Origin: Citrus sinensis
Lineage: Eukaryota; Streptophyta; Magnoliopsida; Sapindales; Rutaceae
Direction: 5' to 3'
Assembly: GCF_022201045.2 (NCBI RefSeq)
Contig: NC_068559.1
Location: forward strand, 3,942,501-4,006,500
Length of the DNA: 64,000 nucleotides
Notes under the pieces: generated by a model
What the model was told of the DNA's origin: nothing
The model's database searches: none
Seen by the model: the letters and a program-made list of their open reading frames with translations, nothing else
Part shown: positions 1-64,000 of the stretch, piece after piece
How the letters are laid out: each line of letters starts with the position of its first letter
Position numbering within the stretch: position 1 is the stretch's first letter
Made by a program: the position numbers and the translations under genes

Positions 1-795
1 AAGAAAATTATTAAAATCATTTATAGGAGTCACATACGATAATGATGCCCACATCCTGCAGCCATCGACCGCATAACGTGTTTCATGATTTATACATCAA
101 ATCAAATGAGCATCGAAGGGGGCACTGATGGCATCATTTTAACTGAAAATGAAATTACAAAATACAAATCATATAATTCATATTCGCAAATAACATCATC
201 TCCATACAGCCCTTATACTCACAATTTTCTGCAACAGAAGGAATTTTTACTGTTGATAGCGAATGATCCAAATTTTTACTGTTTTGAAGGCATTCAATTA
301 AAAGCCTTTCAGAATTTTACTACCATCAGCTTGAGAATTATCATCAAGTGACTTCGATCGTGCAGTAAGCATTATTATTACTACCATCTGGTCAGCATTA
401 CCAAACTTCTGAACACAACATATAATCAGACTAATGATTTCTTACGAGCATACAACAAGCTATACTTAATATACATGATTATATACAATCGCCCACGTAC
501 ATACCTCTCCATGACCCGCAATATAATTTCCTGATTCAGCCTCCAATTTCTCGCAACTTTCTGATATCAATATGGGCAAAGTAGCAGGCCTAGTCTCAAA
601 GACTAAAAAATGCCGGTAAAGTTAGGATTCTATCCTCCGATGCAAGGGTTAGAATTATGTATTGGGGCAGTTGCTGGCAACCATTGATACCATCTTTGGC
701 TATCTTCTTATCAAGTTTCTTTCTGGAATAGGCCATAACTATCTTTTACTTAAACTACAACGAAAATGTTTGCATCTCTTTTACTTTTGAAGGAA
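1..795. other. Intergenic, downstream of the ABC1K-like gene
   Basis: No gene seen. The stretch follows the stop codon of the minus-strand kinase gene and probably holds its 3' UTR. The one open frame of about 88 codons (positions 85-351) has no recognisable domain. Confidence 0.5.
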
Positions 796-3700
796 CTAAG
801 AGTTTGAGGCACTGATTGCAAATCGCTTGGGAGCTAATACTGGGCCCAAGTAGGCTTCAGATAAAGAGACTAACATTCTCTGACAAGCGAGAGCTGAAGC
901 TTTGACAAGCATAACAAATGCAGCCCAGCATAACCTCAGCATCAATACTGGATCTCTCCTCACAGGATCAAGAATCTTTGAAAAAATTACTTTGAGCCGC
1001 CTGTCTTTCAAGAAAGATTGGTAATCATAAATGGTTGCGGATAATCCGGAAGATGGCTCTAACTCTCTTTTATCAGACCCCCCGGCTACCCTTAGTTGGG
1101 AACTACGAGTAACTGGAATGCCTCTTCCAAGAGCTTCACACATCCATTGGTACAGAGCATCAGCAATGACCCTGCATAGTTCATGGCGAAAGAAGCTTGC
1201 TTCTTTGGAAACAAAGGCTCTGATCAATGAAGCTCCATCCTATTCACCAAAAGGTACAGTGAGAACCAAATTTGAAATGCATAAACTATGAAAATGGCTA
1301 GTTCCTGCTAGTGGAGAATAGCATGGTGCTTCATGCCAATTCACCCTCCATCACATCGTAATAGAATGAAATCATGAATTTTCCTTGAAAGCAAACCACG
1401 TAATGGAACATAAAAATTAGCTACAGACTGAAAACAATTCCATTTACGTATGTGTATAAAACAAACAAGCTAATGCCTCCCAAATGTACAATAAATCAAA
1501 CAAGCTAATGCCTCCTAAGTTTCTTCAAAATAACTCTAAATTTGTTCTAAATTTGTTCCAAGTGTCAGATTGAAGAAGCAACCAATGGCTACAAGCCTTG
1601 GCATACTTAACCACTGGGAATTAAGATCACAGTGACTAAAAGGTATACGATAGTAATAAATATTCTTTTAAATAGAAGAGGTTCAGCTTAAAGGCGCTCA
1701 CTGATTTCATTTTCTTTAAAATAACTATAAATTTATTCAAGTGTCAGTTTGAAGAAGCAACCAATGGCTACAAGCCTTGGCATACATATACTTAACCACA
1801 GGGAATTAAGATCATAGTGACTAAAAAGTATATTATAGTAATAAATATTTTTTTTAAATAGAAGAGGTTCAGCTTAAAGGCACTCACTGCTGTCATTAAG
1901 AGCCTTCTTAGCACGACACCATCGTTAGTTCGTAAAAGCCTCAAGACCAAATTCGCAGCATCAAAAACACCAACTCTATTAGGTAAATAGTCAAGAGTTG
2001 TTTCAGTCTTTGGTGCTATTACCTGCTGCAAGCCTTTCCTGTACATAAAATAACAGAATTGCGTGTAAAAACTTTTATAAAGCATTGTATGACTGACAAG
2101 CTTCAGAAATTGTGAACACACCTAGTCGCACCGACTCTTAGGAAAAGAGAGAGCCTCTGCCACTGGAATTCCTTCTTTTTGTTGAAAACCACCTGAATGC
2201 AACAAATAAAATAAGCAAAACAAACTGAAGTACCACAAAAGTTAACTTAGGACTATTTGTAAAATCTATTACAGCCAACAACAAAGAAACCTAGTTTCCA
2301 GTATTCTAAATAGCTAGGAAAATTAGCAAAATGAAAGCCAAGAAGCGTGTCCAAGAATACATGTAACAGACCGAGCCCAACAACCGAGTAGATATTGTTT
2401 TTGGGCACACAACCATCACAATTTTTGTTATTGGGCTTTGCAACCCAAAATGCGTCTGCTTAGTTAAGAGAGCCCAAGGCTTTATAAGCTAGTTTGGGAA
2501 ATCTCTCGCTAGCGATGTGGAATGTTGTATACTTCCCCCTTGAGAACCTTGCATCCTCGTGAGGATCAATGGAAACAGAACAAAACGATATCATGTCATT
2601 AACATATCCATCCACACATCAATGCGCGAGTCAGCTCTGATACCAATTGTAACAACCCGAGCCCAACATCCAAGTAGATATTGTCCGCTTTGGGCACACA
2701 GCCCATCACGACTTTTGTTATTGGGCTTTGCAACTCAAAATGCGTCTACTTAGTTAGAATAGCCCAAGGCTTATTAACTAGTCCAAGAACTCCCTCACTA
2801 GCGATGGGAGATGTTATAATACAAATCATGCTTGACATATCTTCATCCCAGGAAAATAAATCCACTGATGATGGTAAATTTCAAATCCTCCCACAATTTG
2901 CTTATACTAGACCAGCACTGGCTATAGCATTTTCTATAGTTAGCATTGTCAAGCAGAATGTCTTGAAACGGACATTTTGGAGAGCCAACTCTTTAAGGCC
3001 CGTAAAATATAAGATTTAGCTTTATATCGGTCCATCATCTGAATCCTCTTTAACTAAATCCTACCAGTTATGTTCACATTGTATTACCAAGAGTATAATA
3101 ATACAATAAAATATGATATTAGTCGTCTATTGGACCAAAGTTTTGAAGGAATTTAATACCGAATGTAAGATTTTTCTTGTAGCGACAGAATTTTCAGTCA
3201 GAAGTTTCTGAATAACAAAAGGGTATGCAGCTTCAAATGTCTTGAAATGTGGATCTCCAGCTATTGCCAAACCTGAGCCAACAAAATGAAATATGAATGA
3301 AGAATTGAAGCAGGGCTTTGGCATGTGTTTGATCATATCAAGAAAGAAATGAAAAGAAAAGTGCAATACAGATTACATCCTTATAAAATCTTACAGATCC
3401 AAAGTAAATGGATACAGGAAGAGGGCCGGTGAACACTTATCTTCCACGAAAGGTACAAATCATAAGCAGAAAGGAATTAAAGAATATTGCCAATGAAAAC
3501 TTACCTTCTAAAGATGCAAGAGACCGTAGGACAAGTGTATAGTAGGGTGGCATGCGGAAATGGTACTTGAGGGCAATAGACCATATTTTACCAAGTACCT
3601 TCAAAGTAGAATTTGTTGTAACAAACACACAAATGTAATCACTTAGAGGAACCACATATAATACTTGAATGGAGAACAGGTAATAAAAAGAAAAAAGCAT

Positions 3701-6700
3701 AAATTAATAAAACCGTATAACAGCCAACATTGAGAAGTTATAACAATCCCTTGTTAGCTAAACTTTATGTATTAAAGGATTAGAAATATCCATAACCAAT
3801 AATAGATTCCCTACTATGAATTGCATTAAAGTTATCAATGAGAAATGCTGTTTCTAATACTACCCAGTACACAATTAGGTCTAAACTACAACTGGATAGA
3901 CCAAGTAGGAAGTAACAGCTAGATAGACCAAGTAGAAAGTACTCTTTTATTCATTTATTTTTCCTTAGAAGAAACAGAACCAAGCAAAAGAAAAAACCTT
4001 CGAAGAAAGTCAATGCAATTGGATGATAAGGGACTGCATCATTTTTCCTTACGATTATGTCATCTTAAAGCTTTTATTGATTTTTCCAGTATGTATGGGA
4101 GTAGGGAGTAGCCTACAGGGTAGGAAAGGGACAATGCCAAATAAGGTAGACTGTATTTCAGGAAACATTTGGTTAAAACCCAGAATAGTGAACTCTTTAT
4201 ACGAACTAATTCATCAAACCATAGTTTCTTAACATCAAAGAGAAGAATGTTACATCCAGTGCACCACTATTGATATTCAGTGGACTGATAAAACAATACT
4301 AGCCTCAAGGTTGTTTGACTAGGCATGAGAGGAAAAGCAATGAAGGATCTCAAGATATACTTCTCACCCTGCTGAACTTGACATCAGGGATTCCATCCTT
4401 AAATTCCACCTCTCCCAAAGCATCCTCCAGATCCTGGATTGATTTAAAATTCAAAAGTTAGATTCGACAAAAGTTTCAACGGAATGAAAAATCAAACTTC
4501 GGCTACAAATTATTCAGAAACAAAAGTTTCTTTCATTTATTATCAAGAAAATTTGCGCTAGATACAGGAATGTGCTAAAGCAAAATGATTAGACAAAAAG
4601 ACAAATACCATGGTAACACGTAGTGTATTGGTTCCTGGCCTCACAACATCCATTTCAGTCAGAGAATGAACAAGGGACTGCCAGTCTCCATTTACTATAT
4701 GTACAATGGAAGCAAGCATGGCAAACTGATGCTTCCTTTCCATCCGACAAAGCAAACCAAAATCCAAAAACCTGTCATAGCAAATCACCAGTTAATAAAT
4801 GATAGCTTCATCTATCACACAAACTAGAGATTTAATCTATTATGGGAGGCAGGAAAGAAAAAGTACCCTATTTGTCCTGATGATGTGTAACGCAAGTTTC
4901 CAGGATGTGGATCTGCATGCAATATGCCAGTTTCCAGGAGTTGGACAAGTGTTGCCTCCACTCCTTTGTTAACCTAGAATAGTTGATGCACGAGGATCTA
5001 TTATTATTGAAACCGCTATTTCAATTGATCAAGAAATCAAATTCTCAACAATCACACAATTGTATCAACTATGTAAGTTCAGCTGCACAAGTCTTGCTTG
5101 ACTTTGTACCAGGAGTCTAGAAATTTCTAGAAAGCGCTATATGAGTAAAGACATCACGGGAACTATGTAGTTCATTCTTACACACCAGATCAAGAAGACG
5201 CCATTTTGCATCAAGCTTCTGCCGGTCTAAATGTGTTGAGCTACCATCTACAGAACTACCAGTAGATAAAGAGATTAAATCAGTTGGACTCTCACCAACC
5301 ATCCACTCCATTGTTAAAACTCTCTTGCGACTTAAATATCTAAAAACTTTTGGAACATGGATGAACGGAAACGGCGAATGAGATTCCTGTAAACAAGGCA
5401 ATCAACCATTAAAAAAGAGAAAGGAAGACTTCAAGAGCATCATATCCAGAAATTCACTTGGAAATAAAATGAGAAGATTATCAACTAAAATCAGAATAGA
5501 ATAAAATTTAATTTTCAGTAATATCATTATCTTTATCTAGCAGGCTTGCATTCAGCTATACGTTGAATTTTTAAAGTGTAGTAAGTACTTTGCAAAAACT
5601 CAGTTACCTAAATAAAACATAACTATTGTACTAAGCAGCTGAGACTTTTCTACTCAGCTTGTCCCACATCGAAACTTCCCTGATATCTTTTCTCAATAGA
5701 AAGAGGCTACCTCAGAAACCCTATTTCTTAATTTGCTGGTCTGAGTATCTTATTTCCCGAAAAGAGCCCATTAATGAAAAGTTTTGGAAAGAAAAAGAAG
5801 AAAAATAGAGTTGCCGTATTATTAGAGCAAGATATCAACAGAGACTCCTACGTGATGTTAGAGCAAGATTAAAATCCCAATTCAACCTCAACCATCAACT
5901 AATGACATCCATTCCAATAAGGAGCAGTGTCAAGAAATATTCCTCTACAAAATTCTAAAATTAAATTCACCACAGTAGTGGCACAATGAGCAGCCGGCAA
6001 CGGAAAGTCAAACTGTTATGAAACATATATATCATTGTAAACCTTCTCTATTGTGCAAGATTAGATAAAAGACCTAAAAAACTTAAATGAATACCTGAAA
6101 CTCGGAAGCATTTGCAGCCTCTAAAGTGTAATCCAACTCCCCAACCAAGCCTTTTCCAAGCTCATCAGCATATAGGCGAAGATCACTTTTCCTCTTTGCT
6201 ATCTTTTGCAATAAACCCAACTGAAACATTTGACCTCTAAATTATCTTAGCAATCTCAACCGAAGCATATACAGCGATAGGCCAATAGGCAATAGAGTTA
6301 GAAACAAACCCCAATGCGAAGAATATATATATCTCGCACAACTACATGACGCAGATTAGGACGTTGAACTTTCACAGCAACAATAGAACCATCAAGCGTG
6401 CTTCCATGGTATACCTAAAACATGTTCCACGTAAACATATAAGAACCGACCTCCGTATTGAAAAGGCTCCAACCAACTGACCTCCATATTTATACACATT
6501 GGAAACAAATGTGTGTATTACATAATATATTTCCTTTTCATTTAACATTAAAGTAAAAAGAAAACCTGACCAAATGACGCTGCTGCTACAGGTTCCTCAG
6601 AGATGAAGCTGAAGAATGATTCGACAGGAGAACCTAATTCTTCCTCAATTATTTTCATTGCTATAGATCTGGGAAAGGGAGGAATTTGATCATGCAGTTC

Positions 6701-8249
6701 AGACAATGCCTGCAATTATAACCCAACATACAATCAATCTTTCAATTGAATTTCCCCAGGCAACAATACAAAAATACACAAAAGGATTGTCCATTATTCA
6801 AATACGTGATTATGTCCATATACATAATTGTGGTACATTTGTGTATGTCAAACACATAATAAGACTTATAACAGTATCGTGAAGCGATTGAGACTCCAAA
6901 TAAATCACACAAAAGGCTTATCCATGATTCAAGTACTATTAAATATCACTGCAAAAAACATTATCATAAAGTGATTGAGGCTCATAGAAGACTTTCCAAA
7001 TCCATACAGTAAGAATTATCGTAACCCAACAATATAGAATAACTACCTATCAGACCGGAAATATGAGACTAAATAGAAATAAGTTAGAGAAAACCAAAGA
7101 GGAGAGAATGTAAGAACATTTAGGTTCTGTTCATTGCCAGGATCCAATTGTAATTCATGTTCTCATAAATAGCTGAGCTGAAACACTTTGCTTAAAGGAA
7201 GAAAACCACGGACAAGCTTAAAGAAAAATGTCTTTCATCAAACCTTGGAAATATCAGAACCAATAATATCTGGCCTTGTGGAAAGCGACTGACCAACTGC
7301 ATCAGCAAGCAAAGGCATGTAACTTGCATATTGGTAGTCTTGTAACTACAGAAGAGAAAAATAAAATACCCAGCATATAATTGGAAGAGAAATATGGGAA
7401 AGCAAGAAAGATAAAAGATGCAGCAATTTTTTTTTTAAAAGAAATATATGTTTTAAATTTTAAAATTCAAATAGATGCCATTCCTTACCTTTGATAAAAG
7501 TAGGTCCCAAATTTAACACTGTTTCTTTCAAAATCATCCCAAAATTGTATTGTGAAATGTTCCCATCAAAATCTTTCTCTAGATCTGATCTCAAGAACTT
7601 TCTTATTCTTGAGGTTCGAATTCTGATCACAGCAGAAAGAAAGCAAGAACCAACCTTCCAGAGAAAACAAATGCAAATGTCATAGGTCTATACTTCGGAG
7701 AAAAGACCAACAGAATAGATAATTGCTAACAAGTTTTACCAACAACTTAAAGAATAATTAATTTAAGAAGTAGAAAAAGTCATTGTACGTTACAGGTATT
7801 GAGACGGAATGATTAGCAGAGTAAAAACAGCATTCCATTTATGGTGCGTTTACTTCATGGGAATGAGAATTGGGTGGAATGGGAATGGGCTGGGAATGGG
7901 AATGCACTGGAATGGGAATGAGGAATGTGAATGAGATTTCAATGTTTACTTGGCAAAAATAAATGGGAATGAGAATGTGCTGGAATGCCATTGATGTGTT
8001 TACTTGACAAAATAAATGGGAATGAGAATGTGCTGGAATGCCATTGATGTGTTTACTTGGCAAAATAAATGGGAATGAGGAATGAGAATGAGAATCAATT
8101 TATCAAAATACCCATAGTATTAATAATTAATAAAAATAATTAATCGAGGAATGAGAATGAGAATCAATTTATCAAAATACCCATAGTATTAATAATTAAT
8201 AAAAATAATTAATTTATCATTATTAACAATATTATCATTATTGTTGTTG

Positions 8250-8290
<41 letters not shown>

Positions 8291-10898
8291 ATTATCATTA
8301 TTAACATTTATTATTATTAGTATTATTAAATTTTATTAACTTTATCATTTTAGTTATTATTAATTATTGTTATTATTATTTTGATTAATATTATCATTAT
8401 TAACATTTATTATTATTAGTATTATTAAATTTTATTAACTTTATTATTTTAGTTATTATTAATTACTGTTAATATTATTTTTATTAATATTATCATTATT
8501 AACATTTATTATTATTATTATTAAATTTTATTAACTTTATTATTTTAGTTACTATTAATTATTGTTATTATTATATTTTATTAAATTTTATTAACTTTAT
8601 TATTTTAGTTACTATTAATTATTGTTATTATTATATTTTATTAATATTATCATTATTAACATTTATTATTATTAATATTATCATTATTAACATTTATTAT
8701 TATTATTAATATTATTAGTATTATATTTTATTAATATTATCATTATTCACATTTATTATTATTATTAATATTATTAGTATTATATTTTATTAATATTATC
8801 ATTATTAACATTTATTATTATTATTATTTTAATTAATATTAGTTTTATAATAATACTTATACATGTATGTAGATAATGAAAATTACATTATTATTATTAT
8901 TAAATTTTATTAACTTTATTATTTTAGTTATTATTAATTATTTTTATTTTTATTTTTATTAATAATATAATAATAATAACAACAACAATAATAATGATAA
9001 TATTGTTAATAATGATAAATTAATTATTTTTATCATTATTTTATTGTTAATAATGATAATATTAATAAAAATAAAAATAATTAATAATAACTAAAATAAT
9101 AAAGTTAATAAAAATTATTATTATTATTAATGATTTAAAATAATAAAATTATTTGTGATTTGAACAAGGGTAATTTAGGAAATATGAAAAAATTAGAAGG
9201 ATAGAAAAGTAAATTTATGTTTCATTCTCATTCCCACATTTTCATTCCCAACCCCCCCATGGGAATGAGATTCTCATTCTTTATTTCCAAATTGTGTGGG
9301 ACCCACACAATTTATTCCCATTCCCAAATTCAATTTTGTCAAGTAAATATAGCTTTGATTCTCATTCCTCCATTCTCATTCTTTATTCCAAGAAGTAAAC
9401 ACACCATTAGTGTAAAAACAGCATTCCATTTAGTCAAACAAACATAACTGGGCAAAACAATGCCACGCTTACCCATGTAAAAACATGCCCCGAACAATGC
9501 TAAATAAAAAACAATAATATGATACTAAGCTAAGAATTGATTAAAACAATCTAACTGATGTTCAATCTACATGCATCATGTTAGAGAAACCACTCAATCC
9601 AAATGCTTAGATTGCTGGGTAAGGGCCCAACCAGGGTATTAAAGACAAGTCCCAACAAATCAAAAATTTTCTTTAATTAAAACAAAAAAGTAATCAATTG
9701 ATCATAAAAGATTTAACTATTTTAACAGACCTCAAGAAGTCGAAGGCCTACTATATGAGGCCTGCAATTGAAATAATCAGCAACATCTTGTGGATTGTAA
9801 ACTTCTGGAAGTGGCTTCGACCAAATCTTTAACATATGGTAGAAATAGTTAGCATATGCTTCCAATGCCTTGAGATCAGCCATTAACAAATCCGCACCAG
9901 TGAGTCCTATCAAGATAAGCCATATCTGAATCAATAAAAACTATAAATGAAGAAACTGCCTTCATTATCTGTGGCAAATGAATGACAAAGCAAGTTTGAA
10001 AGAAGCCAATTTCAGCTAAGCATAACATGATAACAACACTTCTGAACTATTTGCAGCTACTTCGCTTCTGCCTAATTCAAAAAGCACAATAGTAAAATGT
10101 TGGGTAAGCGCCCACTTTGTGTGAAATCTCACAGTTCTCACTCACTGAACACACTGCCGGTGCAAAGTGCATTTACGGCCAGTCAAGCTACATCTAAGGG
10201 ATCCCTTTTACTCTATAGTTAATATTTACCAGCTATCTATCCATCCACTTATATTTGACAGCTAGCGATTCCATTCTACAAATAGTCAAAACATCCCAGC
10301 AGTTTAATTCCTAATATACCCTTAGTCTTAGCCGTTTCTAATGGTCGTGCTTCTACTTAATTTTAAAACACTTCCGCTACAATGTTCGGTAAGCATATAT
10401 AGAGTTGCTGATTTCATTTCAGAGCAACACCAATTTAATAACAGCCAAGCCGCAAATGGAATCTTAATATACAAACAAACAATTTAACATATGAAAGGAA
10501 ATAAACAATAAAACATGAGCAACGATTAACAAAATACAAATTTGCACAAATAATACAGAAATTAAATTAAAAATGAAACTAACTAGACCTGGATAAGAAG
10601 GCTGCGGCCAATCACAAGGCTCCAACTCAGCAGCCCGGGGATCCTCGAGATTTCGAAGCCAAAGAACATCGTCGAGGGTTTTGGAAACCTGAGGAAGGCG
10701 AAATGTCTGATTTGCCCATCCGATTCCTTTGCCAATTCTTTTCTTCAAGAACTCCATGTCTTTCCGCACTGCATCACCAAAGTGACTAAAATCTCCAATC
10801 ACTCTCGCTTGTCGGCTCCGCTTGCTCCTCTTCGGCGTCGTTCTTATCGAACGGAGGGCCGTTATAGACGTCGAAGCCGAGGCCAACGAAATTGACAT
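796..10898 (-). CDS. ABC1/UbiB-family atypical kinase (ABC1K), plastid type
   Basis: Atypical protein kinase-like enzyme of the ABC1/ADCK/UbiB family; plastid members act on plastoglobules and thylakoids in prenyl-lipid metabolism. Sixteen exons join in phase to 829 codons: 10589-10898, 9731-9906, 7489-7654, 7244-7296, 6566-6709, 6310-6414, 6095-6220, 5186-5386, 4867-4973, 4609-4771, 4368-4433, 3505-3598, 3160-3272, 2122-2192, 1888-2038, 796-1239. The N terminus is rich in Ser, Ala and Arg, like a plastid transit peptide. Family signatures in order: KxGQ at 217-220, the Ala-rich loop VAAASFGQ at 276-283 replacing the glycine loop, VAVK with lysine 298, HADPHPGN with Asp448 and Asn453, and FLDFG with metal-binding Asp466. 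A long C-terminal region (about 540-829) is typical of the plastid subgroup. From memory it most resembles Arabidopsis ABC1K6-like proteins; the exact orthologue is not settled. No lesion was found. Confidence 0.93.
2362..2818 (-). mobile_element. TRIM (terminal-repeat retrotransposon in miniature)
   Basis: A 457-bp element in intron 13 of the ABC1K-like gene. Two direct repeats of about 170 bp (2362-2531 and 2648-2818) share long blocks, including the runs around GGGCTTTGCAAC and AAAATGCGTCT. They flank about 116 bp with no coding capacity. Read on the minus strand, the first repeat is followed by TGGTATCAGAGC, the standard initiator-Met tRNA primer-binding site (2634-2645). A purine tract, AAGGGGGAAG, precedes the second repeat (2532-2541). 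Both ends are bordered by ATACA (2357-2361 and 2819-2823), a 5-bp target duplication as made by integrases. This is a non-autonomous LTR element. Confidence 0.85.
7842..9406. mobile_element. PIF/Harbinger-like non-autonomous element
   Basis: A 1,565-bp element in intron 2 of the ABC1K-like gene. The left end reads TGGTGCGTTTACTT and the right end AAGTAAACACACCA, an inverted pair. Next come sub-terminal GGGAATGAGAATG-type repeats in opposite orientation. The flanks carry TTA on both sides (7839-7841, 9407-9409), the 3-bp target typical of PIF/Harbinger. The core (about 8200-9130) is an almost pure T/A tract of (TTA)n, TTAATATTATCATTA and similar repeats, partly self-complementary. It has no coding capacity. 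A second family member lies at 42549-43253. Confidence 0.75.
9412..9434 (+). repeat. 23-bp direct repeat at the PIF-like insertion site
   Basis: The unit beginning GTAAAAACAGCATTCC occurs just before the element (7821-7841) and again just after it (9412-9434). Removing the element and one TTA leaves two perfect 23-bp units in tandem, so the element landed at the junction of a short pre-existing tandem duplication. Confidence 0.8.
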
Positions 10899-12121
10899 TT
10901 TTTTATTTTAAGAAAATGGCGGGCGATTTTTGGTTTTTTATTTGTTATTATTTATTTTGGATAATTTTTGTGATTGGTTAAAGGATCCGGTGAAGCAGGA
11001 GAAGAAAGGGAAAGTGGAAGTGGTGAAGAGTTGTGTTTCGTGGCAGTAATGAGTGAGTGGAGAGGCCGTGAGAGGGAAAGCAGTGAAAGAGTTGGGGATC
11101 AGATGCAGGAGAGGATACTGTTTGCAAAGGTTTTGGCCAGTGTAAATAAGACACCTGTCATAGTCAATAGTGAAATTGCGAATTTGGGATATTGGATAAA
11201 ATTTACAATTGGAAGACCGTTAATTACCGCCAAAGGCAATAACCTGAGGTGGAAGAAAGCGGTCGTTCGAACCAAAATGACATGTTCAGGAAAATATTTA
11301 AAAAAGATTTCTGGAAATATTTTCAATTCAGGAAAATTATTATTACATGTAGCTTGGTAATTAAATTTTGACCCATTTAATTCGCATGTGATTAAAAAAT
11401 AATAAGAAATTATGTACAAATATACTTATTTTTAGAAATTTTAGGCTTGACTTATGATTTTTAGATATATAATCTAAAAAAATAAGTATATTGAGTAGAG
11501 GAACATGTCTTACTTATAAAACCAAACAAACCTTCTTAATAAATTAATATGGGACAGAACTCAAAAGTTATAATGTAATGTTTGATTTCTCACACGATTA
11601 AGCAAATTCGTTAGGTTATTAATTGTCATTAGTTTAATATTACAAAATTAACTTTATCAAAACTCTGGCATTCCTCTAAATTTTATCGTTTTCTTAAAAG
11701 AGAACCGCGATCTATGTATCAATCAATTACTGCTTTCTTGTCTATACTTCAATATTATGCAATATTGCAAGCCTCCAAAAACGTGTCTTTTTATTTTGAA
11801 TTTTATAATCTACATATGCATGCAACTGAAATTTTATACAATTTTAAAGCATGTTTAGTATTAATGTGCCGTAGTTTTTAAGGTGCAGTTATCATTAAAA
11901 AAATAATAATAATAAAATAAAAATTAATAATAAATAATAAATATGATTCCGTTTAACTTCCAAACAGTTGCAAATATCCAATCCCAAAATCAAATAAAAG
12001 TTTAAATATCCTAAAAATCTATCGCATATTAAGTTCAAAAATAAACTCCCACTAATACGAGACACAAATCTTTTCGTATTCGAAAGGGTTAAGAGTCCCG
12101 CGAAAATAGAATACTGGGGAG

Positions 12122-12522
12122 TAGAGGTGGCAAAAATACCCGTCCGGTCCGGACCCGGACCGTACTCGGGTGTTGTGGACCGGGTATGAAGCCAGGTCGG
12201 TCTTAGGCATCACTTGATAAACCCAGAACCTGTATTTTATTAAAAAAATATTATAAAATATATATTATTTTAAATATTTATATTTATTTAACTCATTTAT
12301 TATACATATATAAAGTTTTAAACACTTAAAATTTATATTTTCATGTCAAATTTTATTAAAATAAATTTAAAACTTAAAAAATTACCAAAAAATAAAAAAT
12401 ATATACACATATAATATTAAAAAATATAAAATTCGGCCCGGACTCAGACCCGGACCGGTTGCATCCAGGCAGGGTCCGATCAATGCAATACCCGGACCCG
12501 GCCCGGGGTTTTGCCATCTCCA
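12122..12522. mobile_element. Short hAT-family element, copy 1
   Basis: A 401-bp non-autonomous element. Ends are TAGAGGTGGCAAAA and TTTTGCCATCTCCA (inverted, one or two mismatches). It is flanked by the perfect 8-bp duplication CTGGGGAG (12114-12121 and 12523-12530), the length expected for hAT transposases. GC-rich sub-terminal CCGGACCCGG motifs enclose an AT-rich core. The copy at 53915-54333 has the same ends and nearly the same core. Confidence 0.85.
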
Positions 12523-12745
12523 CTGGGGAGGGTATGAGTCAGCATTGAGCAGGAGCTACAAACCCAAATCCATGCAAATTTCCATAACATGTAGAGGAAA
12601 CTATTTTTTTTTATTTCCTGATATTTCCTCCCTGGCAGTCTCAATGCTCAATCTCAGCCACACCCATTGGATATTCCACCTGGGCACCTACTGGATTTAA
12701 CAATCCAACGTGGCCCAATAACAGAACACACGCAATAAACCTTAG

Positions 12746-12780
12746 CCAATAACAATCCACTTTCAGATTCGCCTATATCC
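12746..12780 (+). promoter_or_regulatory. Probable core promoter of Lhca1
   Basis: A CCAAT box (12746-12750; another CCAAT at about 12715) is followed about 22 bp later by CCTATATCC, the best TATA-like match. This lies about 95 bp before the Lhca1 ATG. The spacing suits a light-harvesting gene promoter, but no experimental start is visible. Confidence 0.35.
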
Positions 12781-12871
12781 CACATCGATTCTTACTTCCT
12801 CATTTCTCCTGCCCTTTATCTCCCCTCCCTTCACTGTCAACCCTACCCATACCTCACACAGCTCTCCCAAA

Positions 12872-14138
12872 ATGGCTTCCAACACTCTGATGAGCTGCGG
12901 CATCGCCACCACCGCTTTCCCTTCGGTCCTCTCATCTTCTAAATCCAAATTCTTTACTGCAGTTTCACTTCCAGCTGCCGCCAATGCAACCTCGAAATAC
13001 GCCATGTCTGCTGACTGGATGCCCGGCGAGCCCCGGCCGCCTTATCTTGATGGTTCAGCCCCAGGGTAAGCAAGCAAGCATTTAGAATATTTTACCAGTT
13101 GAACTAGCTGGCTGCCATAGCACGTAAATTTTTGTTGCTAATGTTTTTGTTGTGTGCTTGTGTTTCTTTGTTCCAGGGACTTTGGATTTGACCCACTTCG
13201 GCTTGGCGAAGTTCCTGAGAACCTTGAGAGATACAAGGAGTCTGAACTCATTCACTGCAGATGGGCTATGCTTGCTGTTGTAAGTTCTAAATTCTTTTGT
13301 TCGTGTGCCATTTCTTGATTGACATTTTCAATGTGTCTTAATCATATATGTTTTAGTTTATAGGCTATGTAACCTTGAATTATTCCAAGATTTTGATATT
13401 ATATTCATATGAAATTTACCGTTCCGGATTTAGTCCAAGGGAACAAGTGGTTTCTTGTTCTGGAAGCTAGATATCAAGGGTTGAGTCAATATCATTTCGG
13501 AGTATAAAGTATCAAAAGCAAAACAAAGTGGCTGAACATCAAAATGATTTACTAAAAAATTTCCACGCAGCCAGGGATCTTGGTGCCAGAGGCATTGGGA
13601 TTGGGCAACTGGGTGCAGGCGCAAGAGTGGGCAGCAGTTCCTGGAGGACAAGCCACATACTTAGGCACCCCTGTTCCATGGGGCACTCTCCCCACAATTT
13701 TGGTCATTGAATTCCTTTCCATTGCCTTCGTTGAGCACCAACGCAGCATGGAGAAAGACCCCGAGAAGAAGAAGTACCCCGGTGGTGCTTTCGACCCCTT
13801 GGGCTTCTCCAAGGACCCCCAGAAGTTCGAGGAATACAAAGTCAAGGAGATAAAAAATGGTTAGTTATCGCACTTTTAAACCAATAAATTTTTTCACAAG
13901 TCACGTTGAATTGAAATGAATCAATTAACAGATATTTAATTTTAATGGTTATCTCATTTATTCTTTTTTTTTTTTTAAATATTCAGGGCGTTTGGCATTG
14001 CTGGCATTTGTGGGTTTCTGCGTGCAACAATCAGCATATCCGGGCACAGGACCATTGGAGAACTTGGCAACTCACTTGGCTGATCCATGGCACAACAACA
14101 TTGGGGACGTTATTATCCCCAGAGGGATTGTGCCTTGA
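12872..14138 (+). CDS. LHCA1: Photosystem I chlorophyll a/b-binding protein Lhca1
   Basis: Antenna protein of photosystem I in the thylakoid membrane that binds chlorophyll a/b and passes excitation energy to the core. Four exons join in phase: 12872-13065, 13177-13279, 13571-13859, 13987-14138, giving 245 aa (Arabidopsis Lhca1 is about 241). Residues 1 to about 45 form a Ser/Ala-rich plastid transit peptide. The mature part starts near [11 protein letters not shown]. Helix 1 carries [14 protein letters not shown] (86-99), helix 2 [14 protein letters not shown], and helix 3 the paired [12 protein letters not shown] (192-203), the conserved chlorophyll-ligating ExxNGR motif. The C-terminal [17 protein letters not shown] block is characteristic of Lhca1 rather than other Lhca proteins. 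The ATG is the first after the CCAAT/TATA region. No lesion. Confidence 0.97.
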
Positions 14139-14420
14139 AGAATTGCATTGTTAAATTATCCAATCCACTGTAAAATTCCCTGTTAAAAGAGCCTTTAATG
14201 AAACAGAATTCGTATCTTTCTGACTGTAAGATTAGAAAGTAATTGTCCTCCAATGACGTTCATGCTAGAATCTAATACTATTGTGATTGCCATAATCAAG
14301 AGCTATTTTTTAAATTCTCTTGTGACTATAGTGATGTGGGATAACTTTGAACATAAAAACAAGGAAAGAAAACAAGAATACGATAATTGAACCTTATTCA
14401 TTCACGAATTATATATATTA
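14139..14420. other. Convergent 3' spacer
   Basis: Short spacer between the 3' end of Lhca1 and the 3' end of the minus-strand cysteine-rich peptide gene. No gene or repeat seen. Confidence 0.5.
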
Positions 14421-14687
14421 TTACGCAGCAATTGAGTTGCATACACAAAAGAGGCCACCAGGGCCGTCGACACACTGAGCACCGTTGAATCCACCCCCTA
14501 ACGCACCCTGACAAGCTTGGGTACAGGTATCTTGAGTGCACTGAACCGGTTGATCGTCAGCAATATCGACCAAAACACGATCTGGGATGAGCTTAGGATG
14601 AACAACGGCTTCTGCATTCAAGAATGTCAAGGCCATCAAAACAAAGATCAAAGTGATCATCAATGGCAAATATGCTCTTTGTTTCAT
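14421..14687 (-). CDS. Secreted six-cysteine peptide (defensin-like), copy 1
   Basis: Single-exon frame of 88 aa. Residues 1 to about 27 are a signal peptide: a basic MKQR start, a hydrophobic run rich in Leu, Ile and Met, then LNAEA. A short acidic pro-like stretch leads to the cysteine domain with spacing C-x4-C-x3-C-x12-C-x8-C-x1-C. The C-x3-C plus C-x-C pair is the hallmark of cysteine-stabilised alpha-beta (defensin-like) folds, so an extracellular defence or signalling peptide is likely. The family name is inferred, not matched to a known gene. A TATA box lies 110 bp upstream. The neighbour at 15260-15475 has the same spacing in the opposite orientation. Confidence 0.75.
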   Translation of the reverse strand: MKQRAYLPLMITLIFVLMALTFLNAEAVVHPKLIPDRVLVDIADDQPVQCTQDTCTQACQGALGGGFNGAQCVDGPGGLFCVCNSIAA

Positions 14688-14796
14688 TATCTCCCTAATA
14701 AGATAAAAGCCTTTTTCTTTTTCTTTTTTCTTTTTTTTTTAACAACTTCCTGAAAGAATTGGATTACCTGTATGCAAATTTTCTCATGGTTTGGGG

Positions 14797-14804
14797 TTTA
14801 TATA
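14797..14804 (-). promoter_or_regulatory. TATA box of cysteine-rich peptide copy 1
   Basis: TATATAAA on the minus strand, 110 bp before the ATG of the 88-aa peptide; a typical plant TATA element and distance. Confidence 0.55.
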
Positions 14805-15157
14805 GAGATTGGAATGCTCTAAATATGTCAAAAAAATCTTGTTGTAATCCATGCAGTAATATCATTTGAAATTGGATTTGCAATATTGGTATATCATCCT
14901 GAATTGGCAACTCATGCACATTGAAGACCAAGATCTTGAATCATTTTTTATATTTGCAACTCTGTTAATACATGTAAATGATAGAGATTATGAGTCAGTA
15001 AAATCTTCAAAGTAATTTCTAGATTTCTTTCCATGAAAACCATTGATAACTAAGAATCATAGAGAATTATTTTAAAGGGAAAGAAACAACCAGAAAATTA
15101 ATGGTAATAACTTTGATTTTAGAGCTAAAATAGAGCCGTCTTTAGAAATTCCTCTGC

Positions 15158-15164
15158 TATAAAA
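15158..15164 (+). promoter_or_regulatory. TATA box of cysteine-rich peptide copy 2
   Basis: TATAAAA. Transcription would start near 15190, which leaves almost no leader for the ATG at 15191 but about 70 nt for the ATG at 15260. This supports the shorter protein. Confidence 0.55.
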
Positions 15165-15259
15165 GCCCTATTCATGTAATTATAAAATTCGTGACAAAAG
15201 CAAAGCAAAGCAAAAAATTTCTATTCAAAAGAAACTTGACAAAAGCATTTTTGTCTCCA

Positions 15260-15475
15260 ATGGAAGGAAGGGTGACACTAATCTTAGCTTTGGTGGTCTT
15301 GAGTTTCATGGCTATTAATGGACCAGATGTAGCAGAGGCTTTTCGAATTGTCATCGAATGTAGCCAGCCTCAATGCACGCAGACTTGCCAAAATGCGTAC
15401 AAGGAAAAACTTTTATCGGCTTTCTGTAAGAAGACGGATTATGGAAACCTTTGCGTTTGTGTTCATAAACCTTAA
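15260..15475 (+). CDS. Secreted six-cysteine peptide (defensin-like), copy 2
   Basis: A 71-aa peptide from the ATG at 15260. The frame is open back to 15191, but that start would put a lysine-rich stretch before the signal sequence and sit right at the predicted transcript start. Residues 1 to about 27 (MEGR, then a Leu/Val/Ile-rich core ending VAEA) are a signal peptide. The cysteine domain has spacing C-x4-C-x3-C-x12-C-x8-C-x1-C, identical to copy 1. Shared residues around the motif are CTQ-CQ and CVC. The two genes are therefore an inverted, divergently transcribed duplicate pair with much changed sequence between cysteines. Expected to be extracellular; precise function unknown. Confidence 0.75.
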   Translation: MEGRVTLILALVVLSFMAINGPDVAEAFRIVIECSQPQCTQTCQNAYKEKLLSAFCKKTDYGNLCVCVHKP

Positions 15476-18212
15476 AAGTACTGGATGGCTTATCATGGCC
15501 ATGGCTCATGATATTACTGTAACCTCAATAACAAAAGCAAATAAAACCTTTTTCATTACATACCCTCTTTTCTGTTCTTATTGATCATGTGCTTTCGAGT
15601 TAATATGTTTTTCAACTACAGTAAATCAGAATTCACATACATATATGATCAGATCAATGTTACAAGTACTACTAATATCCATAATTCCATATTATATAAT
15701 AAAATGCTTTTGGCAACTACAATAGTCTATATTTCTCTTGATAAAGAAGGTAAAGACCAAAATCTGAAGGTGGTTACTCGCTATATTTTAGTGTGCAGAT
15801 GTGTATAAGATTTCTGTTAGGACTAAAAGGAATGTGATGAATAGCGAATTGTAGCAGCATGAAGATGAAGAAGTTACATCTGTACAGAGAAAAGAAGTTA
15901 AATTTAGCAGAGTACTAAACTTGTCTCTGAAAATAATGAAGGGAAAACAGAGAACATAATAAAGGTTTACCTGGTACTGGCTTTACAATTGATTCAGTGA
16001 CCTGCTGGGATTTGTGGTTGCTAATTTCTAGTAAGCTCTGTGAAATAAAAGCCGATTTCCCAAGGTAAGACCTTGTGAGCTTCTTGACCACTGTTATTTC
16101 TTGAGTACTGCAAAAGAGCTTGAATTTGGTCAGTGTCTGCCGTGGAAATTTTAATCAGATAAGCATAAATGATGGGGACACATACCTTGGACTGAGGAGG
16201 TTGCTGGCACTAATTTTTCCTGTATAAAGAGCATTAGTCCTGGTAGCATTTGTCAATGTTTGCAACATGAACAATCTTTTCTTGTTGGGCATGGAGTTCC
16301 TTGCCATGATCACATTTGCAGGAACATTTCCAAATCTGATTTTCAATAAACAGAACTACTTTAGAATCAGATTTTGATATAGAGAATATATCACACTGTA
16401 CATTACATTCTAATTTTTTTATTGTTCTTTTCATATACACAATACATGTTGCCAATCATTAACTTGAGTATATGATAGTATAGTCACACTAGTTCAACAT
16501 ATAAGAAATATTAAAACAGAAATCAATTCTTAACTCAGTGTTGAATTGCAGGTACTTACGAGCAAGATCCAGGATAGCCATTGATTTCTCTGCAACCACC
16601 TTGCGGACAAAGATACCTGAGCATTTCGCAAACCAAAAAAAATAATAATAATAATAATCGAACTTCTTTTTTAAGAAAATTAAATTGAAATGGTTGGAAA
16701 TTGAAGCAGTGTATTTTTCACCTACATGAAGTCTCTGACTGATTTTGACGACCAAGACTGGTTCTGAGGCCCCTCTTTGGAGTACAACAATGCCGTATCA
16801 CCTCTCACAAATGCAATATCTCCCAATTCCTCAACCAAGCACCTAAATGCTCCCGAATCTCCAAAATACAAACTATTCGAATGGCAAGAACCATTTTCAA
16901 TGCCACAGCCACCGCACATTCCCGTTCCTTCAAATTCTCCCGGGGCACAAACCTCAGAGAAAAAGCTTGAAGCAATTTCGATGCGGCTTATTTTTCCAGA
17001 ATCAAATGATGGCGTTGATTCCTTGATATGGTTAACGGGATAGTTCCAGCCAGCTGCTGTGGAGTAACTTCCATGGCAAGATTTATGTCCCTTGAAAACC
17101 ATCAAATTGATGCCTCCATTTTCTTGGCAAACCTTTCTGTTTATAACTGCAACAGCATCATAGCTTTGAGCATGGTCACAGTAGACTTCATTTGCAATGG
17201 CTTTCATAGAGTAATTGAGAAATGCCGTGTAAGCTAGCCCTGCTTCTAGATTTATTATATCTGCTTCCCCTTTTCTTGCTGAATCTAAACACTCTTGTGC
17301 TGTGTCTCTTCTGACACTGCAAAGAAATTAAATTGTTTCAATATTATTTTAAAATCTAAAAAAAATAAAAAAAATATTTTATTTTGTTCAAATTACAATT
17401 GTTTCCGAATCTCTCGTGATACGCCTAGACTTAAGTGTCAATAATATAGCGTTCAAGAGTGTTTGTCACATGAGCAATTAAAGGGTACAGTTTTCTCCCA
17501 AAACAGTATTAAGAAAAAAAGAGAGAAAATTACCATTTCCACGTTTAATCTTCAGATTGGCTGATGATGCTGACGAGATACTCACAATCCTCGTACTGAT
17601 CCCTGACAGCACACCATTTGATGGACGCCGCTGATCCTTCCTCGTCATCACCCACCTCACCACTTGGCACACCGTGATCACCAAATTCCTCCCTTCCTTC
17701 CTCCACGGTTAATGGCGCCGGCGCCGGGGATGCATTCGGCACTGACGGTAGGGGAGGCTAGCGTTGTGCGGATGTTAAACTCGTGGGTGATGCCGGAGTT
17801 GGAGATGGCGCGAAAACTGAAACAGAAATGCCTTTTTAGATTTTAAAATATTAGGAGTAGCTTTTAATCTGCGGCTAATTAAAATTTTAATAAACATAAG
17901 GGACTTAATTGCAATTTTATCAATTTACGCGTTTTTTACATTTGACCCCTTACCTTTTAAATTATTATATTTATGTTAAAGTTTTCTCTATTGTGTCTTT
18001 GTATTGTTGACTCTTATCAATTTCACTTATTTTATGTCATAGTGCAAGCAAACTTATACACTTCTGACTCTATGGTACCTACTAAACCAAATTTTGATCT
18101 CATTGTTATTTGCATTTACCTTCATTTATTAAATTCTTATTATCTATGACTTTCAAATAATATATAAGAATAAATAAACTCGTGACAAGAATTCAGGTAT
18201 TCAATAAAATAT

Positions 18213-18215
<3 letters not shown>

Positions 18216-18256
<41 letters not shown>
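18216..18256. repeat. (TA)n microsatellite
   Basis: About 20 uninterrupted TA units within the first intron of the transferrin-like gene. Confidence 0.95.
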
Positions 18257-18257
<1 letters not shown>

Positions 18258-18349
18258 TCCAAGAGCACTAAAATTTTGAAAAAACTGAATTACTAGTTAA
18301 AAGTTGAAACACAATTTGACTCACCGGATCTCTCACTGTCTGAAGCTAC

Positions 18350-18434
18350 TTTAATGATGGTGCATGCGCTGGAGAAAAGTGTTGAACGGACAAGGAACTG
18401 GAGTTGGGTTCCGAGGCTGGCGATGGTGCAAAAC
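18350..18434 (-). other. Possible alternative or relic exon of the transferrin-like gene
   Basis: After an acceptor AG (18435-18436), the minus strand encodes FAPSPASEPNS in phase with exon 1. It resembles FAPSPTPASPTS encoded just upstream of exon 2 (about 17750-17805). Including it and using the GT at 18348-18349 would shift the frame, and reading on meets TAG. It may be a duplicated linker exon that is now skipped. Confidence 0.35.
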
Positions 18435-18616
18435 CTGAGACATTATTAAGAGGGGTGAATTTGCAAAGTTTAGGGAAAACAAGAATCAGAAGCAGAATAA
18501 ATAAAACATACCCTGAATTGGCCAGATAAAAGCGAGCAAGTGAAGAAGAAGAGCAGTTGCTGTTAAGATCTGCATATGGGGATGTTGTGTGTGTATTTTG
18601 AATTGTGATGGTGATG

Positions 18617-18619
<3 letters not shown>

Positions 18620-18697
<78 letters not shown>
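18620..18697. repeat. Compound (TA)n(GA)n microsatellite
   Basis: About 41 bp of TA followed directly by about 37 bp of GA, 45 bp upstream of the transferrin-like ATG, so within its promoter or 5' UTR. A hAT element starts 22 bp further out. Confidence 0.95.
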
Positions 18698-18698
<1 letters not shown>

Positions 18699-18719
18699 CA
18701 CAGAGCATTGTAGAGCGTG

Positions 18720-19619
18720 TAGGGATGGCAATGGGGAGGGGAGGGGAGAGGACTAATCTCCCCATACCCATCCCCGATATTTTGCATATGTCTCCGTCCC
18801 CTCCCCGTCCCCGTCAGAATTACTTGAGAGAATCTCCATCCCCTCCCCGAATAATAACAGGGGATCCCCGAGGGTCCTCGGTCCCCGAATAACTAATAGT
18901 CTAATACATTATTTTTTATTTTTTATTTTAAATTAATCATATTAAAATAAAAAAAATTCAGATAAAAATAAAGTTCAAAATATATCTTACATTAATATTG
19001 ATCCATTACAAAGTCACATTCAAAATATAAATTATTAAAATAATTATAAAACAATGAAAATAATATAAGTAAAGTAACTTATAAGTGCAAATATTAATAA
19101 CTGTATAATATAATCACAATGTAAAATAAACTCATATTGTTATTGTAAGCTCGTAACTAACTTTGACAGCACATTAAGGCCTCCAATGTGTTTGGATGAA
19201 GTTTGTTACGGTGTGGGCTCACAACTCTACCACCGGTGCTAAAAGCTGATTCAGAAGCAACTGTTGTAATTGGAATTGCCAAAATATCTCTAGCAATTCG
19301 AGCTAATGTAGGATACCTATTAGCATTTAATAATATAAATATTTTGATATTTATTATTTTTAACAATATTTATAATTTTGTTATTTATTTATTAGTAATT
19401 TTAAAAATAAAAATAAAATTAAAAATTCAAATGGGGAAATGGGTAGGGGATGGGGATTTCACCTCATCCCCGTCCCCTCCCCGAATAAAAAATTGGGTAA
19501 AAAATTTTTCCCGTCCCCTCCCCGAATAAAAAATTGGGTATAAAATTATCCCCATACCCTCTCCGAATGGGGAAAATCTCCGAGGGTATCCGTCCCCGTG
19601 GGGATTTTTGCCATCCCTA
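18720..19619. mobile_element. hAT element, deletion derivative with hATC fragment
   Basis: A 900-bp element with ends TAGGGATGGCAA and TTGCCATCCCTA (perfect 12-bp inverted repeat) and the perfect 8-bp target duplication AGAGCGTG (18712-18719, 19620-19627). Sub-terminal CCCCGTCCCC repeats occur at both ends. On the minus strand, about 19157-19330 encodes the C-terminal dimerisation (hATC) motif of a hAT transposase: YPTLARIARDILAIP, then ASESAFSTGGRVV. The rest of the transposase is gone, so the element needs an outside source. Confidence 0.9.
19157..19366 (-). pseudogene. hAT transposase C-terminal fragment
   Basis: About 50 residues match the hATC dimerisation domain, including the diagnostic SxSAFSxGGRxV run. 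The frame then meets its own stop. Upstream there is only AT-rich non-coding sequence, so no zinc finger or catalytic core is present. Confidence 0.85.
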
Positions 19620-20343
19620 AGAGCGTGCATGGGATCGATGAGTTCATTTCATTTGTAAGTAAAATTTGATAACTTCAAAAGAAAGAAAGGGTTATGAGAG
19701 AGTATGAGCTAAAAAGACTTGTTTAAAGTGATTGTTTACAAAATTTTTCTGCTTCTTTACGTTCTTTCATTGTCAAGGAACCGATCGTGCAAGCAATGTT
19801 TTCCTGGAGGGACTATAGGGGCAATAAAAAAAAAATAATATGTCAAATCAGGAGAGGTGGAATATATTATCGATCTCTTGGTATGATTAAATAATCTCTA
19901 AGTATATGACATTTTATGATAATTTCTATTACTTGGAATAAAAATTTTGTATCTATTTTATAAAAATATCTTTTATTTTATAGCTCGTTAATAGCAATAT
20001 CAAACATAAAGACTTGAAAGTAATCTGCAAAAAATAGTTGTGATTTATTAGACTTTCATCGAGCGCATGTTTGGTTGGAAGAAATAATAGGAGATGAGAG
20101 GAATGAAAATGAAAGAAGGGGAGAGAAAATAAGTGAAAAAGAGAATCAATCTGATTTCCATTATTTCGTTAAATAAGAAATTTATCTTTCTCCTTTTATT
20201 TATTTATTTATTTATTTATTTAATCCCTCCTCATTTCCTCTCCTCTATTTTTCTTTTATATATATATATATATATTTTTCCAAACATTTCAGAATAGTCT
20301 AATGGATTGAAAGTAAATATATTGGGCCCTTGACCAGTAGTTC

Positions 20344-20860
20344 TAGAGTAGTGTTAGTGGCATCCATAAAAATTCTCATAAAACCCCTCTTTTGTAAATT
20401 TATAATTTGACGATTAAAAAAATGGAATTAAAGCTGGATCATCCTTCTACCGATTAGAATGGGGTTGATGGGGGTGCTCAGAATTTAAACTCTCAAAAGA
20501 GCAAGAGGCTAATAGTTTAATTCTAAGCTTCAGTGTGATTTTAGTAGTCTGTTAATTGATGTAATAAGCAATTTATCTTTTTATATTGATGATTATTTTG
20601 AGAACTTAGAGAAACAAATGGTTGTATTTGAAAATAATTCTCATTAACAACGTGCGTGAAAGTTTGAAATTAATTTGGTGAAAATTCTGCAAGTTGTAAT
20701 AATAGATTTTGGGGTTTTGTTGACAAATAAGAATGTAGGCTTACCTGTCAAATCGAAATGGGTATATTTAGAAGTAGTGTAACTGCTGAACACCTTTGGT
20801 GGGGTGTTTCTAGAAGAGGGGTTTCATATGAAGTTTAAAGGGCTGCTATTGCACCACTCT
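20344..20860. mobile_element. MITE-like element with imperfect long inverted ends
   Basis: The left end (TAGAGTAGTGTTAGTGGC and on to AAAACCCCTCTT) pairs imperfectly with the right end (AAGAGGGGTTTC to CCACTCT) over about 45 bp. TAGTTC occurs on both sides (20338-20343, 20861-20866). Long TIRs suggest a Mutator-like MITE, but the target duplication is shorter than the usual 9 bp, so the class is uncertain. Confidence 0.45.
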
Positions 20861-22850
20861 TAGTTCGGAAGAGCTTGTTTTAAAGGCCCAATACTTTTTT
20901 TCTAAGCTGGCCCACTAAGGTATTAATGATTGTAAATCCTAAATACCCCAACTTTAAAGACCCAATATTATTAAAAGTAATTCCGTTTTTTTATAAAAAA
21001 AATACCTTTTTTAGCAATATTCAACCATTTCTTATCATTTAAACTGCCTCCACGTGCATCATGCATGACAAAAGGAATGAAGTATTAATTTCACAATCGT
21101 AAACGTAATTAAAAGTTTAATTTCATTAAGTCAACATTTAAAAGAATACCAAAGAGTCAATTCATGTACTGAACCAAGGGGCAAGTGGATTGTCGGTGAT
21201 TGATGAGTGACTTCGACTGACCATCATGTTAGCCTCCATATGCGTACAATTGTATTCGTATACAAAAGACATCGCTCGTTAATCTCACGAGAGAAACATG
21301 TTAATCAACAGTTCACAGAATTAAAAGGTGGTTAATATAATTTTTTAATTTCAATTATTTAAACAGTCATCAAATCTGTCAAATTTATTTTTTCAGATTA
21401 AACAAAAAAATAAAAAAAACAAGTGTAGTCTATTGAAATTTCTATACTTTCCATGAAAAATGTGTATTTTAATATTAACACATCTCAATCTTGATTTATC
21501 CTCTTATTATTATCTCTTCTTCCTCAAAAAATTGCTAGATTAACAAATATTGCAATAATTTACATATCTAAATTAGTTTTTTTATATTTGCATACCTAAT
21601 ATTTATTTTTTTTGGTGATTTAGAAAAATATTTATCAAATTATAAAAAAATTAAAGTTATATCCGTGAATTTGAATATTATCTATTAATTATCAAATAAT
21701 TAGTTATTTATCCACTAAATTAAATGGTGAAAATTAAAACATTTGAATCGAAAGGTCCATAATGACTCGTTATCAATACTGTAAAAATTCATACAACATT
21801 ATTAAAAATATATATATATATTTTTCTATGTGAAGAATTCATTTGTTATAAAACTGTAGGGATGGCATAGCTAAAATCAATTTTTTATTTTATTATTGAT
21901 CTTTGAAGTTTAAATACAGAAAGCTAATTAAAGAAAATGATTGAAGAATCAGTCGGTTAAGTCTATAGAAACAATTTTTTTTTTTTACTTTTTGTAAAAT
22001 TAACCTTTAAAGCATTTTATAAAGAACTTAAATAACTTTTATTTTTCTAAGTTTATAAAAGTTTAACGATACAAAATATTTTTTATATTGTATTCTTTTT
22101 CTTTATTTGCAGAAACTTATTTGGTTAAACTGCGAACTATTAAGTTATTACCCAGACGACTTTCTTGACACATGAATTCAAGTATGAAACTTGAAACTTG
22201 AAATTAGCACTAACACGAGACACTAATCCTACTTGTAAGATTTTATTGACCGGTTTTTCGAAATTATAGTGTTTTCTTACTCTTAATTAAGAACTAAGTT
22301 TATTTCTATCACCACTCCCAAAATAATTAAGGAAAAACTCTCGATCATCATCAGAATTACAAAACCGTCTAATTATAATTTGTCATAAATATTGATTTAA
22401 TTTAAGCCCATCTAAAATCCCAGAGAAATGATCTCTAGCAATTCTGCCCAAAATTAAAGTTCTCTGGCTGCTCCTAATTCCTAAACCCTAATTCTTCTAA
22501 TTTGTGTTAATGTTTAGCCCAATAAGAACAAAATTATGTGTTACATAATGATGATTTTTCCTCTGAATCAAGTGACAGCTGGGCCTCACGTTGAGTTACC
22601 TTTCTTGATATATATATCGACATTTTTTGTTGATCAGATATTCTTCTGCTGTTTGCTCGGTCCCTTTTGTTGAGTTCCAACTTCCAAAGTGTGTCATTTC
22701 ATTTTCCTTCGACTCTCTTCAGATCAACACTTTACCTTTAATTATTCTTATCATTATTATTTTCTTGAAAACTAAATCAAAGCACAGAAGCTACACAGAG
22801 CTAGCTAGGGTTTTGCAGTTTGCACACGCGTGTGTGTGTTTATACTTTAT

Positions 22851-22852
<2 letters not shown>

Positions 22853-22888
<36 letters not shown>
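22853..22888. repeat. (CT)n microsatellite
   Basis: About 18 CT units. Others of the same kind are at 23100-23115 and 24301-24324. Confidence 0.95.
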
Positions 22889-22890
<2 letters not shown>

Positions 22891-25115
22891 GGAAGTCTAG
22901 AGCCAGCTGCCAGCAGCAGCAAGCAAATGCATACCATATGGGGGCATATAGAATGGAGAGAGCAAGACATGTTTGTTGCCAACTTTGGTTAAATTCGAGG
23001 TGTAATTAATCAATCAATTAATTGATTATATAGCAAATGAACACACAGCTTAAAATCAATCGATAGATAAATTAATTTTTAATATCTTTTCTTAGATGGA
23101 GAGAGAGAGAGAGAGGTGCTGCAGGGCTAGAGCACATGACAGTGTGCAGCAGTTTTTGATCACCATCAGTCCATCACCATCACATAAAATAATAATTCTA
23201 ACTCTAATAGATACGTGCCTCAACGTGTTTTTGTGCAATTCGAGGAAAAAGTATAGAAGAAGAAAAGCCTTACAAATTTTATATTAGATTATGTTGTTTT
23301 GTGAGTAATTAAAAGAATTTCAATAAAAAGGAAATTAAAGTACAAAGAAAATATAGATATAAGATAAAATATACTGATGAAACGAAAATGTAAAAGGGTG
23401 AAGATAGTTGAAACAAAAATTTTGAATAATAAAGTTTATTGGATAATTCTGAATTAGGGTTTTGATCCCTTTATATAATAACCCTAAATATTGTGAGTTT
23501 ACTAAAATAGGTAAATTTAAAATATTATTTTATAATAAAAACTTTCTAATTAAATAAGAAAAGGAGAACAAATGATGTCCAAATATGAATTGTAAAAAAA
23601 AAAAGATAAAAATTCTAGAAGAAACAAGGAAAATAAGAAAATATTTTAAAACAAAAAAAAAACTAAGAAAGTAGCAGAATTTCTAGTTCAACCATGAGGT
23701 CAAATGGCACAAGTGATTCTAGTTTGATTCGTCTCGTTGCAGACTTCGAAATAATATATTATGCACCGAAAACAAACACCTACAACTCAAGTTATGTCCT
23801 ATGAAAGATATACTATTGGCGAGACACAACCATCCTACATCATATACTATATTAAAATTAAATTTTTTTGTCTATTTTTTAACTTATAAAATAAGGGACT
23901 TCCTTACTATAATTACTCTATTGTATATATTCAAGTTAAATATGTAATAAAGATGGGGTTGGAGAATGATGTACCCATGGGACGTGCACTTGGAAACAAA
24001 CACAAGAAGGAAAAGCCCTAAAAAAATAATAATAATAAAAGAGAAAGAGAAGGCGATGCTGCATGATGATCATGATGTTAATCTGACACCAGGATTCCCA
24101 CACTTGTTCTTTCCAGCACTCTACACGATAAAAATATGTAATAGCTTAACTTTATTTCCATTTTTAATAAGCTGCTTCTTCTCATTTTTCTCTTTGATCG
24201 TTTACCATTTTCTCCATGCAAGGAAAGTGCAATTCCCAAATTTGCAGCCTTTTTCTTTTTTTTTTCCTTTTTATATTTTTCATGGAAGAATGAAGATCAA
24301 TCTCTCTCTCTCTCTCTCTCTCTCCAGTCTTCCCCATTTTTTTAAAATTTAACTTTATATCAAGTACATTTTTATTTGTGTAGCTTTTGAAGGGTTGCAA
24401 TAGGTGGGTTCTTTCTGGCTAGCTAGTCTAGATATAATTTAATTAATTTTGAATATTAATTAAGTAATACTCCCATAATTCTACTTTAATTTACTTTCTT
24501 GTACTCCAGGTTTTCTTGTGTGTTTCATTTATCAATGAGATGGTTTTTTAATTGTGCCCTAGGGCATGCGCTTGTTTTACACGCTTAATCTCTCCGTAAC
24601 CTAAATTTGTCCTTTATTTTATAGAGTGAAGTTAACTTTTGCGATGGTCTTATGCATATAATAAGTATGTCGAAAGGTTGGTTCTATTCCAATTTAGCAT
24701 CTGGCTTTTACTAACTTTCCGATTAAAATAATTTAAAGTGGGCAAGTTGGGTTAAAGACTTAAAGTTAAAGCATTTTTAGGGTACATGGTAAAGACCTAA
24801 TTTATATAAATATTTAATTTTAAAGCATGCACCCTTTAAACTAAGGATCTCAATTCAAGTGTTGAGGCCGCTAGGATTTTCTGAATTGAAGTGTCATTTT
24901 TGAGCATGTCAGATTGTGCTTGACTGGTTGCATTCACCAATAAATGAAAAGACTCTGAATAATGCAGTTGATTGAGCATATACAGTGTACATATGATCAT
25001 AATAACAAGGAAATGCATCCAATGATACTCCAAGTTCCAATAAACATCTATTCGGTTAGTAGCAAAATGATTGTGTTTAATTACATCGATTATTTTTGCT
25101 ATTAAAAAAAATATG

Positions 25116-25150
<35 letters not shown>

Positions 25151-26109
25151 TTATGTTTATTGGGAAGCATGTTTGTAATTAGTTTGAAGATCCTGATCCC
25201 CAATAAATATATTTCGAATGCATAGTATTGAAAATTTTGTTCAAATTACTTTCACATAAATTTTAATTCAAAGAAATATCCAAATTTAGAATGGATGTGG
25301 CATTGAGCTCTCAGAATTCACGAAGACAAATAGTGTCTTTGCCTAGATGAGTTTGTTCTAATTTGAAGTAAAAAAAAAAAAATCCTTTGTGCAAATCGTA
25401 TTACTTCAATATTGTCTTAAGATTGTTAGAAATCACGAGTAATGCAGCAAACAGCGAACCAATTATCTGAAAAACAGCAGCAGAGCGATGCAAGAAACTA
25501 AAATTTAACTGCTTTAATGTGCTAATTCCAAATTTTGGACACCATTACGCCATTAGAACAGATATTATCCGCATGTCCCATGAATCTATAACATGTATGT
25601 TAAACACCATGTCGTTATTTGGTCAATGGCAGAACCAGGATTTAGTCTCTTAATTCCAGAATTGTTTAAAAATGAACTAATAAATTTCAATTTAGTCTCT
25701 AATTTACTGAATTGTTTATTCCAACGGACTCTAGCCTCAGTATAATTCTGCCCTTGCATTGCAGCATAGGGCTAATTTTAACAAAGCTTCTTAATAATGG
25801 TTTTTAAGGGAAATTCTCCTCAATCGCGCAGATAGTAAGATCCCTTTCAATATTTCATTTCTTTGGACTGGCTTTTCCGTGTCTCTGCTTACCCTTTTGG
25901 CAAGAAGCCATTAGGCCATTAATAGACCCTTGGCTTCTCCAAAACCAAAAAGTTTTAAGTATTAAATATAAGACACATAAATTGTACAATGAATCTTTCT
26001 CTGAGTACAAATTTATATCCAAGGAATATTCTCAAGGTGTTTCTGATGTATTCAACAACAAGAAGGGCAATAAAACTGGAAGTGGGTGATATCTGAAATC
26101 CAAGATTAA

Positions 26110-26302
26110 GCAAAGGATTTTTGTAACTTTAGAGTTCAATATATTCCTAGACATTGAAATGTCATTGTCCATTCTTTAGTTAAATCAGCTCTAGAGTATG
26201 ATGAATCTATGTTTGGATGAGTACATTCCTAGCAAAATTTATGTATCTTTTTCAATTTTTTAATCAATGAAGGTTATGATTCCTTATCAAGAAAAAAAAA
26301 AC
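26110..26302 (+). mobile_element. Degenerate LINE 3' end (RNase H tail plus A-tail)
   Basis: With stops ignored, the plus strand reads FRVQYIPRH, NVIVHSLVKSALEYDESM, resembling the end of the RNase H domain of plant non-LTR retrotransposons (normally xVAHxLAKxAL). A short 3' region and an A10 tract at 26292-26301 follow. The fragment is short and decayed, so this is a tentative call. Confidence 0.4.
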
Positions 26303-26925
26303 ATTTTGGATATTATAGTACTCCACCTTAAAAAACAAAGGTTTTAAATCACCAAGTATATATGAAAAAGGGTAATAGACAAGATATAATCCCTCTCTCC
26401 TATCCTTTTTTTCTAAAAGTATAATTGGGATTTTCGGGGCCCTTAAAATGTCAAAAAGTTAATGAAATATTTTCTGAGTTAGATTACTTGCTTTACACAT
26501 ATATCATTATTCTTTCCAAAACTGAAATGCTTTCGATTTAAATTCCTGCTAAATTGCTAATTAGCAACTGTCTTGTCACTAAAATCTAGCTTACAATTTT
26601 GCAATAGCTTGATACATAAGCATTGTGATTCATGTTTCCACATATAGTGGACCATATGTAGGAGACTGATTGACTGAATAAAAAGAGAAACATATAGAAA
26701 GAAAGAAACAAACAAACCGGCGCACTAACAAAATTACTATCAAATTTAATCTATGTATATAATATAAACTCAACTAGAGTCATCAATTGGATCAACATAA
26801 GACTGTTTACTTTTCTCTTTTCTTTTTGAATGTTACTTTTTGACTGACTTGATTACTTTCTCTTAGATCTTAAAGTTAGATTTATAGAGATTTAATTTAG
26901 AAATAAAAGTGAATGCAAGATAATT

Positions 26926-27035
26926 TGGAAATTGAAATATTTTACATTCAATTCATTCCAGGTGTATATTAAAAAATACCTGGAAACTGAAAAATTTTGC
27001 AGTTAATTCATTCCAGGCGTAAATTAAAAAATATT
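26926..27035 (+). repeat. Tandem pair of about 55 bp
   Basis: Two adjacent units, each starting TGGAAA-TGAAA and containing AATTCATTCCAGG and ATTAAAAAATA; offset 55 bp. Function unknown. Confidence 0.7.
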
Positions 27036-30000
27036 GTCGATAATTAAAACTTTAGTGGTATTTTTTTTAAAGTTTTTATATAATAGTATTTTCTAGTATT
27101 ACAATTAAGGCCTACCTAACGTCTAAATCATTATAATTATAACATAGAATAACACAATGATTTACCAAACATAATTTGATATATAATCCATACTACCAGA
27201 CACTTATAAAATATTTATAAGATTAGAATTATGAGTCTCTCGTATTAAGGACGAAGGAAACGTACGTATGTTAACAATAGCACCCAGCGACTAAACTATA
27301 TATACACAGATAACATCGATCTTTTAAGTAGTATGTATATAGTTTTTCACCCCACCGTAAGTAACTGATGAAAGTTCATCTTTTTTCACATTAATATAAT
27401 TATAAACGTCTTTTAATTGCTACAATTATGTATTAGATAAAGCTCAATACAAGGGTTCAGAAGCCATAAGGCGTTTATGTTCAACTTGCCATGTGGGTCA
27501 AAGTCATACGTTATCATCTGCTTGTACGTACAATTAATTTTCTAATTGCATTCTTTGAAAGCTCTGTGTGGTTGCCGTATGCCCCATGGAGCAGTGATAG
27601 GTAGACTGCCTATCATTTTCTAAATAATTGAAGAAAAAATGGAAGCCAAAAAATGAAACAGATCATTTGAAATGTCAAATGAATAAATTAAATTAGCTAG
27701 TGGATAGAATGATGTAGGACATTTACATTTTTGCATCGTCATACAAAATTAAGGAATTCGCCGTTATTATCCGTAGTGTGTAATAATACACTAAATCAAT
27801 TTTAAAATTTTATTAAAAATATTTAAGAGTAAGAAAACACGCGATAATTGTTCATTACTCATTTGAAAAAAGTGGTTTATGAGAAAATTCAAAAACTGAT
27901 AAAAATCCATTTGATGCATTATAAACGTAAGATTGAAAGTGTTTTCGCTATTACAAAAAAACTAGAATTAAGAACATATGAATTTTTTTTAATTTTTTAA
28001 TCTTCTTCGAAACACTAATTTAATTTAGAGATATATTTAGTATTTTTAAAATATTATCTTAGAATCTACTCATATTTTACAAGTAGGAGTTATGATATTA
28101 TAAATCGACACAATAATAGTACAATTGAATGATTTTCTTAGCATAGATGAAAATAAGATCCACTGTACTTATAATCATTTATAATAAATGATATTAGTTA
28201 GATACGAGAACTTAAACTCTTACCCTTGAGACATCAATCACTCAACCATCAAATAACCCATTCATGTTTTAGTCATTTTATAATCAAAAGATTATTTATT
28301 TTAAAATAATAAGATGAGTCAACTTATAACTGATATAATGAGCGCGCAGCTAATTAAAATTATGATTAGGTAAAATTAAACATTTATGAAAGATAAAAAT
28401 CATAACAATTTCACATGCAAACTAGCAATGGCCTTTGCAAAATATGAACAAAAATAAATGTGTCAGCCAGGTAACAATTTTTAACAGTAACGTAGAGATG
28501 AAAAATGTAAAGAAACAAAAGGTGAGGTACATACAAGACGAGGCTGACACCCTGTTCTGTTGTTTTGATGTCAACCCTAAAATTCAATTGGTGGCCGTAT
28601 TTGGACAGCTAAAGATTCTTACAATTGAAATTGACTAATCGATAGAACAATCAAATAAACTTACAAGCATTATTGGAAATCCTTTGTTAGCTGGTCGTTC
28701 CCAAATGGGTCTATATATTAACCCTACTGTCTAGTAATTAGTGAAGCTATACAGCATTTATATATTGAGTTTTAATTTAGAGTTCTCTTGTTAAGAAAAG
28801 GAAAAAAAAAAAAAAACACTTAATTTAGAGGTGAGCGATATTTGATTAGTTTGGTTCAGAATTATCTGAACCAATCTTAACCAGCAAAACAAATCCAACC
28901 GAATTAGAAATGATTAATTGATTCAAAATTTCTTGAACCAATTCTAAATCGTTGTTAACTAACGTGAGTTAATACTTAAGGCTGAGCATGGATCGATTAA
29001 CACTTAATTAATTCATCCAACCTGCACAATGAGTTGGGATAATTTTTTTATATGCATATTCTTTTTTCCATAGCTAATTTTGCTCCAAAAAAACATATTT
29101 ACGGCGGCTGGTTGGGAAAAAAAAAAAAGATATTTCTACCCTAGGTATTGAGAAAACACATTTACAATGACTTTTTACTTATTTTGACTGTATTTGACAA
29201 TCACAAAAAGTATATATATTTTTTTATAATGATAAAAACTCAACCAGCATAAGTGCAAGTTGGATTGATTGGAATGGACTAATCCTGAGACTGATTTTCA
29301 TATGTGAAAATAAATTTAATTATTATTTTAATAAATTAAATAACACAGTTCTGAAGCTAAGACTTACAGCATATTGCATAACCTAACAGGACATATCTTA
29401 TGACAATTTTTATGATGAAGATGGAAAATCAATAAACAAATGCAATTGATTTACTCAAATATATTAATTTTCTCTAAATCAATTGCATAATTTTCTCGAA
29501 TTTCCTAACTGATTTTCGAAAAAAGGACTTCAACAGTGCTATATATAAGACTAGACATTTTTAACTGTGCTTGTTTTAGTTCGATTTGTTGAGGTGCCAC
29601 AACAAAAGTATTTTGTGTAGGGCTCGTTTCGGTTTGTCATATGGATCATACAGACGAGATGGCTCATTAAACTATTTAAGAATTTAAGACATAAGAAAAT
29701 TAAACAATAGACCTTTAGATCAATATGCTCTTATACTCTACTAAATTACCATTTTTAGTAAGAAACCAAATAACAGTATTTAAAATTTTCTTTTTTCTAA
29801 AAAATAATAATAGCATTAATTAGCCAATCCTAAATTTTTTAATTGTAGCCATTCTTTTTTTAAAATTTTAATGCAATGCTTTTGTTAACTAGCAGTCTAG
29901 CAGGTTCCAAAGGATTCAAATTATATTTTAAGGAACTAGTAGCAATTATATTTACAGTAAATGAAAGCAATTTGAAAAACGTTTGAACTTTGTTCGAATT

Positions 30001-30732
30001 TTTCTGATGTTTGCGCGCGGTTTGATCTTGTGAGTTATCAAGGGTACTTATGAAATATATAATTATTTCCTTTTGTAAAGTTAGATTCTTGCCCTAACCC
30101 TAATAACTGAAAATGTAGTTAAAGCGAGGTGATTAAAATATTTAAGGGAGGGAAAAAAAAAAAGAATATGTATACATGTACACACGCAAAAAGATGAACA
30201 CAAGTGGTAATAATATGGGCGGTTGCTGAATGGACAGAAGTAGTGCAGGTGAATTAGGTAGCAAAGCAGCATGGATTATTCCAAAATCTAAACAGAAAAG
30301 GATGAAGCTGAGAATCTCACTTAGTTTGCTTAAGCAAAGAAGAAATATATGAAATGAATTAGTAATAAAATATGATTGTTAAAAAAGGATATTAAAGAGC
30401 TAGCTAGCCAGGAAAAAGAAATATAAAAAGAAATAAATTATGATAAAATTATTCTTTATTTGTTACTTTACTTGAGAAAAGAAAAAGAATAAAATAGATA
30501 GGGGGGGCATAGAGGAATCCATATATTTCCAAACACTTGGAGACAAAAATGAGCTTCAGAATAGAAAAGCAACCTTTGCTTTACGACCCAGAAAAGGAGA
30601 TTTCAAAGCTCACCAAACCACAAGGTTAGCTTAGGAAACTGCGTGGTTACTAGCCCAACTCACAAAACACAACACATCCCCATTTTTTTTTTTTAATTTC
30701 TTTTTCTCGCTCTCTCTCTCTCTTGGCGGTGT

Positions 30733-30741
30733 CTATATTTA
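30733..30741 (+). promoter_or_regulatory. Probable TATA element of MIR160 transcript
   Basis: CTATATTTA lies just after a (CT)n stretch (30709-30724) and about 440 bp before the hairpin, a usual distance for plant pri-miRNA starts. It is followed by a CT-rich leader-like region. Confidence 0.35.
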
Positions 30742-31164
30742 GTGGCAAAGGTTGAGGGGGTTGCAATTACTTCAACCCCACATCTTCCTTCTTTCTCTCA
30801 CAAAAATAAATTTAAAAAAACCACAAAAAAAAAATTGGCCTAGCTTCTATCTTCCTTCATCCCCTATGTTTAGCTTCTTGTCTTTGCTTGTTTCATGCCA
30901 ATTTCAAAGGGCATGTGTTCAAATAACTTGAACACCCCACAATTAATTTGATTATGAACCTCATGAGCTCCTAATATTTGCCTCAGATCTCTGTTTATCT
31001 ACTTAAATCTTTTCTAGCTCTGGATATTTATGATCATGAAGCACCACAAGGCATTTCTTGTCCATGCAAACATTCAGAATCCCATTAATTGATGCACATA
31101 TTCGTTAACACATGCATATATGAGTTACAAAATCATGCATATTATACCTATGTCTATATATTTA

Positions 31165-31262
31165 TAATTATGTGCCTGGCTCCCTGTATGCCATTTGCAG
31201 AGTCAATCGAAACATCGATGGCCTCCGTGGATGGCGTATGAGGAGCCATGCATATTCCATGT
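31165..31262 (+). ncRNA. MIR160: MIR160 precursor hairpin
   Basis: The 21 nt at 31173-31193 match mature miR160 exactly as I know it (TGCCTGGCTCCC, then TGTATGCCA). The 3' arm at 31234-31254 (GCGTATGAGGAG, then CCATGCATA) matches the conserved miR160* with one change and pairs with the 5' arm, leaving the standard 2-nt offset. A small inner stem (ATCG, then CGAT) closes the loop. miR160 guides cleavage of mRNAs for the auxin response factors ARF10, ARF16 and ARF17 in land plants, and so acts in root-cap, leaf and flower development. No protein frame covers it. Confidence 0.95.
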
Positions 31263-34200
31263 ATAATATATACCCATAGATATGGATTCTTGATTTTTTT
31301 TTGCAGGTTAATTTTTTTTTCATTTCTTCCAACTTGAGAAGGGCAGCATTGTAATTTTGTAAGATGCAGGGTTCACTCTTTGTGCCTAAAAGGTACAATC
31401 AATCTCTCATGTTCTTCTTTAATTCTTTCGAATTAGTCCTTTTATGGATTTTAGGGTTTCAGTGATGAGACATTCTGTGAAAGCATAATTAATATCCATG
31501 ACACCTGTAACGAGGAATTGTATATTACACTGAATTTGACATCACAAGAGTTTCATCAGCTAATTAAATGTTTCCCATTTTATTGATCCATCATCTTATT
31601 ACACACTCACGTTTACTGCAGTTATTAAACATATAATTGCATGTGTCTTTGCCAAATTTCCTAATTAAAGCTAGATGTTCAGTATCAACAGGTTTTCTAA
31701 TTAATCAGACAACAAAAACCCCATCAATCTAGCTTGTGATGGGTTGATTTTGTCTGAAGTGTAGAGAAAATTAAATTAAGATTGTCTTTTGTTTGAACTT
31801 AATTTGTTTAATGATACCAACTACTGTTGCTTAACATGCAATCATATTTATTAATCAATGCTCTCCATCTTTAAGCGCAAATTAAGGTCTAAAGAAAAAC
31901 CAGAAAATTAACTTAAGTAATATTAGGCCACAACACGCATTGTTTAACATATTAATTATTGGCTTGGCTTTGGACAAGTCCAGCAGTTGAGGAATTGTTA
32001 ACATAATAAAAAATAATAATAATCCCTTTGATCATCTAGGCCGTTGATTAAGACTATTCTCCTTGTCAGATCATGAGGTCACTGCTCAGGTATAATGAAG
32101 TGAAGAGTGATTAAAATGCTTTAGGGTTATATGATCTGCAAACATTACTTGCATAGTGATAGATAGGGCAAAGCCCCCCGCCCCGCCCCACTCGCCCCCC
32201 CCCCCCCCACCCCCGACCCAAACCAAGAGTCTGTCTTTCTTTTGTAATAATTAAATATAAAAAGATGAATCGATATGTATCGGAATTATGATTATGTATA
32301 TATTCTGGGATTTTTGATTGAGAAATTAAGAAAAAGAAAGAATTATATATATATTCTGGGGAAAGTAAAAGAGAAGGAGCGCCGAGCGGTGGTGGATTAT
32401 GATTATGATTGTAGCTTTTTACTAGGGAATCACACACATGCATGGACCACTGAACTGATCATCAGCCAGCTGATCTATCTCTTTGATTGGCTCTTGGGGA
32501 ATATATGTTCATCATACGGTCAAAGCAAGTCAATAAAGTTTTGATCAGGGGAAGCAGAAGATTTATTGATTATAGCCCTATAACCTTGCTCCGTGGGACC
32601 ACACCATACACACTTTCAAGATCTCCTGAAATTTCAAATAGATTTTCAAGATCACAAACATATGCATGGTTTTTGTTCACTTTTCATTTTTATTTTTTCT
32701 ACAGATAGACCCAGCTTTAAAGCTTAATCTATAGAAACATTCTCTCTGGTTTTTGACTGAACACAGGTTTTAAATCCTAATAAAATTTAGAACAGTAAAA
32801 AATTAAACAGTATTATAAAGAAAAAGCTTTGATTACTTGGGGGGGGTCCACCATTTTACTCTCTTTGTTCCAATGAAGGAAAATGATCATATTCTTTGAT
32901 TCTTGAGATTGCTGAATTAATATTATTTATAGTAATTGATGAGCACGCTTTGATTTCTAATGCAATGATTTCAGGTTTTGAAAAAAAAATCTGCAAGCTG
33001 CAGGGATTACGTTTATTTCCTTAATGGAGATAACGTTTAGCCAGATTATTTTGTTTCTTTTTATCAGTATAGCTCAGAGATTTACAGTAATAAATATAAC
33101 ACTTGCTTCTTGTAAGAACAAAGACTTAAGTGATAATATTCTGAATAGGTTGGCATGGCTCCCATTCATTCATGGTAAGAATTCTATATCTTGGTTAATG
33201 GGCATCACCAGTTTTGTAGTTAAGGAAGATCATATGTGTGTGTGTTGAGAATAATTATTGAATATGCCTGTTAGCTTTTTGTATTTTATTAGGCTGGAAA
33301 TAGCCTGATTGTTGAGTTTGAGGGTACTAATATTCTCTGGTAAGAAAGAGGCCACTTTGTTCCAAAATAGGGAACAAAATGTGTCTTCTTTTCCAGCCTC
33401 TAGAAAATTAGACTTGTAGGTGGAGAGATAAAGTGAAGAGATGATGATCTTAAAGTTGCTTTGACTAGATTTTTCTGCATCGTAGAAGATGTAGTGTCTC
33501 CAAATGTCAGATACTCCTCAAAATTAATCTTCACTGAATAATAATTTAATTTTTATTATGTACCCTCGGGCCGGGGCTGTAGGCTTTGCCAGTCGATGTG
33601 TGACCAGCGACCAGAAAAGTTTCGTACAACATGTACATTGTAAATTAATTTATTGCATTTGTATTGTAATGTTCTTGGCTAGATCAAATAGGTCATGCAA
33701 GCCCTTGAAAACACTGTTCCTTTTATCGAGATGCCAGTTAATTTAGCTGAAGTATAGGGCTTGATTGCTATTGAGATTGTGCAGATATAATTTAAAAGTT
33801 ACAAGTTACAATAATAAATATTAGTTATTGTATTTATAATTTAGTAGTAAACTAATTATTATACGTTGAAAGTTAAGTTGATTTTTATACTGCTTTAATA
33901 AAAAATTTATAACATCTTTATTATTTTTGTCTAAATTATTATTTAAAAAATTATATTTATTATATAATATTAATATTTATTTCATAGTTACAATTCATTT
34001 TTTTCCACAACAATTGTGGAATTAAAAGTTCCAGCACTTCAATACTAAACATGGCTTTAAGACATATATAGAAATTAAAGGGAAAATTCATGTTCAAAAA
34101 TAGCTCTAGAGTTAAGTTGTCCGGCCCTATGCTTATATACTCAGTGCACAATTTATTTTCAACTGGTGTGAGATAATCTCCTTAAACTAAATTTCTTTTT

Positions 34201-34809
34201 TCTAGTTATTGTAACTTACATAATGTATGAGTTAAACTATGAAACCATGTAAAAATTCATGGCCCAAAACTATCATATTAAAATTTAACTTATGAGTTAA
34301 GTGTTGTTACCCAAACTCATAGTTGAGGATTGCCCTCAGACTAGTCCAAGAACTAACCCTCAACTTTTAAGTATAAATTTTGTTTTTAGAAAATTAAAAA
34401 GTATGAATTAAATCGTGGACTCTTACATTAGTTACCCATGTTATTTTTTTACATGGTTGAAAACTGTCAAGATATGAGACCTTCTCATCAGAACAAAATC
34501 TGACTTTTTCTTATAAAAAAGAAAAAAAGATTAAAAAAATGAGCAATAAATTAAAATATGTTCGTATAATATTAAAATACAAAGTGCCCATGATAATTGG
34601 CAGAACAGAAGAAAATTTCTGGTAATAAATGGTGAGAATTGCCTTCATTAATTAATTAATCATGTCTGAGTCCAGTATTAATTTGCAAGGTACAACTTTT
34701 AAGCATTGATTTCTTTGCTCTATTTTTTAACAAATTTTTTTCTTTTTTGTGATTGTTATCTAATCTCTATCACGCACAAAGTTTTATATACTCATAACGG
34801 GTACAGCCG
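31263..34809. other. Intergenic between MIR160 and the RLCK cluster
   Basis: No coding gene recognised. The first few hundred bases may belong to the pri-miR160 transcript. There is a C-rich tract at 32166-32217, and AT-rich sequence otherwise. Small frames at 32275-32708 and 33558-33746 lack homology that I can name. Confidence 0.5.
32166..32217. repeat. C-rich tract (poly-C)
   Basis: About 50 bp that is nearly all C, including a run of about 14 C. The G-rich strand has several G runs and could form a G-quadruplex. Isolated in otherwise AT-rich DNA. Confidence 0.9.
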
Positions 34810-37800
34810 TTAGCTGCCGTTTTCGGTCATGCTTTTCGAGGAGCTTCTCTGGCCTACTTTCACGTCCATGATATCGCCGATGAGCCCCGGCTGCGATATC
34901 TCCACGTCGTCACCATCGATGTTGGTCTCTCCGTTCATCATCTTGATCGCCGTAGACATTTGAGGCCGGAGTTTGGATTTCTCTTGTACGCATAGTAAGC
35001 CAACCTTCAGGAATCTAATGGCTTCATTTTCTGGGAAGTTGCCATATAGCATGGGATCCACTAGATTCATAAGCTCCTTAGAGTTGTACATTCCCCAAGC
35101 CTGGTTGGAGCCACAGATATTTTGCAATTCGAATATATTTTAATAAAAAGTTTATCCCAATTAAGGTGACATTAATTAGAGTTACGTAACTACCATAAAT
35201 AATATTATAAATAGTCAATATGTTAACACATTGTCACGGTCATCGATTAGTTTAAAAATAATAGCCCTTAATTTTCTTGTAATTTGTTTCGATTAATTGA
35301 CAAGTGACCCTATCACTCACTTTTGATTAATTTGGTTCGACAGATTTGTGAGAAACATAAGATCTTATACCAGAGATGATGAATCCATCGGATTCCGGAT
35401 TTGTCGGTCCTTTGCCAATTTCAGTAGATTAACATTAAATTTGACCAAAATCAATACCACTAATTCAATATAATTTCTGTGTAACATTTTATATATTTTT
35501 TTTATCTACCCAACCCCATGTCACTCCTAAATTAAAATTATTTCTTTAGATTTAAAATCCTTAACCTCTTACTTTCACCGCAATAGAACAACCAACTGAA
35601 TTATCCATTAAGAATATAGTTTCATGTTAATTGATCGTACCTTGTCCACAAGATGATACTCTCCAAGTTGTACATCAAAATCAACTGCTGTTCTTCCACT
35701 GACTATTTCAAGAAGTAGCACTCCAAAACTATAAACATCTGATTTTCGAGTTAAACGTCCGCTGATTGCATACTCTGGAGCTAGATAGCCTCTATTTAAG
35801 AAATAAAAAAATAATCATAAAAAATAAAAAAAGTTAATGTACATGGTTTTAATAACTCAATACAAACTGAACATTTAGTGAATTATTGTTTTTTTTGGTC
35901 AAATAACTCTGTTATCTACAGTTTCATGATGAAGTTATATATTTTGATTGAAGCTTTGTAAAATTAGCTAGAGAGATATGATGCACTTACAGTGTGCCTG
36001 CAACGCGTGTACTAATATGAGTGGTATTTTCTGGGAATAGCTTAGAGAGCCCAAAATCTGAAATTTTAGGATTGAAATTTTGATCCAAAAGAATATTGCT
36101 AGTTTTGATATCTCGATGGACAACATGTGGTTGAATTTCCTCATGAATATAAGCAAGTCCCCGACCAATTCCCATGATAATTTCTCGCCTTGCCTTCCAG
36201 CCAAATTTAGCTCTACGTTTCTCCTCACCTGCCAATTAGTTCAAGAAACCATATGAGTAAAATATTGCCACTCTTATAAAATTACAATACGAATGTTGTA
36301 TCATAAGACAAATGATGTCGCACACATAATGTTTGTTTATTAACTTATACACACTAATGATGGAATAGTAATGCGGCATACCTGACGTATCATTCAAAGA
36401 TGGGTATTGCAAAATGTAAATCAGAAACTCAACACGCATTAAAATGATCGGTGATAGATAAGTTAGATTACAAAATGAGCTTTAACATTGACATGCCTCA
36501 ACACCAAAGATAGGGAGATATATACATACGTACCAAGCAAAGTTTGCGAGAGGCTGTTGTTTGGCATGTAGTCATAAACAAGAATTCTACAAGGCCCGTC
36601 AATGCAACCACCATGAAGCTTTACAAGGTTTTCGTGACAAACATTTACATTGGCCATGGAAGCTACTTCTGACATGAATTCTTTCTCTCCTTGCTTGGAT
36701 TCCACCGAAAGCACTTTCACAGCAACTATTGTTCCATCTTGAAGCCTTCCCTTTAAGATCAAATATTAACATTTTTCAAAAACCAAAACGCTAGTGTTAC
36801 CACAGTCATTTGAATTGGAACCATAAACTCAATTCATACTTATATATATATATATATTCCCAGTATTGACATGCTTCAATAATTAGGACAACATGTACTA
36901 ATAAACATGGTTCGAAATCTGTGATGAGAAGGCTTTCGGCCTATTTTTTCAAAATATAAGTCTAAGCCCATTTGTAAAATAATTTATTGTAATTTGAGAA
37001 TTTGAGAATGCCTTCAACAGCATATTTTTAGAGACGGTTTTTAACAATAAAATAATAATAAAAAACATTAAAAAAGTATTTGGAAAAAAAAAGAAGAAAA
37101 ATGGAACAATCATATATACCGTAATTAATGTAAGATTATAGAATGAACATACCTTATAAACGGAGCCAAATCCACCTTCTCCAATCTTATTGGACCAACG
37201 GAAGCCATTGGTGGCAATTTTCAGTTGATTGTAGGAGAATGCATTAATATTTTTCAGAATTTGTTCACCTTATTTCATGAATTTTTTTTTAAAAAAAATT
37301 AGCTATATGTTAATACATATAATTTTTTATTTTTGAGAAATAATGCATATGATGTTAATTTGCTGAAGACAAATAATTAATTTACATTTAGAGAATGATG
37401 TGACAGCGATGCTGGATTGACATGTAATACCAACTTAAGTGATAGTCAAATGACTCAAATTAATTTGAAAAAAAAAAAAGCAGCTTGTGGAAAGTAAGAT
37501 GCATGAATTATCACATGGAATTATCACATGAAAGTGACGTACAATTATTTTTTTTAGATTTTATGAAATTAATTCTATGTCCATTTCACTTGCTACCTCA
37601 AAAAATAGAGAAAGAGAGCGATTGTCACTTTTCTCCACAAAAATTTTAGGATGAATTGTTCATTAAAAATTTTGACGTTTAGGGCAACGGGAGTATTATA
37701 AAAATTGTAGGGGATAAGTGATAAAAGAAGAATTATTAAAGTAGAAAAGTTATAATTCTCAAAAAGTAAAAATAGGAAAATTAAAAAAAAAAAGTTTGGG

Positions 37801-38314
37801 CACTTGGCAACTAGCCTAAGCCTTCAGCCGCCGTGGATGGCTGGATTTGTTGACAATTGCGACTCTAATATTGAATATGGGGAAAATGAACTATCACAAG
37901 GTAAATTACTAGATAAAATTTTGTGTAAATAGAGTTATTAAAACATAAAAATCATTAATTTCATAATTTAATTATGCCACGAGTTGAACAAACTTTTATT
38001 TTTTTTACAATTTGTTATAGGAAGAACTGGTTCTCCAATTTTTTTTTAAAAAATGCATAAATTCATTCGAGGGTAAGACTCTAATCTCTAGATAAGGGCA
38101 CTAAAAACATAACACAACTAATGATTCTATATATGTAGCTTTCTATGAAAGAACCAGAAATGTTACATAAAATGATCAGATGAAGATGAAGAAAAGACAG
38201 GTGAAAAGAGATTTTTTTTTTTTAATTTTGCAGATAAATTTATAAATTACCTCCTATTGTGTTCTCCGCAGAGACTCTTGATGGAAAAGAAAAGCAAGAA
38301 AAAATGGACTTCAT
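34810..38314 (-). CDS. Receptor-like cytoplasmic kinase (CRPK1/At1g16670 type), copy A
   Basis: Ser/Thr kinase without an ectodomain. Six exons join in phase to 358 aa: 38251-38314, 37153-37268, 36534-36750, 35991-36228, 35641-35791, 34810-35100. The short N terminus (MKSIFSCF) has Cys but no signal peptide. Kinase motifs are all present: glycine loop [10 protein letters not shown] at the end of exon 2, VAVKVL with the catalytic lysine in exon 3, HRDIKTSN and DFGLSKL in exon 4, GYLAPEYA (APE) in exon 5, and [12 protein letters not shown] near the end. The exon pattern matches cold-responsive protein kinase 1 homologues. HRD with Arg makes it an RD-type, probably active kinase in cytoplasmic stress signalling (inferred). 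It is the 3'-most member of a four-copy tandem cluster. Confidence 0.92.
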
Positions 38315-39374
38315 TTCATCAAATTCAAATATGCAGGGCTTGCAGGAAATTGAATTTTTTTATCAGTTATTACTTCTGAACTTCCATGGCCGCGGATGCC
38401 AACACCTGCGGCTTTGTCAAATACAAATGAAAGAAAGATAAAAAGAGACACTCGACATTACAACAAAATGTGATGAGTTAAGTGGCTCTTAGCTAATTTA
38501 AGGTTTATATATAAATGATCATAAAAATGAGAAATATTTTATTGCCGATTGGGTCGAGAGTGGAGTCACAATTAAACCGGATTAAGTGGGGGACAATGCA
38601 TTTCAATTCATGGACAAATTGAGTGGGAAATTAAAGAGAGTGGGGTGGCGGGCCTGGCGGCTGGTCTAAAATTATATTTAATTTCCTGCTGACTTTAATC
38701 CGAAGACCAAAAATAAGTGGAATTAATGGTATGACAAACTCGTATTGCAACTTAAATTTCTACAACTACTCATTGGAAGTGTTGCCATCAATCAACAACG
38801 TACATTTCTATTACAGATTAATTGAACATGTGCCTTAATCCAAAATTTCGACATCATCACAACTTCGTCTCAGAAGATATTCATAATTAATAGTTTATTT
38901 TATTCAAGTAATATGCAGATAATCAATATTATAATTCTTTCTCTCTTCTCTCTCTTTTACTCTATTTGCTTCTTTCTCTTTTCCATACTAGCGGACCAGG
39001 TCAAGAAGTCCACCGCTCAACTCTACTGATTATTATTATTATTTGGAAAATTTATGAAAATAGTCCAAAAGCAGGATCAATTTAGGAATTCAAAATGTAC
39101 ATTTTGAACCAAAGGCCCCTTAGTAATTTTATATGGAGCTCTGATCGCTCTTCCAATCACTAGTGGATTGAGTACATGACATGTCAATCTCCATAGCTCA
39201 TCGACAGCATGTCTAGCTAGCCAGTGCACCACATTAATTAGTTGCACCAATGGGCCTTCATGTTTGAAATGCCATTTTCATAATTTATTTTTTGTGCTGA
39301 TTTTTTTGAACAAAGTAAAGCATCCTCGTGGCTTTATCCTAGGAGATAAATAGAAAATGCTTTCCTTTTCTATG
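38315..39374. other. Spacer between RLCK copies A and B
   Basis: Upstream region of copy A and the truncated 3' side of copy B. Exon 6 of copy B is absent here. No other gene. Confidence 0.55.
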
Positions 39375-41140
39375 TCAAAATCGACTGCTGTTCGTCCACC
39401 GAATATTTCAAGAAGTAGCCCCCCAAAACTATATACATCTGATTTGCAAGTTAAACGTCCGGTTATTGCATATTCTGGAGCAAGATAGCCCCTAATTTAG
39501 AACATAAAATAATCTATATTAACAAAAAAGTTAAAAAAACATTAAGTACATAATATCTTAAGAGAAATAACATTTTATTTAAGTTCTTGATAAATTTTTT
39601 AAGTATATATATATATATATATATGCTGCACTTACAACGTGCCAGCAGCATGTGTACTAATATGAGTAATATTTTCTGGGAATAATTTGTAGAGGCCAAA
39701 TTTTGATATTTTGGGATTGAAATTTTGATCCAAAAGAATATTGTTAGCTTTGATATCTCGATGCACAATTTGTTGGTTTTATTTCTTCATGAATATAAGC
39801 AAGCCCTCGAGCAATTCCTAATGCAATTTCTCGCCTCGCTATCCAGTTAAATTTAACTCTATTTTTCTACTGACCTATGGTTAATTCAATAAACAATATG
39901 AGTATACTGCAACACTTGTAAAATTATAATTACAAAATTTGCATCACTAATATTTTTTTGGAATAGTTACTATCTAAAGATATAAATTATACATGCATTT
40001 GTGGTACAGCCCATAAATTTGCTGATAAACTTTACTCCCACTGACAACATATATTGAGATAAATTTATCCATTTTCCATAGTTTTGTGAAAAGAAAAAGA
40101 GCCTCTATGGAAGCTTGAAGTGGTGCTCACCAGTCCAATGACTGATTTGCATCACTAATCGACTATAGATCAACGATGAAATGAGTAATATTATACTTAC
40201 ATAATTAAGATGTATCGTTTGTATCCCCTCATCTAATGCTAGGTACCAAAACAGTGGCATATTAATTGTGAATGATATATAGAGTCAACTAATATATGAC
40301 ACATTACACGTATCATTAAATAAATAGGGACAGATTATTGTTAGGAAATCAACTCCACAATTCAAGCATCAACCCGTCAAAGAATCATGTGGGCAATCGG
40401 ACATTTGATCTGCTGCCACGGGTTTCAAATAATCACTCAAAAATTGCACATCTTCATGTATATAAACACTGTATCGATTGAATAAAAGTAGAGAAAACTA
40501 ATTCAGTTTTCATTCAACAATTTCAAAAAATTTTCATAGTATCAGAGCGTGAGAATTACATTTGGAAAAAAGCCATTCATCCTGAAGGGGAAAAGTTGGA
40601 TGCTAGTTCAATTAAGTAACAACATGTTAACATTCTCAAACATATCCTAATATAAAAGATAGAGGGAAAATTTATATTGTACCAAGAAACGTTTGAGAGA
40701 GACTGCCGTTTTGCATGTAGTCATAAACAAGAATTCTGGAGGGCCCATCGATGCAACCACCATGAAGGTTACCAGATTTTCGTGACAAATATTTATATTG
40801 GCCATGGAAGCAACTTCCGACATGAATTCTGTTTCTCCTTGCTTGGATTCCACTGAAAGCACTTTCACCGCAACCACTGTTCCATCTTCAAGCCTTCCCT
40901 TTAAGATCAAATATCCATTCTTCAACAAATCAATTAAGTTTCTATGTATATATTTTGAAGTTATTAGAATTAATCAAACCAAAACCTATAAGTTTAATGT
41001 AAAAATTAAAATTAGAGTATGAACATGCATACCTTGTAAACGGAACCAAAGCCACCTTCGCCAATTTTATTGGATGTACGGAAGCCGTTGGTAGCAATTT
41101 CAGTTCGTTGTAGGATATTTTTGAAAACTTGTACCCCTGT
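39375..41140 (-). pseudogene. RLCK copy B, pseudogene
   Basis: Remnant of the same kinase. Exon 5 (39375-39490), exon 4 (about 39637-39875), exon 3 (40681-40906) and exon 2 (41036-41140) are recognisable by [32 protein letters not shown] and [11 protein letters not shown]. Lesions: a single-base loss in exon 2 (CTGAAATTGC where copy A has CTGAAAATTGC) plus a missing codon block before it, a one-base loss after HENLV in exon 3, an in-frame TAG at the start of exon 4, and a one-base gain just before HRD. Exon 6 and exon 1 are missing. An LTR remnant sits between exons 3 and 4. Cannot encode a kinase. Confidence 0.88.
40339..40536 (+). mobile_element. LTR of a retrotransposon, remnant with primer-binding site
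   Basis: Begins TGTTAGGAAATC, ends TTTTCA, has a TATATAAAC box and an AATAAAA signal inside, and is followed at once by TAGTATCAGAGC (40537-40548), one base off the Met-tRNA primer site. The order is that of a 5' LTR plus leader. No internal genes or second LTR are found within the next 150 bp, so most of the element is lost. It interrupts RLCK copy B. Confidence 0.65.
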
Positions 41141-42548
41141 ACTTTTCTTGAATAATTAATTATTGAGTATTGAGAATGATGAAATAACCATGCATGACGT
41201 TTGATTAGGAGACATATTTTTTGACCTATTAAAACAGGTAGCTCTAGAAATTATCATGAAAGTGACGTATAAATAATCATACATATAAAAGACGATAATT
41301 TTAATATGTTTGTAGGTTATATTCAAAGCAAATGTATATATCTTATATCTATGGATGGCTTTCTCAATAATGGCCAGCCAGCCTGCAGCATCAATAAGGT
41401 CATTCATAATAGCCGATTACTTGATTGATGACTTATTTGTTTTCTTGACAAATGCCATCTGATTAAATTATTGTGATACGTTGAGGGGATAAAGATGCGT
41501 GCACTCATTAAATAAGTGAACTTTTATAAGACTTTTTCTGCCTCTTGAAAATACACAATTGGCAAACCAGAAATGCTGTATTATGTTTTTTTTTTAATTA
41601 AAAAAATGTTGTACTAGATGATTAGGGTAAAAAGCAAAAGAGAATTGATTGTTTAAAAAATTAACCAATTAATAAAATACACACATCCTTCGCAGGATTT
41701 ATATTTTTTTATCATTTACTCCTATCTCTTTAGTGAAACAAACTCTTAACTATTTTATGGGTTAATTTCTGTATCAACTTATTGAAAGCCAGACCACTCT
41801 CTTGCCAATTAATTTTGATTTCTCATCGTGTTCATTAACTTCAGATATCGAGCTAATATCAAGTTGAATTCGATTTGAGCTAATTTTATCTTATTAACAC
41901 TCTTGTAACTATAACATAGATAAGCAAGATTTAAATTTTAAACCTTTAATTTGTGTAAAATGTCACTAGTTGATCTAATTACCGTCCCAAATTTTCTTAA
42001 TTTTCCCATTAGTAGTTCAATGTAATTATTTCGGAAGAACACGAGGCACTTGTGCCCTACCTAAGATTGAGAAACAGAAAGCGGGTTCAATCATTGACTC
42101 AGCAGCCAGGCTTTCAACAATGGATTAATTGAATTATTCAACCCTACTGTATCCAAACTACAGTCCAAGGTCAAAGTGAGTCCTTAAACTTTGAGAATTT
42201 GACAAAATATGAAGAATTTGTCAAATTGCTACTTTTGCATGTCAATAAAGGGAGTTGTCAATTATGTAATCCCCAAACCTTTTCAGAATAACTTGGTATT
42301 CGCTTTCAATTTTCAAAATTTGTGTGCTTGCGTAATTTGGATCATCAATTGGGTGGTAAATAAGCCAGAGAGACTAAGGAGTTTCAGTCGTCTAAATTGC
42401 TTTGCCCTAAAAATATCTCAAGCCCCCCCCCCCCTCCTTTTTTTATATACTGATAATACAGACAACTAATATTTACAACTATTATTCCAACAAACAATTA
42501 TTGATGTTTACAATTAGACAATTAACTAAGACAACAACTTTACATTAA
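41141..42548. other. Upstream flank of RLCK copy B
   Basis: AT-rich. A poly-C run is at about 42424-42434. The stretch at 42180-42360 resembles flanks upstream of copies C and D, supporting block duplication. No gene seen. Confidence 0.5.
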
Positions 42549-43253
42549 TGGTGCGTTTACTTCATGGAATGAGAATGAGAATCAATTTACCAATAATATT
42601 AAATAATGTAATTTTCATTAACTAGATGCATGTATAAATATTATTATAAAATGATATTAATTAAAAAAATAAAATTAATAATAATAAATGTTAATAATGA
42701 TAATATTAGAGTAATGATACAGCCACAAACTCTTGTACAAACTTATTTTGTACAAACTGACGTGGCATTAATTCATTGGTTGAATGAAAATATAAATTAA
42801 TAAAAACAAATCATGTGGGCCAAGTGATATTTAATTCAACCAATCTTATCAAGCCACATCAGTTTGTACAAAATAAGTTTGTACAAGAGTTTGTGGCTGT
42901 ATCATTACTCATAATATTAATAAAAAAATTAATAACAATAATTAATAATAACTAAAATGATAAAGTTAATAAAATTCAATAATAATAATAATAATGAAAT
43001 TTAAAATAATAAAATTAATTGTGATTTGAACGAGGATAATTCGGAAAATATGAAAAATTAGAGGGATACAAAAGTAAGTTAAGGGAATGGGAATCCTCAT
43101 TCCCAACCCCCCTCCCCTCATGGGAATGAGATTCTCATTTCTTATTCTCAAATTATGTGAGACCCACATATTTTATTCTCATTCACAAATTACATTTTGC
43201 CAAGTAAATATGGGTTTCATTCTCATTCCCTAAACCCGCAAGTAAACACACTA
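42549..43253. mobile_element. PIF/Harbinger-like element, copy 2, carrying a nested MITE
   Basis: Same family as 7842-9406. The left end is TGGTGCGTTTACTTCATGG, the right end AGTAAACACACTA, with TAA on each side (42546-42548, 43254-43256). GGGAATGAG-type sub-terminal repeats are present. Its AT-rich core was split by a second transposon at 42709-42910; without that insert and its duplication it would be about 494 bp. Confidence 0.75.
42709..42910. mobile_element. Mutator-like MITE nested in the PIF-like element
   Basis: A 202-bp element with 59-bp terminal inverted repeats that differ at only about two positions; ends read GAGTAATGATACAGCCAC and its inverse. It is flanked by the perfect 9-bp duplication ATAATATTA (42700-42708, 42911-42919), the size made by Mutator transposases. 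Non-coding. The near-identical arms suggest recent insertion. Confidence 0.9.
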
Positions 43254-43256
43254 TAA

Positions 43257-46079
43257 ATTCTATGAAACACTCCACCAGATTGTTTATCTTTACAAATATA
43301 CGAGGAATATCTGCTCTACTCACATTTCACCAGAGAAAAGGACTGCAAACTGGCTCCACTCAATCGTTCTTAATTAAGGGAGAATTTATGTAGCTAAAAT
43401 ATTTCAAGCCTTGAACATTGAAACACGTTTAATTCTTTTGACATGGTGTTGCATTATAAAGATCTCATTCTAGTAGGTACTAGCCTTAATTTAACAGGGG
43501 AATAAATAACCTTGCAAATGTTGGCTCAACTTAATAGAGGGATAAATGACCTATAATGAAACTATGGTGACGTAGTCTAAACTGTTAAGTTCATTGTCCC
43601 ACATCGACTAGAATGAATCCTGAGTTAAGTAGGGCTAGGCATATGAGATTTGAGTAACCATCAACTCCAACATATGAAATAATTCTTAAGGTTATAAATA
43701 ATAAAAATGGCTCACATATCACATCCAAGTAAGTACAATATTTCAACTAAAATAAGAAAAGCAAAATAAATAGAAAATGGGAGGGCCTATTTTTTATTAA
43801 AATTTTTGACACAAATCATGAGCCATTAGTTTCAAGCAATTCAATGGTAGATATTAAAAATCAAACTAATATTTAATAATAGTTATTCATCCAACATCAG
43901 ATTTTCTGAAATCAATAGTTCAAAATTTATATAGAAATTTAAGTTATAATAACCTAATCCATTAAAAATACTCTTGAACAGTGCTACATCCCAAACTAAT
44001 GATTTAATAAATTGGGGGATATTTTAACTTAAAATTTTTATACAAAATTTCAATTATTGATCTCACACAATTCAATGGTAGACATTGAAAGTCAAAATAG
44101 CAATTAATGATGCCAATGTTGGAAAATTTGAATGATTAAATACTCTCTTTTCTTGTGAACTCAATACAACTCCTCAATTAGAATTCTTTAAGAACTAAAA
44201 AGCTTTACTACTTCTTGTTTGCTTAAACCATATAAGAGATGAGGTACTTATACTTGTTACAACTTAATCACAACCATACACTAGCCTAACTACCACACAA
44301 ATCATATTAAACCTAACAACTATACCCAACATCACAAATTCTACTTACCACATTATCACATTTAACGCAATTTTTAATTACCTAAAGAAGCTTCCTTTAG
44401 CTAGATCAAAGGTAATTTGGGCTTCAAAGTTGTGTGGATCAAGTTTATGATCCAACAACCAATTCACTCACCATAAAATTATATTATATCGATGGCTCAA
44501 ATTTTATATCAAAATTTTAAGTTGAAATATTCTTTCCCTAATAAATCACATTCGATGCATTTTAAAGCATTTCAACACCCTTGAAATTTAAAAAAGTAAT
44601 AGACTTTTCTAGAAGTATATAATGGCGTTTTATTATTATTATAAGTTCACATGAAACTTGGATAAACTCAATACAATATATCGTCCTCTTTTATCTCCAT
44701 TTCACTATCCATTATCGATTTATATACTTCTACTAATCATTCTACAAATTTGGATTTTTTTAAGTTCTTAGAATTAAAGAAGATTTAATTAACAAATAAG
44801 TGCATTAATGTCATAAACATAATTAGAACATGTGGGTAAAAGTGGTAGACAAAGGGCTAGTTTGATATTGCGACAGCTGGAGAAATATGGTATTTGTTCT
44901 ATGTAAATGAAATGAGCTTGCTTATTAAAAAGGTAGCTAAGTGCTTAGTAAAGTGTGTTGTTGCATTAGGTGTGAATTTGAAAAATAGAGTACATGAATT
45001 TGATTTTATTTTATTATAAAAGTGTTGTTTCATTATATAATGACCAAGGTAGATATAAGTTTAAACTAATCTTTATTTATATATCATGGGTCCTCTTCTT
45101 GGCAAAGAAAAATTTTACCATTTGATTATATCCATATTTTTTCCTTGAAATGGCTAGAAAATCTTTATCTAAAATTAGGCCAGATACTCTCTTTAGGGTA
45201 ATTCCATCAAATTCCACCACTGAACCAATTTAAACCAATTTAAATGAAAGCTAAGTGCATATTACAAATTTCAATATTAATTTAAATTCATTATTGAATA
45301 GTTTTCAACATTCTATTTCTATTAATTATTAATTACTATTTATTTCTAATATATAGATATTTTTCTATTAATAATATATATTCCTAATAATTATTAGATA
45401 ATTATGTTAACTTTATTAGAATTCTATTAAATAGATTTGAATTATATAATTTTGATTATTATTATTTTTAATCTTATTTTTTATAATAATATAAATTTTC
45501 ATGGTTTATAGAAAAATAAGATATGATTGTCTTTTTATTAAAAATATTAATATTATAATAGAAATTTTAAAAAGATGAGATTGCTTATTGGATAAACTGC
45601 TTATAAAAAGTAATCTCATATTTGCTTTTAAAATTTTTTGTTAAAATGGAGAAACTTATAAAATAAGCAACTTTTAAATAACTTATCAAGGTTTTTGTCA
45701 AAATTTATGAAATAAGTAACTTATAGCACTTAATATGAAATGGGGAAAATTTGCATAATGTTATTGAATTTTTTTTCCTTTAAATGGGCTCACTTTTAAA
45801 AGTTTGAAAGCATAGAAGAAAGGACCTTTTTGGTATTTAGATACTGTGACTTAAAATCTACAGCAATTCTAAAAGGAAAAAAAAAACTGACTATAAAATA
45901 AAAGTTAATGTTATATTGTAAATATAACTTTCAAATTAAAATTTTGCAAAAACAATTTATATATATATGCATAGATATAAATTTTTATCAAACAAGTATT
46001 AGATCAAATCAATCTAATTTCCAAACCACAGTAATAAGTGTTTGCCTAATAATTTAGTGACGTATCTTTTAAGATACAA
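43257..46079. other. Intergenic with LTR debris
   Basis: No gene seen. A solo LTR lies at 44117-44457. A motif TTCAATGGTAGA recurs at 43840 and 44071 within related stretches of about 230 bp, a probable older duplication. A TCCCACATCGA motif near 43599 resembles many plant LTRs. The rest is AT-rich. Confidence 0.5.
44117..44457. mobile_element. Solo LTR
   Basis: Begins TGTTGGAAA and ends TCCAACA, a TG..CA bounded unit with a short inverted end. Flanks are GCCAA (44112-44116) and ACCAA (44458-44462), a 5-bp duplication with one change. No internal domain follows, so the element probably collapsed by recombination between its LTRs. Confidence 0.65.
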
Positions 46080-46132
46080 CTACCAACCACACTGCAACGG
46101 ATCTTCTTTTTCTGCAGCATTGCTTCTATGAT

Positions 46133-46945
46133 TAGGGATGACAAATATCCAATTATGGATGGATAATATCCATCCAAACACAAATCCATAATTATCCATA
46201 ATGGATATATCCATATCCATATCTAATATTTAATATTGGACATGGATATGGATTTTATCCATATAGCTATGGAGATCCCTGGATATCCATAGATATTTTA
46301 TTTTTATTATATAAAAATAATAATATAAAATAGTTAAAATTCCAATATCAAATTTGGCTATTAAACTATTTATATTAGTAATATATATATATATAATAAA
46401 ATGGCGGTCCAGTGGTCAGTGGCGGCGGTCCGACAACTTTCCGGCGAATTCCGGCGGAGGTCCGGCGACCTTCCGGCGAAGCCAACGGTGGTCCGGCGAC
46501 CTTCCGGCAAGGTCCGACGGTAATTCCGGCGATGTCCGACGGTGGTGGTCCTGCAAGGTCCGGTGGAGGTCTATTTATAATATTAAATTAATAAAATAAA
46601 ATAATAATTATTAATAGTATTAAATAAGTTAAAAAATTAAAGGATAATTTTGAAAACTTTAATTTTTAATATAAGAGGAATTTAAAATTTTCACTAGTTA
46701 ATATAATATTTTTACAATTGTTTGTTTATTATATTTTTAATTTTTAATTTTATAAAATTAAAATTTTTTAAACTTGTGTTGGGTTAAACGAATATCCATT
46801 GGGTAAAAAAAATTATCCATATCCATCTAGATATAATTTTAAAATACCAATTTTAAGATCCAAAAATTTTTGAATGGATATTATCCGATCTAATTGGATA
46901 AATATTGTGAATATTCATTATGGAGCGATCCAGTTGCCATCTCTA
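46133..46945. mobile_element. hAT-like element inside the nad2 NUMT
   Basis: An 813-bp element. It begins TAGGGATGACAAATATCC and ends GTTGCCATCTCTA, with the perfect 8-bp duplication TCTATGAT (46125-46132, 46946-46953). Repeated GGATATCCAT-type sub-terminal motifs occur. No transposase. Contains a GC-rich minisatellite. Confidence 0.85.
46401..46570 (+). repeat. GC-rich degenerate minisatellite (TCCGGCGA-type)
   Basis: About 15 imperfect copies of a short GGTCCGGCGA / TTCCGGCGA unit, about 60% GC inside an AT-rich hAT element. It leaves an open frame of 81 codons rich in Ser, Arg and Gly, probably a by-product of the repeat. Confidence 0.8.
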
Positions 46946-47220
46946 TCTATGATCTTAGGGCATTGGCCGCCATGACGCAAATGAAAGTAAAAAGACTTCT
47001 AGCTCATAGTTCAATTGGACACGTAGGTTATATTCATATTGTTTTCTCATGTGGAGCCATAGTAGGCGATCCTCTTGAGCTTTTGGCTGTTTCTTAGAAT
47101 GAAGTAGCTTTTCGTCGCCCCACCAAACGGAAGAAGTCACTATCAAACAGCTCGCCCTCGCCCTACCGAAGCCCCCAATAACTAAGAACGAAATTGGTCT
47201 GCACCCAACAGGCCTTAGTT

Positions 47221-48077
47221 GATGAATATTGCCTTTGCGATTTATGTAATTTAATCAACTAATAATTTTTTTAAAAAAAGAAATATGATTTTTTTTTGTC
47301 ATAGTGCCCTATTAATAAATATACCCCACGGAAAAGATTGAAAATAATTTTATTTTATAAATTATCCCAATCTAATACTAAAACTTATCCATATATGGCT
47401 AGTAATATTTAGATTATTTATTTTGTTTCAATACATCCTCCTCTATTTAAATCGTGGATATAAAATTTTTCATATGATTGATTATTTAGTTGATACATAT
47501 AAAAAATTATTATCAAGGATCAATACAAAATATCTTAAAAATTAAAAAAAAATTATATCATATTCAACACAGTAATCAAATACTTAACGCACTGCCAACA
47601 CACAACTCAATTCTTTTGAATTTTATGGCATGAGTAAACCTCACTTTATCAAGTTATGTCTGGAAAAAGCAAAATTGAAAAGTGGTTTTGAACTTTTGGT
47701 TAGGGATAACAAATGGGCCGGGCCGGGCTTGAGCTGCCATCAGCACAGAATAGGATTGCCCTTTCCGGTAAATGTATTTCTGAAATTTATTTTAAAAGTT
47801 GTAAATCCTTAATTGTAGCTAGAATCTCAATCAAATTAAACAAATAATAAAGAATTCACTAAGAAAAGAAATAGATACAACACAGCGTTTAATATTGATC
47901 CAAAATCATATCGAATCACTAAAACAAACTTTCTTATTTTTTCTTTTTTTACATTTTGGATCTATAACTTTACAATACTGACATTTAAGCCCAACATTTT
48001 GTCAGATAATTAATCTCTATTGCATGTACAACTGCTGGCCGTGTGTTCTGGACATGATACTTTGTCAGGAGCTTTTG
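47221..48077. other. Spacer 3' of RLCK copy C
   Basis: AT-rich, no gene. Around 47700-47720 a TAGGGATAACAAATGGGCC stretch resembles a hAT terminus, but no partner end was found. Confidence 0.5.
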
Positions 48078-50349
48078 CTATCGTAGTTTCACATCGATGG
48101 TATCATTGATGAGCTGTGGCTCCCATATTTTCACATCATCATCGATGTAAATCTCACCGTTGATCATCGCGATCACCATTGACATGCAGGGTCGGAGGCT
48201 GGATTTTCTTGTACACATAGTAGGCCAACCTTCAGGAACCGAATGGCTTCATTTTCTGAGAAGTTACCGTACAATATAGGATCCACTAAATGCTGAAGCT
48301 CGTTTGTATTGTACATTTCCCAAACCTGCTTGGATGCATAGATATTTCCTATTTCAATTTGCTTTGTTATCATATATGCATGTATACACATGGATATATT
48401 ATGTAATAAACCTTTTGAACGAAAACTTTCTAGAGTGAATGTGTGCTCTTTACAAAATTCATATTGAAGCAATGCATTGCTAAAAAAATTTTGTAAAGTG
48501 ACGACGTTCGTGGAAGAGAGTAACTTGATGAAGTACCTTTACGGTATCAAATAATCAAATATGGTTCTCTCTCTGTCTTTTTTTTTTTTCCTTCCTTAGA
48601 AATAAAAAATCTTGTACAAAGTATATTACCTTCTCCACTAGATAGTACTCTCCAAGCTCTGGGTGGAATTGAACTGCTTTTTCTCCAGTGACTATTTGAA
48701 GAAGCAGTACTCCAAAACTATAAACATCTGATTTTGGATTTAAATGTCCGCTATCTGCATAGTTGGAGCTATATGTTAAAAAAATAACATACAGTTTCAA
48801 TAATCTGATACCTTTAATTTCAAAAAACAATGTATTATAATATATATACTTACAGTGTGCCTGCTACTTGTGTACTAACATGAGCGGCATTCTCATGAAG
48901 TAGCTTGGAGAGGCCAAAATCTGATATTTTAGGATTCATATTTTTGTCCAAAAGAATATTGTTAGGTTTAATATCTCCATGCACAATATGTGGTTTGATT
49001 CCTTCATGAATATAAGCAAGTCCCCGAGCAACTCCCAGTGCAATTTCTCGCCTCGCTGTCCAACTAAACTTAGCTCTATTTTTCTCCTCACCTAGCATCA
49101 ATTCAAGAAACAAAATTTATAATCATATAACATTACAAGCACCTTTGCATAAAGAAATTATAAAAATGACAGTCTCAAAAGCGCCGTAATATCGAAGATG
49201 GAAAGATAGAAATGTATACCAAGAAATGTTTGAGATAGACTGTTCTTTTGCATGTAATCATAAACAAGAATTCTGGAAGGCCCGTCAATGCAACCACCGT
49301 GAAGCTTAACGAGATTCTCGTGACAAACATTCGCCCTGGAAGCGACTTCGGACAAGAATTTTTTCTCCCCTTGCTTGGATTCCATTGAAAGCACTTTCAC
49401 AGCTACAAGAGTTCCATCTTGAAGCCGTCCCTTTAAAATCCAATTGAATAATGATGAAATCAAAGTCTATGCATATATTCTGAAGCTTCATATATAGGTC
49501 AATTCATGTAAAATTAGAGAATGAATATACCTTATACACGGAGCCAAATCCTCCTTCGCCAATTTTATTGGATTTACAGAAGCCGTTGGTGGCAATTTCT
49601 AGTTCCTTGTAGGAGAACGCATTAATATTTTTCAGGATCTGTACACCTGATTTAATGAAAAAGTTAGCTATATATATGCTGAAGCAGCGGAATTACACTC
49701 TAATTAATTTTTGTCTGAGGAGCTTCGCTAACTAATTTTTAAACAGCATTTTTTACAAGCCACATGAGTTCGAATCTGAAAACATAAAATTAAAAAATTA
49801 ATGTGGGCTTTATCCACCCCTACCTTTAAAAAAAAAGTAAAAACAGAAAAAACAATAAATTATTATGCATATGCTTGCAATATGAATAAATACCCCCAAG
49901 CTTGCGCCTCCCTTTGCGGAATGAGAATCAAATTAATGTTATTTTCTAGTATTAGATAGGAAGAATTCTCATGTACAGGTTAATGCAAATGCATTGTGCA
50001 ACTTCTTGTAAGAGAGTATAGCAAATTTTTATTTTTCAACGATAATAAACATATATATATATATATATATGGGAGTTGTTTTTAACCCAAGTTTTAATCA
50101 AATGCAAAAGTTCATATGAGAGAAGGACTTTTTTAACTCGTTATGAATGAACCAAAAAATGTTGTACGCGAGATGATGATAGGATGTAGATGAAGAAAAA
50201 ACCAATGACAGAAAATTCTTTTCATCAATTACTGTACTTTTTTTTTTGCAAATAAATTAATTTATATATACATAATTAGCTCCTACAGTGTTCTCTGTAG
50301 AGAGTTTTGATGGAGAAGAGAAGCACCTCGACAAATAAAAAAAGAACAT
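48078..50349 (-). pseudogene. RLCK copy C, recent pseudogene
   Basis: All six exons are traceable: exon 1 near 50287-50349 (MFFFYLSRCF), exon 2 about 49530-49646, exon 3 about 49221-49437, exon 4 about 48856-49095, exon 5 about 48631-48770, exon 6 48078-48325. Lesions: the intron 1 donor GGTAAT is GCTAAT; exon 5 has lost the GYLAP start and its normal acceptor context; one A is missing in exon 6 (GAAAATCC), which shifts the frame before the conserved LRPxMS block. The catalytic HRD motif in exon 4 reads HGD, so even without the breaks the enzyme would lack the HRD arginine. Still very similar to copy D, so decay is recent. Confidence 0.85.
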
Positions 50350-50497
50350 TTACGTCAAAACAGCCAGGACGAGACTGGTTATTGACTTCTGAATTAAATT
50401 CGTTGCAAGGATATTTGCAAAGGACTGAGAAAAAGGATACTACTTCGCAACAAAATGTGCCAACTAAGAATTATTAGCTCAAAACGATATATATAAT

Positions 50498-51596
50498 TAG
50501 GGGTGGGCATGGGTTGGATTTTAAGTCAACCCAAACTAAATCATAAAAATTTGGATCCAACCCAAACCAACCCAAATATTTTTAACCCAACCCAAACCAA
50601 ACCATTTGGGTTTGGTTTGAATTTTATTATCAAAATAATTTTTATTTTAATAAAATTTAATTATATCAAAATTATAATAATTATTAATTGTTATTAATTA
50701 TTAAATTGATATTAAAATAAAAAAAATATAGTGGATAGAAACTATAAATTTTACAATAACTTAATCCTTAAATTAAAGAATACTAGAAAATCAAAATAAC
50801 GTTTAATCACAAAAATTATTATTTCTCAATAAATAAGAACGTACACTTTAATAATAAACTTTCACAAACATGACATTAACAATCTAATAATAAATTTTGC
50901 CACTTGTTGTTGATTTAATTATGCAATATTTATTTTTATTTATCGTTTTGGTAGTTTTGCGTTATGTTGTCTACTTATATGCTTAATTTTAGGGAGATTA
51001 CCACTTTCCTCCCTACAGTAATCAATATATATCATTTTTCCCCCTTCTGTTTTTATAATGGCCAAAAACCCCCCCTAATAGTATAAGTTTACAATATTAC
51101 CCTTATTTTCAACTACTCTTTTATTTATATTTATTATAAATTAAATAAATCACATGAATAGAAACTAAATAAAAAATAAAACATTAAAAATAAGAAATAT
51201 ATGTTTTGATATGAACAAAAAAATTAATAATAAAAATTTTTTATACTTATTTATTTTGTGAAAATTTTCTTATAATAAATATATAAGAAAATTATTAGTA
51301 AAATGATAAAAAAATTATTATAAGAAAACTTGAATGACAAATAAAAATTTATTTTAAATAATAAAATATTTTACCTATTTATGTTCATTTATTTTGTTTT
51401 CATTTATTTCATTTGAAAAATTTGAATGTTGGGGTTTTGTTCATAACCCATGGGTAAACCATACCCAACCCATAATAAAATGGTTTTCTATATAAAATCC
51501 ACATCTAATCCATTTTCATGATTTGCCCAACCCAAACCATTTAATTTGGTTTGGGTTTGGATAAACCCATGGGTTGTGGGTTTATGCCCACCCCTA
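50498..51596. mobile_element. hAT-like element with AT-rich core
   Basis: A 1,099-bp element. Left end TAGGGGTGGGCAT, right end ATGCCCACCCCTA (perfect 13-bp inverted pair), with 8-bp duplication TATATAAT (50490-50497, 51597-51604). Sub-terminal AACCCAAACC repeats are mirrored at both ends. No transposase. Inserted upstream of RLCK copy C. Confidence 0.88.
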
Positions 51597-51689
51597 TATA
51601 TAATCATCATTTAAGAATTATTTTATTCCCAATTGGGTCGCTAAAACTAAATTATTCAAGGAGTGGTGTGTGTGTATATATATATATAA

Positions 51690-51850
51690 AAGACTGTTTC
51701 TTAATCCATGTATGAAAATTTCAACGGCTCAGATCTTGATTGATATGTTCGCATGTTTTTTAGCACCATTGGATTGTGCATTCCATGGACAGAACGACTA
51801 AAGGGAGAAGGGTGGCGGCTTGTACTAATTATTGTATTTCTGCACGTTAT
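51690..51850. repeat. Duplicated upstream block of the RLCK cluster
   Basis: Shares the runs TTCGCATGTTTT, TAGCACC or CAGCACC, TTGGATTG, CATTCCAT, GGAGAAGG and GGCGG, in the same order, with 57520-57640. Each lies about 1.3 kb (ignoring the hAT insert) or 0.3 kb upstream of copies C and D, so the duplication unit covered gene and promoter. Confidence 0.75.
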
Positions 51851-52846
51851 TTTTATTTATTTATTTTTTTTTTCCTTTCTTACATCGAAGTTAGATCCAG
51901 AAATAAGCAGAAATAGTATAAAACTGCAAACGTGTGACGCAGTCTATGGATCATGTCAAGGTCAAAGTGGTAAGTCCTGACTCCTGAAACTTTTGCGAGC
52001 CGTGATACTCTAGAATTTGTCAATTGAATCTTCATATTCGTTAATATCCTTAATACTATCTCTTTGCACATAATTATCATTTTATTTTTCAATATTTTTG
52101 ACTTTCATTTTCAAAATTCAAATTTGTGTGCTGCTTGGGGACCGATCAATTTGGTAATTAATTAATAAGCCAAAGAATATTAAAGAAATTAATATCCTTG
52201 CAGTGAAATCAATACTACCAAAATCATGCACTTTTATCTCTATTTTATTGTTTGCAATTGTGATTCCTGGCCCTTATGGTTAAAAATTATCACTAGTGCC
52301 CTTCTAATAACGTTGAAAACGTGTTGAATCTTAATTTTACATATGCAATTAACCAATAGAATCATGTGATATATATGTCTTTTGTATACGCGTCATTTGG
52401 GGCACTGAGGCAGAAATAGGATTTTCATTCGGAAGGGTACAAAAGGAAGAAGCCATGAACTTAAGTTGGTTATCAAATAAAATCAATAAAAATGAGGGGG
52501 CAAATAATAACGACTATAATACCACCAAAGTTAAAACTTGAATAGATTTTGGCATAAATATTTTAAACTTAAGGCCAAATTTAAATTTGCACAGATCTGG
52601 TATCTGGGTCACATGGTTCTCCCTCTACATGTCATTTTGGTTGATTATTCGTACTTCCAGTGTACGTAAGTTTTTTGTAGTTAACAAATAATACCATATT
52701 AATCCTTGTAATAAACTTAATAATTATATTTGTTTGGGATGCGCCTTTAAAAATATGTTACATAATTGCTAACAACCATTTACTTAGATTTGTCGACATC
52801 CCCTCCTTAGTTCTAAACTAGAGAGTTCGAATCTCTTATATATATA
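51851..52846. other. Intergenic upstream flank of copy C
   Basis: No gene. 52140-52260 (TAATAAGCCAAAGA) resembles 63870-63890 and 57860-57930, further evidence of duplicated RLCK flanks. Confidence 0.5.
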
Positions 52847-53100
52847 CAGTACAACCTCTGTAGATTAATAGGGTTGGAAACATATAAAATTTACTAATTA
52901 AAAGAGAAATTAAATAATCAATAAATAAACAATTTACTAGTTTACATAGTTATAAGATTCTTTTTTTTTTTATAAAAAGTATTATCTCATTATTTTATCA
53001 AAATTATTAGTTCAGTCCATTGACCTAGTGATGACCGTGAAAATTTATTATATAATCGAGATTATTAATTTATTGAGTATTAATTTATAAAGATTTTACT
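52847..53100. mobile_element. Emigrant/Lemi1-like (pogo/Tc1-mariner) MITE
   Basis: The left end CAGTACAACCTCTGTAG, preceded by TA, and the right end AAAGATTTTACT are imperfect inverted ends resembling CAGTAxAACCTCTATAAATTAATA elements known from plants. About 250 bp, non-coding. The right border merges with a microsatellite. Confidence 0.6.
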
Positions 53101-53133
53101 TTCTCTCTCTGTGTGTAGAGAGAGAGAGAGAGT
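53101..53133. repeat. (CT)n-(GT)n-(AG)n microsatellite
   Basis: Short CT, GT and AG runs in succession at the edge of the MITE. Confidence 0.9.
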
Positions 53134-53278
53134 CCTATTTTGATGTGGGTGCCCTCATTTTTATTTTTTTATGTGAACACATTAGTAAATCATATGATTT
53201 AATGAAGTCAATGTAGATACGTTATTAAACCATATGATTTTATATTAAACCATATATGTATAAGAAGAAAATTACAGT

Positions 53279-53444
53279 GTACACACACGCGCGCGCGCGC
53301 GCGCGCACGCACGAACGCACACCCACACACACACACACACACGCACGCATGCACACACATACACACACGCACGCGCACACACACACACATGCACACACAT
53401 GCACGCACGCACACACACACACACACGCGCACGCACACGCTTAT
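53279..53444. repeat. Alternating purine-pyrimidine tract (CA)n(CG)n
   Basis: About 165 bp of almost perfect alternation of CA and CG units, including a (CG)10-like core at 53288-53306. Such tracts favour left-handed Z-DNA. Another (CA)n lies at 53522-53537. Open frames over it are artefacts. Confidence 0.95.
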
Positions 53445-53914
53445 ATTGAATGAAACACTGAATATATGGCTTATGGCTTATGGCTTAATAGCATATCCGT
53501 ATAAGAAGAAAATTAGGGTGTCCACACACACACACACAATAGGAAAAAACAGTTCTGTCAAACCCTCACAATTTTAAATTCAAAATTGCATGAATTATAA
53601 ATTGAACCTCATCATAACTTTACAAATAATATTTTGTCCCTCAAATTGGAAGATTTTGTAGTGTTTTTTTTTTAAATTTGAATAAATTTGAATTTGGCTG
53701 AAATTTGAATAGGTCCAAACACAAATGTATAACATGCTTTTCTTTTTTCAATATCTAAATATAAATGGTATCTTTTTTTTATAAATGAAAAAAATATTAA
53801 ATATAGTTATTTGACATATGTATCTTTTTAATTTATAAAAAAAGATTAGGTTTATATTTTAGAAAATAAATATATTTAATAGAGATATTGTTGAATATAA
53901 TATTTACTTCTTGT

Positions 53915-54333
53915 TAGGGGTGGCAAAAATACTCGCCCGGTCCGGACCCGGACTGCACCCGAGTGTCGTGGGCTAGGTATTACCTGACCTAGGTATGAAG
54001 CCGGGTCGATCTTGGGCATTACTTGATAAATCTGGAGCCCGACCTGGAACCCGGATTATATATATATATATATATATTTATATTTATTTGACTCATTTAT
54101 TATATATATAAAGTTTTAAACACTTAAAGTTTATATTTTCATGTCAAATTTTATTGAAATAAATTTAAAACTTATAAAATTACCAAAAAATAAAAAATTA
54201 TACACATATAATATTAACACATATAAAATCCAGGTACCTGGATTAAAACCTGGCCTGGGCATCTAAAAATTGCATTCGGGCCGGGTTCGGGCATTGCGAT
54301 ACCCAGACCCAGTTCGGGGTTTTGCCAACCCTA
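53915..54333. mobile_element. Short hAT-family element, copy 2
   Basis: A 419-bp sister of the element at 12122-12522. Ends TAGGGGTGGCAAAA and TTTTGCCAACCCTA; flanks CTTCTTGT and CTTCTTAA (8 bp, two changes). CCGGACCCGG sub-terminal motifs and the core around AAGTTTTAAACACTTAAA are shared with copy 1. Confidence 0.82.
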
Positions 54334-54505
54334 CTTCTTAATTCTTATTCAAATAAAAATCACAAAACTTCTCTTTTTTTTTTTTAATTCAAATGTAAAT
54401 ATCTGAAAATCAGATATAAGTTAAAAATAAATAAATAAATTTTAAAAAATTTGACTTCAGACATTTGGGTGCCGCAGCATTCTACCATGCTTCGTAGGAT
54501 CGTTG

Positions 54506-57250
54506 CTAATAGCGTAGTTTCACATCCATGATATCATTGATAAGCCCCGGCTCCCATATTTCCACGTCATCGTCGATGTCGACGTCACCGTTGATCATCT
54601 CGATCACCGTCGACATGCGAGGTCGGAGGCTAGATTTTTCTTGTACACAGAGTAGGCCAACCTTCAGGAATCGAACGGCTTCATTTCCTGAGAAGTTACC
54701 GCATAGCATTGGATCCACTAAATGTTGAAGCTTGTCTGTGTTGTGCATTTCCCAAGCCTGCTTGATTGCACGAAATATTTAAATCTCCAATTTTCTCCGT
54801 TGTCTTATACACTTTATTTGCTGAAAATTTTTAGATGCAATTTACAAAATTGATATCGGAGCAACGCATTAATAGTTTTCATTATTTTTTTACTACTAAA
54901 CACCGGTGGTGTATTGATTCTCCAATTCACATTTTGTAAAGTATGGATGTCCCCACACTTTATGATATCAAATATGGTACCATTTTTGGAAAGAAAGAAT
55001 CATCTACAAAACGGATTATGAATAGATACATATAAGTATATAAACACATATTACCTTCTCCACTAGATAATACTCTCCAAGCTCTTTGTCAAAATGAACT
55101 GCTGCTTGCCCGGTGACTATTTGAAGAAGTAGCACCCCAAAACTATAGATATCTGATTTTGGATTTAAATGACCACTAACAGCATAGTCTGGAGCGAGAT
55201 AGCCTCTAATTTAATTTGTACAAAATTAAGTGAGCATAAATAATTTCAACAACCTTATACAATAAACAGATAAAATTAATTTGTGAATTTGAATTTAATG
55301 TTAAGCTATCAGCATTGTGTTGAGTTTTTACAACATTGTGATTGATAATTATTAGATAAAAAATGATTGTCAAAAATCAAATATTAATTGTTCACTACTG
55401 TAAATGCACACGTGACTAATGATTATAAAAAGATTCAGCAGAGACCAGCTCAATATCGAATCTAAATTTATAATATGTATGTTGTTGCACTTACAATGTG
55501 CCAGCGACTCGTGTGCTAATATGAGTAATGTCCTCTGGGAATAACTTGGAGAGGCCAAAATCTGAGATTTTAGGATTAAAATTTTGATCCAAAAGAATAT
55601 TACTAGGTTTAATATCTCGATGCACAATACTTGGCTTAATTTCCTCATGAATATAAGCAAGCCCCCGAGCAATTCCTAGTGCAATTTCCCGCCTTGCTGT
55701 CCAGCTAAATTTAGCTCTATTTTTCTCCTCACCTGCCATTAATTCAAGATTAATTAAAAAAAATATTAATTAATTCAAGAAACCACGTTGCATTAATTAA
55801 GAAAACAGAACATTACAGACATGTATATACACTACTATATTGAAAGGCTCAACATCGAGTGTGTTTTATGTTTCTGATTTAACGTCAAGATGCCATAGGA
55901 TTAATACAGGATATTAAAAACTTATCAGGATTAAAATGGGTAAAATAATTTTTAACAGGGGCCAAAATATCATTCCTTACAAGAAAAAAGTGCTTTTATA
56001 CTAATCAAATTACAAAATAACATTTTCAAACAAATCTGTAATATCAAAGATGGGGAGACTTATATACAAATACCAAGCAATGTTTGAGAGAGACTGTTGT
56101 TTTGCATGTAATCATAGACAATGATTCTACAAGGCCCTTCAATGCAACCACCATGAAGCTTTACAAGATTTTCGTGACAAATATTTGCCATTGAAGCTAC
56201 TTCTGACATGAATTCTTTCTCTCCTTGCTTGGATTCCACTGAAAGCACTTTCACAGCTACAACAGTTCCATCTTGAAGCTTTCCCTTTAAGGACAATTCA
56301 AGAAATAAATTAATTTTTATGAACATATTTTAAAATTAATTCGATTAATCAAACCAAAATTACAGAAAATATACCTTATAAACGGAGCCAAATCCACCTT
56401 CGCCAACTTTATTGGATGAACAGAAGCCATTAGTGGCACTTTTCAGTTCATTGTAGGAGATTGCATTAATATTTTTCAAAATTTTTGCACCTGATTTCGT
56501 GAAAAAGTTAACTACATGAAGCTTACTTAAGACGAATAATTAACTTATATGTTAGGATCAATGATGTGATCATACTGACCAATTACCCCTGACCACATTG
56601 CTTGATAAGTTGACAATAACAACATGTGAAGCCAATTTATAAGAGACATTTAAGGAAAAACTAAAAGGGTAAGTGCTCCTTTAGACTTTAAAGTTCGAGC
56701 TAATTTCATATATAGTTAGTTCTTAAATTTATAAAAATTAATTAAAACACCTTGTTGTATATTGTTCTCATTAAAATTTATTTATTTTTATTTAATTATT
56801 CTCTACTTTTACTTATAACATATGAGTTCAATTTCACTATTAATTTATATTGGATGGAAATGAAGTTCAATTTATTTGACTAATTTTTGAAAATACAAAA
56901 ACCAACAACCTAATTGACCAAATCCTAAGATTGAAGAGGCATTTATCCTAATAAAATTGACAATAATTAATTTTAAATATATTGACTATGCAAACTCTGA
57001 AAGAAAGTTGGTCAAAATTATAACAAAATACAGAAGTTCACATGAGAGAAAGACTCTTAACTCTATGAATGAACCATATGTATGTATGTATGAGATGATC
57101 ACATGAGGATGAACACTAGAAAAATGTTTTTAGATATGTGCTTTTTTCAAATGCAATAATTTGTATTTGTATATTACCTCCTACAGTGTCCTCTGCAGAG
57201 AAATTTGATGGCCAAGCAAAGCACCTTGACAAAGGAAAAAAGAACTTCAT
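54506..57250 (-). CDS. Receptor-like cytoplasmic kinase (CRPK1/At1g16670 type), copy D
   Basis: Intact six-exon copy: 57178-57250, 56375-56490, 56074-56284, 55495-55732, 55055-55205, 54506-54757, joining in phase to 346 aa. Same motif order as copy [60 protein letters not shown] (APD instead of the usual APE), and [14 protein letters not shown]. The N terminus begins [11 protein letters not shown]. The C-terminal tail is 12 residues shorter than in copy A and ends KLRY. RD-type kinase, probably active in cytoplasmic stress signalling (inferred from family). It is the 5'-most copy in the window and the closest relative of pseudogene C. Confidence 0.92.
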
Positions 57251-58170
57251 CTCATCAAATTATCTATGTAATTTACTTCTGATCATGCATGAATACTAAC
57301 GAAAGAAAAGAAAGAGATTTCACATTGAAATGTATGTGCCAGTGACTTTTAGCTGAAAACGTTTATAATGTATATATAGCAATCATTAAAGAATTTTTTT
57401 ATTGCCACTTGGTTAATCAGTGAAGTAATCAATTAGCAAATCGTTAAATTAAACCGTGATTCAAGTAAGGAGCGTTGGTACGTGTACGACTCTTTAATTA
57501 TACATTAAATTTTTGATTGCCCAGATCTTTAATTGATATTTTCGCATGTTTTCAGCACCGTTGGATTGCACATTCCATTGACTTGGTGGAGAGAGGACGA
57601 ACCGGAGAAGGGCGGCGGTTAGTATTAATTATTGTTTATGCATGTATGATTGCTTTTGTTTAATATTTTTGACTCTTTGATAAGCAAAATTATCATATTT
57701 AAATTACTGAGTGTTTTGCAGTCTATGGACTTCAGAATCATTATAATTACAATCTAGGTCAATGTGAGTCATGAAATTTTGAGGATTTAGCCAGCCATGA
57801 TGATCTAGACAATTTGTTGAATTGGTATTAGAACAAGAAGGATGCCGCGAAATTGTTAATTGAGATGAATAAGCAATTTTATAACCTTAATTAAATTGAA
57901 GTCAATACCGTATCATGCTCTCTTATCCCTCATTTCATTGTTTGCCAATTGCCACATGTTACCCTTTCAGTCTATTTAATATAGATGGTTTAAAAAAAGA
58001 AAAAATAGAGAGAGACTGAGAGAGAGATAGGATTATAACTTATACTCAAAAATTAGTTTAAGAGTTGAGAATTACTTCAAGTCCGTATTATATTATCAGC
58101 TAATGTGAAATATTTTCCTCCGCAAAGGTGCTAATCAGAACTGAACATTGCTTGTTAAACCCAATGATTT
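57251..58170. other. Upstream region of RLCK copy D
   Basis: Promoter side of copy D. Contains the duplicated block 57520-57640 shared with 51720-51850. No gene. Ends at the CACTA insertion. Confidence 0.55.
57520..57640. repeat. Duplicated upstream block (partner of 51690-51850)
   Basis: Same ordered words (TTCGCATGTTTT, CAGCACCGTTGGATTG, GAGAAGGGCGGCGG) as the block upstream of copy C. Confidence 0.75.
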
Positions 58171-58904
58171 TGTTACAACAAATATGACTTATTATAGCAC
58201 TAATTTATAGCGTTTTATATCAAATGCCATTACAATCATACATTTTATAGCATTTTTGATAAAAATTGCTATTAAATTAAAATTTTATTAGATGTATAAC
58301 ATTACTTTTATGACATATTTTTTAAAAGTTATAAAAACGTTAGTTAGCATAGCATTTTGTAAACAAAGTTATAAAATAAATTGTTACTTAATAGTTTTTA
58401 TGACATTCTTTGTAAAAGCTATTGGAAAAAACAAATTATAACATTTATAAAATGCTATAGAAATAAAAAAAATCATTATAAAATAAATATTGAAAAGATA
58501 ACTTTATATAAAGTGTTATAAAATTTATTATAAAAAAATCTCCAAAATGGCGCTAATTTTTTTATATTGGCGCCCATTCTTCCCATCCCAAGAAAAAGCC
58601 CAAAATTTTCTCCAAATCCCTTTCATCTCTTTCTCTCTGCAGCTCTAAACTTTCTCTTTTTCCCTTTTCCTAATCGGTCAAAAGTAGCTGGTTCATCTTC
58701 TCAAATCAATCCATCAGGTATGTACAAAGCTTTAAGCTTGTTATGTGCTTTAAAAGATCAAAAGGAATAATAAAATAATACAAAGCTTTAAGCTTTCTAT
58801 TACTTGCATTTTTTTTCCTTTTAGCTGTAAATATAATAAAAATATCCTTTCTTTTTTATATATTTCATGGCTCCATGGTCTCGGGTCAAGTGAGGACTTT
58901 AAGA

Positions 58905-59695
58905 TGATGGACAAAACTTGGGTTCAACTTAAAAGGTTTTTTAACTCACCAAATAACAATTATGTATTTACTATTTTCTTATAATGTTATTAATTTTAAT
59001 TGATATTTTATGTTTATTTGTAGAAATACAAAAGAATATCGCGAAGGAGTAAAAAAGTTTGTGGAAAATGCAACATTAAATGTAGAAAACCAAGGTTTAT
59101 TGAGATGTCCATGTAAAAAATGTCAAAACCTATGTCATCAAAATGGTGAAACAATTGTATTGCATTTGTTGAAAGACGGGATGGATATGTCTTACACTAC
59201 TTAGATATGGCATGGGGAACAGTTAGGGAAAAAAGGTATTGATGTCGAAATGACTAATACATATAGCATGTCTAGAGATGTAGATGATCATTATAGAGGT
59301 GTTCATGAAATTTTGATGAGCAGCAAGATAATTGCCCAATGAATTTTGTAGAAGATGTTGAAATCCCATTGTACCCAGGTTGCCCAAAGTACACTAGGTT
59401 ATCTGCAGCGGCTGTCTTATATAAATACAAGACTATGTACGGATACTCAAATAAGAGTTTTGATAACCTCTTGGAGATTTTGTGTGATATGTTACCCGAA
59501 TTAAATACTATTCCAAATTCTACTCGTTCAGTTGAAATGTTATTGAAACCATTTCAACTAGATTGTATAAGGATACATGCTTGTGTTAATGACTGTTGCT
59601 TGTTTAGAAATGACTTAGAGAAAAGTGAAACATGTCCTAAATGTGGATCTTCTAGATGGAAGTTAGATGTTTTTCTTTTATGCAGTTCATTATAA
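58905..59695 (+). pseudogene. Truncated CACTA Tnp2-type transposase
   Basis: MDKTWVQLKRFFNSP, then after a short intron EYREGVKKFVENA and LRCPCKKCQNL: the N-terminal transposase-associated domain with its CxxC pairs. Next is a TAG where the family has Trp (YTT-stop-IWHGEQ, near 59201). Then, after a further frame break, comes the start of the Tnp2 region: CPKYTRLSAAAVLYKYK, DMLPELN and CLFRNDLE, ending at CPKCGSSRWK. The catalytic DDE region that should follow is missing and replaced by the tandem array. Confidence 0.85.
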
Positions 59696-59825
59696 AGCAT
59701 GTCGTACGAGGATATATTTTGATTCATTTTAGCAATTCTGTGCGATCACTTTTATTAGGTATGGAAACACTTGTACCAAGCAAACTTTTGTATTTGTCAT
59801 GTTAAGATAATGTATGCAGAATTGT

Positions 59826-60830
59826 TTATATCATTTTTGTATAATGTTTTATGATTTTCTGAAGCTGATCCTGTATTTTAAGAACTTACTGACAGACCTG
59901 GAAACAATGAATAAACTGTATTGATTGGTTATATTCTAGAGTAATTCTTGAATATTTTGGCATTCTAGACTTAATTAGCTTTCATTTAAAATTAGTTTCA
60001 TGTCAATATCATTTTTGTAGAATTTGTTGTGATATTTTGAATTCAACCCTGTATTTTAAGAACACTGACAAAAAACTTACTGACAGACCTGAAAATAATG
60101 AATAAACTGTATTGATCGGTTATATTCTAGAGTAATTCTTGAATATTTTTGAATTCTAGACTTAATTAGCTTTCATTTAAAATTAGTTTCATGTCAATAT
60201 CATTTTTGTAGAATTTGTTGTGAGTTTTTGAATTCAACCCTGTATTTTAAGAACACTGACAAATAACTTACTGACAGACCTAGAAACAATGAATAAACTG
60301 TATTGATCGGTTATATTCTAGAGTAATTCTTGAATATTTTTGCATTCTAGATTTAATTAGCTTTCATTTAAAATTAGTTTCATGTCCATAACATTTTTGT
60401 AGAATTTGTTGTGATTTGTTGAATTCGACCCTGTATTTTAAGAACACTGACAAAGAACTTACTGACAGACCTGGAAACAATGAATAAACTGTATTGATCG
60501 GTTATATTCTAGAGTAATTCTTAAATATTTTTGCATTCTAGACTTAATTAGCTTTCATTTAAAATTAGTTTCATGTCAATATCATTTTTGTAGAATTTGT
60601 TGTGATTTTTTGAATTTGACCCTGTATTTTAAGAACACTGACAAAGAACTTACTGGCAGACCTGGAAACAATGAATAAACTGTATTTATCCGTTATACTC
60701 TAGAATGAGTCATGAATATTATTGCATTCTAGACTTAAGTAGCATTCATTTAAAAGTAGTTTCATGTTAATATCGTTTTTGTAGAATATTTTGTGATTTT
60801 TTGAAGTTGCCCTGTATTTTAGGAACATTG
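59826..60830 (+). repeat. 191-bp tandem repeat array inside the CACTA element
   Basis: The marker GACAGACC (GGCAGACC in the last unit) occurs at 59891, 60082, 60273, 60464 and 60655: four identical steps of 191 bp, about 5.2 units. Each unit includes CCTGTATTTTAAGAAC, TATATTCTAGAGTAATTCTT, TTAATTAGCTTTCATTTAAA and TTTTTGTAGAATTTGTTGTG. The units are highly alike; the outer ones are most diverged. Non-coding. Confidence 0.97.
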
Positions 60831-60943
60831 GGGATGTACCATGTGTGCCCCAGAGGTAAATACTTAATATTGTTTTGAAGATTACTATATTTCTATATGT
60901 TAAAAATGAGAAATTATGCCAATTCATTTTATATGTGATCAAT

Positions 60944-62915
60944 AGAGTTCTCGACAAGCTTCCAAAAGAAAAAGGAATGAAAGTATATCAAGTAGGTTTG
61001 AGTCTAGTCATGCACCAATTACCGAGACACACTTAACTAATGAAGATCTCAATGATGTCACATCTGAAAACTCGTATCAATCTTGTAATGAAGAGAATTT
61101 GACAAAGAAGAAACGGGGCCCTACTGTATGTCATGTTGTAGCAAATGAAGATGGGAAGAAGATAGTCTTAGAATTGAATAACTTGGGGCAACTTATTGGA
61201 AAATCATATGTGTTATATTCATCGTTTTATGGTAGTTTGGTAAAGGAGGCTGTGTCTATAAACTGTGATGATTGGAGATATGTTCCAAAACAGCAAAAAG
61301 CTTTGTTGTTGAGAGCACTCGAGGTAAATATGTACACATCTATCTTTAGAGTGCAGTTCAAATTATAACATGACACTAACTAACATTAGTTATTTTTTAT
61401 TTGCTTAAAACATTCAGCAAAAATTTGTTTTGGAAGGAGATGCAATCAAAAAGTATACGCTACAGATGATGGGAAAAGTCTGGCGAGCACATAAATCAAG
61501 ATTGACAAAAAAGTTGGATGCTCGACCTAGTCATGTCAAACCTGCCGAGTGGGAAACTTTTATTTAAAAAAAGACCTCAAAAGCTTTCATGGTATGTATG
61601 CTTATAGTCCTAGCTGAAACATTCATTCATGCATATTTTATTTTATTTAGAATGATGTAATTAATGTTAATTAAAACAGGATAAAAGGAAAGTTTTTACG
61701 GAAATGAGGATGAAGCAAGATATTCCATATACCGGAAGTCGAATGGGATATGCTCGTATGCAAGTTAAGATGGTAAATCTTTAATTATATTGAAACAATA
61801 TAGTAGTTATCTAGCTAGTGTCTGTTATTACTTTGAGATATATATAAATAATTAATTCTGACTTAAAAATATTTTCATTACAGAAGAAAAACAGTTCAAA
61901 CCCATCAGAAATAACTCAAATTGATATTTGGATAAAAGCACATACTAAAAAGAATGGTGAACCATCTAGTTCAAAAGTTGTTGAAGTAAATGTATGTGTC
62001 AAATTTATTGATGATAACTTAGATATGCTAGCAATTATTATTGGAAATATTATAATAAATAACTCTTTCTTGAGTTTAGGAAATGTATGAAGCTGAAAAA
62101 ATTTCAGATTTGTCAGAAGCACAATCAAAATCTGTTAAAAATGATATACTTTCAAAGTTTATTGGACCTGAGCAAGGAGGCCGTGTTAGAGGTCAAGGAG
62201 CAGGTGTGACGCTATCTAAATTAGAGGCAATATCTCAACAAACTAAGAAGGAAGCCAAAATGCAAGAACAAATTGACACATTACAAGACACAATGAAGCA
62301 AATGCAAGGTTTCATGGATGATCAAAACAAACTCATACAAAGTTTAATGAGCAAACTGGTAATAGCAAGTACCTTATTAAATGTTACGTTAATTACTTGT
62401 GAATTTTAATTTCATAAAATGGTGAAATCAACTTCTTTTTAAAATTTTTTTTTGTACAGAGTGAAGCATCAAATGATGGACAAAATCAAAATCTATCTAC
62501 ATCAACTCAATCCAATAGTACTCCACAAGTAAAGTTTAAACTTATACAACAATTTATGTTGTCATAATTAATAATTTAGTAACTATCAACTTAATTATAA
62601 TTAGAAATGTTGTTTTCTTTGTTTTGCTTATGAGTACAGCATGTAAGCCCAAATCGGAAAGGCCAAAAGTGCAAGTTGTTGAATTGGCTTGAAGTAGATG
62701 AAGTAGTTGCAATAGGACGTTGGGTAACAAATGATCCTAATGCAATGGTGCATTGTATAGCTCTTGGAAAAAATGCTTCTCGTGTGTGGGTAGATGAGGT
62801 GAAAAATCCTTCAGCTTAGTTGTGGAAAAAATATGCAGATATGGAAACAATAGAAGATGCTTTGGGAAGTTCAATTGCATGGCCAACAGAAGCGATTATT
62901 GTTATGGAAGATTAA
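60944..62915 (+). pseudogene. CACTA TnpA-like (plant transposase, Ptta/En/Spm) gene, disabled
   Basis: A multi-exon frame: SRQASKRKRNESISS, KKKRGPTVCHVV, DWRYVPKQQKALLL (to 61323), then about 61419-61590 with FVLEGDAIKKYTLQMMGKVW, then RMKQDIPYTGSRMGYARMQV, ITQIDIWIKAHTKK, and a helical Gln/Lys-rich part at 62083-62358 (coiled coil, EAKMQEQIDTLQDTMKQMQ), then LLNWLEVDEVVAIGRW. It matches plant En/Spm TnpA-type transposases, which bind the sub-terminal repeats. Breaks: TAA after ETFI (about 61564) and TAG after PSA (about 62818, Trp expected). Not functional as it stands. Confidence 0.8.
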
Positions 62916-63757
62916 TTTTGGTATGAATGGTTAAAAGTTTAATTAAAGACAATATTTTGACTTAGTGTTTTGATTAGATGATTTTGATGGGTCTAAGGGT
63001 AGTGTTTTGGCTAGATGATTTTGATGGGTCTAATGGTATATATCATTGTTGGAGTGACTATTAGTATTTGTTAAACTTGGCATTCACATTTTTTAATGAT
63101 GTTTACTGTAATGTTAGGTCTTCTTTTGGACATTAACTTTAGTTTGTTTTTATATATGTATAATATTAATTTTTTCACTCTTAAAATACGTTATGGTATT
63201 TGTTGTTCATGAATTAATGAAATGTAGTGTATTCCTTTTGTTAAAATTGTCAGTTTTAATTATAACTCATGTTGTATTCGATTATGTTGTAAATATATGA
63301 TAAATGCTATAAAGTAAAAAAAAAGTTACAAAAACCAAGCACAATGGCATTCCAGAAAAGATTAATATAGCATTACCAAAATTCATAAAATGCTATCAAC
63401 AGTTTGTAGCATGAAAACATGTTATGGCGTTTCGGTTAATGCTATAGACTCTTCGGCTAAATTATAACATTGATATAAATGCTATAAATTACTTGAATAA
63501 CAATTATTCCTTTAACATTTAAAAAACGTTATAAACAAATAGCACTCCAAAAAACGCTCTATCATAATATTTGATAACATTAAATAAATGTTATTATAGT
63601 TTTATAACAGCATTTAACAACTGCTATACATCGATAGCGGTGTTTAAAAACGCTATAGAGAAAAGATAGCATGGGCAATCACGACATTAAATAAATGCTA
63701 TAATAACGATAATATAACATTTTGTGAGCGCTATCAAAAGTCATATTTGTTGTAGCG

Positions 63758-64000
63758 TTAAGAAGAAGTGACGGAAACTGGATTTGAAACTGTAGTCGGT
63801 TTTTTTTTTTTTTAACTTTTAAAAATTTGGAAGTTTTTGTACTGCATGATCAATTGGATAATAAATTAATAAGCCAAAGAGTATGGCAGCGGCTCTTAAA
63901 ATAACTTAAAAGTAATTATTCAATACAATATAATGGTAACATGCAAAATAAGTGAGAGATTATAGATAATTATATTTGGATTTGTTATTAGTTACTTATA
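63758..64000. other. Sequence beyond the CACTA element
   Basis: AT-rich. 63850-63900 resembles the far-upstream flanks of RLCK copies C and D, so it is probably the displaced upstream part of copy D. No gene. Confidence 0.45.

Follow-up and report, generated by a model that had tools for sequence, protein, structure and literature searches.

A single-lobe transferrin-like gene of Citrus sinensis with replaced iron and carbonate residues and an in-frame stop codon

Melanotransferrin and lactoferrin, the vertebrate proteins to which the gene described here is most similar among the best 60 of 90 solved matches, are members of the transferrin family, and the former carries a membrane (GPI) anchor. 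Other relatives have acquired different partners: saxiphilin binds saxitoxin and another relative binds carbonic anhydrase, both being two-lobe animal proteins. Among algae, the transferrin-like protein of Dunaliella salina and the phytotransferrin of diatoms are presented as iron-related proteins in excerpts of PMC5404504 and PMC7972479, with the diatom protein described as convergently evolved (PMC7972479). Flowering plants are said, in an excerpt of PMC9343624, to have no transferrin receptors, and two transferrin genes of Theobroma cacao have been attributed to transfer from insects (Bai et al. 2016, as cited in PMC8401529). Land-plant transferrins are therefore already in print, at least through that citation, and the class is known; the remark in an initial annotation of this locus that they are rarely discussed has to be qualified in this respect. 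Among the matches listed in the literature search, in the parts of the sources that it covered, no study dealt with what land-plant transferrins do or with their ligand residues.

Here we describe a gene in a window of 64,000 nucleotides from Citrus sinensis (NC_068559.1, positions 3,942,501 to 4,006,500). As a transferrin-family member in an angiosperm it is comparable with the cacao genes as cited; the algal proteins are set beside it on their published description as iron-related. The reading we favour, with some confidence but well short of certainty, is that a transferrin-family lobe first lost its Fe-carbonate chemistry and later gained a nonsense codon. A plant single-lobe variant with a hydrophobic tail and a replaced site deserves some attention; the gene present here is probably inactive.

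Gene structure and family membership

The exon model was based on homology, reading phase and splice signals, and is predicted from DNA alone (Table 1). Its seven exons total 1299 nt, their phases match across all six introns, and each of these introns was GT-AG in a splice-site check, confirming the coordinates, minus strand and exon number originally given. The hydrophobic stretch of exon 1, which ends at the donor AGG|gtatgt, has a Kyte-Doolittle peak of 2.36 at residues 3-17, while exon 2 is delimited by the acceptor tcccctaccgtcag|TGC at 17741 and the donor ATG|gtaatt. The C-terminal tail, scoring 2.06 at residues 415-429, probably resembles a GPI-signal or membrane tail, and five N-glycosylation sequons are present in the predicted product. 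The signal-like start, Pro/acidic linker, one lobe and hydrophobic C-terminal tail proposed earlier were all recovered in the rebuilt model. Shuffling the coding sequence (n = 2000) gave a mean of 26 in-frame stops and a minimum of 11, against one in the real model, a control that favours the model in that its exons had been picked to fit.

Table 1. Positions within the window of the transferrin-like gene, its codons of interest and adjoining features; codons in exons 3 and 5 were counted by hand from the exon coordinates
Feature	Position	Strand	Description
Transferrin-like gene	15788..18575	-	seven exons; secreted-looking single transferrin lobe
Exon 1	18512..18575	-	ATG and signal-peptide-like hydrophobic stretch MQILTATALLLHLLAFIWPIQ
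Exon 2	17534..17741	-	Pro/acidic linker and lobe start (SIKWCAVRDQYEDC...); carries in-frame stop
Codon 87	17547-17545	-	TAA, within exon 2
Exon 3	16726..17316	-	bulk of lobe; 197-residue product
Glu115	17246-17244	-	exon 3
Cys137 and Cys154	17180-17127	-	extra cysteines
Tyr143	17162-17160	-	exon 3
Gly173	17072-17070	-	exon 3
Thr177	17060-17058	-	exon 3
Asp244	16859-16857	-	exon 3
Exon 4	16560..16616	-	model and splice sites
Exon 5	16186..16335	-	
Asn314	16316-16314	-	exon 5; place of the His ligand
Exon 6	15971..16107	-	C-terminal part of lobe
Exon 7	15788..15879	-	Ser-rich stretch, hydrophobic tail LFITFLLVLTEILYT, terminal TAA
Linker-like candidate exon	18325-18434	-	FAPSPASEP...; own in-frame TAG; unused
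Second FAPSP stretch	17800-17816	-	in-frame TAG downstream
Cys-rich ORF	14424-14738	-	small, secreted-looking; adjoins gene
Cys-rich ORF	15146-15472	+	small, secreted-looking; adjoins gene
hAT transposase dimerisation fragment	19157-19366	-	PF05699, E 5.5e-22; upstream of gene

Two other arrangements at the 5' end were rejected, one using the linker-like candidate exon, with its own TAG, and the other starting exon 2 at 17816, which adds an in-frame TAG besides the TAA. As the acceptor at 17741 drops this TAG and also reproduces the residue numbering of the initial annotation, only the TAA is counted against the gene. The candidate exon and the stretch just upstream of exon 2 both open with FAPSP codons after acceptor-like sites. 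Duplication of a linker exon was considered but gained no support: the DNA motif common to both occurs twice in the window, yet 9 of 100 shuffles reached that count, and none of the seven direct-repeat families in 15700-18600 joined the two FAPSP stretches. A scan of the region upstream of the gene with a model of bacterial promoters and terminators, not designed for plant signals, returned no promoter-like and one terminator-like site.

Searched with an X at the stop, the full model matched the Pfam Transferrin profile (PF00405) from residue 62 at 140.3 bits (E 1.1e-40; cut-off 20.3), covering profile positions 1-265 of 328; the region past this match, for example SYLGKSAFISQSLLEI, may be the end of the lobe, which it resembles by eye. 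Exons 3-7 alone scored 122.9 bits (E 2.1e-35) over profile positions 32-265, such that the addition of exons 1-2 both raised the score to 140.3 bits and moved the profile start from 32 to 1. The top solved match among the best 60 of 90 was the melanotransferrin chain 6xr0_M (E 6.9e-58 with X at the stop, and 1.1e-52 when exons 1-2 were left out). On these sequence comparisons the homology to transferrins is far beyond chance, and the family assignment made in the initial annotation is borne out by the profile search. Only one Pfam stretch was matched across the whole model, from start codon to terminal stop, indicating a single lobe. Using the exon-3 product (197 residues) as a query, four pattern matches in viral contigs and 17 in prokaryote genome contigs were obtained, none of which was confirmed as a relative, and structure prediction of this product without an alignment gave a low mean pLDDT of 34.5.

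Melanotransferrin was matched in two lobes against one in the query, whose hydrophobic tail may correspond to the GPI anchor of that protein; the melanotransferrin N-lobe is identical to the query at 77 of 220 aligned residues over exons 3-5. The query also matched chains 8d6g and 3mc2, saxiphilin and the inhibitor of carbonic anhydrase, transferrin folds serving other ligands or partners; these are two-lobe proteins, whereas the query has a single lobe.

The insect-to-cacao transfer of two transferrin genes cited above raises the alternative that the gene came from an animal (an insect) through horizontal transfer, or else is a contaminant, to which we give little credence. The top solved matches (best 60 of 90) are the vertebrate proteins melanotransferrin and lactoferrin, but invertebrate transferrins are few among solved chains, so that this ranking says little about origin. 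Contamination is opposed by the six introns, by the location of the locus, 3.96 Mb along one of the 11 contigs of the 300-Mb genome, and by the 39 Kunitz_legume matches in the same genome. Horizontal transfer is compatible with the sequential loss of iron chemistry and reading frame that we favour.

The iron and carbonate site

Exons 3-5 were aligned with the N- and C-lobes of melanotransferrin and lactoferrin. Invariant columns were defined on the three of these whose site is canonical, namely the melanotransferrin N-lobe and the two lactoferrin lobes. The query retains 47 of the 81 invariant columns. Only one of the four iron ligands of the Asp-Tyr-Tyr-His set is kept, as Tyr143, with Glu115 at the Asp63 position and Asp244 and Asn314 at the equivalents of Tyr188 and His249; neither carbonate residue is retained, Gly173 standing for Thr120 and Thr177 for Arg124. 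All six residue numbers in the initial annotation were reproduced exactly through the 17741 acceptor, and the alignment supports its claim that the iron and anion residues have been replaced. Retention at the ligand columns (1/6) is lower than at the other invariant columns (46/75; Fisher one-sided 0.044), a marginal p-value from a test picked after the replacements were seen and using three references, two of them from lactoferrin. Invariant columns away from the ligands have also been lost by the query, in 29 of 75 cases.

By contrast with this site, the cysteine framework and core blocks are kept, in agreement with the earlier description: all nine cysteines invariant in the three reference lobes over exons 3-5 are retained, and Cys65, Cys74, Cys91 and Cys100 each lie opposite a melanotransferrin cysteine. 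Two extra cysteines, Cys137 and Cys154, are found on either side of the Tyr143 strand. None of the four lobes in the alignment has a cysteine at either column, although the lactoferrin C-lobe has one in a nearby insertion; the pair could form an additional disulphide.

Alteration of the site is not confined to the query. Of the six canonical residues, all of which are kept by the melanotransferrin N-lobe against one in the query, the melanotransferrin C-lobe has Ser, Ala and Ser in place of Asp, Thr and Arg while keeping both Tyr and the His; in the query, by comparison with that lobe, one Tyr and the His are gone as well. That intact alleles or relatives of the gene are working iron transferrins, using Glu115, Tyr143 and Asp244 without carbonate, would be consistent with the two carboxylates and one Tyr left at the site and with the mildness of a change from Asp to Glu, a conservative replacement that counts against our main reading. 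The equivalents of Tyr188, His249, Thr120 and Arg124 have all gone, and the CHGSYSTAAGW stretch contains no Arg, making such a role highly improbable.

On the reading that we prefer, the gene is a plant member of the transferrin family, with a lobe that would be secreted, a linker and a hydrophobic tail that is probably membrane- or GPI-anchoring. The cysteine framework and core blocks have been preserved in the lobe, but the Asp-Tyr-Tyr-His set has been lost together with the Thr/Arg carbonate pocket. Its intact ancestor would most likely have been an apoplastic lobe held at the cell surface that did not rely on ferric iron and carbonate. The cleft still offers Glu, Tyr, Asp and Asn as oxygen donors and may have served a different ligand; the initial annotation suggested such a ligand or, alternatively, a part in apoplastic signalling. 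Given that flowering plants are said to have no transferrin receptors, such a lobe without iron ligands would represent a repurposed fold, co-opted for another task, as saxiphilin has been.

The in-frame stop codon

Codon 87 is a TAA between SIKWCAVRDQYEDC...SQSED and TWKC, and so between Cys74 and Cys91, which we take to be the equivalents of serotransferrin Cys19 and Cys39. The profile match is extended to its first position by exons 1-2, and the alignment with melanotransferrin starts just ahead of the first cysteine; as both sides of the TAA align to transferrin lobes, the stop lies inside the domain. The canonical reading frame is broken, and the gene as modelled encodes no full-length protein in this assembly. 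The claim of the initial annotation that the gene encodes the protein finds no support, the TAA having been overlooked.

The remaining 431 sense codons are open, and together with six GT-AG introns this is as expected of a working gene, which counts against our main reading, as does the fact that several cryptic donors would take the stop out in frame. A single stop can, moreover, be an assembly or base-calling error, which counts against inactivation. These same features, a lone stop, GT-AG introns and a frame open elsewhere, make a functional gene, whose TAA either stems from an assembly error or is bypassed by alternative splicing, a serious though less likely alternative. To examine bypass, GT donors between the 60th base of exon 2 and the stop were paired with AG acceptors lying between the usual start of exon 3 and a point approximately 110 bases inside that exon. 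Many combinations gave an open frame, but each loses Cys91, since every such donor precedes the stop. The mildest, in which the cryptic donor TGA|GTATCT is joined to the normal exon-3 acceptor, restores the frame by dropping 17 codons including the stop, at the cost of Cys91 and leaving Cys74 without a partner. The regular exon-2 donor, ATG|gtaatt, by contrast matches the phase and supplies the conserved Cys91.

The age of any inactivation can be estimated from the number of stops. With substitutions only and an assumed transition/transversion ratio, neutral decay is expected to produce 0.9 stops at a divergence of 0.02 per site and 4.5 at 0.10, where the probability of at most one is 0.059. 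As the frame is open apart from codon 87, any inactivation is recent, or else the stop reflects a null allele or an error in the assembly. The lone stop suggests that the locus most likely represents either a gene that lost its function recently or a null allele, the nonsense codon having perhaps arisen in this species or accession.

The presence of the stop would also be in keeping with the replaced residues being the product of neutral decay after inactivation. Decay that leaves a single stop in an open frame would be unlikely to alter five of six key residues. Every one of the nine invariant cysteines is retained, as are 46 of the 75 other invariant columns, and this origin is very doubtful. 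As the loss of five of the six key residues with the framework kept is hard to square with young decay, loss of the iron site probably took place before selection on the protein was relaxed. The order of events, location, ligand and loss of function proposed here are inferred.

More tentatively, there may be a flowering-plant lineage of single-lobe, surface-anchored transferrin relatives in which a Glu-Tyr-Asp-Asn cleft took the place of iron-carbonate chemistry and accommodates some other metal or a small ligand, this locus being in the course of loss or kept by alternative splicing. Were the orthologues of related plants intact and to carry the same replacements, a non-iron role would apply to the family, possibly being lost here.

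Copy number and surroundings

The transferrin-like gene appears to be present once. The Pfam Transferrin profile found one locus in the 300-Mb genome (1/1 candidates) and the exon 3-7 protein gave five matches, all of them exons of that locus, with the best candidates being scored in each case. A search with the DNA of the gene recovered the gene and, on the opposite strand, 40 bases of its intronic AT repeat. No processed copy or intact sister was seen in this genome by these searches, which score best candidates and skip simple repeats.

Six of the nine neighbouring ORFs have no Pfam match, and the neighbourhood is uninformative as to where the gene came from. Two small, secreted-looking Cys-rich ORFs adjoining the gene share a like cysteine pattern, appear defensin-like by eye and have one weak Pfam match each, both under the curated cut-off. 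Upstream of the gene lies a fragment of a hAT transposase dimerisation domain. Elsewhere in the genome, at C3:24.13-24.85 Mb, a Kunitz/miraculin-like cluster holds 32 of the 39 Kunitz_legume matches; 14 of the 39 have internal stops, by a hand count in which some matches are pieces of one gene. The one of these 39 that was examined is closest to the solved chain 5yh4, a miraculin-like protein.
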